From positions 1-55,063 of the forward strand of contig JAAXWP010000009.1 in NCBI GenBank assembly GCA_013334925.1: a DNA stretch of 55,063 nt, in the 5' to 3' direction. Position numbers and translations under genes: made by a program. Below are positions 1-55,063 of this stretch, in pieces. The notes below the pieces were generated by a model. The model worked only from the letters and a program-made list of their open reading frames with translations, ran no database searches and was not told the DNA's origin. How positions within the stretch are numbered: position 1 is the first letter of the stretch; the number at the start of each line of letters is the position of its first letter. Source of the stretch: Chlorobiaceae bacterium. GTDB lineage: Bacteria; Bacteroidota; Chlorobiia; Chlorobiales; Chlorobiaceae.

Positions 1-153
1 AACCAGCGCAAGATCATTACGCTTCCGGTCACCCTCGCAGGCCTCGAACCGGGCGACGCGTACTTCCAGGACAAGTGGTTGCATATCCCGTTCGATCTGG
101 ACAACCACAAGGAGCACCGCAGGGATGCACGGTACGAGAGGGCGACCAGCTGA
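1..153 (+). CDS. C-terminal end of an unrecognised gene (cut by window edge)
   Basis: The first 50 codons of the window are open in frame 1 and end with TGA at 151-153. The piece is rich in charged residues and ends RYERATS. I do not recognise the family from so little sequence. It reads in the same direction as bchU, but 308 bases separate them, so co-transcription is uncertain. Confidence 0.55.
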   Translation, partial: NQRKIITLPVTLAGLEPGDAYFQDKWLHIPFDLDNHKEHRRDARYERATS

Positions 154-461
154 TCGCCCACTGCCTTGCAGCGACTGTCCGGAAGTCCGGCAGATGCCGG
201 CCCGGAACCACGGGAATTCGTAATATGAACCGACAATGCATGAGTGGACTTGAACTATCTGGCAGTACCTCCATCAAGCCTCTTCTCATAACTCCGAAAG
301 GGAGCGGGGACTCGAAATCCGGCAGCAGTCATCCCTCAGACATCAAGCCAGGCAGGCCAACCAGCCTGCCTTCAGGCCTTCACAGCTTCAGGAGCGTCGA
401 CGATCGTTCCGGAGTCACCATTTCCAAGTAATTTTTTCCTAACCAAAGAGCATTCAACACC
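154..461. other. Intergenic region upstream of bchU
   Basis: I see no convincing gene here. An open frame that overlaps the end of the previous gene has low-complexity Ser/Gly/Pro composition and looks spurious. Two GC-rich hairpins are visible: CCGGC/GCCGG at 187-200, and an 8-bp stem AGGCAGGC/GCCTGCCT at 350-371 with a 6-base loop and no following T-run. The second may end the upstream transcript weakly or sit in the bchU leader. The bchU start at 462 has an AAAGAG-type ribosome site about 10 bases upstream. Confidence 0.4.
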
Positions 462-1478
462 ATGAATTCCAGCGAGTTGTTACTCCAGCAGAGCCACAGG
501 GCCAACGACCTTATCTTCAAGGGCCTCGTCGAACTTGGCTGCCTGAAGGCTGCCCTCGAGCTCGACCTGTTCACCCATCTTGCCAACGAACCGAAGACCG
601 TCGAAGCTATCGCTGCTGACGCCGGTGCGGTTCCCCCGAGGCTGGCCATGCTCCTGGAAGCACTCCGTCAGATCGGTGTCACCAACCTGGAAGACGGCAA
701 ATGGACCCTGTCCGACTTCGCCAAGAACATGTTCCTGCCGAACGATCCGAACCTGTACATGGTTCCCGTCGCGAAAGCGATGGCCAACATGGCCGATACC
801 TTCTACCTGAAGATCGCCGATGCCGTCAGGGGCAACATGAACTATAAAGGTGAGGTTGCCTATCCTCCGGTCACCAGGGAAGACAACTGGTATTTCGAAG
901 AGATTCACCGCAGCAACGCCCATTTCGCCATCAAGCTGCTTGTCGAAGAGGCTGATCTCTCATCGGCGAAAACTCTCGTCGACGTAGGCGGCGGTATCGG
1001 CGACATCTCCGCTGCCATCCTGAAAAAGTATCCTGAACTGCAGTCGACGATCCTCAACCTTCCCGGCGCGATCGATCTGGTCAACGAAAACGCTGCAGAG
1101 AAAGGGCTTGGCGATCGCCTGAAGGGTATTCCCGTGGATATCTACAGAGAAGCATATCCGAACGCCGATGCTGTCATGTTCTGCAGGATTCTTTACTCCG
1201 CAAACGAACAGCTGACCGACATGATGTGCCGCAAGGCTTTCGATGCGATCAAGCCCGGTGGCAAGGTCCTCATCCTCGACATGATCATCGACGATAAGGA
1301 GAGCCCGAACTTCGATTACCTGAGCCACTACATCCTCGGTGCAGGTATGCCGTTCTCCGTGCTTGGATTCAAGGAGCAGGACGCATACAAGCAGATCCTC
1401 GAGGCGATCGGATTCACCGATGTCCGCATAGTCAGGAAGTATGGTCACCTGCTCTGCGAAGCAGTGAAGCCGGCCTGA
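462..1478 (+). CDS. bchU: Bacteriochlorophyllide d C-20 methyltransferase BchU
   Basis: The 338-residue product matches the BchU type of SAM-dependent methyltransferase, which methylates C-20 of the bacteriochlorophyllide d macrocycle and so commits the cell to BChl c or e rather than d. An N-terminal helical/winged-helix dimerisation region (about 1-150; GLVELGCLKAALELDLFTHL) precedes a Rossmann methyltransferase domain with the SAM-binding loop VDVGGGIGDIS near 170-180 and the later KPGGKVLILDMIIDD segment. This is the O-methyltransferase-2 architecture. Length is as expected and no disruption is visible. It is followed at once by a strong terminator, so it ends its transcript. The product acts on chlorosome pigments. 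A generic O-methyltransferase is the alternative, but the whole-length resemblance and the photosynthetic context favour BchU. Confidence 0.9.
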   Translation: MNSSELLLQQSHRANDLIFKGLVELGCLKAALELDLFTHLANEPKTVEAIAADAGAVPPRLAMLLEALRQIGVTNLEDGKWTLSDFAKNMFLPNDPNLYMVPVAKAMANMADTFYLKIADAVRGNMNYKGEVAYPPVTREDNWYFEEIHRSNAHFAIKLLVEEADLSSAKTLVDVGGGIGDISAAILKKYPELQSTILNLPGAIDLVNENAAEKGLGDRLKGIPVDIYREAYPNADAVMFCRILYSANEQLTDMMCRKAFDAIKPGGKVLILDMIIDDKESPNFDYLSHYILGAGMPFSVLGFKEQDAYKQILEAIGFTDVRIVRKYGHLLCEAVKPA

Positions 1479-1497
1479 TCCCGCAGGTTCAGAACGT

Positions 1498-1538
1498 AAA
1501 AAAAGCCCGCCTTCTGCAGTTCAGATGGCGGGCTTTTT
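1498..1538 (+). terminator. Rho-independent terminator of bchU
   Basis: An A-run leads into GCCCGCC (1505-1511), a 15-base loop, GGCGGGC (1527-1533) and TTTTT. With the flanking A/T tracts the stem extends to about 12 bp. It could also work on the minus strand for the convergent Fur-family gene. Confidence 0.9.
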
Positions 1539-1573
1539 ATTTACTTCGCATTATAGCGCTTGTTACCTATTCC

Positions 1574-1616
1574 GCGTCACCGGTCACCTGTCACGTGTTT
1601 CGTGTCACGAGTGACG
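1574..1616. repeat. GTCAC-rich short repeat patch
   Basis: Four GTCAC words (1576, 1583, 1590, 1604) and one GTGAC (1611) are packed into about 43 bases, just beyond the stop of the Fur-family gene. The same vocabulary (GTCACGAGTGAC and its complement) recurs at 21576-21628, so this is a dispersed intergenic repeat rather than chance composition. Function unknown. Confidence 0.6.
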
Positions 1617-1618
1617 TC

Positions 1619-2071
1619 TTACCCATTTTTACTGGCGCACTCCTGACAGACGCAACTGACAACCGTACGTTTACCGATCACCTGGTACTCCCCGATAATC
1701 TCTTCAGGCAGCATGATCGCATCGATATCGGGTGAAACGAAATCGGCAATGTGCCCGCATCTGATGCAGTGGACATGATGGTGAGGGCTTGTGTCAGTGT
1801 CGAACCGGCGTGATACGGAGTAGGACTCGACCATGTCGATGACGCCGATTTCAGCGAAGGTTAGCAGGGTCCGGTTGACCGTGTCAAAAGAGATGGTTGG
1901 ATGCGTTGCGGACATTTTCCGGTAAACGGTGTCGGCTGAAGGGTGGTCTTTCGAATCGAGTAGAACTTCGTAGATGGCTATACGCTGCGGAGTGACTTTG
2001 AGCCCTTCCTGGCGACAACGGTCGATAAAGCGCTCCATCCTGTTTTTTGTAGGTGTGTCTGCTAAGGTCAT
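1619..2071 (-). CDS. Fur/PerR-family metalloregulator
   Basis: A 150-residue Fur-superfamily repressor. The N-terminal winged helix includes GLKVTPQRIAIYEVLL and TISFDTVNRTLLTFAEIG. The C-terminal dimerisation and metal domain carries the histidine cluster HHHVHC, a CIRC pair and a C-terminal CVCQEC pair; the two CxxC pairs would hold structural zinc. Sequence style is closer to PerR than to classical Fur, but the sensed signal cannot be settled by eye. I chose ATG at 2071 (MTLADTPTK) over the longer start at 2119, which adds 16 unconserved-looking residues. It is divergent from the YihY-family gene with a Fur-box-like site between them, suggesting autoregulation. Confidence 0.88.
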   Translation of the reverse strand: MTLADTPTKNRMERFIDRCRQEGLKVTPQRIAIYEVLLDSKDHPSADTVYRKMSATHPTISFDTVNRTLLTFAEIGVIDMVESYSVSRRFDTDTSPHHHVHCIRCGHIADFVSPDIDAIMLPEEIIGEYQVIGKRTVVSCVCQECASKNG

Positions 2072-2128
2072 TGTTGTTATACGGCATCTGCCGTTGTGGA
2101 TCACGGTGTGCGAGTGCACATAAAAACT

Positions 2129-2147
2129 AATAATGAATATAGTTAAA
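2129..2147. promoter_or_regulatory. Fur/PerR-box-like operator
   Basis: An AT-rich 19-mer in the divergent region between the Fur-family gene and the YihY-family gene matches the classical Fur box (GATAATGATAATCATTATC) at about 12 of 19 positions, with the left half AATAATGA nearly perfect. The position fits an autoregulatory operator. The right half is degenerate, so this is tentative. Confidence 0.35.
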
Positions 2148-2200
2148 TTTCAAAAAAAGAAACGGCACACCGACCTGCAACATCGACCGGTCAAACCAGG

Positions 2201-3577
2201 GTGAAGTTTTTTTTATCCGACGGTATTTCTACCTTGAACGAAGATACCTGTCCGGATGTCCTCCAGCCGCGCCGCGTCAGGTCTGAACACGCACCATTCA
2301 TGAGAGAAAAACTGACGTCATCGATATCTTTCAGCGGCCTTTTCCGGCATGCGGGATCCGGTACGTTCGCCCTCCTGTCGTTCATGGGGAGGCGCTTCAT
2401 GCAGGATCGAATTCTGCTGAGTGCAGGCTCCCTGTCTTTTCAGACACTGCTCTCGCTGGTGCCTTTGCTTGCCGTGATACTCTCGACGCTCAAGGTATTT
2501 CCGTTTTTCGCACTGATCAAACGCTACATCGGAGACTTCCTGTTTCAGAACTTCGCACCGGCACAGGGTGCGCTGCTGAAAGGATATCTCTGGGCCTTCA
2601 TCGACAAAGCCTCTACCGTGCCTACGATCGGAGGCGTGTTCCTCGTCGTCATCGCCCTGTTCCTTATTTCCACGATCGATCAGACGCTGAACGGTATCTG
2701 GGAAATCCATGCCCCCAGAAAATTTGTTCAGGGATTCACACTCTACTGGACAGTGCTGACGCTTGGTCCGGTCCTGATCGGCACCAGTCTGGTGGCCAGC
2801 TCTTTCGTCTGGTATGCGGTATTCACCGAAGGGGCTTTGCTGGAGATGAAGACCAGATTGCTTTCTCTGATACCTGTGCTCAATTCGATAGTAACCTTCA
2901 CGCTGCTCTATCTGATCGTACCGAATCGAAAGGTGAGGTTCGTTCACGCGTGTGCCGGAGGTTTGATGGCTGCGGTGCTGTTCGAACTCGCCAAAAAGTG
3001 GTTTACTTTCTATGTCTCAAACTTCGCCACTTTCGAGCACATCTATGGTGCCCTGTCGGTGGTGCCGATGCTCTTTTTCTGGGTTTACCTCGAGTGGGTA
3101 GTGGTGCTGACCGGGGCTGAATTTGTCTACTCGCTTGGATACCGTACGCAGGAAGTCAGCAGTATGAGGAGCTTCGCCCCCCTGCGTGGAGTACCAGAAA
3201 CCCTTGCCATTCTCGAACATGTCTGGCAAGGGCAGAACGAAGGACATTTCATGAACATGAAAAAGCTCTTTGCGGCGGAAAATATTGCCGACCGTAGTAA
3301 ATTGAGCCGTATTGTGGATTTTCTGTTACAGAACGAAGTTATTCACCAGACCGCAGACGGAGGGCTGGCAACCAGCGCCGATCTGCATTCGCTCACGGTT
3401 TACGACCTTTACTCGAAACTTCCACCGGAGATCGTCAGGGGAGAGGAGGGGATGGCGGAGGCCAGGATGGGCAGCCGGCTTTCGGCAATCAGTCAGGGAG
3501 TGGAAGAGGCGCTCAGGAGCGGTATGAGTGTGCCGGTCATTGAGCTGCTGAACGATACAATATCAAGCGATACATGA
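2201..3577 (+). CDS. YihY/BrkB-family inner-membrane protein
   Basis: Up to 458 residues. The core (about 60-320) has the family hallmark [28 protein letters not shown], then several long hydrophobic segments consistent with about six membrane spans, and the conserved [30 protein letters not shown]. Members were once called ribonuclease BN, but that annotation is not supported for this family; a transport or envelope role is usually assumed. The roughly 110-residue soluble tail may be winged-helix-like. The GTG start at 2201 is the longest; ATG at 2300 (MREKLTSS) is equally plausible, and neither has a good ribosome site. The last four bases overlap dnaX (ATGA), suggesting translational coupling. 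Confidence 0.85.
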
Positions 3578-5471
3578 GTTATCAGGTTATAGCGCGTAAA
3601 TACAGGCCATCCCGATTTGCGGATATTACGGCCCAGGAACACATAACCGGCACCATCCAGAACTCCCTGAGAATGGGAAGGGTCGGTCATGGATATATCT
3701 TTTCGGGGCTCAGGGGTGTTGGCAAGACCACGGCTGCCAGGGTATTCGCCAAGGCGGTCAACTGCCAGAGGATGATCGACGACCCCCGTTACCTGAAGGA
3801 GGTCACCGAGCCTTGCGGCGAATGCGAGAGTTGCCGTGATTTCGACGCCGGCGTGAGTCTGAACATCACCGAGTTCGATGCGGCATCCAACAATAGCGTC
3901 GACGATATCCGTCTGCTCCGCGATAATGTTCGTTACGGCCCGCAGAAAGGACGATACCGCGTCTATATCATCGACGAGGTGCACATGCTTACGACGGCTG
4001 CATTCAATGCCTTCCTGAAGACTCTGGAGGAGCCACCGCCACATGCGATCTTCATCTTCGCGACCACGGAGCTGCACAAGATTCCCGCAACGATCGCTTC
4101 GCGATGCCAGCGATTCAATTTCAAGCGCATTCCGATTGTCGAGATCCAGAAGCAGTTGCAGTTCATCTGCGATGCCGAGGGGGTTACGGCCGATGCCGAT
4201 GCCCTGCAGCTTGTGGCTCGCAAGGCTCAGGGCTCGATGCGTGATGCACAGAGCATCCTTGACCAGGTGATCGCGTTCGCCCTCGATGCGGAAGATTCGA
4301 AGGCGATCCGCTACGAAAAGGTATCGGAACTGCTCAGCTATATCGATGACGACCATTTCTTCATGGTGACCGATGCCATCGTTTCAGGTGATGCCGCCGC
4401 GATGCTCGACGTGGCGATGATGGTGAACCGCAATGGTTACGATGAGCAGGATTTCATCGAGAAACTCATCGAGCATTTCAGGAATTTCCTCATCATCCAC
4501 AACCTGCGTTCCAGCCGCCTCATCGAAAGGCCGGAGCCGGTCAAGGAGCGATACCAGCGCGATGCGGCGAAGATATCGCCAGCGGCGCTCATGGCCATGA
4601 CCGATTTTCTGCTGCAGACCCAGCGTGAACTGAAGTTTTACTCCGAACACCAGTTCCGGTTCGAGCTGGCGCTGCTGAAGCTCATCGATCTTGGCGGTTC
4701 CGGTCGTCAGGGTGACGTTTCCGCTCCGGCGGCCGAAAAAAAAAAGCCTCTCCTGAGCCAATAGCCGCTTCTTCGGGCTCGGCATCCTCATCCACTCCGG
4801 TACCCGCCGCAGCCAAACGGCTTCCGGTCGGGGAGACCCGTTCCACATCCTCACTGCCGGAACCACCGGCGCCTTCACCGTCATTGCCACCCATACCTCC
4901 TCCGCCTCCGCCAGCAGCGTACGATGCTCCATCAGTGTCTGCCCGTAACGTTGAGCGAGCACCATCATCCGGCCAGAAGAAGTTCGATCTCGGCTCGTGG
5001 AAAGATGCGTTTTCAAGCTTTGGAGCCAACGTCGAGCCACGAATGCCACAGGCAGCGAGGACGCAGCAGGACGGAGCGACGCCAGTCGGAGACGGTTCTG
5101 TTTTGATTACCCTTGAACAGCTCCGGCTCGAATGGCACCGTTTCCTCGAGCATCTCACAAAAAAGGGGATGCAGGTACTGGTATCGCATCTGCACTCCAG
5201 CGAGCTCAATTCCTGTTCACCTCACGGGATCGTGGGGATCGGGTGCTGCCGGAAATTTTCGTACGAGGAGTTGCTGCATGACGCGCAGGTGCTCGAGGAG
5301 GAACTTGCCGGATTCTACGGCCTGCCGCTGAAGCTGCAGGTCCGTTATGATGCCGAACGGGATGCATGCACGAAAGAGCGCACGGTATTCACCATGTTCC
5401 AGGAGCTTTCGGAAAGCAACGAGGTGGTCAGATACCTCATCAGCGAGTTTGGAGGGGAGCTGGTTTACTGA
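3574..5471 (+). CDS. dnaX: DNA polymerase III gamma/tau subunit, split over two frames at an A10 run
   Basis: Clamp-loader ATPase. The 0-frame product (3574-4764, 396 aa) carries the whole AAA+ module: Walker [13 protein letters not shown], a zinc-knuckle CGECESC, Walker B with IIDEVHML, sensor 1 [18 protein letters not shown], sensor 2 GSMRDAQS, and domain III. It ends EKKKPLLSQ just after a run of ten A (4736-4745). The -1 frame is open from the run to 5471 and encodes a Pro/Ser-rich linker and a tau-like C-terminal domain (about 241 aa). A -1 shift at 4740-4746 would give a 632-residue tau, close to E. coli tau (643); without a shift, a gamma-like 396-residue protein. Here the 0 frame gives the short form, the reverse of E. 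coli. Ribosomal frameshifting, polymerase slippage on the A-run and a base-count error are all possible. Confidence 0.88.
4736..4780 (+). promoter_or_regulatory. Candidate dnaX slippage signal: A10 run with slippery heptamer and downstream stem
   Basis: Ten A (4736-4745) followed by G place the heptamer A AAA AAG at 4740-4746 in the phase required for -1 ribosomal slippage (0-frame codons AAA AAG). Nine bases downstream a stem GAGCC (4755-4759)/GGCTC (4776-4780) can form, and the 0-frame TAG (4762-4764) lies in its loop. A purine-rich GGGTGA lies about 25 bases upstream, farther than the E. coli stimulatory site. Ten A would also favour RNA-polymerase slippage, as known for Thermus dnaX. Confidence 0.6.
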
Positions 5472-5611
5472 CTGCAGGCTATCGACTTGCTGAAACGTGA
5501 CCTTGCCGCCTCTCTGTTCGGGGTGATTAAACGGTTTTACAAGTCACGGAAATTCAGCATATTATGGGTTTTAGTTTCGAATTCAACCAAAGAGGTATTT
5601 CAATAGAGCTT

Positions 5612-7423
5612 ATGAGCAACACGCCAACACCTGGACAGAGTCTGCAGAACCGTTTTCGAACCCATTATTGCGGCCTTCTGAATCCGGAGATGGAGGGTGA
5701 GCAGGTCAGACTCGGCGGCTGGGTGCATCGCAAGAGGGACCACGGCGGGCTGATCTTCATCGATCTCAGGGACCATACCGGTATCTGCCAGCTGGTGATC
5801 CAGCCGGAGAACGTCGAACTGTTCAAGGCAACTGAAGGCCTGCACTCCGAATCGGTCATCAGTGTCGAAGGCTCGGTTGTGCGCCGTTCGGCTGAAACTG
5901 TCAATACGAGACTTGCTTCCGGTGCGATCGAGGTCGTTGGCTCCAGGATCCAGGTCGAAAGCAATGCACATCCACTGCCTTTCCCGGTTGCCGACGAGAT
6001 GCCGACCTCCGAAGAGCTCCGCCTCAAATATCGTTTCATCGATCTTCGCCGCGAGAAGCTTCATGAGAACATCGTGTTCAGAAGCAAACTGACCGCAGCG
6101 GTCAGGAAATTCCTCACCGATCTGGACTTTATCGAAATTCAGACCCCGATTCTTACCTCGAGCTCACCGGAAGGTGCCCGCGACTTCCTCGTTCCCAGCC
6201 GTATGCACCCCGGCAAGTTCTATGCGCTGCCCCAGGCACCGCAGCAGTTCAAGCAGCTTCTGATGGTTGCCGGTTTTCCGCGCTACTTCCAGATCGCACC
6301 ATGCTTCCGCGACGAAGATGCCCGCGCCGATCGCAGCCCCGGAGAGTTTTACCAGGTCGATATCGAGATGTCCTTCATCGAACAGAACGACCTCTTCAAC
6401 ATCCTCGAAGGCATGTTCAGGCATATCGTCGAGACGATGTCCGAGAAACGTATCACGCAGTTCCCGTTTCCGCGCATCAGCTATCGTGATGTCATGAACC
6501 GTTTCGGTTCCGACAAGCCGGACCTCAGGATACCGCTTGAAATCAAGGATGTCTCCTCGCTGTTCGTCGACTCCTCGTTCAAGGTTTTCGCTTCGAATAC
6601 CAGGGATGGCTCCTGCGTCAAGGCGCTCGTGCTCAAAGGCATGGGCAACGAATCGCGACTCTTCTACGACAAGGCCGAGAAGCGTGCCAAAGAGCTCGGA
6701 TCGGCCGGCCTTGCCTATATCCAGTTCAAGGAAGAGGGGCCGAAAGGACCGGTGGTCAAGTTCATGAGCGAAGGTGAGATGGCTGCTCTCAAAGAGACCC
6801 TTTCCCTCGAAACGGGTGACGTGGTGTTCTTCGGTGCCGGAAAGTGGGAGAAGACCTGCAAGATCATGGGCGGCATGCGCAACTACTTCGGCGAACTTTT
6901 CCCGCTCGACCGCGACGAACTTTCGTTCTGCTGGATCGTCGATTTCCCGATGTACGAGTACAACGAAGAGGCCGAGAAGATCGATTTCTCGCACAATCCC
7001 TTCTCGATGCCGCAGGGCGAGATGGAGGCTCTCGAATCCCAGTCGCCCCTCGACATCCTTGCCTACCAGTACGACATCGTCTGCAACGGCATCGAGCTCT
7101 CCAGCGGCGCCATCAGGAACCACCGCCCCGATGTCATGTACAAGGCCTTCGGAATCGCCGGATACTCCAAGGAGGAGGTCGACGCCCGCTTCGGCCACAT
7201 GATCGACGCCTTCAAGCTGGGTGCACCGCCGCACGGTGGTATCGCTCCGGGACTTGACCGTCTGGTGATGATCCTGCGCGACGAGCAGAACATCCGCGAG
7301 GTTATCGCCTTCCCGATGAACCAGTCGGCCCAGGATCTCATGATGTCCGCACCATCGGAGGTGACCATGCAACAGCTCAAGGAGCTGCACCTGCAGGTCG
7401 TGCTGCCGGAAGAGGAGAAGTAA
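5612..7423 (+). CDS. aspS: Aspartyl-tRNA synthetase, bacterial type, probably non-discriminating
   Basis: A 603-residue class II synthetase that charges tRNA with aspartate. Order: N-terminal OB-fold anticodon domain ([19 protein letters not shown]), class II motif 1, motif 2 ([27 protein letters not shown]), the bacterial GAD insertion (about 290-420) and motif 3 ([11 protein letters not shown]). The His in RKRDHGG is the residue typical of non-discriminating enzymes, which also mischarge tRNA-Asn; discriminating forms usually have Leu there. I prefer ATG 5612 (MSNTPTPGQ) to ATG 5564. It follows dnaX by about 140 bases and ends before two hairpins. Confidence 0.95.
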
Positions 7424-7435
7424 CGATCTGATGCT

Positions 7436-7463
7436 CACCAGGGAGCCGATAGGCGCCCTGGTG
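7436..7463 (+). terminator. Hairpin immediately after aspS
   Basis: A perfect 8-bp stem, CACCAGGG (7436-7443)/CCCTGGTG (7456-7463), lies 13 bases past the aspS stop without a T-run. It precedes a stronger hairpin at 7482, so the two may act as tandem terminator or mRNA 3'-end protection. Confidence 0.5.
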
Positions 7464-7476
7464 GATCGGCTGTAAA

Positions 7477-7516
7477 TGAATAATCCCATAAGACTTTCGG
7501 TCTTATGGGATTTTCT
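7477..7516. terminator. 13-bp perfect hairpin, aspS terminator and member of a CATAAGAC hairpin family
   Basis: AATCCCATAAGAC (7482-7494), a 5-base loop, then the exact complement (7500-7512) followed by TTCTGTTTTT. It fits a terminator. Its core CCCATAAGAC/GTCTTATGGG is shared with the larger hairpin at 10516-10564, suggesting one dispersed palindrome family used at transcript ends. Confidence 0.75.
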
Positions 7517-7565
7517 GTTTTTCGCTTGCTCTTGTTTTGGTGTACTTATTATGGTGTATTTTGCT

Positions 7566-7901
7566 ATGAACACCCCCAAACTCGATGTCCGGTTATTCAG
7601 AACCGACTCAGGCAATGTACCGGTTCGCGATTGGCTGAAGGAATTGCATACGGCAGACCGGAAGATCATCGGCGAAGACATCAAGACCGTATAGTTTGGC
7701 TAGCCTCCTGGTATGCCGTTGGTTCGAAAGCTGGACAAGGATTTGTGGGAAATACGCATTCACCTGCAAGATCGAATCGCCAGAGTGTTGTTCACCGTTT
7801 CAGGCAACGTTATTGTCCTGTTGCATGGTTTCATCAAGAAATCACAGTCGACACCCAAGGATGACCTGCAACTGGCACTGAAAAGACTAAGGAGTACATG
7901 A
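7566..7901 (+). pseudogene. HigB/RelE-superfamily (Gp49-like) toxin gene with two in-frame amber codons
   Basis: Reading one frame from ATG 7566 gives MNTPKLDVRLFRTDSGN, then VRDWLKELHTADRKIIGEDIKTV, TAG at 7692, FG, TAG at 7701, then MPLVRKLDKDLWEIRI and ARVLFTVSGNVIVLLHGFIKK. The order and the DLWEIRI...LHGFIKK signature are those of phage-derived Gp49/HigB-type mRNA interferases that pair with a downstream HigA. No frameshift is needed: both stops are one transition from sense (CAG or CGG to TAG, TGG to TAG). The end overlaps the antitoxin start by four bases. It is most simply an inactivated toxin; amber readthrough or base error are alternatives. Confidence 0.75.
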
Positions 7902-8185
7902 TGAGAGACAAGAATATCGGCAGCAGTTTCGATGAATTCCTTCAGGAGGAAGGGCTTCTGGATGAAGCGAACGCGGTTGCGATCAAACGGGTGATCGCCT
8001 GGCAGATCGATCAGGAGATGAAAGCGCAGAAGATCACCAAATCGGCTATGGCAAAAAAAATGCACACCAGCCGAACAGCGCTGAACCGCCTGCTCGATGA
8101 AACCGATACCAGCCTGACCCTGACAACCCTCTCCCGTGCAGCAACCGTTCTCGGGAAAAAATTCCGCATCGAGCTGGAGAATTGA
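7898..8185 (+). CDS. HigA-like XRE antitoxin
   Basis: A 95-residue helix-turn-helix protein. The DNA-binding segment (about 35-80) reads KAQKITKSAMAKKMHTSRTALNRLLD and then LTLTTLSRAATVLGKKFRIEL, the usual antitoxin ending. It starts at ATGATG (7898/7901), overlapping the last codons of the toxin frame, the normal toxin-first HigBA order. It would bind and neutralise the toxin and repress the operon. With the toxin interrupted it is an orphan antitoxin. Its last 11 codons are duplicated downstream at 8369-8403. Confidence 0.8.
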   Translation: MMRDKNIGSSFDEFLQEEGLLDEANAVAIKRVIAWQIDQEMKAQKITKSAMAKKMHTSRTALNRLLDETDTSLTLTTLSRAATVLGKKFRIELEN

Positions 8186-8587
8186 CTTTTCCAGACGAAG
8201 ATATCCTGATTGCCTTGTTCTGGCGTAAATCCACCGCTGAATAAACTCTTCATCATTGCCCAGTCCCGTAAACTTTCGGGATGGGGTTCATGGATATCAC
8301 AAAATAAATCAGAATCGACTTCGCTGCTGTTTGTTTGTTTTAATCAACAACGTCCCCAAGTTTTTTCCTCGGGAAAAAATTCCGCATTGAGCTGGAGAAT
8401 TGACTTTTCCAGACGAAGATATCCTGATTGCCTTGTTCTGGCGTAAATCTCCCGGTGAATAAACTCTTCATCATTGCCCGGTCCCGTAAGCTTTCGGAAC
8501 GGGGTTCATGGGTATCACAAAATAAATCAGAATCGACTTCGCCGCTGTGTGTTTGTTTTAATCAACAACGTCCCTGAGTTTTTTCTG
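8151..8587. repeat. 218-base tandem duplication including the tail of higA
   Basis: Copy 1 is 8151-8368 and copy 2 is 8369-8587, over 90% identical by eye, with one single-base indel and scattered transitions. Each unit begins TCGGGAAAAAATTCCGCAT, which in copy 1 is the final codons of higA, and ends with TTTGTTTTAATCAACAACG and CCC. Copy 2 therefore holds a stray higA tail and no gene. Both copies can form CCCGT/AYGGG (8265 and 8483 regions), a weak shared stem. Confidence 0.9.
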
Positions 8588-8860
8588 TTACTGCTGTAAC
8601 GGTGGCAATCTATAGTCGCCTCAACGGCGGCAATGTGTTTTTGAAGTATGGGGAGTCTTATTTAACTTTAAACGATTCTTCTCTCGATGTTGGTCGTGTC
8701 CATGCAAAACTGGTGGACGCACGTCAGCTCTGAATGTGATGGAAGAACGCCATATACTTGATCTCTTGGAGGTATCGAGTTCGCTGTTCGGTATTTGTTT
8801 TAATCAACAACGTCCCCGAGTTCTTTCTCGAGTTTTCATATAATCAAAGTTAGAATCCAT
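8588..8860. repeat. Spacer with a third partial repeat copy at 8776-8820
   Basis: The first part shows no gene. From about 8776 the sequence resembles the last 45 bases of the 218-base unit again, ending with TTTTAATCAACAACGTCCCC (8798-8817). Thus three plus-orientation copies of the CAACAACGTCCC end (8345, 8564, 8805) precede the gene at 8861. The 273-base stretch is AT-richer than the surrounding core genome. Confidence 0.6.
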
Positions 8861-10087
8861 ATGCATTTCCCTAGCGAGCGCGTCTACAAAGAAATGCGAT
8901 CTGAAAACGCTTCACTGTGGATCGTTCCGGCCAATGGGGGTAGTGAACTCGCATTGTTAATTAAGGCTCCTAGTTCTGCAATCAAAGCTCTTATCACTGG
9001 CTGTTCACTAGATATACTATTTGGCAAGAAAGGTCCCTATTTAAGCACCGGAGTGCGGATTTTAGATATGCCTGATGCTCCTATGCTGATCGCAGGTATT
9101 CAACGAGAACGAGAAGAACATGAAGCTCTAGCACGACTTCTTGTCGAAAAACAGATACCAGTATTTCTTTTTAATGAAATGGACGTATGTCTTGCATGGA
9201 CCAACCTCGCAATTACTGAGACTGACGCGTCACAAGTAGCTTTTTTAATTGAACAAAAGCCAGATCTCTATGTCGGCGAGTTTTCTGCCGAATGCTCTCA
9301 TGTTCTCGACTGCTTCTGTTACTCGAGCGATTTGTCGCATACATATGCTAATGCGGTTCAGATTCCACTTGTCATTATAAATGCATCGCTGGAACCATGG
9401 CGAACCAATAAAGTTAATTTTATTGGTAACCGCGGGTATCAAACGATCATTATTGACGACCAAAACGAAGGCGAAATATTTGAACGTGCAATTTGGGCGT
9501 CGCTCGAATCTGTTTTTCCCCTGACTCTTCACAAAGGACCGCAAGTCAAGATTGCCGAAAAACTTCGTGAATTCACTGACGTTCTTGCTTTCCACGAGTA
9601 CGGTAGCTTTTTAATTGAAGCAAAGGATCTTTCCGTAATACAGGCGGGATATAAAAGAGATCAAGAGCGACGAACCAAAGGTGTTCAGAAGCAGATAATG
9701 AAGGCAATCGGCCAACTCAGAGGGGCTTGTAAGGCCCTCGCTAATGGTAATCGAATATTTGCAACGACGGGAGAAGAATTGGACGTCGTTCGAGACAAAC
9801 CTCCTCATTGTATTGTCCTCATAACCGAACTTATGCACTGGGGCGATTGGCATGATATTGAGAAACAATTCATGGAAGCCATGCAATCAACGGGCGCTTT
9901 CTTTCATTTGCTTGATCTTCGCGAATTCATCGAGCTTCTAAAAGGAAGTCGTGGAAACGCCCTACTTTTTGATTACAACCTGATGGAGCGCTGTAAGTTA
10001 TTTCTCAAGAATGGCAGTGTTCATATTCGTAGCCAAATGCCTTCTAATCCTTCGGTTCAGGGAACGTCGCCCGATAAAGCCTCTTAG
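8861..10087 (+). CDS. Orphan protein with PD-(D/E)XK nuclease-like core, probably acquired
   Basis: A 408-residue product I do not recognise by name. Residues 230-290 look like a PD-(D/E)XK fold: E233, then D240 in FTDVLAFHEYGSFLIEAKD with E253-A-K255, followed by a helix with KQIMKAIGQLRGACKAL. These residues are the metal-binding acidic pair plus lysine of restriction-like nucleases. The first 220 residues have no motif I recognise. The end, PSVQGTSPDKAS, looks like run-on into a repeat. No membrane segment is obvious. It is AT-richer than its neighbours, has no clear ribosome site, and sits between inverted copies of a short repeat. No methylase or helicase partner is adjacent. A solitary defence or mobile-element nuclease is an inference only. 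Confidence 0.65.
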   Translation: MHFPSERVYKEMRSENASLWIVPANGGSELALLIKAPSSAIKALITGCSLDILFGKKGPYLSTGVRILDMPDAPMLIAGIQREREEHEALARLLVEKQIPVFLFNEMDVCLAWTNLAITETDASQVAFLIEQKPDLYVGEFSAECSHVLDCFCYSSDLSHTYANAVQIPLVIINASLEPWRTNKVNFIGNRGYQTIIIDDQNEGEIFERAIWASLESVFPLTLHKGPQVKIAEKLREFTDVLAFHEYGSFLIEAKDLSVIQAGYKRDQERRTKGVQKQIMKAIGQLRGACKALANGNRIFATTGEELDVVRDKPPHCIVLITELMHWGDWHDIEKQFMEAMQSTGAFFHLLDLREFIELLKGSRGNALLFDYNLMERCKLFLKNGSVHIRSQMPSNPSVQGTSPDKAS

Positions 10088-10515
10088 CACCTTGACCTTA
10101 ATAGTTTGATTTCACAATCTGATGTTCCGACACTACAGTGGGGTATCCAAAACGTGAGTTGTAGGAAAGGAGAAGAAGCTTAGGGACGTTGTTGAATAAC
10201 GAGAATAATGAACGTTGATCGACAACTCAACCAAAGAGATGGAAAGGCATTTGCGTTTATTATTTCCTGACCACTGCAAGCGGTGTCGACATCGAAATCT
10301 TCTTCCAGCCAAAATCCAGCTGCCTGAACGATACAACTGCGATACCGATTGTGAATGGGGACAGTAGGGGGGGGAGTTGGGGACGTAGTTGAATATCAAG
10401 AATTACGTATTGGTGAGCTAGGAGAGCTCGGTGATGTTGTACAGTAAGCATAAAAGATCTTACTGAATCTATCAGGAGGCAAAAGAGACATTTGAATCGG
10501 AATGGGCTGAAAACT
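10088..10515. repeat. Gene-poor stretch with two inverted copies of the CAACAACGTCCC motif
   Basis: No credible gene is seen. GGGACGTTGTTGAAT starts at 10183 and GGGGACGTAGTTGAAT at 10379; both are reverse complements of the motif upstream of the nuclease-like gene, with matching A/T flanks. A G8 run lies at 10367-10374. The remainder may hold decayed sequence. Confidence 0.6.
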
Positions 10516-10564
10516 CATAAGACCCATGGGACCTATATGACCTATAGGACTCATGGGTCTTATG
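10516..10564 (-). terminator. 49-base near-perfect hairpin, terminator of the bchR transcript
   Basis: CATAAGACCCATG (10516-10528) pairs exactly with CATGGGTCTTATG (10552-10564). Inside, after a 3-base mismatch, CCTATA pairs with TATAGG around the loop TGACC. Read on the minus strand it follows the bchR stop and is followed by AGTTTTC. It is longer than a terminator needs to be and shares its core with 7482-7512. Confidence 0.75.
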
Positions 10565-10585
10565 CTTTAAGTCTAGCGCTACCCC

Positions 10586-11992
10586 TTAAAGGTAGATCTC
10601 CGGGGTGAGCTTGCGGGTGAAGCGGTTCATCAGGAAGTTGACGAACCAGACCCAGTTCAGCGGCTTGCCCTGCATACGCTTCATGATCGCGCTGCCTTTG
10701 TAGACTTCGCGCTGGAGCTTGATGAAGTTCTCGAGCAGTTTCTCGCCGGAGATCTTCTTCGGCTCGTACATGTAGTGGTAGGTGTCGTACTTGTCCCAGT
10801 CGAAGTGGCGGACGCGCGGTTTCATCTCCTCGAAGAATGGCGTGCCGGGGAAGGGGGTGACCAGCGAGAATACCGGGAACTCGATGCGATTCTGCATGAT
10901 GAAGTCGTACGTGGCCTGGAAGCTCTTTTCGTCGTCGTCATCGAAGCCAAACATGAAGTAACCCTGAATGGCGATGCCGTTCTTGTGCAGGTTTCCGACG
11001 GCTGTCTCGTAGTTGTGCAGGCGATTGGAGCCCTTGTTCATGCTCTTGAGCACATCAGGGTTGAGCGACTCGAATCCGATGCTCATCAGGTCGCATCCTG
11101 AACGTCCGGCGATCTCGGCCACTTCCGGCTTGTGCAGGAAGTTCATCGAGATGTTTGCATTCCAGCGGACGCCGAGTTTCGACATGCCTTCCAGCAGATC
11201 GGTGAAATACTGCGGCCGGAAACTGATGTTGTCATCCATGAAGGAGAACCGTACCGTTTTTTTACCGAGCCGCTCCTGGTGGGCGCGCATTTCGTCGAGC
11301 ACGAGATCCATCTCCCTGAAACGGAAACTCTTGCCGTAGATGGTCGGTGTGGTGCAGAAACTGCAGCCCACAGGGCAGCCTTTTGTGGCCAGAATCGGAA
11401 TCAGGGCGCTGTATTTCTTTGCGTGCGGCGAGTTCAGGGCGTAGCTGAAGTCTGGTCGATGCATCGTGGTCATCTGGCGCAGTTCGCTGGCCTTGTAGAA
11501 GCTTTTCATCGTGCCGCGGATGATGTCGGTGGCAAGCTCTTCCCAGACCGATTCCACTTCGCCATAGATGACGCTGGTGCAATGGCTGCGTGCTTCGTCG
11601 TTCAGCATGGTGGGATGGACACCGCCGAGCAGCACGATCTTTCCCTGTGCTTTGGCACGGTCACCGATGCTATAGGCGTTTTTCGCGTTGAGCGTCCGCG
11701 ATGTGATGGCCACGACATCGTAACCCGAGAAGTCCTGAGGAACGGGGTCGCCAGTGCGTTCGTCGATGAGCGTGACGTCGAACAGCTTGCCGGCCAGCGT
11801 GGCTACCATGATAAGATTGAGCGGCATGCTGACGGTCCCTGAATCGACCATCATGCTGGTTGAGCTCTTTGGCTGGACCAGCAGCCATTTCTTTCGTGAT
11901 TTCTGTTCTCTGGCGAGGCGTTCGAGGGTCTCGGCGGTGCCGTTTGTGGTCGGAGAAGCGGTCTCGGGGGTATGAAGATCGTCAGCCAGCAT
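10586..11992 (-). CDS. bchR: B12-binding radical-SAM bacteriochlorophyllide methyltransferase, BchR (or BchQ)
   Basis: A 468-residue protein with an N-terminal cobalamin-binding domain (about 35-180: LLVQPKSS, PLNLIMVATLAG, GGVHPTMLNDEA) and a radical-SAM domain with the [4Fe-4S] motif CPVGCSFC (about 218-225). In green sulfur bacteria this architecture includes BchE and the peripheral methyltransferases BchQ (C-8 side chain) and BchR (C-12 side chain), which tune BChl c aggregation. Placement beside a thioesterase, ispD and queA resembles my recollection of the bchR neighbourhood in Chlorobaculum tepidum, so I lean to BchR; a BchQ role is not excluded. Start is ATG 11992. A strong terminator follows. 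Confidence 0.72.
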   Translation of the reverse strand: MLADDLHTPETASPTTNGTAETLERLAREQKSRKKWLLVQPKSSTSMMVDSGTVSMPLNLIMVATLAGKLFDVTLIDERTGDPVPQDFSGYDVVAITSRTLNAKNAYSIGDRAKAQGKIVLLGGVHPTMLNDEARSHCTSVIYGEVESVWEELATDIIRGTMKSFYKASELRQMTTMHRPDFSYALNSPHAKKYSALIPILATKGCPVGCSFCTTPTIYGKSFRFREMDLVLDEMRAHQERLGKKTVRFSFMDDNISFRPQYFTDLLEGMSKLGVRWNANISMNFLHKPEVAEIAGRSGCDLMSIGFESLNPDVLKSMNKGSNRLHNYETAVGNLHKNGIAIQGYFMFGFDDDDEKSFQATYDFIMQNRIEFPVFSLVTPFPGTPFFEEMKPRVRHFDWDKYDTYHYMYEPKKISGEKLLENFIKLQREVYKGSAIMKRMQGKPLNWVWFVNFLMNRFTRKLTPEIYL

Positions 11993-12085
11993 GCCTGTTA
12001 ACTCTAAATGGTAATTACGACTGAATGAAAACGAAAGGTATGAAAAGTTTCCCGAAAAACGTCCGGAGACTCCCGAAAAACAGCT

Positions 12086-12541
12086 TCAGACGTCGGGTTT
12101 CCTCAGGACGGCAACCGTAAAGCGGCTGATGCAGACCATCTTGCCCTCTTCATTTCTTATGCGGATATCCCAGACCTGAGAGCTGCGGCCGAGATGAATC
12201 GGATGTGCTGTCGCGTAGACATATCCTTCGCCGTCCCTGACCGGTCTGAGGTGGTTTGCGTTGATCTCCTGACCGACGATGAAGAAGCGCTCTCGGTCCA
12301 CGCAATAGGATGCCGCTATGCTGCCGACCGTTTCAGCCAGGGCGAGCGAAGCGCCTCCATGCAGGATGCCGATGCGCTGGATGGTTCGATAGTCCACGGG
12401 CATTTTCGCCACCATGAAATCAGGACCGATTTCGGTGATCTCGATGCCGAGATGACGCGCCATCTGGCCTTCGACAATCTGTGAGGTGTTGACCTCTTCG
12501 GGAGTGATCGGTTCGGTGAAGATCGATTTTGGCTGGGTCAT
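12086..12541 (-). CDS. Hotdog-fold thioesterase, MenI/PaaI type
   Basis: 151 residues with the hotdog thioesterase core GILHGGASLALAETVGSIAA (about 60-80); the Glu of LAETVGS is the usual catalytic acid. Spacing and motif resemble E. coli YdiI/MenI, which hydrolyses 1,4-dihydroxy-2-naphthoyl-CoA in menaquinone synthesis. Green sulfur bacteria make menaquinone and chlorobiumquinone, so that role is plausible, but substrate cannot be read from sequence. I chose ATG 12541 (MTQPKSIF); a longer frame would run into the tRNA-Gly gene. It lies 93 bases upstream of bchR on the same strand. Confidence 0.75.
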   Translation of the reverse strand: MTQPKSIFTEPITPEEVNTSQIVEGQMARHLGIEITEIGPDFMVAKMPVDYRTIQRIGILHGGASLALAETVGSIAASYCVDRERFFIVGQEINANHLRPVRDGEGYVYATAHPIHLGRSSQVWDIRIRNEEGKMVCISRFTVAVLRKPDV

Positions 12542-12594
12542 GACGGGACGGTTTGCCTTGAAGAGGGGGGCGACAGCTGCGGGCTGCCGGAGAG

Positions 12595-12667
12595 AGCGGG
12601 TGACGAGATTCGAACTCGCGACATTTTGCTTGGGAAGCAAACACTCTACCAACTGAGTTACACCCGC
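12595..12667 (-). tRNA. tRNA-Gly (CCC)
   Basis: The minus strand folds as a cloverleaf: acceptor GCGGGTG/CACCCGC, D arm with ACTC...GAGT, anticodon stem TTTGC/GCAAA around loop TTCCCAA (anticodon CCC), and T arm GCGAG-TTCGAAT-CTCGT with one G-T wobble. CCA is not encoded. Confidence 0.9.
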
Positions 12668-12758
12668 TTGGGGTTACCTTGACATGCGATTGACATGCTC
12701 AAGATAACAGTTGACATGGACTCGGCCCGAATGAATGCCGGGCCGTTGTCCTGAAGAG

Positions 12759-12832
12759 TGGTGAGGGAGGGAGTTGAACCCTCGACCTCAGGGTTATGAA
12801 TCCTGTGCTCTAACCAACTGAGCTACCTCACC
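12759..12832 (-). tRNA. tRNA with CAT anticodon (elongator Met; Ile2 possible)
   Basis: The minus strand gives acceptor GGTGAGG/CCTCACC, D arm GCTC...GAGC, anticodon loop TTCATAA (CAT) and T arm GAGGG-TTCAACT-CCCTC. The anticodon stem has one A-C mismatch next to the loop. It lacks the C1-A72 mismatch of initiator tRNA, so it is elongator Met or the lysidine-modified Ile2; I favour Met. Confidence 0.85.
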
Positions 12833-12887
12833 GTAAGGCCCCTAATATATCATGCTGCAGGTAAATAAGCAACATTGCGGGGCGATT

Positions 12888-13631
12888 TTAATTACTTTTC
12901 TGGCGTTTCCTTTTCAGACCGGCCAGGATGGCTTCGGCAAGGAACACGTCCTCCGGTGTGGTGATCTTGATGTTATGGTAATCCGTTTCGTAAATGCGGA
13001 TACCCTGTTCAGGGAAGAATCGTTCGACCAGAGCGGCATCGTCGGTGGCATACCACTGCTCGTCTCGGGCCATGCGGTGTGCTTCGATCAGCTTTTCGGG
13101 AGCGAATCCCTGCGGTGTCTGCACCTGCAGCAGGCGGCTGCGGTCAAGGGTTTCGCCAAACACTTCCGGTGTGCTGCCGATGTATTTGATGGTGTCCTTC
13201 GGCCGGGTTGCCGGCACACAGGCGCCATACTGTGCCGAAAGCCTCGTGATGTCGTCGATCTCTTCCGGCTGGATGAAGGGACGGGCGCCGTCATGCACGA
13301 GGATGGCGTCCGGCATCTTTCCGGAGTCCGATATGTCAGCCTCGATCAGGGCAATGCAGTTGCCAATCGAGTCCTGTCGCTCCTTGCCGCCCTCGATGAC
13401 GGCACGAACCTTGCGGAATCCGTGCCGTTCGATCAGCTCTTCGAGCTGGGCAATGCTGTCCGCCTTGGTGGCGATATAGATACCCTCGACCGTTGATGCA
13501 TCTTCGAAGGCCTTGATGGTATGGGCGATGACCGGCATGCCGCCGATTTCGAGCATCTGCTTGCTCATACCGCCCTCGAGCTTCATTCGCTTACCGACGC
13601 CGCTTGCGGCAATGATGACCAGTGACTTCAT
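12888..13631 (-). CDS. ispD: 2-C-methyl-D-erythritol 4-phosphate cytidylyltransferase
   Basis: A 247-residue enzyme of the MEP isoprenoid pathway that forms CDP-methylerythritol from MEP and CTP. It supplies isoprenoid for carotenoids, quinones and the BChl farnesyl tail. The CTP-binding glycine-rich start IIAASGVGKRM with a downstream SKQM lysine, the VHDGARPF motif, and QTPQGFAPEKLIEAH are all present. It lies 7 bases downstream of queA, so the two are co-transcribed. The two tRNAs follow on the same strand. Length and motifs are complete. Confidence 0.95.
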   Translation of the reverse strand: MKSLVIIAASGVGKRMKLEGGMSKQMLEIGGMPVIAHTIKAFEDASTVEGIYIATKADSIAQLEELIERHGFRKVRAVIEGGKERQDSIGNCIALIEADISDSGKMPDAILVHDGARPFIQPEEIDDITRLSAQYGACVPATRPKDTIKYIGSTPEVFGETLDRSRLLQVQTPQGFAPEKLIEAHRMARDEQWYATDDAALVERFFPEQGIRIYETDYHNIKITTPEDVFLAEAILAGLKRKRQKSN

Positions 13632-13638
13632 ATGGTGA

Positions 13639-14679
13639 TCAGACGATAAGCATTGCGTCGCCGTAGGCGAGGAAGCGATAGTTGTTCTTCAGTGCCGTCT
13701 TGTAGGCTTCCATGAGCAGGCGGTGTTCGGCGAATGCGCTGACCACCATCATGAGCGTCGTCTCCGGCTGCTGGAAGTTGGTGATGAGTGCATCGGTGAC
13801 CTTGAAGTGGTAAGGCGGATAGATGAACTTGTCCGTCCATCCCTGACCGAACTTGATCTTTCCCTCTACGGTTGCGTTGGCCTCGAGCGCACGGCAGGTG
13901 GTGGTGCCCACAACGAAGACCCGGCCACTCTTGTTGACCTTGGTTTCGTTGATCTCCATGGCCGTCTGGTAGGGAATGTTGAAGTACTCGGAGTCCATCT
14001 TGTGCTTCGACACATCCTCGACCTCGATGGCGTTGAAGGTGCTCAGGCTTGGATGGAGCGTGATCGGAAGGATCTTGACTCCGATCTTCTGGATCTGCTG
14101 CAGGAGCGGCATGGTGAAGTGCAGGCCGGCCATGGGTGCAACCACGGCACCGATCTGGTTGGCGTAAACGGTCTGGTAGTCGCCACGGTCGCACTCTTTC
14201 GGCTTTCTGGTGAAGTAGGGCGGCAGCGGAACATGGCCGATCTTGTTGACCATTTCGAAAACGTCGATCTCCGGGTTCAGGAACCGGATCGTACGGCCTC
14301 TGGAGGTGGTGTTGTCCACCACTTCGGCCACCACGTCGTCCTCGAAGTAGATCTTGTTGCCGACACGGACTTTTCTTGCAGGATCGACGAGCACATCCCA
14401 GAGGCCAGCCTCCTTGTTCAGCTCCCTGAGGAGAAATACCTCGATTTTGGCATCGGTCTTCTCTTTCTGCCCGTAGATCTTCGCCGGGAACACCTTGCTG
14501 TTGTTGACGACCAGAAGATCGCCTTTCTTGAAATAGGAGGTGATGTCGGTGAACGCCTTGTGCTCGATCTCCTTCTTGCGACGGTTCAGCACCATGAGCT
14601 TGCATGCATCGCGAGGGGATTCCGGATGATCGGCGATTCTTGTTTTGGGAAGGGTGTAACGAAAGTTCGAGAGCCGCAT
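13639..14679 (-). CDS. queA: S-adenosylmethionine:tRNA ribosyltransferase-isomerase
   Basis: 346 residues. It transfers and isomerises the ribosyl moiety of SAM onto preQ1-modified tRNA, making epoxyqueuosine at the wobble position of GUN anticodons. Family signatures include LLVVNNSKVFPAKIYGQ, GHVPLPPYFTR near the middle, RGDYQTVYA, and the C-terminal ITNFQQPETTLMMVVSAF and YRFLAYGDAMLI. Start ATG 14679 gives MRLSNFRYTLPK, the standard N-terminus (dYxLPxxxIA). It is first in a queA-ispD pair. Confidence 0.96.
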   Translation of the reverse strand: MRLSNFRYTLPKTRIADHPESPRDACKLMVLNRRKKEIEHKAFTDITSYFKKGDLLVVNNSKVFPAKIYGQKEKTDAKIEVFLLRELNKEAGLWDVLVDPARKVRVGNKIYFEDDVVAEVVDNTTSRGRTIRFLNPEIDVFEMVNKIGHVPLPPYFTRKPKECDRGDYQTVYANQIGAVVAPMAGLHFTMPLLQQIQKIGVKILPITLHPSLSTFNAIEVEDVSKHKMDSEYFNIPYQTAMEINETKVNKSGRVFVVGTTTCRALEANATVEGKIKFGQGWTDKFIYPPYHFKVTDALITNFQQPETTLMMVVSAFAEHRLLMEAYKTALKNNYRFLAYGDAMLIV

Positions 14680-14756
14680 ATGCTGTTGTGGGTCAATGGG
14701 TGATGGTCCCTGTAAACCGGGTGAACTTCAATATATAGACTTTCAGTTCAAAATAA

Positions 14757-14790
14757 CAAAACAGGGAGGGCGATCACCCTCCCTGTTTTT
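14757..14790 (-). terminator. Terminator after the GH65 fusion gene
   Basis: ACAGGGAGGG (14761-14770) and CCCTCCCTGT (14777-14786) form a 10-bp perfect stem with A and T tracts on both sides, so it can end minus-strand transcription of the gene ending at 14798. Confidence 0.88.
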
Positions 14791-14797
14791 GTCGTTT

Positions 14798-17700
14798 TCA
14801 GCCGATCTGTGTCGCCGTTTCACTTCCCTTGACGAGTGTCACCTCCCGTCCGCAGATGCGCGCCGGAAGGGTGTCTGCATCTGATTCGAGCAGCGTGACC
14901 GAGACGGCCTCCGGAGTGAGATCGAGCTGGTACCAGCTGTTTCTGAAACAGAGTTTCGTTTCGAACTTCTGCCAGTGCGCCGGAAGATTCGGGTTGACGT
15001 TCAAAATGCCTCCGTCGAAGGAGATTCCGGCAAAGTAACGGGTGACGGTATCGATGGTACCCGCCATGACACCACAGTGAATGCCCTCCTGGGTGGTTCC
15101 TCCCTGGGTGTCGCTGATATCGCTTTTCAGCGCCTCGGCAAACCAGTTCCAGGCGGTCTCGTGTCCGTCATGCAGGTAGCTCGATATGATCGAGTGCACC
15201 ACCTTGCTGAGGGTGGAGCCATGGCTGGTCCGTGGTTCGTAGTAGGCATAGTTCTGCCGGACGAACCTGGCCGGATCGGCGATGTGGTAACCGAGGTCGT
15301 CGAGAATGCTGCATACTTCTGCCGGTGTCAGGGTGTAGAAGGTCATCAGCACGTCGGCCTGTTTTGCCACTTTGTAATGGTCAGGCGAATCATTTTCGGC
15401 CTTCAGGATCCTGTCCATGCGGTGGATGTTGCCGTATTTGTGTCGGAAGTGCTCCCAGTCGAGCTCCTTCAGGCCCATGTAGCCGTCGAACTGCTCGAGA
15501 ATACCGTCCGGGTCGACCAGCACGTTCATCTTGCTGCCGATCTCCCTCCACTTTTCCATCTCGTCGAGTCCGATATGAATGCTTTCCATCAGACGGTCCA
15601 TTACCTCTGGATCCAGCTTTTCACCGATCTCGAGCGCCTTGTCGAGCAGCCAGACCGTCATGATGTTCGTATAGGTATTGTCCTTTATGCCATGCTTGCC
15701 GGAACCGGGCAGCTCCTCATGGAACTCGTCGGGTCCCATGACTCCTTCGATATGGTAGCGGCCGGTATCGGGGGAGTACGTGGCGATGCTCGCCCAGAAC
15801 CGGGCGATTTCGAACATCATCTCTGCGCCGTAACGGTTGAGGAACTCGGTGTCGCCGGTGTCGTTCACATACCTCCAGGTATTGTAGAAAACGGCGATCG
15901 AAACATGGCGCTGGCGGCAGCTCAGATCTGGATCCCAGGCCCCGCTCTTCGGATTGTAGTGAATGGTTGGCGTCTCTTCACGGCCGTCATCGGCGGTCTG
16001 CCAGGGGAACATGGCTCCCTTGTAACCGTTGTCGCGGGCATACTCCCTGGCGGCATCGAGCCTGCGGTAGCGGTACATGAGCAGGGCTCTGGTGATCTCC
16101 GGGGCATGCTGGTTGAAGAACGGGAAGATATAGATCTCGTCCCAGAAGATGTGGCCGCGGTAGGCTTCGCCGTTCAGACCACGGGCAGGCATACCGGCAT
16201 CGATCGTCCTGTTGTGTGGTGAGGCCGTGGACATCAGGTGGTAGATGTGCAGGCGGATCACCTTCTGGGTGAAGCGGTCACCACTGATCATCATGTCGGC
16301 CTTGTCCCAGATGCCTTCCCAGGCAGCTGCGTGTGCGGCGAGGAGTTCATCGAAACTGCCGGCTTTGGCGATATGTTCACGGCCGGCGGAGACCGGGTCA
16401 GTATGACCGTGGTCAAGTGAGGTGTTGATCGCAACCACTTTTTCGATCGAACAGCCGCGTTCGGAAGAGAGGGTCATCCTGAACCGTTCCGCAATGGTGC
16501 GTGGCGAACTCACGATTTCGCGCTCGGGAGTCATGACGTTACCGCCGCTGCAGGCGATCCTGGTGCGGGCATGCGTGACGATGTCGTACTTCGAGTGATT
16601 GGTCCGGACGTGAAGAAACAGCGAGTCTTCCGCCTGGCCATGGTCGACGTGCTCGAGATGGTCTGAAGCAAGGCTGCTGTAACGGGCCACCCCCTTGTTC
16701 TGAACTCGCCCGTCGATGGCTGAACGTACTTCGATTTCAGCTTCGTAGTTCACCGGGAAGATCGTGAATCTGATCGCTGCCAGGTGCGGATTGTCCATGC
16801 TGCAGAACCGCTCGCTTCTGATCCTGGTGATCCAGCCGAGCGTGTCCTGGAAGACGATCTCGCGTTCCATGACGGCCCTGCGCATGTCGAGGTTCTGCGA
16901 GTAGCTCAGGATTTTCTGTTCGAGCGGATTGATGAACTCGCCATTGCCGATGCGGAACTCGATCGAAAGCCAGTTCGGGCAGTTGACCATATCGTTGTTC
17001 CAGACCGTCTGGCCGTGAACTTCGGATGGCAGCTTGTTGAAGATGCCCGCGATGTAGGTGCCAGGGTAGTGGTACGGGGAGTTCGCACCATTTTCGAAGG
17101 CGCCACGGACGCCCATAAAACCATTGCCCGTTGACATGAGTGCTTCCCGGAGTTTCTCCTCGCGGGCAGACCATGATGCGTAACTGACGTTCCAGCCTTC
17201 CTTTTCGAGATCGGTGGCGAACCAGCGATCGATCTCTTCGATGGTGATTTCACCGAGATCTCTGACCACGATGTCCGCACCCTGCTCTTTCAGCTTGATG
17301 CCTTCGATTTCACGGGCGATGCCGAGCACGAGGCCGAAATTGCCTCTCGCTCCAGCCTGTACGCCGGAAATTGCGTCCTCGACCACCACGCATTCATGTG
17401 GTTTGAGTCCCAGATTTGCCGCGGCCGTGATGAAGATGTCGGGATTCGGTTTGCCTTTGAGCTTCAGCTCGATCGATACCTCGCCATCGACCCTGGTCTC
17501 AAACAGCTCTTCAAGGTCGGCAAGCTCAAGGATGAGTTTGCAGTTGCGGCTCGACGAGGCGATGCCGATGCGGACACCGCGGGCTTTGAGTGCCTTGATG
17601 AACTCGACCGAAGTCTGGAACACTTCAGGCCCCTCTTTGATGAGGATTTCAGTGAACAGGCTGTTTTTCCGGTTTCCGAGGCCGCAGACCGTCTCCTGTT

Positions 17701-17968
17701 CCGGGATGTCGTCGAGCTCGCCGTACGGAATTTCAATGTCCCTGGATGCCAGGAAACTTTTAACGCCCTCCATGCGGGGTTTCCCGTCGACATACTTCAG
17801 GTAGTCGTGTGCCGGATCGAACGGAACGTAAGGCTCGTTGTTGACCTCCGCGAAATTTTTCAGAAAGGAGTTGAACATGGCCTCCCAGGCAAGGCTGTGG
17901 ATTTTGGCCGTGCCAGTGATGACTCCGTCCAGATCGAATATGACGCCTTTGAAGTTGGTACTCATCAA
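14798..17968 (-). CDS. Fused beta-phosphoglucomutase (HAD) / GH65 glycoside phosphorylase
   Basis: A 1056-residue two-domain enzyme. Residues 1-245 are a HAD phosphomutase-like domain: nucleophile motif [10 protein letters not shown] (D12, D14), [16 protein letters not shown] and [12 protein letters not shown]. Residues 256-1056 are GH65: N-terminal beta-sandwich, then an (alpha/alpha)6 barrel with GHIFWDEIY, the catalytic acid in [10 protein letters not shown] (E748), and the phosphate-binding HGSTLS loop. GH65 phosphorylases split maltose, trehalose or kojibiose with phosphate to beta-glucose 1-phosphate, which beta-PGM converts to glucose 6-phosphate. One chain thus carries two consecutive steps. 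Substrate is unknown; the HAD gene upstream favours trehalose-type chemistry. Confidence 0.9.
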
Positions 17969-18008
17969 CGCATGCAGTAGTTAGAGTTATAGAAAAAAGC
18001 GCATCGTC

Positions 18009-19271
18009 TCAAAGCGACAGCAGGCCCAGTATGGTCAGCAGAATGTCCGGATAGGGGACCATGTAGCTTTTCGGGCAGATCTCCCTCACCTGTTTCATGA
18101 GGTGTTCATCCCTGGTGACGAAAATCGTCCAGACATCATCGTACAGCTCCATGGCTTTCCGGAGCATCGGCAGATCCGAAGCCGTGTCGCCGCACACCAG
18201 GATTGGTCCTTTTGCCTTGTCGATACCGAGTTCACGACAGATGAACTCCAGGCCATCGCCCTTGTCGAAATCCCTGATCAATCCGGTTTGCGGGTCGACG
18301 TCGATGGTGAGGATGATCTCGATGTCGAGCCCGGTGTCCTCGATCCTGAAGTTCTTGCCTTCAGGGTCGATATCCCTGACCACACCCTTGATCTTTTCGA
18401 GAAAATCCGCCGATTCGGCTTCGTTGACCGAACGGGTGATGTCCTGGCGGGCGATGGTCGTCTGGCCGAACTTGATCTGCAGCGCGGAACCGATGAAGTT
18501 GAATTTCTCGAACGAGGGATCGAGCAGGAGCTGCTGCATCCGTTCGTTCAGGAGCTGGATGAGCACCTGTTTGCTCTTTTCGATCGGGAATGAGTTGAAG
18601 CGCCCCTCGATATCGATGAATTCGCGACCTTTGGACCCGGCGTAGACGAAGATGTGCTCGGGGTTGATCGACACGTTCAGGATTCCGAAATCCTTGAGTG
18701 GAGCGGAGGTGATGATCAACGGGTAGTCGCAGCGATTTCTGGCGAAACGAGACAGGAACACCGAGTTGTAGATCGGCTGGATGGAGGAGCGATATCGGCC
18801 ACAATAGTTGTTCGTCGTACCGTCCCTGTCCGTAATGAATGCGCTGAAATGCTTGCCGCGCAGCATCTCGACGCCTTCGCTCACATAATCGCTGAATCCG
18901 GGTATGAATTTTGCCAGATACTCGATGAAGCGGTCTTCGCCGTACTCGAGGTAGTAGATATCTTTCTGAAGTTCCCGGATCTCGTAAGTCAGGTCCACCT
19001 CGATCTGCTTCATACCGTCGAGCCGCAGCAGTCGCTGGCCGGTGTAGTCGTCGATATAGATGGTCTCGAGCGAATAGAGGGCATTTTTCAGCGATTCCAT
19101 GCAGCCTTTGCCGACTACGCGCTGCTTCATGATGTTTTTGACGATAGGCTCCCTGAGATCCCTCGTTTCAGCCTTCAGTCGATAGAGCTCCTTGAGGGTT
19201 CTGATATCCTGCAGGGTGATGGGAAAGTTGCAGGTTCGGAGACTTCTGTCGTTGACAATGGTTCTATGCAT
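18009..19271 (-). CDS. HAD-superfamily hydrolase, trehalose/sucrose-phosphatase-like
   Basis: 420 residues. The first 140 are helical and charged with no motif I know. From about 141 a HAD domain starts: [17 protein letters not shown] (nucleophile D148, acid D150), an LIITSAP segment as motif II, and [12 protein letters not shown] (motif IV, near 360). The cap region is large, as in sugar-phosphate phosphatases such as trehalose-6-phosphate phosphatase, so that role is plausible but not shown. It lies 40 bases upstream of the HAD-GH65 fusion on the same strand, which suggests a shared disaccharide pathway. Confidence 0.7.
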
Positions 19272-19412
19272 GCGCTGCAGACTGAAGGAGGATGGTAAAA
19301 AGCCGTGTTCTTAAATTTACTAAAAAAAAGTACATCCCTGTTAACAGTCATGCTTTTTTAACGGTGAATCAATAGTAAAGGGTTTCCGTTTTCCGCAAAT
19401 TCTTCAATACGA

Positions 19413-20066
19413 TCAATTACAGGTGAGTCTGGCTGTTTCGAACTGCTCCAGACGAGTGATGATGCGCTGATGAATCTCGGATGGAGACAATTGAGCGTCG
19501 ATCAGCTCGAAACGCTCTCTTTCAGCGGTATGGAGGGCGAGATAGCCCTCACGCACCCGACGATAGAATTCAAGTCCGGAGCTCTCCATGCGGTCGAGCT
19601 CTTCGGAATCGAAGGCCAGTGGCAGTGATTTTTCGGAAAATTTGCGGATCAGCGCGTCTTCAGGAGTGATGTCGAGATAGAAAGTGACATCGGGGCGCAG
19701 GCCGAAGGTGGCGATCCGGTTGACTTCGGCAAGAAGTTCCAGACTGAGGCCCCGTCCGTAACCCTGGTATGCGGTTGTCGAATCCGAAAAACGGTCCAGA
19801 ATGACCACCTCACCCTGCTCGATAGCCGGTATGATAACTTTCTGGACAAGCTCGGCGCGGCTTGCAGCGAACAGGAGCAGCTCGGTTACCGGAGCTATGT
19901 CATGCTTGGTCTGAAGCAGCAGCTCCCGGATCTGTTCGGCCACTTCGGTTCCTCCGGGTTCACGCAACGTGAGTACTTCCCGGCCAAGTTCCTGGAGATA
20001 GCGTTTCAGTTTGACGACCTGGGTAGATTTTCCTGCGCCGTCGATACCCTCGAAGGTTATGAGCAT
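19413..20066 (-). CDS. tmk: Thymidylate kinase
   Basis: 217 residues; phosphorylates dTMP to dTDP. P-loop [12 protein letters not shown] at the N-terminus, [18 protein letters not shown] (dTMP-binding Arg), and [17 protein letters not shown] are all present and well placed. The LID region is less typical ([10 protein letters not shown]) but the enzyme looks complete. Its start overlaps the end of the upstream alpha/beta hydrolase gene by 10 bases, so the two are translated from one mRNA. Confidence 0.96.
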
Positions 20067-20923
20067 GAGCTGTCGTTGGATGGTTGATCATTGAGAATGA
20101 ACTCCGTGATGGCGGTGCTGAACAATTCAGGATATTCGAGCATCGGCGAGTGACCGCAATTCCTGAGCATGAGCAGTTTCGAACAGGGGAGTTCCCGTTT
20201 GACGACATGGGCGATTTTCGGTGACATGTACTTGTCCTGATCACCCCATATAATGAGTGCAGGTACATTCAGTTCACCCAGGCGAGACCTCAGGCCGGTT
20301 CGTTGCATGTCCAGTTTCAGCAGATTCCGGTTCAGGCTCATGACCGTCTCGAACGCACCATCGTCTACGGCGATCTCCAGTATCTTCTTCCAGGTCTCCT
20401 CCGGAATGTTGCCGGTGCTGTGGAAGGCTGCCGACAGCATTTTTTCAGCCACATCCGGTCTGGTGACGATCCGCTTGAGCACATGCCGAACTCCGGGCAG
20501 ACTCAGCCCTCTGGCGAAAGAGGGCAGGGTGAGGAACCCGTCGGTATTGCTCAGCACGATTTTGTCAAATATGCCCTCGTGAAGCAGTGCCGTTGCCAGG
20601 AGATATTTGCCGCCCATGGAGTGTCCGGTTGCGTACAGTGGTCCATTTCCTGATGCTTCGGTTTTTTCGGCGAACTCCCTGATGAGATCGGCATACAGGC
20701 GAAGGGAGTACTCCTTGTTGGCAGGTTTGTCCGAGCCGCCGAATCCCAGAAGATCGATACCGAGAACCCTGAACGAGCGGGCAAGCAGCGGAATCGACGG
20801 TCCGAAAAAGTCGAGAGAAGATGAGATGCCGTGTACGAGCAGCATTGGCGGACCCTGTTGTCCAGCTTCGACATACCGGTGACGATGACCGCCGATAACG
20901 ATATATTTATCCTGTGGAGCCAT
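20057..20923 (-). CDS. Alpha/beta-fold hydrolase
   Basis: 288 residues with an intact catalytic triad: nucleophile elbow [11 protein letters not shown], an acid in [15 protein letters not shown], and a late histidine in [14 protein letters not shown]. The oxyanion segment [16 protein letters not shown] is also typical. Substrate is unknown; such proteins include esterases and small-molecule hydrolases. It precedes and overlaps tmk. Confidence 0.85.
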
Positions 20924-21141
20924 AAAACGGAAGGTTGTTCGATACTACCCACCCGGTGGAGTTCAAAATACGCAATAGACCAAACATATGCTGCCGGTTG
21001 GGAACCATGAACATTATGGAACGATTAATAAACAAAAAAATGCTCACTGGTAGCTGATACGCGAAATTGTCGTAACTTTGCGCACAATATCTGTCAGGAA
21101 CGGGCATTCCGTATCATTATCCGATTCAACGGGAACATCTC

Positions 21142-21573
21142 ATGAAAAGATTTGGCACTGTCGCCATGGCGGTGGTGGCTGTAACCATAGGACTTGCCGG
21201 GTGCAGTCGCACCGACGAGTCACCCTCACTGAACAACGGCACCTCTCCGTCGGCTGCAGATCGCAACGGCGCACCTCTCGTTCGGGTGCCTGGTGCCGAG
21301 ATGCCTCCCTGGCTCGATCTTTACCGGACCAAAAACATCGTCAGTGTGGCTACCGTGGACAACGTGGTCATTGTGACTTTTGAAACGCTCGGCAAAAGAG
21401 ACGAGGTTTTCGGGCACTATGCCGATGAATTCAGTCAGGAGGAGAGTTTTGTCTCATTCCGTGACAATCGCGATATCATAAGTTTTCTCAGGAGTGGATA
21501 CGGGGTCAAGATCACCCTGCTTGATCAGACAAAAAACCTCTGGACGCTGGAGTATCACAAGCAGGCTATTTAA
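21142..21573 (+). CDS. Small putative lipoprotein
   Basis: 143 residues. A signal peptide MKRFGTVAMAVVAVTIGLAGC ends in the lipobox LAGC, so the mature chain begins at Cys21 and would be lipid-anchored. The remaining roughly 120 residues are Ser/Asn-rich at first, then a compact alternating-hydrophobic domain I do not recognise. Divergent from the hydrolase gene and followed by a terminator. Confidence 0.75.
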   Translation: MKRFGTVAMAVVAVTIGLAGCSRTDESPSLNNGTSPSAADRNGAPLVRVPGAEMPPWLDLYRTKNIVSVATVDNVVIVTFETLGKRDEVFGHYADEFSQEESFVSFRDNRDIISFLRSGYGVKITLLDQTKNLWTLEYHKQAI

Positions 21574-21575
21574 TG

Positions 21576-21628
21576 ATGAGTGATGAGTTTTGAATGGGAT
21601 GTGACGAGTGACAAGTGACGAGTGATGG
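21576..21628. repeat. GTGAC/GAGTGA short repeat patch
   Basis: GATGAGTGATGAG and, after a gap, GTGACGAGTGACAAGTGACG plus AGTGATGG (21601-21628) form degenerate repeats of GTGACnA. This is the reverse-complement vocabulary of 1574-1616. It again lies just beyond a gene end. Confidence 0.55.
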
Positions 21629-21690
21629 ATTGAAGGTGAAGACAAAGCTTTAAGCTGGAAGCTGGCCGGAACATATCGTGACTTTCTGAA

Positions 21691-21727
21691 AGAGAGCCGA
21701 GCGTGATGCCCGGCTCTCTTTTTTTCT
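21691..21727 (+). terminator. Terminator after the lipoprotein gene
   Basis: AGAGAGCCG (21691-21699) pairs with CGGCTCTCT (21711-21719), followed by a run of T. Confidence 0.9.
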
Positions 21728-21824
21728 TTCGTTCTCATGCGCTGGATATCCCGCCTGAGGTCGTCATATCTGATGAATATGCCTCAGTACCGTAACGGTT
21801 ACCGGCATGATGTATCAGTAAACC

Positions 21825-22343
21825 ATGAAAACAAGTGAAACGATGAACAGAATTATTGCTACGGCCCTCGTGGCAGGGTTTCTCGGCGCAGGTAGCCTGA
21901 CGGCAATCGCGGCAGAATCGTCCCCTGCCCCTGCTCCACCTTGCCCGCCTCCAGCTGGAGCCGGTTACAGGCAGGGGCCTGGACCTGGTCCGGGTGCTAT
22001 GCGGCCGGGCTATTATTCAATGAAACAGGCCCTGGGGCTCAGCGACAAACAGGATGCGCGTCTTCGGGACATGAGGCAGGCCCACTTCCAGGAGGCTGCG
22101 CCGTTGCGTCAGGAGCTTTTCCGCCTTCGTAAAGAACTGGCCGCCGAATCGGTGAGCAAGCATCCGGATGATAAAAAAATCGTCGATCTTGCCGGTCAGA
22201 TCGGCCAGGATCATGCGAAGCTGGCCATGCTGGAGAGCAGGCACCTGAAGCAGCTTTCGACGGTACTGAACAAAAAACAGATGGATACCATGCTCGACAT
22301 GAGGCAGGGGCGCGGTTTCCATAAAGGCGGAAGGGGATGGTGA
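21825..22343 (+). CDS. Spy/CpxP/ZraP-like periplasmic protein
   Basis: 172 residues from ATG 21825, or 166 from ATG 21843, which gives a cleaner signal peptide (MNRIIATALVAGFLGAG...AIAA). After a Pro/Gly-rich linker the helical part carries LGLSDKQDARLRDMRQAHFQEAAPLRQELFRLRKEL and the repeat LNKKQMDTMLDMR, matching the LTxxQ-type pattern of Spy/CpxP chaperones and ZraP metal-binding proteins. The tail RGFHKGGRGW has little His. Likely a periplasmic stress chaperone. Confidence 0.75.
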   Translation: MKTSETMNRIIATALVAGFLGAGSLTAIAAESSPAPAPPCPPPAGAGYRQGPGPGPGAMRPGYYSMKQALGLSDKQDARLRDMRQAHFQEAAPLRQELFRLRKELAAESVSKHPDDKKIVDLAGQIGQDHAKLAMLESRHLKQLSTVLNKKQMDTMLDMRQGRGFHKGGRGW

Positions 22344-22356
22344 CATTTCCCTGCTC

Positions 22357-22403
22357 AATAAAAACGAAAAGCCGGAGTTCAGCTCCGGCTTTTCGTTTTT
22401 ATT
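22357..22403. terminator. 21-bp perfect bidirectional terminator
   Basis: A 21-base arm (22357-22377), a 5-base loop, and its exact complement (22383-22403), with A-rich and T-rich ends. It serves the convergent Spy-like (+) and SDR (-) genes. Confidence 0.93.
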
Positions 22404-22428
22404 GCAATGGCCATAGTTAACCAGTACG

Positions 22429-23136
22429 TCAGAGCGGCTGGCCGACAGGACGGATGAGAATTTCGTTCACATCGACATGGGGAGGCTGGCTTACGGCGTA
22501 GATGACGGCTCGGGCGATATCTTCCGGCTGGAGTTCGACGTCACAAGGCTTTTTCAGCTGCCCCCAGAAAGGTGTGTCCACCACGCCCGGTTCGACAAGG
22601 GTGACGCGTATGCCGGTTCCCGTCATCTCGTTCCGGATAGCCTGGGCCATCCCCGTAACGGCCCATTTGGTTGCCGAGTAGAGGTTTCTGATCGAGGTCG
22701 TCCTGCCCACGACCGATCCCGTCACGAGGAAGTGGCCTTTCGTCCTGACCAGTTCGGGCAATGATAATCTTGCCGTTACCGCCGCGCCATAGACATTGGT
22801 CAATACCATCTCCCGCCACTCGTCCGGTTTGTCTTCACCTCCATAGAATGTCGAGCCTTTCGAAAATCCTGCGTTGGCAAATACCGCATCGATTTTTCCA
22901 AATCGTTCGAGCGTCAGGTTAATCAGGTTTTTCTGTGAGTCCCAGTCCGAAACATCACAGGGGATGGCGAGCGAGCGTTCGCTGCCGAGCTCGGAAACGA
23001 GATTCTGGAGTCTGTCGGTCGATCGTGCAGCCAGGACGACGTTCCATCCGGCCTCGATGGCCAGTTTCGCTGTCGAAGCACCAATGCCCGTCGAGGCACC
23101 TGTAATGATCATCACGTTGTTGTGTGCTGTTTCCAT
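22429..23136 (-). CDS. Short-chain dehydrogenase/reductase
   Basis: 235 residues, classical SDR: cofactor motif TGASTGIG (about 12-19), NAG at about 90, catalytic Ser in GSVVGRT and YSATK (Tyr/Lys). An Arg after the second beta strand (AARSTDRL) favours NADP(H). Substrate cannot be assigned. Convergent with the Spy-like gene; upstream 209 bases separate it from the divergent PsiE-like gene. Confidence 0.9.
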   Translation of the reverse strand: METAHNNVMIITGASTGIGASTAKLAIEAGWNVVLAARSTDRLQNLVSELGSERSLAIPCDVSDWDSQKNLINLTLERFGKIDAVFANAGFSKGSTFYGGEDKPDEWREMVLTNVYGAAVTARLSLPELVRTKGHFLVTGSVVGRTTSIRNLYSATKWAVTGMAQAIRNEMTGTGIRVTLVEPGVVDTPFWGQLKKPCDVELQPEDIARAVIYAVSQPPHVDVNEILIRPVGQPL

Positions 23137-23345
23137 GTTGGGTCCGTAATGGTTGGCAGATAAACAATCGGTTCAAATATAGGCAAATATCGATCTCAGG
23201 GTGCCACCTGATTCAGTGAGAGGGGCATAGATCTTTTTTCCTTGGCCGGAACGAGCGCTTTATCGTAATTGAAGAAAAGAGCGCCGTTGCACCGATTTCT
23301 GTTATCAGTGCCGGGTCATGTTTCAGGAACCTGTTGTCGCCCGTT

Positions 23346-23816
23346 ATGCAGAATCAGAAGGTCAAATTCGAGGATCGCCTGGTCAATGCGCTTCATGCGT
23401 TCAATCATCTGCTCCATGTACTTCTTGCCATAGCACTGGTCATGGCGAGCCTGATGGTTTTGTGGGAGTTCGTCATGGCCGTGGTGCACGCCGTGCAGAT
23501 GAACCAGCTTGCCCACGGTTTCCTGCAGGCACTGGGCACGCTCTTCATCGTCTGGACGCTCTCAAGCCTCATTTCGGCAGAAATCAACTATGTACAGAAC
23601 GGCGTTTTTCACCTGATTGTGTTCATCGAGGTGGCCATGATCACTTTGCTGCGTCAGTTGATCGTCGAGCCGGTAAAGGTCGCGACGGCCGGGCAGGCGG
23701 TTGAACAGGCTCAGGTGTTCAATGCATGGCATTACAGCCTGCTGCTTGGCGCACTTCTGGTCATTGGCGTCGTGCACAAGCTGGTGTCGAGTTCCGAGCG
23801 TCGCGATCACGAGTGA
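23346..23816 (+). CDS. PsiE-family inner-membrane protein
   Basis: 156 residues with four hydrophobic segments (about 20-45, 60-80, 85-115, 130-150) and LVNALHAFNHLLHVLLA at the start. Length, topology and the SLISAEINYVQNGVFHLIVFIEVAMITLLRQLIV stretch resemble phosphate-starvation-inducible PsiE. I use ATG 23346 (MQNQKVKF); TTG 23334 is possible. It converges on the helical protein gene at 23842. Confidence 0.7.
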   Translation: MQNQKVKFEDRLVNALHAFNHLLHVLLAIALVMASLMVLWEFVMAVVHAVQMNQLAHGFLQALGTLFIVWTLSSLISAEINYVQNGVFHLIVFIEVAMITLLRQLIVEPVKVATAGQAVEQAQVFNAWHYSLLLGALLVIGVVHKLVSSSERRDHE

Positions 23817-23841
23817 GCTGGAACCCGGAACCGCTTTCCGG

Positions 23842-24396
23842 TTACTGCAGGGCGCGAATCTTTTCGATAATCTCCCGCTGGGGGTGGTTCATGAGTTCAT
23901 CCGGACGATCCGGAAGGGTGACCTGTCGGGCGATCAGCTCAAGTAACCGATGCTCAAGATGGAATGCAATGTCGAGCATATGGCTCAGATGGTGACGGAG
24001 TTCATACTGGATGACCTTTTCCGCCTGGTGCCGCTTCATTTTGGCGAGGAGCTGACCCATGAGTTCGTTGTCGAGGTGCCTCGAGACTTCACTGAAATAT
24101 TCCAGTGGCAGGTCGTTGGCGTAGTGGACCGCCTGGTCGATACCCATAGACCTGCACACCCCCGCGGCGATATGCGGCTTGATATGTTCCACCATGAGCG
24201 GGATGACGATGAAGTGCGGGATGTATTTGACGATCATCCCGATGGCATGGTACAGCTCTTCGAACCCTTCGGTTTTGGCATCAACCACCGCCCTGGTGAA
24301 ATCGGCGATCGCGCTGTTCTCTTCATGACCGAGGCTCTTGAGGGCGACGGGAACCGGGATTCCGGTCCAGGAAAGGGTTTCTTCGAGAGTGCTCAT
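23842..24396 (-). CDS. Unrecognised helical-repeat protein
   Basis: 184 residues, almost all predicted helix, with a pattern such as AVHYANDLPLEYFSEVSRHL and DNELMGQLLAKMKRHQAEKV, reminiscent of the degenerate helical repeats of MgtE-N-type domains. No catalytic motif, membrane helix or signal peptide is visible. Codon use matches neighbours and the frame is uninterrupted, so it is probably real. Divergent from the ABC-F gene. Confidence 0.65.
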   Translation of the reverse strand: MSTLEETLSWTGIPVPVALKSLGHEENSAIADFTRAVVDAKTEGFEELYHAIGMIVKYIPHFIVIPLMVEHIKPHIAAGVCRSMGIDQAVHYANDLPLEYFSEVSRHLDNELMGQLLAKMKRHQAEKVIQYELRHHLSHMLDIAFHLEHRLLELIARQVTLPDRPDELMNHPQREIIEKIRALQ

Positions 24397-24586
24397 GCGC
24401 TGCAGTTTTACTGGCGGGCATCCCTGAGGAGCGGGGACACGATCCGATCGTCGTGGGGCGGCCCTGGTGAGAAAGTCTCATTTTATTCAAAATCTGGCTC
24501 ATACGGAAGCGATTCTCCTTTCAAATGCAGCGGGATGGCATATATTGCTGCTTTTTCATGCATGAATCTATAGTTACGGATCGGTT

Positions 24587-26473
24587 ATGGTACTACTCAC
24601 GGTTGAAGGGATTGGCAAGACATACGGCCTGAAGCGGCTGTTCGAGGAGGTTTCGTTCGGTATCGATGATCGTGACAAGATCGGTATCATCGGAGCGAAT
24701 GGTTGTGGCAAGAGTACCCTGATGAAAATCCTTGCGGGTGTGGAAACTCCCGATACCGGCAAGGTGATGGTATCCAGGGAAAAGCGAATTGCCTATCTGC
24801 CACAGGATTCTCCTTTCGATCCTGAAGCGACGGTGCTCGAAGCGGTGCTGAAATCGGGCGATCGCACCCTGGCGCTTATCTGCGAGTATGAGCTCGCCTG
24901 CAAAGAGCTTGAGAAAGAGCATACTCCTGAACTGATCGAACGGGTCACGAATCTGTCGCATGAACTCGATATCAGCGGCGCCTGGGAGCTCGAATCCAAC
25001 GCGAAGGTGGTTCTTGGCAAGCTTGGCCTGAATGATATTACCGCTCGTATGGGCTCGTTGTCCGGGGGTCAGCGCAAACGTGTCGCGCTCGCTCATGCGC
25101 TGGTGACCCCAAGTGATGCCCTCATTCTCGATGAGCCGACCAACCATCTCGATGCCGACAGCGTCGAGTGGCTTGAGAATTACATCAGGCGATACGCCGG
25201 TGCCGTGATCCTTATTACCCACGACCGCTATTTCCTGGACCGCGTGGCAACCCGCATGATCGAACTCGATGGCAGGACTGCCAGAACCTACTCCGGCGGT
25301 TATGCCAGTTATCTCGATCAGAAGGCAGAGCAGGAGGCGCAGGAGGTTCGTGACGAGCGGAAACGGAATGCGCTGGCGCGTCAGGAGCTCGAGTGGATGC
25401 GCACCGGCGCAAAGGCCCGGACTACCAAGCAGAAGGCGCGTCTGCAGCGGGCCGAGACGCTTGTCTATGCTCCAGGAAAGGAGAAAAAGCAGGATCTCGA
25501 GATCGGGCTTGGCGCTGAGCGGCTTGGCAGCAAGATCATCGAGCTCCATCGGGTCTCCAAGTCAATGGGTGGCAAGATGCTGCTCAAGTCGTTCGAGTAT
25601 TTCCTGGAGAAGGGGGACCGGATTGGCATCATCGGTCCGAATGGCTCCGGTAAGACCACCTTGCTGGAGATGATCGCCGGTCGTCTCCTTCCGGATAGCG
25701 GTCATGTCGAGACCGGTTCGACGGTCAGGATCGGCTACTATGACCAGGAGAGCCGTGAGCTCGATGAATCGAAACGTGTCATCGAGTACATCAAGGAGGT
25801 CGCGGAGCAGGTAAAGATGAAGGACGGGTCGACCGTACCGGCATCAAAAATGCTCGAACGCTTTCTGTTCACTCCATCGGCCCAGTACAATTATATCAGT
25901 TCGCTTTCAGGAGGCGAACGCCGGCGTCTGTATCTTTTGCGCCAGCTTATCGCCGCGCCGAACGTGCTTCTGCTTGACGAACCGACCAACGACCTCGACA
26001 TCCCGACGCTTCGCGTGCTCGAAGACTTTCTCGACGAGTTTCCCGGCTGCATGATCGTGGTCAGTCATGACCGCTACTTTCTCGATCGTACGGTCGAGCA
26101 CATTTTTGCGTTTGAACAGGACGGTGTCGTGCGTCGCTATCCCGGCAACTACTCCGTATATCTCGAGATGAAAGCCGAGTCGGCCTCGGAGACGCAACGC
26201 CAGGCGTCACGTCCGGAACCTGCCACCGTAAAACCGGTTCCGGTGCCTTCCGCAAATCCGAGAAAACTCAGCGGCAAGGAGAAGCGGGAGATGGAGCAGC
26301 TCGAACAGTCAATATCGAGGGCTGAAGAGCGACAGGCGGAGATCAATGAAGAGCTCGCTTCTGCAGGTTCGGATTTCCAGGCTGTACAGCAGCTCAGTGA
26401 TGAGTTGCATGCCCTGCAGGCAAAGCTGGATCGTGACATGGAGCGCTGGGCGGAACTGGCCGAGTTTGCCTGA
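24587..26473 (+). CDS. ABC-F ATPase, Uup-like
   Basis: 628 residues without membrane segments, two ABC cassettes in tandem. First cassette: GANGCGKST, LSGGQRKRVALAHAL, LILDEPTNHLD. Second: GPNGSGKTT, LSGGERRRLYLLRQL, LLLDEPTNDLD. Between them lies the basic interdomain linker (about 245-300), and a C-terminal coiled coil (about 555-625; EMEQLEQSISRAEERQAEI) as in Uup. ABC-F proteins act on the ribosome rather than as transporters; Uup is also linked to DNA repair phenotypes. Length and C-terminal coiled coil support Uup over EttA. Confidence 0.9.
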   Translation: MVLLTVEGIGKTYGLKRLFEEVSFGIDDRDKIGIIGANGCGKSTLMKILAGVETPDTGKVMVSREKRIAYLPQDSPFDPEATVLEAVLKSGDRTLALICEYELACKELEKEHTPELIERVTNLSHELDISGAWELESNAKVVLGKLGLNDITARMGSLSGGQRKRVALAHALVTPSDALILDEPTNHLDADSVEWLENYIRRYAGAVILITHDRYFLDRVATRMIELDGRTARTYSGGYASYLDQKAEQEAQEVRDERKRNALARQELEWMRTGAKARTTKQKARLQRAETLVYAPGKEKKQDLEIGLGAERLGSKIIELHRVSKSMGGKMLLKSFEYFLEKGDRIGIIGPNGSGKTTLLEMIAGRLLPDSGHVETGSTVRIGYYDQESRELDESKRVIEYIKEVAEQVKMKDGSTVPASKMLERFLFTPSAQYNYISSLSGGERRRLYLLRQLIAAPNVLLLDEPTNDLDIPTLRVLEDFLDEFPGCMIVVSHDRYFLDRTVEHIFAFEQDGVVRRYPGNYSVYLEMKAESASETQRQASRPEPATVKPVPVPSANPRKLSGKEKREMEQLEQSISRAEERQAEINEELASAGSDFQAVQQLSDELHALQAKLDRDMERWAELAEFA

Positions 26474-26500
26474 TGAACGTACCCCGGAGGAGATTTCACC

Positions 26501-27202
26501 ATGATCGGAGCTATTACTTCAAGGCTTGAAGGTCTTTCCGATGCTGCGACAGCATCGATCCTGCAGCGTTTTTTCAAGACCGGACCCGGAGAGTATGGTG
26601 AGGGGGACCGGTTTCGTGGCATCCGTGTGCCAGTGCTCCGCAGTCTGTGCCGCGAATTCCGTGAGGCACAGACTGCGGATGCGATCTCTTTGCTCTTCTC
26701 CTCCTGGCACGAAGACCGGCTTCTCGCCCTTCTGCTCATGACAGAGTGGTATCGCAAGTCTGACGAGACCGGCAAAGAAGCGATATACAACCTCTACTGC
26801 TCGCATACGGCGAGAATCAACAACTGGGACCTTGTAGATCTTTCGGCACCGAACATTCCCGGTACTCATCTGTTTCGCCGTGACCGCTCACCACTGTATC
26901 GATTTGCCGCGGATGGCGGAATCTGGGAGCGGCGTATCGCCATCGTTTCGACCTTCCAGTTCATCCGCCAGCGAGAATTTGACGATACCTTCGCAATTGC
27001 CGATATACTGCGTGACGATCCCGAAGAGCTGATCCACAAGGCTGTCGGCTGGATGCTCAGGGAGGTCGGCAAGCGCGATACCGATCTTCTCGAGTCATTT
27101 CTCCTGTCCCGGTACAGAGAGATGCCCAGAGTAATGCTTCGCTATGCCATCGAACGTTTCCCTGAACAGCGCCGTCAGGCCTATCTCAAAGGTTTCGCCT
27201 GA
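26501..27202 (+). CDS. AlkD-like DNA alkylation repair protein
   Basis: 233 residues of HEAT-like helical repeats. AlkD family segments FFKTGPGEYGEGDRFRGIRVP, NNWDLVDLSAPNI and IWERRIAIVSTFQFIR, followed by HKAVGWMLREVGKRD, are present; the Trp-Asp pair in NNWDLVD is the site where AlkD holds the lesion. AlkD removes bulky N3/N7-alkylpurines from DNA. It follows the ABC-F gene by 27 bases with a GGAGG ribosome site, probably the same operon. Confidence 0.9.
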   Translation: MIGAITSRLEGLSDAATASILQRFFKTGPGEYGEGDRFRGIRVPVLRSLCREFREAQTADAISLLFSSWHEDRLLALLLMTEWYRKSDETGKEAIYNLYCSHTARINNWDLVDLSAPNIPGTHLFRRDRSPLYRFAADGGIWERRIAIVSTFQFIRQREFDDTFAIADILRDDPEELIHKAVGWMLREVGKRDTDLLESFLLSRYREMPRVMLRYAIERFPEQRRQAYLKGFA

Positions 27203-27481
27203 CCAGGACGCTGGCATTCGCAGTCAGAGCTGTATCGGTTTCATGCCTCAGTCTCATTTCCATCTCAGCCAGCGGGACCCTCTCCCCGGGCAACCACTCT
27301 TTTGCTCCTGTCACGACCGTTTTTCCCCGATTTTCTCCGATTTCCAGGCACTTGTATCACAAATCTGCAAAAAACCGGGTTACGCGGTAATGTCTGCGTA
27401 TGCCTGAAGGCATACCTGAGGAATCAAGGACGACGTAATTGACTCCAATGCCTTGTGTGGCGGGCATTTTCATGCCATTGT
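27203..27481. other. Intergenic region before the polysaccharide locus
   Basis: No gene is supported. An open frame continuing from the AlkD gene region is His/Pro/Cys-rich and lacks a ribosome site. The remainder leads into the dyads and sigma-54 promoter described separately. Confidence 0.4.
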
Positions 27482-27507
27482 CGTCTCATCTGTTTTAAGG
27501 TGAGACG
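27482..27507. repeat. 7-bp inverted repeat CGTCTCA/TGAGACG upstream of the sigma-54 promoter
   Basis: CGTCTCA (27482-27488) and TGAGACG (27501-27507) flank a 12-base spacer, about 100 bases upstream of the -24 element. It might be a regulator site or a weak terminator. Confidence 0.4.
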
Positions 27508-27533
27508 TCCGTGGAGTGTCATAATGAGTTCTG

Positions 27534-27550
27534 TGTCGCATATTTCGACA
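27534..27550. promoter_or_regulatory. Candidate enhancer-binding-protein site TGTCG-N7-CGACA
   Basis: A perfect 5-bp dyad with a 7-base spacer, centred about 90 bases upstream of the inferred start, the normal distance for a sigma-54 activator. The cognate activator is not in this window. Confidence 0.5.
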
Positions 27551-27605
27551 GAAATACGGGAGGTGTATTTATTTAAAGTGTTATAGAATAATGTATTAAT
27601 ACGTC

Positions 27606-27620
27606 TGGCACGATTGTTGC
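27606..27620 (+). promoter_or_regulatory. Consensus sigma-54 promoter
   Basis: TGGCACG, four bases, TTGC: all consensus positions of the -24/-12 RpoN promoter are met. Counting C27620 as -12 places the start near 27632, ahead of the wecA-like gene at 27668. Confidence 0.7.
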
Positions 27621-27624
27621 CCTT

Positions 27625-27655
27625 GGTAAGCTGTAGACCGAACGACAAGCTTACC
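27625..27655 (+). promoter_or_regulatory. Leader hairpin between promoter and wecA-like start
   Basis: GGTAAGCT (27625-27632) pairs with AGCTTACC (27648-27655), directly before the ribosome site CTGGAG. If transcription starts near 27632 only part of the left arm is transcribed, so the dyad could act at DNA level instead. Confidence 0.4.
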
Positions 27656-27667
27656 TGGAGCACATTC

Positions 27668-28900
27668 ATGGCACACTATCTCTTGATCTTTCTTCTTGGC
27701 CTGTTTCTCGCCGGACTTTCGGCGACCGGCCATTTCGCTTTCGGCGCCACCGGAGCCCATATCTCGGTTCCTGCGAACGATTACGAATACTGGGTTCGTT
27801 TTCTTGGCGCTTCTGTCGAGCACGGAAAGGTCTATCTGGTATCCCTGTTTGTCGCACACCTTTCCATCAGAAGGCTTTCCGCTTCGGCTGAGAAGCTGAA
27901 GCTGGTCGACATGCCCGATAACAACCGCAAGGTTCACACGGTTGCGAAACCACTGGTCGGCGGTCTGGGTATTGTTGCAGGTGTTCTGGTCTCCATGGTG
28001 CTCTTCTTTCCTGTCGCCAAATATCTCGGTCTCATCATCTCGATTCTCATGATTCTGATCATGGGTGTCATCGATGATCGTCATGATATCAGCTTCAAGA
28101 TTCGTCTGATCGTTCAGGTTACCGCCACAGCTATTACGATGAACTTTTTCCCCGGCATGCATCTGGTCTCGTTTGGCAATCTGTTCGGTCTGGGTGAAAT
28201 CTCAAGCGGCATGCTGGTCATTCCGGTCACGGTGTTCTGTGCACTTGGTGTCATCAATGCCATCAACATGATTGATGGCCTCGACGGACTGGCCGGCACC
28301 ACCTCGCTGATCGCTTTCGTCTCCTTCGCCGTTCTGGCCTGGATGAATGACATGGGTTCTTTCATGCTTCTGAGCCTCGCATTTGCCGGTGCCATAGCTG
28401 CATTCCTTCGCTTCAACTGGTATCCCTCCAGGTTGTTCATGGGTGATGCCGGCAGCATGACGCTTGGTTTTGTTCTCGCATTTTTCTCGGTCGAACTCAG
28501 CCAGAAACCTGGTGGTATCATCTCTCCGGTTGCTGTGCTTATCGTGCTTGCCATTCCGGTCACCGATACTCTGACCGTCATGAGCAAGAGGATCATGTCT
28601 GGCAAGAGCCCGTTTTCTCCGGACAAGACCCATTTCCATCATATTCTCAGGGACATGGGTTTCAACCACGCGGGTGTCGTGCTCATCATCACGGGTATCG
28701 CGACTCTGTTCTCGCTCTTCGCTATCGTGGCAACGGTGTTCAATGTTCCTGATTATGTGCTCTTCGGTGTCTTTGTGAGCTGGTTTGTCTTCTACTTCGT
28801 CTCTTCGACCAGCAGAAAAGGATTGTTCAGCGCTATCGGCTGGATGCAGAAACACCATATCATTTCTCATGAAGATGTGGTCATGTCTGCTGGAGAGTGA
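27668..28900 (+). CDS. WecA-type polyprenyl-phosphate HexNAc-1-phosphate transferase
   Basis: 410 residues, polytopic (about 10-11 membrane spans), glycosyltransferase-4/MraY superfamily. Key pieces: MPDNNRKVHTVAKPLVGGLG, the Asp pair in GVIDDRHDI, NAINMIDGLDGLAG, LFMGDAGSMTLG and the cytosolic FHHILRDMG. This family transfers HexNAc-1-P (usually GlcNAc) from UDP to undecaprenyl phosphate, starting a lipid-linked glycan. Start ATG 27668 follows CTGGAG. As first gene after the sigma-54 promoter it is the likely priming enzyme of the downstream locus. Confidence 0.88.
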   Translation: MAHYLLIFLLGLFLAGLSATGHFAFGATGAHISVPANDYEYWVRFLGASVEHGKVYLVSLFVAHLSIRRLSASAEKLKLVDMPDNNRKVHTVAKPLVGGLGIVAGVLVSMVLFFPVAKYLGLIISILMILIMGVIDDRHDISFKIRLIVQVTATAITMNFFPGMHLVSFGNLFGLGEISSGMLVIPVTVFCALGVINAINMIDGLDGLAGTTSLIAFVSFAVLAWMNDMGSFMLLSLAFAGAIAAFLRFNWYPSRLFMGDAGSMTLGFVLAFFSVELSQKPGGIISPVAVLIVLAIPVTDTLTVMSKRIMSGKSPFSPDKTHFHHILRDMGFNHAGVVLIITGIATLFSLFAIVATVFNVPDYVLFGVFVSWFVFYFVSSTSRKGLFSAIGWMQKHHIISHEDVVMSAGE

Positions 28901-29363
28901 TTTTCCGCATGTCTTGAGCCCAATCCGAAAGTAGTTGCTGTATCAGGGCAGGCTTGAACGAAAAGGCTGATTGTTTGTAAAGGTTCTTTTGACATGACTG
29001 ACTCCCGGGTTTTCTATTCGGCCCGATCTGTAACCGTCGATTCCTGACCATCTCGATGTTCCTGCAGGAACAGCAGGCACCGCCTCTAACGGAGGAACAG
29101 TAACGTTTGAACGGTCAGCACTCCAGGCATGACCGCATTTGACCGGTATTGTTGCAGTAAGAACATTGGATGGTCAAGAATCGATATGTGATCGACCGAG
29201 AGAGCTGACCCGGGGGTTTTTTTATTGGTATCATATGCCAGGATAACATGAAGCATTAAATGATGTTGAGAAAAAAAGGCCAGAAGTATCAAGGGTAAAA
29301 CTGCATTTCGTTGCGTATATTTATTTTCTGTATCAATTCTTCACTATCCCCTAAGAACATCTC
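28901..29363. other. 463-base intergenic region between the wecA-like gene and gmd
   Basis: No gene is supported. Visible elements are a perfect 16-bp palindrome TGTTCCTGCAGGAACA (29057-29072), a CGGTCA-N12-TGACCG dyad (29112-29135), a CCCGGGGG block followed by seven or more T near 29212-29225, and a possible sigma-70 promoter at 28989-29018. Such a leader may hold regulation separate from the sigma-54 promoter. Confidence 0.5.
28989..29018 (+). promoter_or_regulatory. Possible sigma-70-type promoter
   Basis: TTGACA (28989-28994), an 18-base spacer, then TCTATT (29013-29018). The -35 is perfect, the -10 matches four of six. Confidence 0.3.
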
Positions 29364-30401
29364 ATGAAAAAAGCACTTATCACAGGTATTACCGGTCAGG
29401 ACGGCTCATACCTTGCCGAACTATTGCTTGAAAAAAATTATGAAGTTCATGGGATCATCCGCAGGAGTAGCAGTTTCAATACCGGCAGGATTGATCATAT
29501 CATCAATGACGGAGAAAAAGAGGACCGGTTTTATTTCCATCACGGAGATCTTACCGATGCCAGTAACCTGAATCGTCTGCTTGAAAAAATCCAGCCTGAC
29601 GAAATTTACAATCTTGCCGCTCAGAGCCATGTCAAGGTCTCCTTCGACATGCCCGACTATACTGCGCAGGTCGATGCGCTCGGAACACTCCGCTTTCTCG
29701 ATGCCATCAGGGAGACCCGCATCAATACCCGATTTTACCAGGCCTCGACCAGTGAACTTTTCGGTAAGGTCCAGGAGATTCCCCAGACTGAAAAGACGCC
29801 GTTCTATCCCCGTTCTCCGTATGGAGTCGCAAAGCTGTACGGCTACTGGATCATGGTCAATTACCGTGAGGCTTATGGTTTGTATGCCTGTAACGGCATT
29901 CTGTTCAACCATGAGTCTCCGAGGAGAGGCGAAACCTTCGTGACCCGCAAGATCACCCGCGCCGCCGCCCGTATCAAGGAGGGGCTTCAGGAGAATCTGC
30001 TTCTCGGTAATCTGGATGCCAAACGCGACTGGGGGTATGCTCCGGAATTCGTAGAGGGAATGTGGCGGATGCTGCAGCAGCCCGAGCCGGACGATTACGT
30101 TCTGGCGACAGGTGAGACCCATACCGTTCGTGAGTTTGTGGATCTCTCCTTCAGGGAGCTCGGTATCGAACTCGAGTGGAGAGGGCAGGGTGCTGACGAG
30201 CAGGGCATCGACACCACTTCCGGCAAAGTGCTGGTTGCCGTCGATCCGACCTATTACCGTCCGACAGAGGTCGATCTTCTGATCGGCAACCCGCAGAAAG
30301 CCAAAGATATTCTTGGCTGGGAGCCGCAGATCAAGTTCGAGGAGCTGGTCCGTCTCATGGCGAGATCTGACTGGGAGAAAGTCAAGAAACGGGGATATTA
30401 A
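29364..30401 (+). CDS. gmd: GDP-mannose 4,6-dehydratase
   Basis: 345 residues; converts GDP-D-mannose to GDP-4-keto-6-deoxy-D-mannose using bound NADP. Extended [15 protein letters not shown] at the N-terminus, [24 protein letters not shown], the [12 protein letters not shown] catalytic YxxxK and [16 protein letters not shown]. Complete. The next gene completes GDP-L-fucose synthesis. Confidence 0.97.
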
Positions 30402-30421
30402 CCGAAGAAAGCGTTCGATTC

Positions 30422-31522
30422 GTGGAAAAACAGGCTAAAATATTCGTGGCCGGACATAATGGTCTGGTTGGTTCGGCAATAGTTCGTCGTCTGCACCAGG
30501 GCGGTTACAGCAACCTGCTGGTCCGTAGCCGGCAGGAGCTCGATCTGCTCGACCAGAAGTCGGTGTTCTCTTTCCTTGAGGCTGAAAAGCCCGATTACGT
30601 GGTCATCGCCGCTGCCAGAGTTGGCGGTATTGTTGCCAACAACACCTACAGGGCCGATTTCATCTATGAGAACCTGGTCATCGAGACGAACCTGATCCAC
30701 GGTTCGTGGCTTGCAGGGGTCAGGAACCTCCTGTTTCTCGGCTCTTCCTGCATCTACCCCAAACACGCACCTCAGCCAATGCCTGAAACGTGTCTGCTCA
30801 CCGGGGAGCTCGAGTACACGAATGAACCCTACGCCATCGCCAAGATTGCCGGTATCAAGCTTTGCGAAAGCTACAATCTGCAGTACGGCACCAACTACCT
30901 GTCGGTCATGCCGACCAATCTTTACGGACCGAACGACAATTTCGATCTCGAGAAGTCACATGTCCTTCCGGCATTGCTCAGGAAGTTCCATCTGGGTAAA
31001 TGCCTCATGCAGGGGGATTGGCTGTCGGTGAGAGGCGATCTCGACCGGCGTCCGGTCGAAGGTGTGACGGGCGGAGCATCCGAAGCGGAGATTCTTGAGA
31101 TACTTTCGAAGTATGGTGTTCTGTTCACGCCATCGACGGCTTCCGCTCCAGCAGATGCCAGCGTGACGATCTGGGGAACCGGGACCCCTCGCAGGGAATT
31201 CCTCTACAGCGACGATCTTGCCGACGCCTGTGTGTTCATCATGGAAAATGTCGGTTTTTCTGAAACCTACGCTGCAGGCAGCCGTGAAATCAGGAATACG
31301 CATATCAACATCGGTACCGGAGAGGATCTCTCCATTCGGGAGCTGGCCGAGCTGGTGTCAGATGTGGTCGGATATGCCGGGCAGGTCGAGTTCGATATCT
31401 CAAAACCCGACGGCACACCAAGAAAGCTGCAGAATGTCGACAAGCTGAAAAGTCTCGGCTGGCGTCATTCCGTCGAACTCAGGAATGGCATTTCGAGAGT
31501 CTATCAGATGTACTGTTCCTGA
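30422..31522 (+). CDS. fcl: GDP-L-fucose synthase with a roughly 45-residue insertion
   Basis: 366 residues; 3,5-epimerase/4-reductase acting on the Gmd product. FVAGHNGLVGSAIVRRL, SSCIYPKHAPQPMPE, the YAIAKIAG catalytic YxxxK and the late WGTGTPRREFLYSDDLADAC are all present. The usual length is about 315-320; the extra block lies at about residues 200-245 (RRPVEGVTGGASEAEILEIL). Start is GTG 30422, 20 bases after gmd. Confidence 0.95.
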   Translation: MEKQAKIFVAGHNGLVGSAIVRRLHQGGYSNLLVRSRQELDLLDQKSVFSFLEAEKPDYVVIAAARVGGIVANNTYRADFIYENLVIETNLIHGSWLAGVRNLLFLGSSCIYPKHAPQPMPETCLLTGELEYTNEPYAIAKIAGIKLCESYNLQYGTNYLSVMPTNLYGPNDNFDLEKSHVLPALLRKFHLGKCLMQGDWLSVRGDLDRRPVEGVTGGASEAEILEILSKYGVLFTPSTASAPADASVTIWGTGTPRREFLYSDDLADACVFIMENVGFSETYAAGSREIRNTHINIGTGEDLSIRELAELVSDVVGYAGQVEFDISKPDGTPRKLQNVDKLKSLGWRHSVELRNGISRVYQMYCS

Positions 31523-31560
31523 CTGCATTTCCGGATAACAAGGACGAACGAGCCAAACCT

Positions 31561-31974
31561 ATGAAAAATCTGCTCCCGGAACTGATCCATCTTCCGAAAA
31601 TCGAGGATCCTCGAGGCAACCTGACCTTTGTTCAGCAGCAAGTACATATTCCTTTTGAAATCAGGAGGGTCTACTGGATCTACGATGTGCCCGGTGGTCA
31701 GACCCGAGGAGGACATGCCTTCAAGGAACAGGAGGAACTGATCGTCTCCCTGAGCGGAAGTTTCGATGTGGTTGTCAACCATGGTTCGGGAACGCAGACG
31801 GTTCATCTGAACCGTTCATATTATGGCTTGTATCTGCCGGCAGGACTCTGGAGGCATATGGAGAACTTCAGTACCAATTCGGTTGCCATGGTTCTGTCAT
31901 CGACCGAGTTCACGGAAGATGACTACATTCGCGATTTCGACCAGTTTCTGAATACTCGAAGAAAAGGGATCTGA
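31561..31974 (+). CDS. FdtA-type dTDP-4-keto-6-deoxyhexose 3,4-ketoisomerase, copy 1
   Basis: 137 residues, single cupin of the WxcM-like/FdtA group. EDPRGNLTFVQQ, IYDVPGGQTRGGHAFKEQEELIV and the ending TEFTEDDYIRDFDQFL are diagnostic. FdtA/QdtA move the keto group from C-4 to C-3 of dTDP-6-deoxyhexos-4-ulose so that a DegT aminotransferase can make a 3-amino sugar. The conserved His in GGHA is the catalytic candidate. It lies 38 bases after fcl and before a second, divergent copy. Confidence 0.88.
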   Translation: MKNLLPELIHLPKIEDPRGNLTFVQQQVHIPFEIRRVYWIYDVPGGQTRGGHAFKEQEELIVSLSGSFDVVVNHGSGTQTVHLNRSYYGLYLPAGLWRHMENFSTNSVAMVLSSTEFTEDDYIRDFDQFLNTRRKGI

Positions 31975-32021
31975 TGGCTGATGACTGCCAATAATTTCAT
32001 GCTTTGAAAGATGAGCCGATT

Positions 32022-32450
32022 ATGAAAAAAGTATCTGTATATGACTGTTCGATTATAGAGTTTCCCCGTCACGAAAGTCGTGAAGGGTGCATCAGCGTGT
32101 TGCAGAACGATTCCGTGATTCCATTTGGTGTGAAGCGGGTGTTCTATATTTATGACATACCTGCCGGGCGGGATCGTGGCGCCCACGCACACAAGGCATG
32201 CCATCAGATTATTGTAGCTGTCAGCGGCAGTTTTGAGATCGAACTCAACGATGGGTATGCAAAACGGACAGTTCTCCTGAATCGTCCGTTTTATGGCGTA
32301 CATATTCCCCCTGGAATATGGGCGGCGGAAAAAGGCTTTTCTGCGGGTGCGATATGCCTCGTGCTGGCATCGGAGGGGTATGATGAAAGTGATTATATCA
32401 GGGATTACGATAGTTACAGGGAGTTCATTTTCGGGACTCCGGCCGATTGA
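32022..32450 (+). CDS. FdtA-type ketoisomerase, copy 2
   Basis: 142 residues from ATG 32022 (MKKVSVYDCS); a TTG at 32004 is less likely. Same cupin as the preceding gene, with FYIYDIPAGRDRGAHAHKACHQIIV and YDESDYIRDYDSYREF, but clearly divergent from copy 1. The AHAHK motif contains the His pair typical of FdtA/QdtA, where copy 1 has GHAFK, so this copy may be the canonical isomerase. Confidence 0.88.
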   Translation: MKKVSVYDCSIIEFPRHESREGCISVLQNDSVIPFGVKRVFYIYDIPAGRDRGAHAHKACHQIIVAVSGSFEIELNDGYAKRTVLLNRPFYGVHIPPGIWAAEKGFSAGAICLVLASEGYDESDYIRDYDSYREFIFGTPAD

Positions 32451-32542
32451 TGGTTCTGTATCTGCCTGCATGGCAGGAAGTTGAAACCGGTGGTTTTTTG
32501 CGCCTCGGGGCGCACAATCAAATGTGTAAAGATTAAAGATTC

Positions 32543-33523
32543 ATGATTTCGATTACCCCATATTCCGACGAAGCCCGTGGCCTTTGGGATGCATTTGTAT
32601 CGAAATGCAAGAACGCGACCTTTCTTCATTCGCGTAACTACATGGATTATCACAAAGATCGCTTTGTCGACAACTCCCTGATGATCTACCATGAGGATCG
32701 GCTTTCCGGTCTGTTCGTTGCAAACAGGAAGGACGAAAGAACTGTGGTTTCTCATGAAGGTCTGACCTATGGAGGGCTTCTGGTCGAGCACGACGAGTAC
32801 ACAGACATCACGATGAATTTTTTCGCGGAGGTGCTGAAGTACTACCATGAAAGTGGTGTGGAGCAGTTGCTGTTCAAGCAGATTCCATCGTTCTACACCA
32901 ATGTTCCCTGTAACGACATCGAATATGCTCTGTTTCTGGCCGAGGCGTCACTTTACCGTGTCGATATCAATTCAGTCATCGATATGAAGCTCGAAAAGCG
33001 GATCCCGCTGCAGCGCAGGAGAAAAACCGGTATCAAGATGGCTGAGAAGAATCGGGTACAGGTCGAAGAGATGTCGGATTTCGACGAGTTCTGGAATCAG
33101 ATTCTCATCCCCAATCTCCAGCAGCGGCATGCGGCCATGCCGGTTCATACCCTCGATGAAATGCGCCAGCTCCATGTTGACAATCCAGGCCGAATCAGGC
33201 AGTTCAACGCCAGGTATGATGGGCGCATTATGGCCGGGTGCACGATTTTCGACTTCGGGCATGTCGTCAGGCTGCAATATTTCTCTGGATGTGACGAAGG
33301 GCGTGCCAACGGTTCGCTCGACTTACTGGTGTATAAACTGATGACCGACTATTTCAGCGACCGGCGTTATCTGGATTTCGGTAACTCGAATATTGCGAAC
33401 GGGAAAAAGCTCAACAATGGTCTGCTTGGATGGAAGGAAGGGTTTGGCGCCCGATCTTTCGTGCAGAGATTCTATCAGGTTGATACGAAGCGACATTCCG
33501 CCATTGCAGAAGCGTTTACATGA
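32543..33523 (+). CDS. FemAB/GNAT-fold acyl- or aminoacyltransferase-like protein
   Basis: 326 residues. The N half begins with LWDAFVSKCKNATFLHSRNYMDYH and the C half holds the second GNAT-like lobe (RQFNARYDGRIMAGCTIFDFGHVVRLQYF, then NGSLDLLVYKLMTDYF), an arrangement seen in FemAB-like proteins of polysaccharide loci. Basic RRRKTGIKMAEKN joins the lobes. Acceptor and donor are unknown; an amino sugar made by the neighbouring FdtA/DegT genes is a reasonable guess. Confidence 0.65.
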   Translation: MISITPYSDEARGLWDAFVSKCKNATFLHSRNYMDYHKDRFVDNSLMIYHEDRLSGLFVANRKDERTVVSHEGLTYGGLLVEHDEYTDITMNFFAEVLKYYHESGVEQLLFKQIPSFYTNVPCNDIEYALFLAEASLYRVDINSVIDMKLEKRIPLQRRRKTGIKMAEKNRVQVEEMSDFDEFWNQILIPNLQQRHAAMPVHTLDEMRQLHVDNPGRIRQFNARYDGRIMAGCTIFDFGHVVRLQYFSGCDEGRANGSLDLLVYKLMTDYFSDRRYLDFGNSNIANGKKLNNGLLGWKEGFGARSFVQRFYQVDTKRHSAIAEAFT

Positions 33524-33546
33524 ACCGGTTTTAAAATACATAAGCG

Positions 33547-34023
33547 ATGGAAAAGCGTAACCCCCATGTGTTCGCGCTTGAAGAGTACACCAGTGATTAT
33601 CTGGAACTTTCGTGGGATTGGCTGAACGATCCCGAGATCAAACAGCTCATGCTTGCGCCTGATTTTACGAAAGAGCAGCAATGGGCATTTTTCGACAGCC
33701 TCAGAGATCGCCGTGATTACTGGATTCGAGGTTTTTCGTGTGACTCGATGCCTGTCGGCGCGGCAGGTCTGAAAAATATCTCGCCGGAAAAACAGGAGGC
33801 CGAGTATTGGGGATATATCGGTGACAAAAGGTACTGGGGGCAGGGAGGCGGAAAGCAAATGCTGCGTATGGTGCTTGAGGAGGCGCGGCGCAGGGGATTG
33901 AAGCGCATCTATCTCCATGTCTGGAAAGAGAACCATGTCGCCATCTCTTTTTATATCAAGTCAGGCTTCGAGTACGAGGGCGAATATGGTGTGAAGTTGA
34001 GATATGCCATGGTGCTGGAGTGA
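33547..34023 (+). CDS. GNAT N-acetyltransferase (RimJ/RimL-like)
   Basis: 158 residues with GNAT motif A around YWGQGGGKQMLRMVLEEARRRGLKRIYLHVWKENHVAISFYIKSGFEYEG. Located between ketoisomerases and the aminotransferase, so it may N-acetylate the 3-amino-6-deoxyhexose that they make, using acetyl-CoA. It belongs to a different fold from the left-handed beta-helix acetyltransferases often used in this pathway. Confidence 0.8.
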   Translation: MEKRNPHVFALEEYTSDYLELSWDWLNDPEIKQLMLAPDFTKEQQWAFFDSLRDRRDYWIRGFSCDSMPVGAAGLKNISPEKQEAEYWGYIGDKRYWGQGGGKQMLRMVLEEARRRGLKRIYLHVWKENHVAISFYIKSGFEYEGEYGVKLRYAMVLE

Positions 34024-34105
34024 AATCAGGGGGGATGTTGTATCATCGATGCCTGCTTCTTTACTCTGAGGAAAACAAGTAATTCGTTTTTTAAACCTGT
34101 CTTTT

Positions 34106-35224
34106 ATGATATCGTTTCTCGACTTGCGGAAAATCAACGCGTTGTACGCTGAAGAGCTCAAAGAGGCTGCTGCGAAGGTCATCGACTCCGGGTGGTATCT
34201 GCTCGGAGAACAGGTAAAGCGTTTTGAGGCAAATCTGGCCAGCTACATCGGTGCGGATCATGCTATCGGGGTCGGCAACGGTCTTGACGCACTTCGTCTC
34301 ATTCTGCGCGGATACATCGAGCTCGGGATCATGCAGGAGGGTGATGAAGTCATCGTGCCGGCAAATACCTATATCGCGACCATCCTGGCCATTACCGACA
34401 ATGGTCTGAAGCCCGTATTGGTGGAGCCTGACAGCACGACATACAATCTCGATATTTCACTTGTCGAGCGGCATCTTACCTCCCGGACCAGGGCGATCAT
34501 GGTGGTTCATCTGTATGGTCGGGTCTGCTGGTCGGAAGAGCTGACGAGACTTGCTGAAAAGCATGGACTCAAGATCATCGAAGACAACGCACAGGCAATC
34601 GGCGCGGCATGGCACGGCAGGAAAACCGGGGCTCTTGGCGATGCGGCGGGGTTCAGTTTTTATCCCGGAAAAAACCTTGGTGCACTTGGTGATTCTGGTG
34701 CGGTTACCACCAATGACCAAGAGCTCGCTGAAGTGGTGCGGGCATTGGGTAATTACGGATCACGAGTGAAATATTACAATGATTTCAAAGGTCTGAACAG
34801 CCGCCTCGATGAAATCCAGGCAGCCTTTCTCGATGTCAAGCTGAAATACATCGATGCCGAGAACCAGCGCCGGCGTGAAATCGCCCGGTATTATAACGAA
34901 CATATCTCGTCGCCGGGTGTGGTGCTTCCTGCGACCGACGCGGAGACTCCGTTTGTCGATTATCAGGAGCATGTCTGGCATCTCTATGTCATTCGATCAT
35001 CCCGCAGGGATGCATTGGTCAGGCATCTCCAGGACAACGGCATCCAGGTGCTCATTCACTATCCGGTTCCTCCTCACCAGCAACGTGCCTATCAGGAGCT
35101 TGGGGCGCAGTCCCTTGCCCTGACCGAGGCTCTGAGTCGGGAAGTGCTCAGTTTGCCAGTCAGCCCCGTCATGGAAGATCATGAGGTGAGGGAGGTCTGT
35201 GCTTGTATTAACAGTTTCAGGTGA
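34106..35224 (+). CDS. DegT/DnrJ/EryC1-family sugar aminotransferase (FdtB/QdtB-like)
   Basis: 372 residues, PLP-dependent. [48 protein letters not shown], and [20 protein letters not shown] with the Schiff-base Lys in YPGKNLG are present, as is the C-terminal [13 protein letters not shown] that closes the active site. With the FdtA-type isomerases it would convert dTDP-3-keto-6-deoxyhexose to a 3-amino sugar. The FYPGKNLG motif is typical of FdtB/QdtB-type enzymes. Confidence 0.9.
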
Positions 35225-35259
35225 CGGGCATGCCCGTTGCGAACAATGAATGACGGTGT

Positions 35260-36732
35260 ATGAGCAAAGAGTCTTCCCATAAGCAGATTTTGAAAGCGAC
35301 CGGGATCATCGGCGGCAGTCAGGTCATCAGTGTCCTGATCGGCATTGTGCGCACCAAGATCGTCGCGGTTCTTTTAGGACCTGCTGGTGTTGGTATCATT
35401 GGTGTCTATCAGTCTATGCTCGATATCGTGAGGACGGTGTCCAGCCTGGGTATTCAATACAGTGCCATCCGCGATGTTGCCGAAGCCTACGGAACCGGTG
35501 ACGATGAGCGGATCGGCAGAACCTTCGCCGTGCTGCACCGATGGGTTCTGATTACCGGATTTCTTGGCATGGGCGCCACATTGGCCCTGGCCGTGCCCCT
35601 GAGCCGCCAGGCATTTGGCGATGACAAGCATGTCACTGGCATGGCGATCCTTTCGGTCACCTTGCTTCTTTCGTCGATATCTGGTGGTCAGAACGCCGTG
35701 ATGAACGGTTTCAGGCAGATCGGCTCTATGTCCAAAGCGAGTATTTTCGGTGTCCTGACAGGTTTTTGCATTTCCGTTCCGCTCTATTTTCTCTACGGCA
35801 CGGACGGCATCGTTCCGGCCATGGTGCTGAATGCCGTTGGCGCGCTGGTGGTTTCATGGTGGTTTTCGCACAAGATCAAAATCCGGAAAGTGGTCATCAG
35901 CTGGAAAGAGACCTTCAGCGAGGGCTATGGCATGATCAGGCTCGGGCTGTTTGGCGTTTTCAGCGGCTTCATCACGACAGCGATCATGTACTATGTCCGG
36001 GTTTTCATCATTCAGAAATCCGGAATGGAGGCCGCTGGCCAGTTTCAGTCCGCATGGTCGATATCGTCGGTCTATCTGGGGATGGTGCTGAACGCCATGT
36101 GGGCCGATTTTTTCCCGCGCCTGAGCGAAGTCAACAAGGACAACGAAGTGGTCAACCGTCTGCTGAACGAGCAGACGGAGGTCGTTCTGCTCATGGCCTC
36201 ACCGCTCATTATCGGCATGATTACCTATATGCCGGTGCTGATCGCTCTGTTTTACACGCACAAGTTCACCTCATCGATCCAGATTCTGCAGTGGCAGCTC
36301 ATGGGTGATTTTCTGAGAATTCTGATCTGGCCGATCAGCTTCGTGATATTGGCTAAGGCGAAAGGTGTTCTGTATGTGATCAGTGAAAGTCTCTGGTATA
36401 TTCTGTACTATGCATTGCTGTACTTTTCCTGGGATCACATCGGCCTTCAGTCGCTCGGCATGTCATTCTTTCTGGCTTATGTGATGCTTATCAGTATCAT
36501 GCTGGTCATTGCTCATTCGGTAAGCGGTTACCGATGGAGCAGGAGAAATCTGATCTATGTACTGTCCTATTTTTCGCTGGTGGTGCTCGCTTTCCTGAAC
36601 GCCCGTTATGTACCACAGTTGATGAGTTATGGCACCGGGGCAGTGCTGGTAATGTTGTCTGCAGTACTCTCTTACTATGGGCTGAAACAGGTGATTGATA
36701 TCAAAGCCCTGTTCAGAAAGTTTATCAGATAA
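35260..36732 (+). CDS. Wzx-like polysaccharide flippase
   Basis: 490 residues, about 14 hydrophobic spans, polysaccharide transporter/MOP superfamily. The N-terminal KATGIIGGSQVISVLIGIVRTKIVAVLLGPAGVGIIG is characteristic of O-antigen translocases. It would flip the lipid-linked repeat unit to the periplasmic face. ATG 35260 follows the aminotransferase by 35 bases. Confidence 0.9.
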   Translation: MSKESSHKQILKATGIIGGSQVISVLIGIVRTKIVAVLLGPAGVGIIGVYQSMLDIVRTVSSLGIQYSAIRDVAEAYGTGDDERIGRTFAVLHRWVLITGFLGMGATLALAVPLSRQAFGDDKHVTGMAILSVTLLLSSISGGQNAVMNGFRQIGSMSKASIFGVLTGFCISVPLYFLYGTDGIVPAMVLNAVGALVVSWWFSHKIKIRKVVISWKETFSEGYGMIRLGLFGVFSGFITTAIMYYVRVFIIQKSGMEAAGQFQSAWSISSVYLGMVLNAMWADFFPRLSEVNKDNEVVNRLLNEQTEVVLLMASPLIIGMITYMPVLIALFYTHKFTSSIQILQWQLMGDFLRILIWPISFVILAKAKGVLYVISESLWYILYYALLYFSWDHIGLQSLGMSFFLAYVMLISIMLVIAHSVSGYRWSRRNLIYVLSYFSLVVLAFLNARYVPQLMSYGTGAVLVMLSAVLSYYGLKQVIDIKALFRKFIR

Positions 36733-36749
36733 ATTATCAGGTGGGTCGA

Positions 36750-37679
36750 ATGGGCAAAGTTGGTGATGATCTGGTGTCGGTTATCGTGATAACCTACAAA
36801 TCTGCGGCATATGTGACTGAAACTCTCGAAAGCGTTAAAAGACAGAGTTATCCTCATATTGAACTGATCATTACCGATGATGGTTCTCGTGATGATACCA
36901 TAGAGGTCTGCCGCAAATGGATCGAAGATAACCGGTCGCGTTTCACCGATGCCAGGCTGGTGACGACGCCAGTCAATACCGGGGTGCCGTCAAACTGCAA
37001 TCGGGGATGGAGAGCGGCCACAGGCCCCTGGTTGAAGTTCATCGCTGGCGATGACATCCTGCTCGACCACTGCATTGAAGAGTTCGTGCGTTATGCCAAA
37101 ACGGAACCTGACGCATCGTTCATTGCCGCTGGTATCATTCCGTTCGATGAAAATGGTGACCGTGAGCCAGAGTACACCTCGAACGCACTCAGGAAAAGCA
37201 CTTCAGAGGCCCAGTTCACTGCGTTGCTGCGTGACAACTGTATGATGCCCGCGCCTGCGTTGTTTGTGAAAAAAGCGCTGTTGGAGAAGATTGGTGGTTT
37301 TGACGAACGCTATTCCATGCTGGAAGATGTTCCTTTTTACGTCAAAACCCTCGCTTCCGGTTACAAGTTCTATTTTTTGGATAAACCGCTGGTACGATAT
37401 CGCAGCTGGCTGGGGAGCATTGTGAACTCTTCCGATAACCGGCATTCCGAGCAGGTATTGCAGTTCAGTAAAGACTATGTCATTCCGTTGCTGATCCGCA
37501 GGAGGCGTTTCCTGCTGTGCTGGCATATACTGGTGTTCAACTTTTCGATCGAAAAATCGGCATCAGTATCCTGGCTGTTTGATAACACCAAATTACGGAA
37601 TATGTTCTGGCTTGCTGTCGATCCGTTGTACTGGCTGGTGTTTCTTTCCAAAATGAAAAGAAGGGCGTCGCGAAGTTGA
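36750..37679 (+). CDS. GT2 glycosyltransferase
   Basis: 309 residues, GT-A fold. VSVIVITYKSAAYVTETLESVKRQ, IITDDGSRDDT, then the DxD-type KFIAGDDILLDHCIEEF and the later GGFDERYSMLEDVPFYVKT. I chose ATG 36750, which has AGGTGG six bases upstream, over GTG 36741. Donor and acceptor unknown. First of four GT2 enzymes in this locus. Confidence 0.88.
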   Translation: MGKVGDDLVSVIVITYKSAAYVTETLESVKRQSYPHIELIITDDGSRDDTIEVCRKWIEDNRSRFTDARLVTTPVNTGVPSNCNRGWRAATGPWLKFIAGDDILLDHCIEEFVRYAKTEPDASFIAAGIIPFDENGDREPEYTSNALRKSTSEAQFTALLRDNCMMPAPALFVKKALLEKIGGFDERYSMLEDVPFYVKTLASGYKFYFLDKPLVRYRSWLGSIVNSSDNRHSEQVLQFSKDYVIPLLIRRRRFLLCWHILVFNFSIEKSASVSWLFDNTKLRNMFWLAVDPLYWLVFLSKMKRRASRS

Positions 37680-37757
37680 CCATGTGTCGGATCACTTCTG
37701 GCACCGATGTAATAAGTGTAGTTGTTTTTAGAAGTAATGTTTTGAAGTATCAGATCA

Positions 37758-38786
37758 ATGGTAGTAAAAAAACTGGATTGCCCTGTCTGTGGCGGGAATG
37801 CTCTTCTGAAATATTCCGGACATCCCGGGTATGTCTATGACAGGAAGTATGATATTTATGCCTGTGAAGCGTGTGATGTTTCGTTCGTTTATCCATTGCG
37901 CGTCGAGAAACGGGATTACGATGAGATTTACGGAGAGGCTGAAAGCATCTCCGGTTACGATAAATATTATGCTTTATCGCAAAAAATTCTGGCATCCGAT
38001 CATCCGATCGACCTCATAACGAGGCTTGGTGACGAGTATGCCTATGTCGTCAGAAGAATACAGGAGCTCATGAACAAGGGGGCCTCCATACTCGAAGTGG
38101 GTTGTGGATTCGGCTACCTGACCTATTCACTGAACAAGGCCGGTTATGATGCAACAGGCGTGGATGTTTCCGAAGTTTCCATAGATCGGGCGATCCGGAC
38201 CTATGGATCCTATTATCAGTGCATTGGCTTTAACGACTTCAGCACGCTTCAGGACCGTCGTTTCGATTGCATTGTCCTGACCGAAGTCATCGAGCATGTC
38301 GTCGATCCGGTTGCGTTTCTCGAATCGTTGAGGAAGCTTCTGGTGAAAGGTGGAGTGATTCTGATGACTACGCCCAACAAGTCCGCTTTTCCTGCCAAGG
38401 CATTGTGGATGACGGATGCACCGCCAATTCATCTCTGGTGGTTTTCTGAGAAGTCGATGAAGATTATCGCCGGCAAAGCGCGTCTCGATGCGACGGTTTA
38501 CAGAGGTCATGTCAGCGACAACATGTCGTATCACTATTGGAGAAAAGATGAAAACATCGGGCTTCCGGTTTTTGTCCCGGAGTTTGATCGGGACGGGAAG
38601 CTCCTGAAGAACGAGAGGGAGTATCATCTGGATGTTTCGAAACCGCCACTCTTACGCAGATTGTATGCGCGGTTTGTGCCGCAGGAGCTGGATTCGATCG
38701 TGATTCGCCTGAAGAACCGGATCTCCGATGTCCAGAAAAGCGAGAAGCACTGTACCATGTTCGTTGAATTAAAACAGAAAGACTGA
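37758..38786 (+). CDS. SAM methyltransferase with N-terminal zinc-ribbon-like motif
   Basis: 342 residues. Cysteine pairs CPVCGG and CEACDVSF (about 7-41) form a putative zinc ribbon. The Rossmann domain has ILEVGCGFGYLTYSLNKAGYDATGVDVSE (motif I and acidic loop), FDCIVLTEVIEHVVDP, and KGGVILMTTPN. Sugar or lipid carrier methylation is likely given the neighbours. It sits 78 bases after the first GT2 gene. Confidence 0.85.
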   Translation: MVVKKLDCPVCGGNALLKYSGHPGYVYDRKYDIYACEACDVSFVYPLRVEKRDYDEIYGEAESISGYDKYYALSQKILASDHPIDLITRLGDEYAYVVRRIQELMNKGASILEVGCGFGYLTYSLNKAGYDATGVDVSEVSIDRAIRTYGSYYQCIGFNDFSTLQDRRFDCIVLTEVIEHVVDPVAFLESLRKLLVKGGVILMTTPNKSAFPAKALWMTDAPPIHLWWFSEKSMKIIAGKARLDATVYRGHVSDNMSYHYWRKDENIGLPVFVPEFDRDGKLLKNEREYHLDVSKPPLLRRLYARFVPQELDSIVIRLKNRISDVQKSEKHCTMFVELKQKD

Positions 38787-38787
38787 A

Positions 38788-39732
38788 ATGGCATTGCTCC
38801 CCAACAGCGTTGCAGTCATGATTCCCTGTTACAATCAGGAGGCTTATATAGCAAAAGCAATCGAGAGTTGTCTGAGGCAGGATTATCGTCCCCTTGAGAT
38901 TGTGGTATCGGATGACTGCTCCTCCGATGCGACCGGATCTGTCGCATCGCGGTATGTCGGAGACGGAAGGGTAGTGTATCACAGGAATGATCCAAACATC
39001 GGCAGGGTTGCGAACTACAATAAATCGCTCATGCAGCATGTGCATTCAGAGTGGGTGGTCAATCTTGACGGTGACGATTTCTACACCGATAACTCCTTTC
39101 TTTCAAACGCATTGGCGGATATTCGCGAAGCCCGGCAGAAAGGGTTGCCCGTTGTGGCGCATATGGGGAGTCACCGGCTTGACATTGTGAGGAGGCATAT
39201 TCCGGATGTTGTTGAGCTCGAGTCGGGCGCCTTGTGCTGCTCAGGCAAGAACTATTTCCGGGAGTACCCCAGAGCGGGTCAGTTCACCCATATGTCTTGT
39301 ATTTATCATGTCGAGACAGCGCGGCGGGCAGGGGGTTATAATCTCGATTCGGTAGCGGCTGATTTTCATGCACTGATGAAGGTGTTCCTCCATGGAACGC
39401 TGATTCTGACCGACAAGGATCCCGGCGTATGGCAGGTGCATGAGAACAATGCTTCACTCGGCAATCTTCGTGATAAGTATCTTTCAGCATTTTCGATGTA
39501 CGAAGATCTGGCGTTGCATGCGGCACCATTTTTTTCAAAACCCGAGATTGATCTCTGGAAACAGGAGATGCGGGATGGAGCATACGACGATTATGTGCTG
39601 ACGACCTGCAGCAATGTCCATGGGATTGGTGGTATACTTTCTCTGCTCCAGGATTTCAGGTTCAGGCCTGTATATATGGATGCCGTGAAAGTTCTGCTCA
39701 AAAGGCTCCTGCTGTCTGACAGCAAAAACTGA
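38788..39732 (+). CDS. GT2 glycosyltransferase
   Basis: 314 residues. VAVMIPCYNQEAYIAKAIESCLRQ, IVVSDDCSSDATG, and the metal site NLDGDDFYTDNSFL. ATG 38788 begins two bases after the methyltransferase stop, so the genes are tightly coupled. Specificity unknown. Confidence 0.88.
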   Translation: MALLPNSVAVMIPCYNQEAYIAKAIESCLRQDYRPLEIVVSDDCSSDATGSVASRYVGDGRVVYHRNDPNIGRVANYNKSLMQHVHSEWVVNLDGDDFYTDNSFLSNALADIREARQKGLPVVAHMGSHRLDIVRRHIPDVVELESGALCCSGKNYFREYPRAGQFTHMSCIYHVETARRAGGYNLDSVAADFHALMKVFLHGTLILTDKDPGVWQVHENNASLGNLRDKYLSAFSMYEDLALHAAPFFSKPEIDLWKQEMRDGAYDDYVLTTCSNVHGIGGILSLLQDFRFRPVYMDAVKVLLKRLLLSDSKN

Positions 39733-39746
39733 AAGCAAGCTTGCTC

Positions 39747-40736
39747 ATGCGTATTTCGGTGGTGCTGCCGGTTTATAACGGTGAACGATACCTGCGGGAG
39801 GCAGTTGGGTCCGTACTGGCGCAGACAAGGCCTGCGGATGAAATTATCGTTTACGATGACGGCTCGACCGACAGCAGCCGTGAATTATGTGCTGCGTTCG
39901 GTGATTCCGTGAAGCTTGTTCGCGGTCTCGATGGACCTTCAGGTTTTGTGAACGGCTGGAATAAGGCAATTGCCTTGGCCACCGGTGATTTTATAGCAAT
40001 TCTGCACCAGGACGATGTGCTCTACCCGGAGTTTCTGGAGGTGGCAGAGTCGACGCTCAAGTCGAATCCTGACGTTCGTCATCTGTTTGCTGTCTGCGAT
40101 TATATCGATGAGCACTCCCGGCCGGTCTCTGTTTTTCCTGCACAGGAGAGCCTGATCAGGCGATATACCGGAAAAGATTATGTGAAAGCGTATCAGCAGG
40201 AGTACGGTCCGTTTCCACATATTCACCGGTGCCCGGGGGTCATGACACACCGGAGTGTCTTTGAGCACGATCAGTGCCGGTATACCGACAAGGCAGGACA
40301 TATTGCCGATGACGATTTTTTCTATCGCGTCGGTCAATATACGGATGTCATGGGTATCCTCAGACCGCTGGCGGCGTACAGGGTGCATTCGGCTTCGGCT
40401 ACAGGAACACTGGAGAGTATGAAACTGATCAGGCGTCTGGCAAGAGATTATCAGTATCAGGTCAACCAGTGGCACCACTCTTCGTTTCTTGATTCCTCCG
40501 ACAAGTACTATTTCGAGTACTGGGCTCTGCGCTATCAGTTCAAATCGCTCGTGGGGGCGTTGAAAAACCGTGATGAAGCTCTGTTCCGCGAATCGGCAGC
40601 AGATATTTCCAGGCTTCTGGCGCTCGGTCTCGAGCATGATCATGCCGCATCGCTACGTAAAATCCGTTTCCTGCTTGCGGCCGAGAAAGTGGTCGGGTTT
40701 TCAATTCTGGGACGATCAGTTCGCTGGTATGCGTAG
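39747..40736 (+). CDS. GT2 glycosyltransferase
   Basis: 329 residues from ATG 39747 (MRISVVLPVYNGERYLREA); a TTG six bases upstream is less likely. IIVYDDGSTDSSREL, then ILHQDDVLYPEFLE as the DxD-type site, and DDDFFYRVGQY further on. The C-terminal 90 residues are helical. Its stop overlaps the PIG-L gene start by 8 bases. Confidence 0.88.
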   Translation: MRISVVLPVYNGERYLREAVGSVLAQTRPADEIIVYDDGSTDSSRELCAAFGDSVKLVRGLDGPSGFVNGWNKAIALATGDFIAILHQDDVLYPEFLEVAESTLKSNPDVRHLFAVCDYIDEHSRPVSVFPAQESLIRRYTGKDYVKAYQQEYGPFPHIHRCPGVMTHRSVFEHDQCRYTDKAGHIADDDFFYRVGQYTDVMGILRPLAAYRVHSASATGTLESMKLIRRLARDYQYQVNQWHHSSFLDSSDKYYFEYWALRYQFKSLVGALKNRDEALFRESAADISRLLALGLEHDHAASLRKIRFLLAAEKVVGFSILGRSVRWYA

Positions 40737-41499
40737 ACACCTGAAAAAAATGATGCATCTCCTGCGTCGCCGGATCATTGGTCTGACTCTGATCCCTGCC
40801 TCGAAGAAGGGGTTGAGTCATTATCGTTCGATCCTGGTTGTCGCACCGCATCCGGACGATGAAATCATCGGTCTGGGCGGCTACCTGGTGCGTCAGAGCA
40901 CAATCTCGGAACGTGTCACCATCGTCTATCTTACCGATGGTGAAAAAAGTCTTGAAGATCTCGCTCCCGGCATCGTTGCATCCGAGCGGCTCAAACTGAC
41001 CCGGAGAGTGCTCTCACACATGGGTATAGCCGAGTCACAGGCAAGATGGCTCCATTTGCCGGATGGAGCAGTGCCTCGCATGAGCGGTGATCCGGTTCAG
41101 TTCGCTGCAGCGACGGATCGTCTTGCCGCCATAATCTCGGAAGTTGTTCCTGATGCCGTGTTTGTCACGCATCCGCTCGAAACATGGCCTTATGACCATA
41201 TCGCCGCTTACGAGCTCGTGACCTCGGCGTTGAAGCGCTGTGCATGGTCATGTGATCTATACGGTTACTGGGTTTGGCTCTGGTATTCGATGCCTTTGCG
41301 GCGGATCGCTGAAATCAGCGTTTCGCGGTTGTTTCGCCTGGACATCGCCGAATCCATCGATCAGAAAGGGGTTCTGATGAATGAGTATCTGGATCGTTGT
41401 GCACCGGACGGGAGGCCCTGGAGTGGTGTATTGCCTGCGGAGATGCTGAAAGTTTTTCGCCGTCCTTTTGAAGTTGTCGAGAAGTTACCGGTTTCATGA
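40729..41499 (+). CDS. PIG-L/LmbE-family N-deacetylase
   Basis: 256 residues from ATG 40729, which overlaps the previous stop; a longer frame from 40570 would run through the GT2 coding region. The zinc motif APHPDDE is at 39-45, followed by GLGGYLVRQ, YLTDGEKSLEDL, and a late HPLETWPYDHIAAYEL supplying the third ligand. Members remove acetyl groups from GlcNAc-containing substrates, so it may unmask an amine for the FemAB-like proteins next to it. Confidence 0.85.
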   Translation: MRRHLKKMMHLLRRRIIGLTLIPASKKGLSHYRSILVVAPHPDDEIIGLGGYLVRQSTISERVTIVYLTDGEKSLEDLAPGIVASERLKLTRRVLSHMGIAESQARWLHLPDGAVPRMSGDPVQFAAATDRLAAIISEVVPDAVFVTHPLETWPYDHIAAYELVTSALKRCAWSCDLYGYWVWLWYSMPLRRIAEISVSRLFRLDIAESIDQKGVLMNEYLDRCAPDGRPWSGVLPAEMLKVFRRPFEVVEKLPVS

Positions 41500-41530
41500 A
41501 TTACTAAACTTTCCCCTCAGTCTGAAAAAG

Positions 41531-42673
41531 ATGCCGAATAGCTGGAAAATCAATATTTATCGCACCTGGGATGAGGTTGACGATGCCCGTTTCATCGAAC
41601 GTTGGCGCATGTGGTTCGACGCTGCGCCGGATGCCCATGTCTTCATGCATCCGGTTATGGTCAAGACCTGGACGGATGTCTACAGGTCCCTTCAGGAGAT
41701 CTCTCCCCTCTATTGCGTCGCCGAGTCGGGCGGTGTCACGATATTCATGCCGCTGGTTGTCTGGAGGCGGAACTGGAAGAATGCAGGTATTCGCTGTATC
41801 GTTCCGGCAGGATACTCCGATTACGATTATCATGATCCCATCGTAGTCGGCCAGGCAGATTCTCAGGTAATGCACTCTTTCTGGCAGACCCTTATGGATC
41901 GGCTGCATTCCGGCGGACTTGGCGCGTTCGATTATGCCGATTTCACCGGGATCAGGAGTCCTGGCAACCAGCAGGGATGGTACAGGACGGAAATCTGTCC
42001 CTTTACCGATCTCGGTCGTTTTCCTGATTACGCGACGGCTTTCGCGAGTCTGTCGAAGAGCCTCAGAAAAGATGTCAACAAGCGCCGACGACAACTCGAA
42101 GAGCTTGGGAAACTGACCTTCAAGGTCTATGGACGGGATGAAACCGCAGCGGCACTCGAGGATCTTCCGACCTTTCTTGAAGAGCATCGCCAGAAATGGC
42201 CATATGCCTACAAGGCGCCCGGGTTTCACGAGGCCCTCATCAGGAACGCCCTGCCAGCAGGGCTCGTTCACTACTCGCAGCTCAGGCTCGACGGGCGTCC
42301 GTTCAGTTGGGAGCTGGGGTTGCGCTCCCGGACAACGGCCTACTCCTATATGCCGGTCTATCTTAAATCCTATTCGGGGTTCTCTCCTGGAAAAGTCCAT
42401 CTGGTCAGCCTGTTCGAGGACTGTTACCAGAACGGGATTACCGTTTTCGATTTCATGCGAGGCGCAGAAGGGTACAAGGCCGACTGGACACACAGCGATG
42501 CGGGACTGTACCGATACGAGGCAGAGGGGTGCAGCCTGCAGAGCCGTCTCAGGTTGAAAGCGAACTCCTGGCTGGGCGACCTCAAGCAAAAGAGTCTGAA
42601 CTGTTCTGTTCTTGCCATGATGTTCGGGTCTTGCGCACAGGATGTGCTCAATTACGGATACATACTAACTTAA
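41531..42673 (+). CDS. FemAB-like (BioF2/GNAT-like) transferase, tandem copy A
   Basis: 380 residues from ATG 41531 (MPNSWKINIYRTWDEVDD). Two GNAT-like lobes: the N lobe with FMHPVMVKTWTDVYRSLQEI and PLYCVAESGG, the C lobe with LRLDGRPFSWELGLRSRTTAYSYMPVY and SPGKVHLVSLFEDCYQNGI, ending with FDFMRGAEGYKADW. This C-terminal signature (D-x-x-R-G-A-E-x-Y-K) is typical of FemAB-like proteins in exopolysaccharide loci. It is a paralogue of the next gene. Confidence 0.8.
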   Translation: MPNSWKINIYRTWDEVDDARFIERWRMWFDAAPDAHVFMHPVMVKTWTDVYRSLQEISPLYCVAESGGVTIFMPLVVWRRNWKNAGIRCIVPAGYSDYDYHDPIVVGQADSQVMHSFWQTLMDRLHSGGLGAFDYADFTGIRSPGNQQGWYRTEICPFTDLGRFPDYATAFASLSKSLRKDVNKRRRQLEELGKLTFKVYGRDETAAALEDLPTFLEEHRQKWPYAYKAPGFHEALIRNALPAGLVHYSQLRLDGRPFSWELGLRSRTTAYSYMPVYLKSYSGFSPGKVHLVSLFEDCYQNGITVFDFMRGAEGYKADWTHSDAGLYRYEAEGCSLQSRLRLKANSWLGDLKQKSLNCSVLAMMFGSCAQDVLNYGYILT

Positions 42674-42701
42674 CTCTGGGCAGGTATCCCCCTGAATCTT
42701 T

Positions 42702-43778
42702 ATGATAAGACCAAGGAGTTTCAAGGTCTATCGTTCCTGGAATGAAATAGAAGATCGGTCGTTTGTCGATAAATGGAACGGCTGGTTGGAGCAGGACCCC
42801 GACCCTCATGTCTTTTACCATCCAGTACTGGTCATGGCATGGGTCAATGCATATCGAAAATTTGCGGATATAACGCCGGTATTCTGCGTTGCTGAGTTTG
42901 ATGACTGTACCGTATTTCTTCCGCTCGTTCTCTGGAACAGAAACTGGAAAAATGCGTTTCTGCGCATGATCGTGCCGGTCGGATTAGCCGAATTCGATTA
43001 CCATGACCCTGTGGTGTCCGGTCCGCATAGCACCGAACTCCTGAACTCATTCTGGTCGGTTTTCCAGGCATGGTTGTCGGATAGCGGCTCGATTCGTTAT
43101 GACAGACTCGAGCTGCCGGGTTTTCGAACACAACCTGAAGGGGATGGCTGGATGTTGAGTGATGAGGCCTGCCCATTTGTCGATCTGGCTGCATATACGA
43201 ATTATCAGGATTATCTGTCGAAGATCAACAAGGGCCTGCGACAGGATATCGGTCGACAGAAACGACGGTTGATCGGCATGGGTCAATTGACCTACCGGGT
43301 ATACTCTCCTGTCGAAGCTGAAGCGGCACTCGAACTGCTGCCGGAGTTTCTCGAGGTACACAGCAGGAAATGGATCGATGGTTTCAAGGCGCCGGGGTTT
43401 CATGAAGAGCTTCTCAGGGAGGGTGTCCCTGCGGGAGTCGTTCATTTTTCAGTGTTGCTGATCGATGGCAAACCGATCAGCTGGCACTACGGGTTCAGGT
43501 ATCGCGGGCGGTTTTACTATTACCAGCCGGCATATCTTGAGACCTATGCCACCTATTCACCGAGCAAAGTGCATTTGTCCTGTATGAAGGAGGAGTGCTT
43601 TCTCAACGGGATCAGGATATTCGATTACCTGAGAGGGGCTGAAAGTTATAAAAGCGGCTGGACGACGCAGGTCTCCAGCCTGTATGATGTAACACTGAAT
43701 TCTCGAAAAGTCTCAAACAGATTGCGACAGGGGGCCTATGACAGGATTCAGGAATTCAAAAAAATGATTGGCTGGTAA
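42702..43778 (+). CDS. FemAB-like (BioF2/GNAT-like) transferase, tandem copy B
   Basis: 358 residues. Aligns with copy A along its length (FKVYRSWNEIEDRSFVDKW; YKAPGFHE in A, FKAPGFHE here; SPSKVHLSCMKEECFLNGIRIFDYLRGAESYKSGW). Moderate identity by eye suggests an older duplication with divergent acceptors rather than a recent one. Linker of 28 bases to copy A and 9 to the GT4 gene, so one operon. Confidence 0.8.
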   Translation: MIRPRSFKVYRSWNEIEDRSFVDKWNGWLEQDPDPHVFYHPVLVMAWVNAYRKFADITPVFCVAEFDDCTVFLPLVLWNRNWKNAFLRMIVPVGLAEFDYHDPVVSGPHSTELLNSFWSVFQAWLSDSGSIRYDRLELPGFRTQPEGDGWMLSDEACPFVDLAAYTNYQDYLSKINKGLRQDIGRQKRRLIGMGQLTYRVYSPVEAEAALELLPEFLEVHSRKWIDGFKAPGFHEELLREGVPAGVVHFSVLLIDGKPISWHYGFRYRGRFYYYQPAYLETYATYSPSKVHLSCMKEECFLNGIRIFDYLRGAESYKSGWTTQVSSLYDVTLNSRKVSNRLRQGAYDRIQEFKKMIGW

Positions 43779-43787
43779 TTTATTCTC

Positions 43788-44927
43788 ATGAAAGTGCTTC
43801 TGGCTATACCATGCCTTATGCGGGGCGGTACCGAGATGCAGACGCTCTATCTGGCAAGAGCGCTTGCTGCGGCCGGTCATCGTGTAACCGTAGTCTGTTA
43901 TTTCGAGGTGGATCAGACGGTGGTCGACGAGTTTGTCGATGCCGGTTGCAAGGTCGAATTACTTCGTCTGGAACGTGGTCTGTCAAGCCGCAGTTTCATC
44001 GGTATCATGAAGGCGTTTTATCGGAAGTCGATGCCTGATATCCTGCATGTGCAGTACATGACGCCCGGAGCACTCTCGATCATTGCGGCAAGACTGGCCG
44101 GGATCGGAAAAGTCTTTGCGACCGTACATCAGCCATATACGCAGGGACACGGGCAATCAGCCTATCTTTTTCTTCGTGTTTCCGCACTGCTCTGCGACCG
44201 TTTCATGGCGGTGTCGAAAGTTGCCGAAGCTTCGTGGTTCGGTTCGTCAAAAGAGTGTGTTTTCGGAAAAAGGCGAGCGCTTCCCGGGCACTGCACCATT
44301 CACAATGCGGTCGATACCGAACGGGTTGCCATGCTTTCGGCTTCATCGGATATCGTGTCGCTGAAAGAGCGCTATGGTCTTTCAGGGCGTTTCGTTTTCG
44401 GCTATATCGGTCGGTTGAGTCATGAAAAGGGGGTCGATATTCTCGTGCAGGCATTTGGTGAGATTGCCGGAAAGCGTCCATCGGTCTCACTTCTCGTTGT
44501 TGGTACCGGTCTGGAAGGCAAGCGCCTCGAAGAGCGATTCGGACACGAAGCGTGGTGGCGGCAGATTGTTTTTGTCGGCGGACTGTCGTGGGAAGATGCG
44601 ATGCGGCATCTCGCCGTGATCGATGCGCTTGTCGTGCCATCCCGATTCGAGGGATTCGGATTGAGTGCGGTAGAAGCCATGGCGGCCTCGAAACCGGTTA
44701 TAGCGGCAAGAACCGGTGGGCTGATGGAAATTATCGAGGATGGTTACAGCGGCCTGCTTTATGAAATTGAAGATTTCTCCGCTTTGGCACGGTTAATGCT
44801 GCTGTTAATTGACGACGCGGCCAATTACCGGAAGCTTTCCGTAAACGCCCGGAAAAGAGCATTGGATTTCGATGTGGAAGTCTACTCGAAAAAAATTCAA
44901 AACCTGTATAACCAATACAAGCCATGA
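43788..44927 (+). CDS. GT4 glycosyltransferase
   Basis: 379 residues, GT-B fold. Starts MKVLLAIPCLMRGGTEMQTLYLARALAAAGH. The C-terminal donor domain has IGRLSHEKGVDILVQAF, and the E-x7-E motif EGFGLSAVEAMAASKPV. Retaining enzyme, donor unknown. Overlaps the next gene at ATGA. Confidence 0.92.
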   Translation: MKVLLAIPCLMRGGTEMQTLYLARALAAAGHRVTVVCYFEVDQTVVDEFVDAGCKVELLRLERGLSSRSFIGIMKAFYRKSMPDILHVQYMTPGALSIIAARLAGIGKVFATVHQPYTQGHGQSAYLFLRVSALLCDRFMAVSKVAEASWFGSSKECVFGKRRALPGHCTIHNAVDTERVAMLSASSDIVSLKERYGLSGRFVFGYIGRLSHEKGVDILVQAFGEIAGKRPSVSLLVVGTGLEGKRLEERFGHEAWWRQIVFVGGLSWEDAMRHLAVIDALVVPSRFEGFGLSAVEAMAASKPVIAARTGGLMEIIEDGYSGLLYEIEDFSALARLMLLLIDDAANYRKLSVNARKRALDFDVEVYSKKIQNLYNQYKP

Positions 44928-46099
44928 AGAACGATAACTATCTCGGCTTTTATAGAGGGCTGTACGTTACGGCTTTTATTCCGTATCTGTCATACATTTT
45001 TCCCTTTATACCGTCGACGATCGGAGGCTTCAATCTCACCGGATGGTCCTGGCTGCTGATGTTGTTCATCGTGTTCTATTACCTGCTTCAGGATCAGTCG
45101 AAAAAGGAGTTTCCCATTGTGTTCTGGATACCCTGGATCGTTTTTCTCCTTCTGTATGTAGCCGTTGATTTTTCCAAACCGGGATTGCAGCTGACAGCGC
45201 AGTACATACTTCCGATACTGATCGGTTATGTCGCGTCAGGTTTCACCTACAGCAAGGAGCGACTCCATCTCATCTACAAGGGATTCATGAACCTGTCGTT
45301 CATCGTGCTGGTTCTCTTCTTTTACGGTCAGTTCTTGCGACAGGGCTATATCGCCATGTCTGCTCTCACCCCCATGCTGCTGGTAGTTACGGCCGCTGTC
45401 GTTGCCGGCCTGTATTTCATCACCGGCCGTATCATGTTTATGGTGCTGTTCGGAGTCTTTTTCATGGTTCCTGTCATTGGAGTCAATCGCATGGCGATTG
45501 CCGCCTATCTGGCAGTCTTTCTGCTGCATTTCGCGAACAGGAAGATCATCACCAAGGTGGCTGCCGGAATTGTCGTGGCTCTGGCTGCGCTTGCGGTATT
45601 CAACTCTACCGGTTTTCAGGAAAAGACATTTGTCGAAGGTCAGGGTAAAATGTCCGAGCTCTCGCTGAATTACTATGAGTCGGGTGAAGGGGTGAATACC
45701 AGCGGCAGATCAAGTTTCATGCGGTATTATGAAAAGGGATTGGCCGAGGCTCCACTGCTCGGTAACGGACCGCGTTCCGATGCCGAGTTGCTCAAAACCC
45801 AGCTCAGCGAGTCTGCAGCGGTCGAAGTATGTAACGATTATATCGCGGTCAGGTACTGCTATGGCTATATCGGCCTTGGGCTTCTCCTGCTTGCCATGCT
45901 GCTGACCTTCATGTCGCTCTACATGAAGTATTCGGTGGAGAAGGACAACTACAGAGTGCTGGTGCAATCGACCTCCATGGTTCTCTTTATCGTGATGCTC
46001 ATGTTCATGTACTCGGACAATATTCTCAAATACACGGTCTTTTTCCCGGATCTCATGTTTGCGATGATCGGGATGTCATTTGCCAAATATGAAGCCTGA
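44924..46099 (+). CDS. Wzy-like O-antigen/exopolysaccharide polymerase
   Basis: 391 residues with about 10-11 membrane spans and one large periplasmic loop near 235-300 (GKMSELSLNYYESGEGVNTSGRSSFMRYYEKGLAEAPLLGNGPRSD), the pattern of Wzy/O-antigen ligase-like polymerases. The R-x(n)-LLGNGP arrangement resembles the conserved loop of that clan. With the Wzx-like gene it completes Wzx/Wzy-dependent assembly; a WaaL-type ligase is a possible alternative. Confidence 0.8.
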   Translation: MKNDNYLGFYRGLYVTAFIPYLSYIFPFIPSTIGGFNLTGWSWLLMLFIVFYYLLQDQSKKEFPIVFWIPWIVFLLLYVAVDFSKPGLQLTAQYILPILIGYVASGFTYSKERLHLIYKGFMNLSFIVLVLFFYGQFLRQGYIAMSALTPMLLVVTAAVVAGLYFITGRIMFMVLFGVFFMVPVIGVNRMAIAAYLAVFLLHFANRKIITKVAAGIVVALAALAVFNSTGFQEKTFVEGQGKMSELSLNYYESGEGVNTSGRSSFMRYYEKGLAEAPLLGNGPRSDAELLKTQLSESAAVEVCNDYIAVRYCYGYIGLGLLLLAMLLTFMSLYMKYSVEKDNYRVLVQSTSMVLFIVMLMFMYSDNILKYTVFFPDLMFAMIGMSFAKYEA

Positions 46100-46106
46100 C
46101 GGACGC

Positions 46107-47048
46107 ATGGATATATCTGTAGTCATTCCACTCTACAATAAAAGGGATTGCATCACACGGGCCATCAGATCCATCGAGCGTCAGACCTGGCAACCGAAGG
46201 AGATCGTCGTGGTGGATGACGGTTCGACCGATGATTCCGCAGCGATTGTCGCTTCACTGGGGATAGAGAAGCTGCGCCTTGTCCGGAAGAAGAACGGAGG
46301 TGTTTCGTCTGCCCGTAACACCGGTGTCCAGGAGGCCTGCAGTACATGGGTGGCTTTTCTCGATGCGGATGACGAGTGGATGCCGGAGTTTCTTTCGACC
46401 ATGAAACGGATGCATGAGCGGTTTCCGGATCGCGAGGTGTACGCTTCGGCCTACTACCTGGGAAATCACGCGGGTGACAAGAGAAAGATCGGGTTGCATG
46501 GCATTCCATTCAGTGAAGCCGAGGGAATCCTCGAGAACTATTTCGATGTGGCCGCCATGTCCGCCCCACCGCTCTGTTCATCGGTGGTTTGCATCCGGAG
46601 AGATGCGCTGATCGAGATCGGCGGATTTCCCCTGGATATCAAATCTGGGGAGGATCTGCTCACCTGGGCCCGTCTGGCATCCCGGAAACCACCGGCATAT
46701 TCTACGGAGCCGCTTGCGGTGTTCTGGCAGGAGAAGGCCCATACATATGATGACCGTCCCAACAGAGTACCCGAAACCGGTGACCCGGTCGGAAAGGCTT
46801 TGCTCGAGCTGAAAAAACGTACCGGCCACCGCATGAAGATGGACAACTACCTGTCGCACTGGCATAAAATGCGGGCGTCGATCTATCTGCGCCTCAACAT
46901 GAGACTGCCGGCACTGACCGAGTGTTTCAAGGGGATCTCCTATCGACCGGGTAATCTGCGTCTGTATGTATACCTGGTCATGTCGCTGTTGCCCGATCGG
47001 GTCGTCATGGCTCTGTTCAAACGACTTGCAGAGAAGGTGTCGGCATGA
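46107..47048 (+). CDS. GT2 glycosyltransferase
   Basis: 313 residues from ATG 46107 (MDISVVIPLYNKRDCITRA); starts at 46089 or 46080 would overlap the Wzy-like gene. IVVVDDGSTDDSAAIV, GGVSSARNTGVQ, and the DxD-type FLDADDEWMPEF are standard. KSGEDLLTWARLA is the downstream ED motif. Ends overlapping the next gene by four bases. Confidence 0.9.
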   Translation: MDISVVIPLYNKRDCITRAIRSIERQTWQPKEIVVVDDGSTDDSAAIVASLGIEKLRLVRKKNGGVSSARNTGVQEACSTWVAFLDADDEWMPEFLSTMKRMHERFPDREVYASAYYLGNHAGDKRKIGLHGIPFSEAEGILENYFDVAAMSAPPLCSSVVCIRRDALIEIGGFPLDIKSGEDLLTWARLASRKPPAYSTEPLAVFWQEKAHTYDDRPNRVPETGDPVGKALLELKKRTGHRMKMDNYLSHWHKMRASIYLRLNMRLPALTECFKGISYRPGNLRLYVYLVMSLLPDRVVMALFKRLAEKVSA

Positions 47049-48259
47049 TCAGAAAAGTAGCCATTGTCCATACGGATTTTCGCATATACTGGCCAGCGCG
47101 CCTGAAATCGCTCAGTGATTTTCTTGCAGAAAAGGGGGTGGTTCTGTCGGTGATCGAGATATCCGGAAAAGGTTCGCCCTATGATTTCGCCGGTTCCTCC
47201 ACCCAGGGCAATGAGCGCTGGAGCTGTCTGTTCCAGGATCTGGAGATGGAGAATATCTCGTCGGAAGCGGCTGTCGAAGCGGTTATGTCGAGGCTTGACG
47301 AGATTCAGCCCGATGTGGTTATCGCCGGAGCTATAGCGTTCCCTTCAGGAGCGGCGGCGGCAAGATGGGGGGTGAAGCGACGCAAACCCGTGGTTCTGTT
47401 CGATGACGCCAGGCTCGAGGATGTTCCCAGGTCTCCAGTGGTGAACTGGGTCAAGAAATCGATTTATCGTACCGTCAGGGCGATGGTAATTCCGGCGCCT
47501 TCTCACGATGAGACGTACAGATTCTATGGCTTTTCGCAGGATCAGCTCCATTATGGAGTCAACTGCATCGATAATCGGGCATTCAGCAGGAGCACAGCTC
47601 CAACCTCACCAGAAGTGCCTGAAAGTGTCGTTGCAGGACGTTTTTTCCTGGCGGTCGGTCGGCAGATCGAGAAAAAGAACTGGTTGTCACTTCTGCGCGC
47701 CTTCAGACAGGTCGCCGGTAGGCCGGAACTTCAGGGCTGGACTCTGGTTTTCATAGGCGATGGTCCCGACCATGCGAAACTGAAAACCGAGGCTGGTGAT
47801 CTCGACGGGAACCGGGTTGTGTTCCTTCCATTCATGAACCAGGAGGCTCTTCGTGGCTATTATGCTGCAGCGGGAGCTCTGGTTCTACCCAGTCTTCACG
47901 GTGAGACCTGGGGGCTGGTGGTCAATGAGGCCATGGCAGCAGGTCTTCCGGTGCTGGTCAGTGAAAAGTGCGGTTCATCCCGGACCCTGGTCAGGGATGG
48001 GGAAAATGGATTCGTGTTCAACCCTGACGATCAGGGGGAGATCGGGGATTCGATCGCAAAGTTTGCCGGGCTTTCTCCGGAAAAGAGAGCCGGGATGGGA
48101 TCAGCTTCCGAAAAAATCATCGCTGACTGGGGGCTTGAGCGATTCTGCAGCGGGATGTGGAACGCCTGCCTGTTTGCGGATGCTCACCGTAACCGGCGAG
48201 GAAGCATTGCAGGAAGGGTGATCGTCAGATACTGGAACGGCCGTTACCGGCCAACCTGA
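47045..48259 (+). CDS. GT4 glycosyltransferase
   Basis: 404 residues. N lobe begins VAIVHTDFRIYWPARLKSL. The C lobe has FFLAVGRQIEKKNWLSLLRAF, VFIGDGPDHAKLK and the E-x7-E region GETWGLVVNEAMAAGLPVLVSEKCG. The N-terminal lobe is divergent from the other GT4 enzymes here. Start overlaps the GT2 stop (ATGA). Confidence 0.9.
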   Translation: MIRKVAIVHTDFRIYWPARLKSLSDFLAEKGVVLSVIEISGKGSPYDFAGSSTQGNERWSCLFQDLEMENISSEAAVEAVMSRLDEIQPDVVIAGAIAFPSGAAAARWGVKRRKPVVLFDDARLEDVPRSPVVNWVKKSIYRTVRAMVIPAPSHDETYRFYGFSQDQLHYGVNCIDNRAFSRSTAPTSPEVPESVVAGRFFLAVGRQIEKKNWLSLLRAFRQVAGRPELQGWTLVFIGDGPDHAKLKTEAGDLDGNRVVFLPFMNQEALRGYYAAAGALVLPSLHGETWGLVVNEAMAAGLPVLVSEKCGSSRTLVRDGENGFVFNPDDQGEIGDSIAKFAGLSPEKRAGMGSASEKIIADWGLERFCSGMWNACLFADAHRNRRGSIAGRVIVRYWNGRYRPT

Positions 48260-48316
48260 TCTCATTACTGTATCACCGGTGAGTTGAAGGGTGTTGCAAT
48301 TTTAAACAGTGCTCAT

Positions 48317-49510
48317 TTGAAAGTCTTGCTCATACATAACCATTACGGCGGCCATTCCGGCGAAACGTCCGTGATGGAAAAGCATCAGGCACTGCTCGAA
48401 CAGCATGGCCACAGGGTTCGGTGTTACACCAGAAGCAGTGCGGAACTGAAAAAGATGAAGTTCGGTGCCGGGTTGGCCTTTTTTACGGCGCTCTACAACC
48501 CGGGCTCAATCCGGCAGGTCAAACAGGTGCTCCATGAGTTCAAGCCCGATCTGGTGCACATTCACAATCTCTATCCGCTGATCTCTCCTGCGGCGCTTTC
48601 CTGCATTCACGATGCCGGAATCCCGATCGTCATGACGGTGCACAACTATCGTCTCGTCTGTCCGAACGGACTGTTTTACAACCGGAGCGGCATCTGTGAA
48701 CGATGTGCCGGAGGGCGGGAGTGGAATTGTGCGTTGCAGAACTGCGAAGAGTCGCTGCCGAAGAGTATCGGATATGCGCTGCGTAATGGCTGGGCGAGAG
48801 TTGCCGGTCAGTACACGGAGAATGTGGACGCGTTTCTCTGCCTGACCGCGTTTCAGCGGGACAAGCTGGTTGCCAGTGGATTTCCGGCGCAGAAGTGTCA
48901 TATCATTCCGAATTTCACCGATATCGAAGAGGCAGGTGCTCCTGATGATGCGGATTCCGGTGAACGTAACGGTTTTCTGTTCATCGGAAGACTCAATCGG
49001 CAGAAAGGGATCGACATTATCGTCGAGACGGCGAGGCGGTGTCCTGAACTTTCGTTCAGACTTGCCGGATCGGTGGATACCTCGTTCATCGATACCGGAT
49101 CGTTTCCGAAGAACGTTACCTGGCTTGGCGTCGTAGGCGAGGACGAGAAACGGCGTGAATTACTGAAATCCAGAGCCCTCGTATTTGCCAGCCGCTCTTA
49201 CGAAGGATTTCCCATGGTATTTCTCGAGGCGATGCAGCGAAACCTGCCGGTAGTCGCACCACGACTTGCAGGATATCCCGAGATTGTCAGAGAGGGGGAG
49301 AATGGATGGCTGTTCAGACCTGAAGATCCTGATGATCTTGCGAAAACGCTCAGAGCGATTTCGGCCAACCCTGCCGAGTCAGAGGCTTTCGGAGCCCGGG
49401 GACGGGAAATTCTGGCCCAGGATTACAGTTGCGGTGTCTGGTACCGGGATTACATGCAGGTGGTGACATCGCTGATTGCAGCAAAACAGAACAAAGGTGG
49501 ATTAAAATGA
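48317..49510 (+). CDS. GT4 glycosyltransferase
   Basis: 397 residues if TTG 48317 is used, giving LKVLLIHNHYGGHSGETSVMEKH, a standard GT4 N-terminus; TTG 48284 is the alternative. A cysteine-rich stretch CPNGLFYNRSGICERCAGGREWNC (about 115-140) is a feature of one GT4 subgroup. The donor lobe has FLFIGRLNRQKGIDIIVETA and EGFPMVFLEAMQRNLPVVAP. Confidence 0.9.
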   Translation: MKVLLIHNHYGGHSGETSVMEKHQALLEQHGHRVRCYTRSSAELKKMKFGAGLAFFTALYNPGSIRQVKQVLHEFKPDLVHIHNLYPLISPAALSCIHDAGIPIVMTVHNYRLVCPNGLFYNRSGICERCAGGREWNCALQNCEESLPKSIGYALRNGWARVAGQYTENVDAFLCLTAFQRDKLVASGFPAQKCHIIPNFTDIEEAGAPDDADSGERNGFLFIGRLNRQKGIDIIVETARRCPELSFRLAGSVDTSFIDTGSFPKNVTWLGVVGEDEKRRELLKSRALVFASRSYEGFPMVFLEAMQRNLPVVAPRLAGYPEIVREGENGWLFRPEDPDDLAKTLRAISANPAESEAFGARGREILAQDYSCGVWYRDYMQVVTSLIAAKQNKGGLK

Positions 49511-49556
49511 GACAGGAATTGAAGATATCCTGGCAAAGCTCCGCCGGATGCAATAA

Positions 49557-50330
49557 ATGGAGATCATGAACAGCAGATTTTTCATAGGTAAGATAGGTAT
49601 CAGCAGAGTGACCATTGCCGATGTGCTCAGAACTTTTGAAGAGTCGGCACGTTCAGGGCGATACGGATATATTTGCGTCACGAACACGAGAACGGCGCAT
49701 CTGGCAAACCGGGAGGCCGCGTATGCCAGCATCCAGAACAGCTCACTCCTGACCGTTCCTGATGGAACCCCACTGGTGTGGATCGCGCACAACCTCGGTC
49801 TCGGGGAGGTCGGAAAGGTATCAGGCAAGGATCTGATGGATGCGGTTTTCTCGGAATCGGTCAGAAAGGGCCATTCCCACTACTTTTTTGGCAGCACGCC
49901 GGAAACCATCGGCAAACTGGTGGAGAACATCTCCAGCCGTTATCCCGGCATAGAGATCAAAGGCGCGGTCTCTCCACCTTTCCAGCCGCTTGAGAATTTC
50001 GATATCGACGGTCTCGCCGCCGAGCTGAACCGCCTCCAGCCTACATTTTTCTGGTGTGGTCTCGGAGCGCCCAAGCAGGAGCGGTTGATCGCCCTGCTGC
50101 AACCCAAGCTCAAGGCGACCTTCTGTCTCGGTGTCGGCCTCGCGTTCGAGTATCTGGCAGGAACGGTAAACCGAGCGCCGCTCTGGATGCGAAACGCCGG
50201 CCTGGAATGGGTGTACAGATGGGCCCAGCAGCCGAGAAACATTCGCAGGGCCATCGTTCCCTTCTCCTGGGTACTGCGCATGCTGGTATTGTCGAAGTTC
50301 AGACGTGATTTAAAAGCCCGTACGGTATGA
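49557..50330 (+). CDS. WecG/TagA/CpsF-family (GT26) glycosyltransferase
   Basis: 257 residues from ATG 49557; ATG 49566 (MNSRFFIGK) has a closer GGAG. Family landmarks are ICVTNTRTAHLANR, VPDGTPLVWIAHNLG, YFFGSTPETIGKL and WCGLGAPKQE, with the C-terminal GVGLAFEYLAGTVNRAP and WRWAQ-like YRWAQQPRN. These enzymes add the second sugar (for example ManNAc or ManNAcA) to a lipid-linked GlcNAc, which fits the WecA-type initiator at the start of the locus. Overlaps the ATP-grasp gene (ATGA). Confidence 0.93.
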   Translation: MEIMNSRFFIGKIGISRVTIADVLRTFEESARSGRYGYICVTNTRTAHLANREAAYASIQNSSLLTVPDGTPLVWIAHNLGLGEVGKVSGKDLMDAVFSESVRKGHSHYFFGSTPETIGKLVENISSRYPGIEIKGAVSPPFQPLENFDIDGLAAELNRLQPTFFWCGLGAPKQERLIALLQPKLKATFCLGVGLAFEYLAGTVNRAPLWMRNAGLEWVYRWAQQPRNIRRAIVPFSWVLRMLVLSKFRRDLKARTV

Positions 50331-51496
50331 CACGCATTCTCCTTCTTGCCGGTCACACCATTCAGGCGCTTCCGGTGCTGGAATCCCTGAAATCTTCGGG
50401 GCATACCGTTATGGTCGAGTGCGAAACGAAGGACTCCTACGGATACTACAGCAGGTATCCTGACAGGAAGATTCTTAAACCGTCGTGTGGCTACGATTCA
50501 CCGGAGTATCTGGATTTTGTCGTCAGGTGCATACAGGAGAATCGGATCGAGGTCATCATCCCGTTGTTCGATCTCTCTGCGGAGTTCGTCAGCCGGAACC
50601 GTGAACAGCTGCTCAGGCATACCCGTCTGGTCATGCCGCCGTACGAGGTGTTTCTGGAGGGGTACAGCAAAGATCGCCTGATGGATCTCTGCCGGCGTCA
50701 CGGTTTTGCTCATCCGAAAACCATGCCGGTCACCATGCGGAATCTGGCGGAAGCGGCAGCCTATACCGGGTTTCCGGCACTGATAAAACCGGATATCACG
50801 ACGGGAGGGCGTGGCATGACTCTTGTCAGGAGCACAGCTGAGATCGAAGCGGCATTGCCCGGTATTATCGGTGAGTACGGGAGCTGCACGCTTCAGGAGT
50901 TCATTCCTCCAGGTGGCAGGCAGTTCAAAGCCCACCATTTCAGGACCGCTGCAGGAAAGCTTTACGGCTCGGCTGTCGTGGAGAAACTGAGATACTACCC
51001 GGAATCTGGCGGAAGCAGTTGCTGCAACCGGACGATCGACGCGCCGGAACTGGCGAAAACGACCGGCGAGGTGCTTCATGCGCTTGGTTGGGAAGGATTT
51101 GCCGATTTCGATCTGATCGAAGATCCCAGGGATGGAAGCATCAGGATCATGGAGATCAATCCACGTTTCCCGGCAAGTGTCAAATCAGCGTTCAAGGCCG
51201 GTGTCGATTATGCGACTCTGTATGTCAATTATTGTCTCGGCAGGCCATTGCAGGAGTACATCTGCCGGAGCGGTGTATACCTGAGATACATGGCGTTCGA
51301 TATTCTCTGGTTCCTGAAAAGCAGGAATCGGTTTAAGGCAAAACCATCCTGGTTCAGGTTTTTCGGGCGAAATGTCTTCTATCAGGATGGCGGCCTCATG
51401 GACCCTTTGCCAGCGCTGTTCGGCTCATGGTCCGGTATCCGCAAACTCATGGATCGGGACTTGCGGAAAGCGAAGTCCGGAGTGCGGTTGAATTGA
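50327..51496 (+). CDS. ATP-grasp ligase-like protein
   Basis: 389 residues. N-terminal Rossmann-like part (RILLLAGHTIQALPVLESL), then the ATP-grasp core: PALIKPDITTGGRGMTLV, CTLQEFIPPGG, and the metal ligands in GWEGFADFDLIED and IRIMEINPRFPASV. ATP-grasp enzymes form amide or thioester bonds through an acyl-phosphate. Similar proteins in surface-polysaccharide clusters are thought to add amino acids or other amines to sugar acids; that role is inference. It is coupled to the WecG-like gene. Confidence 0.85.
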   Translation: MTRILLLAGHTIQALPVLESLKSSGHTVMVECETKDSYGYYSRYPDRKILKPSCGYDSPEYLDFVVRCIQENRIEVIIPLFDLSAEFVSRNREQLLRHTRLVMPPYEVFLEGYSKDRLMDLCRRHGFAHPKTMPVTMRNLAEAAAYTGFPALIKPDITTGGRGMTLVRSTAEIEAALPGIIGEYGSCTLQEFIPPGGRQFKAHHFRTAAGKLYGSAVVEKLRYYPESGGSSCCNRTIDAPELAKTTGEVLHALGWEGFADFDLIEDPRDGSIRIMEINPRFPASVKSAFKAGVDYATLYVNYCLGRPLQEYICRSGVYLRYMAFDILWFLKSRNRFKAKPSWFRFFGRNVFYQDGGLMDPLPALFGSWSGIRKLMDRDLRKAKSGVRLN

Positions 51497-51524
51497 AATA
51501 TCACGGCTGGCAACAAAGCAACAC

Positions 51525-52376
51525 ATGAATATACTGACGTTCGATATCGAGGAGTGGTTTCATCTTCTGGACAACGATTCCACGAAAACGGCCGCCGAGT
51601 GGTCGTCGTTCGAGAGCCGTATTCACCGGAATATGGAGCTTATTACCACGTTGCTCCAGAAGCATGGTCAGAGCGCCACATTTTTCTGCCTGGGATGGGT
51701 CGCCCGGAAATATCCCGAGGTGATCCGGAGTCTGGTACAGGCTGGTTACGAAATCGGTTCACATGGGTGCATGCACCAGCTGGTCTACGAGCAGCGTCCG
51801 GAAGAGTTTCGGAATGACCTCGAACAGTCGATCAGGGTGCTCGAAGATATCTCGGGCACCAAAGTCCGGTATTATCGTGCGCCAGGTTTTTCGATCAGGC
51901 AGGACAATATCTGGGCGTTTGAAATTCTTTCCGAATGTGGCATAGAAATTGATTGTTCAATATTTCCGGCTCCCAGGGCTCATGGAGGGTTTCCAGCTTA
52001 TGGCGTTCCTGCACCTTCGATCGTCAGTTATCGTGGACACCAGCTCAAAGAGTTGCCGATGAGTTTTGCATCCATTGCCGGCAGGCAGATGGTCTTTTCC
52101 GGAGGAGGCTATTTCAGGCTGGCTCCATATGCGTTGATCAGGAGGTGGACGGCCGGTTCGGAATATATGATGACCTATCTGCATCCCAGGGATTTCGACG
52201 CAGGCCAGCCAGTCATCAGTGGGCTGTCCGCTCTGAGAACCTTCAAGTCATACGTCGGGCTTGCCGGAGCGCAGGCAAAACTCGAACGCTGGATCAGCGA
52301 TTTCCGGTTCGTCGATATCCGGACAGCGGAGAAGCTTATCGACTGGGCGTCGGTGCCGGTGGTGAAGCTCGACTGA
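51525..52376 (+). CDS. Polysaccharide deacetylase, exosortase-system (XrtA/PEP-CTERM) type
   Basis: 283 residues, NodB homology fold: TFDIEEWFHLLD (catalytic acid region, D7), SATFFCLGWVARKYPEVI, and the His pair in GSHGCMHQLVYEQRPEEF (H80, H84), with YRAPGFSIRQDNIWAFEIL. The C-terminal HPRDFDAGQP...TFKSYVGLAGAQAKLERWISDFRF matches the DUF3473-like tail of deacetylases that accompany PEP-CTERM/exosortase EPS loci. It would remove acetyl groups from GlcNAc-type residues. No exosortase is in the window. Confidence 0.88.
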   Translation: MNILTFDIEEWFHLLDNDSTKTAAEWSSFESRIHRNMELITTLLQKHGQSATFFCLGWVARKYPEVIRSLVQAGYEIGSHGCMHQLVYEQRPEEFRNDLEQSIRVLEDISGTKVRYYRAPGFSIRQDNIWAFEILSECGIEIDCSIFPAPRAHGGFPAYGVPAPSIVSYRGHQLKELPMSFASIAGRQMVFSGGGYFRLAPYALIRRWTAGSEYMMTYLHPRDFDAGQPVISGLSALRTFKSYVGLAGAQAKLERWISDFRFVDIRTAEKLIDWASVPVVKLD

Positions 52377-52498
52377 TGCGGTTATCCGGCTGATTTTTTA
52401 TGGTTTTTTTATCCCCCCCCAATTTGTTCTTGTTCGAAAATACGTGCGGCCCTGGGGCCGATGCGGGCTGTAACTGATGTAAACATACAGAATTACTT

Positions 52499-53215
52499 AT
52501 GAAAGCTGTTATTCTTGCCGGGGGGCTGGGATTGCGTCTGAAACCCTTCACCCAGATTATTCCCAAACCGCTGCTGCCGATTGGGGAAAAGTCCATGTTG
52601 CAGATCCAGATCGAGCGTCTCGCTCAATTCGGGTTCAAGGAGATATTCCTGGCAACCAACTATAAATCTGAGTACATCGAACGTTTTTTCGGCGATGGAT
52701 CGGAATTCGGGGTCAAGCTGACCATCAGCAGGGAAGAGAAGCCGCTCGGTACGGCAGGTCCGCTCTATCTGCTCAGGGAGCAGCTCGACACTCCATTCGT
52801 GGTCATGAACGGTGATATTCTCAGTCTGATCGATTTCGGTAATCTGTACGATTTTGCCATGTCGCAGGACTCACTGCTGACGCTGTCGATCAAAAAAGAG
52901 ATCACCCCGTTCGATTTCGGAAATATCTTCTTTGACGGAAACCGTGTGACCGGTATCGAGGAGAAACCCGACATCATCATGTACATCCTGGCCGGGATCT
53001 ATGTGATGAAACCTGAAATCTTCAAGTACTTCCCCGAGAACGAGTTTTTCGGCATGGATATGCTCATAAAAGCCATGCTCGAAAAGGGTGATCTCGTTTC
53101 CAAATACGACCTGAAGGACTACTGGCTCGATATCGGGCGGATCGATGATTATTACACCGCCCAGAGCGAGTACAACAACCACTTCAAGGCTTCGATGCAG
53201 GAGCGTGCCGATTGA
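52499..53215 (+). CDS. Sugar-phosphate nucleotidyltransferase
   Basis: 238 residues. MKAVILAGGLGLRLKPFT with PKPLLPIG forms the nucleotide-binding loop, and FVVMNGDIL carries the metal Asp. It makes an NDP-sugar from a sugar 1-phosphate; the close GTP/CTP/TTP choice cannot be read by eye. The last stop overlaps the next gene start (TTGA). Upstream, 122 bases without a gene contain T6, T7 and C8 tracts (52394-52420). Confidence 0.9.
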   Translation: MKAVILAGGLGLRLKPFTQIIPKPLLPIGEKSMLQIQIERLAQFGFKEIFLATNYKSEYIERFFGDGSEFGVKLTISREEKPLGTAGPLYLLREQLDTPFVVMNGDILSLIDFGNLYDFAMSQDSLLTLSIKKEITPFDFGNIFFDGNRVTGIEEKPDIIMYILAGIYVMKPEIFKYFPENEFFGMDMLIKAMLEKGDLVSKYDLKDYWLDIGRIDDYYTAQSEYNNHFKASMQERAD

Positions 53216-54411
53216 AGCACAGGATAGGCATTGTCGGTGCAGGAATTCTGGGGCTTGCTTTAGCCTGGAGACTGCAGGAGCGATTTCCTGAAGCCGTGGT
53301 CACCGTTTTCGAAAAAGAGAAGGGGCCCGGGCAGCACCAGAGTGGAAACAACAGCGGTGTGCTGCATTGCGGCCTCTACTATCAGCCCGGTTCCCTGAAA
53401 GCCAGGCTGGCTGTCGAGGGAATCCGCTCGATGATCGCGTTCTGCCGACAGCATGACATCCCTCACGAGGTCTGTGGTAAGGTGGTCGTCGCTTCCGACG
53501 ATCGGGAAAGAGGCTTTCTCGAAGATCTGGCCGGCAGGGGAGCCGCCAACGGCCTGCAAGGGTTGACCTATCTCGACAGTTCAGCACTACGTCGACGTGA
53601 ACCACATGTCAGGGCGGCAGCCGCACTGCTGGTTCCGGAAGAGGGGATTGTCGATTACCGCGCGGTCATGGAGACCCTGGTGTCGCTCATCAGGAATCGA
53701 GGCGGCGAAGTCCTCTACAACAGCAGGGTGGCTGGCGTCTCCTCCACGAAGTCCGGGGAAACGGTGCTGCGTACCGGATCGGGTAAGGAGTTTACGCTCG
53801 ATCTCCTGGTGTGTTGTGCCGGTCTGCAGTCGGACCGTCTCTATCGGCAATGTACCGGCCTGAAACCGCCGTTGAAGATCATCCCTTTCCGGGGCGAGTA
53901 TCGCATGCTCCGTCCTGAAGCCGAAGCGATGGTCAATCACCTGGTCTATCCGGTTCCCGATCCGCTCTATCCCTTTCTTGGCGTGCATTTCACCCGTCTG
54001 GTCCATGGCGGTCGTGAAATCGGTCCCAACGCGGTGCTCGCTCTCAAGCGTGAAGGCTATACCAAAAGCTCCTTCTCGTTGCCGGACACGATAGACTCCT
54101 TGACCTATACCGGATTTCGCCGCTTCATCTCGAAGAACCTGCGTTTCACGGCCGCAGAGGTCGCCAGTTCACTTTCCGGCAAGGCATTTCTCGGCAAGGC
54201 GAGAAAGATGATTCCTGAACTCACCCTCGATCAGCTGGTGCCGGGAACGGCAGGTGTCAGGGCTCAGGCTCTTGCCACCGATGGCACGCTGGTTATGGAT
54301 TTCAGGATTCTGCGGCACGACCGTCAGATCCATGTGCTCAATGCCCCCTCCCCTGGAGCGACGGCCTCACTGGCCATCGCCTCCCATATCGTCGATGAAT
54401 ACATCAATTAA
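53212..54411 (+). CDS. LhgO-like FAD-dependent L-2-hydroxyglutarate oxidase family protein
   Basis: 399 residues from TTG 53212. FAD-binding GIVGAGILGLALAWRL with E34 in VTVFEKEKG, then HQSGNNSGVLHCGLYYQPGSLKA, the family signature, and LLVCCAGLQSDRL. The C-terminal GVRAQALATDGTLVMDF fits LhgO. In E. coli LhgO oxidises L-2-hydroxyglutarate, but here the gene is translationally coupled to a sugar nucleotidyltransferase and followed by an epimerase, so a sugar-acid or 2-hydroxy-acid role in nucleotide-sugar metabolism is also possible. Confidence 0.85.
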   Translation: MKHRIGIVGAGILGLALAWRLQERFPEAVVTVFEKEKGPGQHQSGNNSGVLHCGLYYQPGSLKARLAVEGIRSMIAFCRQHDIPHEVCGKVVVASDDRERGFLEDLAGRGAANGLQGLTYLDSSALRRREPHVRAAAALLVPEEGIVDYRAVMETLVSLIRNRGGEVLYNSRVAGVSSTKSGETVLRTGSGKEFTLDLLVCCAGLQSDRLYRQCTGLKPPLKIIPFRGEYRMLRPEAEAMVNHLVYPVPDPLYPFLGVHFTRLVHGGREIGPNAVLALKREGYTKSSFSLPDTIDSLTYTGFRRFISKNLRFTAAEVASSLSGKAFLGKARKMIPELTLDQLVPGTAGVRAQALATDGTLVMDFRILRHDRQIHVLNAPSPGATASLAIASHIVDEYIN

Positions 54412-54429
54412 ACCGAAAAAAAGAATCAC

Positions 54430-55063
54430 ATGAAGGAACAGGTGCTGGTCAGCGGTGGAGCCGGGTATATCGGGTCCGTACTGGTAAGACTTTTGCTTGA
54501 AAAAGGCTATCGGGTCAGAGTGCTGGATAATCTGATGTTTGGCGGTGTGCCCATTATCGATCTGCTGAACGATGAGGATTTCGAGTTCATGAAAGGCGAT
54601 GTCCGAAATCCGGACGATGTTCGCCGGGCAATGCAGGGGATGGATCATGTCGTGCATCTGGCGGCGATCGTCGGTGATCCGGCGTGCGCCAAGCAGCCCG
54701 ATCTGGCGCGTGAGGTCAATCTCGATGGCAGCAGGAGGATGTACGACATGGCCAACGAGCTTGGGCTGAAGCGCTTCGTATTCGCCTCGACCTGCAGCAA
54801 TTATGGCAAGATGTCCGATCCCGAATCCTATGTCGACGAAGAGTCGGTTCTCGCGCCGGTCTCTCTGTATGCCGAAACGAAGGTCGCTGTCGAGCAGTAC
54901 CTGCTGTCGCAGCCGAAAACGAACCCCTGCAAGCCAACTTCGCTTCGTTTTTCGACAGTGTACGGCCTGTCGCCCAGGCCCCGCTTCGATCTGACGGTCA
55001 ACGAATTCACCAAGGAGCTTGCACTGGGCAGAGAGCTGGTCGTGTTCGGCGAGCAGTTCTGGC
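54430..55063 (+). CDS. NAD-dependent sugar epimerase/dehydratase (truncated by window edge)
   Basis: Starts at ATG 54430 and stays open for 211 codons to the edge. LVSGGAGYIGSVLVRLLLEKGYRVRVLDNLMFGG is the NAD-binding Rossmann start, followed by HLAAIVGDPACAKQP, STCSNYG and the YAETK catalytic YxxxK, with RFSTVYGLSPRPRFD. Extended SDR of nucleotide-sugar type. It probably continues the operon of the nucleotidyltransferase and LhgO-like genes. Confidence 0.9.
   Translation, partial: MKEQVLVSGGAGYIGSVLVRLLLEKGYRVRVLDNLMFGGVPIIDLLNDEDFEFMKGDVRNPDDVRRAMQGMDHVVHLAAIVGDPACAKQPDLAREVNLDGSRRMYDMANELGLKRFVFASTCSNYGKMSDPESYVDEESVLAPVSLYAETKVAVEQYLLSQPKTNPCKPTSLRFSTVYGLSPRPRFDLTVNEFTKELALGRELVVFGEQFW

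Follow-up and report, generated by a model that had tools for sequence, protein, structure and literature searches.

We found that dnaX, which codes for the clamp loader of DNA polymerase, is divided into two ORFs at a run of ten A residues (A10) in a green sulfur bacterium of the Chlorobiaceae, and this run is almost certainly a programmed slip site. The window, i.e. the whole stretch of DNA that was analyzed, has 55,063 nucleotides. The gene belongs to an already published, rarely studied two-ORF type and its inverted order of products is not new. What is added here is that related genes changed repeatedly between split and fused forms with the run preserved, and that such genes are present in other Bacteroidota.

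Organization of the dnaX locus

The frame-0 ORF (3574..4764, + strand) encodes a gamma-like protein of 396 aa. Its translation contains the AAA+ ATPase domain, the lid and domain III (Pfam PF13177, PF22608, PF12169), and it matched the NCBIfam model PRK14955 (397 aa) with 802 bits, the cut-off being 560. By direct reading, the codons across the boundary are GCC GAA AAA AAA AAG CCT CTC CTG AGC CAA TAG. The A10 tract lies at 4736..4745 (+), and within it the in-frame heptamer A_AAA_AAG (4740..4746, +) forms a possible site of -1 ribosomal shifting; most relatives share this phase-1 layout of A10 followed by G. A TGA at 4754..4756 (+), 11 nt past the run, closes the +1 frame, and closure of this third frame is conserved. 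The gamma-like product ends with the TAG at 4762..4764 (+), 19 nt past the run, a spacing that is identical in nearly all split relatives.

The -1 frame (4746..5471, +) stays open for 241 aa, up to the TGA at 5469-5471, and encodes a Pro/Ser-rich linker and the tau C-terminal domain. Its product corresponds to positions 401-620, the C-terminal third, of the 620-aa DnaX model PRK14954 from NCBIfam (E 3e-73); a Pfam profile search returned no model for this tail. The joined product would be tau of 391+241 = 632 aa. The preliminary description had reported that frame 0 closes just after A10, that the -1 frame is open to 5471 and that A AAA AAG stands in the required phase, and our reading of the bases and translations agreed on all three points.

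The type was named as a new structural one by Antonov 2013 (PMC3711429), where 17 such genes from 12 genera were listed, nine of them with 10 A and Chlorobi included, and polymerase slippage was proposed. The genes of Chlorobium and Chloroherpeton described there agree with ours in the short frame-0 product, in tau lying in the -1 frame and in poly-A at the junction. Ours comes from another species and is of the same kind: its ORFs overlap with a -1 shift needed for tau, the junction poly-A is conserved between genera, and its products are gamma and tau of DnaX as judged by sequence families only. Repeated changes between split and fused forms are not mentioned in its passages on this type. 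The product order had been noted in the preliminary description as the reverse of that in E. coli, which is correct, but was already described by Antonov 2013. The inverted order was restated in a 2016 review, which remarked that at an efficiency near 50% one base can reverse the roles of the products.

Conservation of the A-run in Chlorobiales

With the frame-0 protein as query, we screened 98 Chlorobiales genomes, took the boundary DNA and placed the tau tail by translated search. The counts below cover the 89 genomes in which both boundary and tau tail were covered; a class-level genome search added nothing outside Chlorobiales. The two main groups are called Chlorobaculum and Chlorobium here, genus labels that were inferred from named records. 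Counting the run in related genomes had been proposed in the preliminary description, and we detected it at the gamma/tau boundary in 89 of 89 (A10, n = 80; A9, n = 8; A11, n = 1). Only five exact A10 runs were found by pattern search in the 2.73-Mb genome. Because A10 is that rare and the run is kept in all 89 genomes, its presence in dnaX is not due to chance.

Tau was encoded in the -1 frame in 74 genomes, in frame 0 in 15 (the run was still there) and in the +1 frame in none. This conservation across the order, together with the 15 relatives that carry the same tau tail in frame 0, bears out the assignment of the unshifted product as gamma-like and of tau to a -1 shift. In split genes of the green sulfur family the -1 frame was open for 534-729 nt. 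Both non-tau frames reached a stop no more than 30 nt past the run in 86 of 89 genes; random codons from these genes gave 13%. Relative to the tau frame the arrangement around the run did not vary: in the green sulfur family one non-tau frame ended 6-12 nt and the other 13-28 nt past the run, whichever frame was frame 0.

Homopolymers are error-prone and the genome that holds the window is a draft in 101 contigs, so A10 might be a miscount from sequencing or assembly, or dnaX a recent frameshift pseudogene. This is extremely improbable. The same run and split were observed in 74 genomes, of which several (G002, G015, G024, G086) are single-contig assemblies. Conservation extends to both ORFs, and the -1 frame is kept open; assembly error is ruled out by the order-wide conservation of the run. 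Ribosomes might also re-initiate past the gamma stop and make the C-terminal part of tau as a separate, unfused protein, and an ORF starting from TTG 4884 does exist in the -1 frame. The first in-frame start, however, ranges from 21 to 444 nt past the run between species, and in 15 relatives a single frame encodes the fused protein, which makes re-initiation very improbable.

Changes between split and fused dnaX

On a tree of the N-terminal DnaX protein (88 rows), genes with one ORF and genes with two ORFs were intermixed. We counted 11 changes of state, nine of them forced by well-supported branches. The changes arose by indels of 1-2 nt inside, before or after the run, and its length stayed at 9-11. 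Sister pairs differed by an A gained or lost within the run (L012/L017, L149/L146, L150/L152), by a one-base indel before it (L125/L137) or by an indel of one or two bases past it (L016/L018, L004/L008, L003/L011). Single-contig assemblies occurred among both split and fused states; some changes in draft genomes may be errors. Of two sister species, each assembled as a single contig, G015 has A9 and is split and G019 has A10 and is fused, a frame difference of one base at the run. If the slip-site model is true, these two species should make the same two proteins. We found no paper on such changes of dnaX in green sulfur bacteria or Bacteroidota, within a partial coverage of the literature. 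For slippage in an essential gene of replication, the dnaX locus and its relatives amount to a natural experiment.

The preliminary description held that a run of 8 or 11 A would make one continuous frame and remove the need for slippage. This proved too strict, as one-frame relatives keep A10 or A11 and both nearby stops. Since these features are kept, such relatives still look slip-dependent, for gamma rather than for tau.

Selection on the A-run

With the phase seen here, the heptamer begins at the last A of the second run codon and takes in just the two codons that follow. The codon that opens the run, GAA or CAA, lies outside it, and a G in its third position would leave the protein unchanged. 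In Chlorobium we observed CAA in 53 of 53 genes with Gln at the start of the run, while other conserved Gln columns of DnaX were 6% A-ending. In Chlorobaculum the codon was GAA in 18 of 18, as against 24% A-ending for Glu elsewhere in DnaX. These codon counts come from related sequences and so are not independent, but the columns they are contrasted with belong to these same genes. The contrast shows selection on the A-run beyond the 7-nt ribosomal heptamer: the first codon is always A-ending, unlike in the other columns, and the run is therefore kept longer than the heptamer needs.

Mechanism of slippage

The preliminary description had left open whether the ribosome or the polymerase slips, and the comparison of genomes favours the polymerase. 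We consider it likely that polymerase slippage is the main route to tau and that both proteins are made. In the proposed mechanism, the A10 tract would act as a programmed slip site through which dnaX is expressed as two products. RNA polymerase would slip on A10 and give mRNAs of varying A number. The unaltered mRNA would yield the 396-aa gamma-like subunit, and an mRNA with one added A, or a change of the same class, would join frame 0 to the -1 frame and yield the 632-aa tau. An mRNA in the third frame would stop 11 nt past the run and again give a gamma-like protein. Slippage of the ribosome by -1 on A_AAA_AAG may contribute extra tau.

The dnaX gene of Thermus thermophilus, which relies on polymerase slippage on A9, likewise has at least 9 A at the boundary and both non-tau frames shut nearby. 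At the locus studied here the run of at least 9 A is under selection, and the non-tau stops stand at 11 and 19 nt. No conserved stimulator was found at Chlorobiales dnaX, and in this it is like Thermus. Tau is in frame 0 in Thermus and in the -1 frame here, and the 15 fused genes of Chlorobiales are laid out as in Thermus. The long run and the third-frame stops therefore argue for the Thermus mechanism.

In E. coli, by comparison, dnaX uses -1 ribosomal frameshifting stimulated by a Shine-Dalgarno sequence and a stem-loop. Our gene shares the in-phase A_AAA_AAG and the -1 shift; it differs in that the order of products is reversed, the run extends past the heptamer, and neither the 3' stem-loop nor the 5' Shine-Dalgarno sequence is conserved. 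If the ribosome alone made tau in this way, with the polymerase copying the run faithfully, the heptamer would be in the right phase and tau would be in the -1 frame of every split gene, as we observed; moreover, E. coli-like stimulators were mentioned for Chlorobium phaeobacteroides in the 2016 review (unpublished data). Yet we regard this as rather unlikely. The A residues outside the heptamer, which are under selection, are not needed for -1 ribosomal slippage, so their retention favours the polymerase. The third frame is closed too, which -1 ribosomal shifting does not need, and several fused and outgroup genes have just A_AAA_AAA in phase, a weaker site in E. coli (2016 review).

The stimulators themselves were rejected as candidates. 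We observed no conserved 3' hairpin past the run in three groups (mean z = 0.38, -0.05 and -0.15), and the 95-nt region at the present dnaX was not more stable than its shuffles (z = -0.55). The preliminary description had pointed to a GAGCC/GGCTC stem. Its letters are present, as a weak hairpin at 4755..4780 (+; GAGCC 4755-4759, GGCTC 4776-4780), but the stability of the region did not exceed that of shuffles and the partner strand GGYTY was found in just 3 of 19 Chlorobaculum genes, so it is unsupported as a conserved element. No clade showed excess stability. An upstream Shine-Dalgarno sequence was not enriched across 89 genes (3.13 vs 3.00). The lack of a conserved hairpin or Shine-Dalgarno sequence in these comparisons argues against the E. 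coli mechanism.

Some points count against the polymerase route. All split genes have tau in the -1 frame (74/74 in Chlorobiales, 8/8 in other Bacteroidota), whereas symmetric slippage would permit +1, and a single direction of shift favours ribosomal shifting by the criterion of Antonov 2013. Two Chlorobium species listed there, absent from the present genome set, have A8 and A7, which is shorter than the 9 known to slip in Thermus. Since tau is found only in the -1 frame, polymerase slippage would have to be biased to insertion, or ribosomal -1 shifting would add to it. The extra bases carried by Thermus mRNAs (2016 review) are a precedent for a bias to added bases.

A broader reading, for which we see roughly even chances, is that the A9-A11 tract in dnaX of Bacteroidota works as a frame-agnostic slip site. 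Slippage would occur so often, with so strong a bias to one added base, that genes with tau in frame 0 or in the -1 frame would have similar gamma:tau ratios. If so, single-base indels would switch the gene between one ORF and two ORFs at little cost and tau in the +1 frame would be forbidden. The template reading frame after the run would then be nearly neutral in an essential gene.

dnaX in other Bacteroidota and its annotation

Outside Chlorobiales we chose eight dnaX genes with a short frame and 12 longer genes, and also read loci from earlier matches. In 8 of 8 short genes the boundary had A10 or A11 and the -1 frame was long; they were picked deliberately, so this is no frequency. These genes (L204-L211) belong to several Bacteroidota families and have ORFs of 356-378 aa from the match start; genes of this kind may be annotated as gamma only. 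Ten one-ORF genes carried A9 or A10, with a -1 stop within 12 nt in nine of them, and others were without the run.

NCBIfam holds two equivalogs for dnaX, PRK14954 (620 aa, the one-ORF form) and PRK14955 (397 aa). The latter appears to be merely the first ORF of split genes. Annotators should be warned that relatives with one ORF or two all carry the same gene.

A second A-run in rsmA

We observed a second coding A10 run outside the window, about 12 codons into rsmA (ksgA) (L225, G000:C5:10916-11065). The region had no Rfam match. The run was A9-A11 in 21 of 21 Chlorobaculum genomes, and the approximately 30 bases before it (GTTGAATATAAGCATACGCATATAGCGGC) were nearly invariant in this group, synonymous positions included. 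In L243 (A11) and L244 (A9) the start and the body of rsmA were out of frame at the run. The run may serve as another slip site or as an element for starting translation. In Chlorobium its length was A7-A10, and in four species (L246, L247, L255, L260) it was cut to A7 followed by C, giving KKQ and not KKK, with the upstream bases still conserved.
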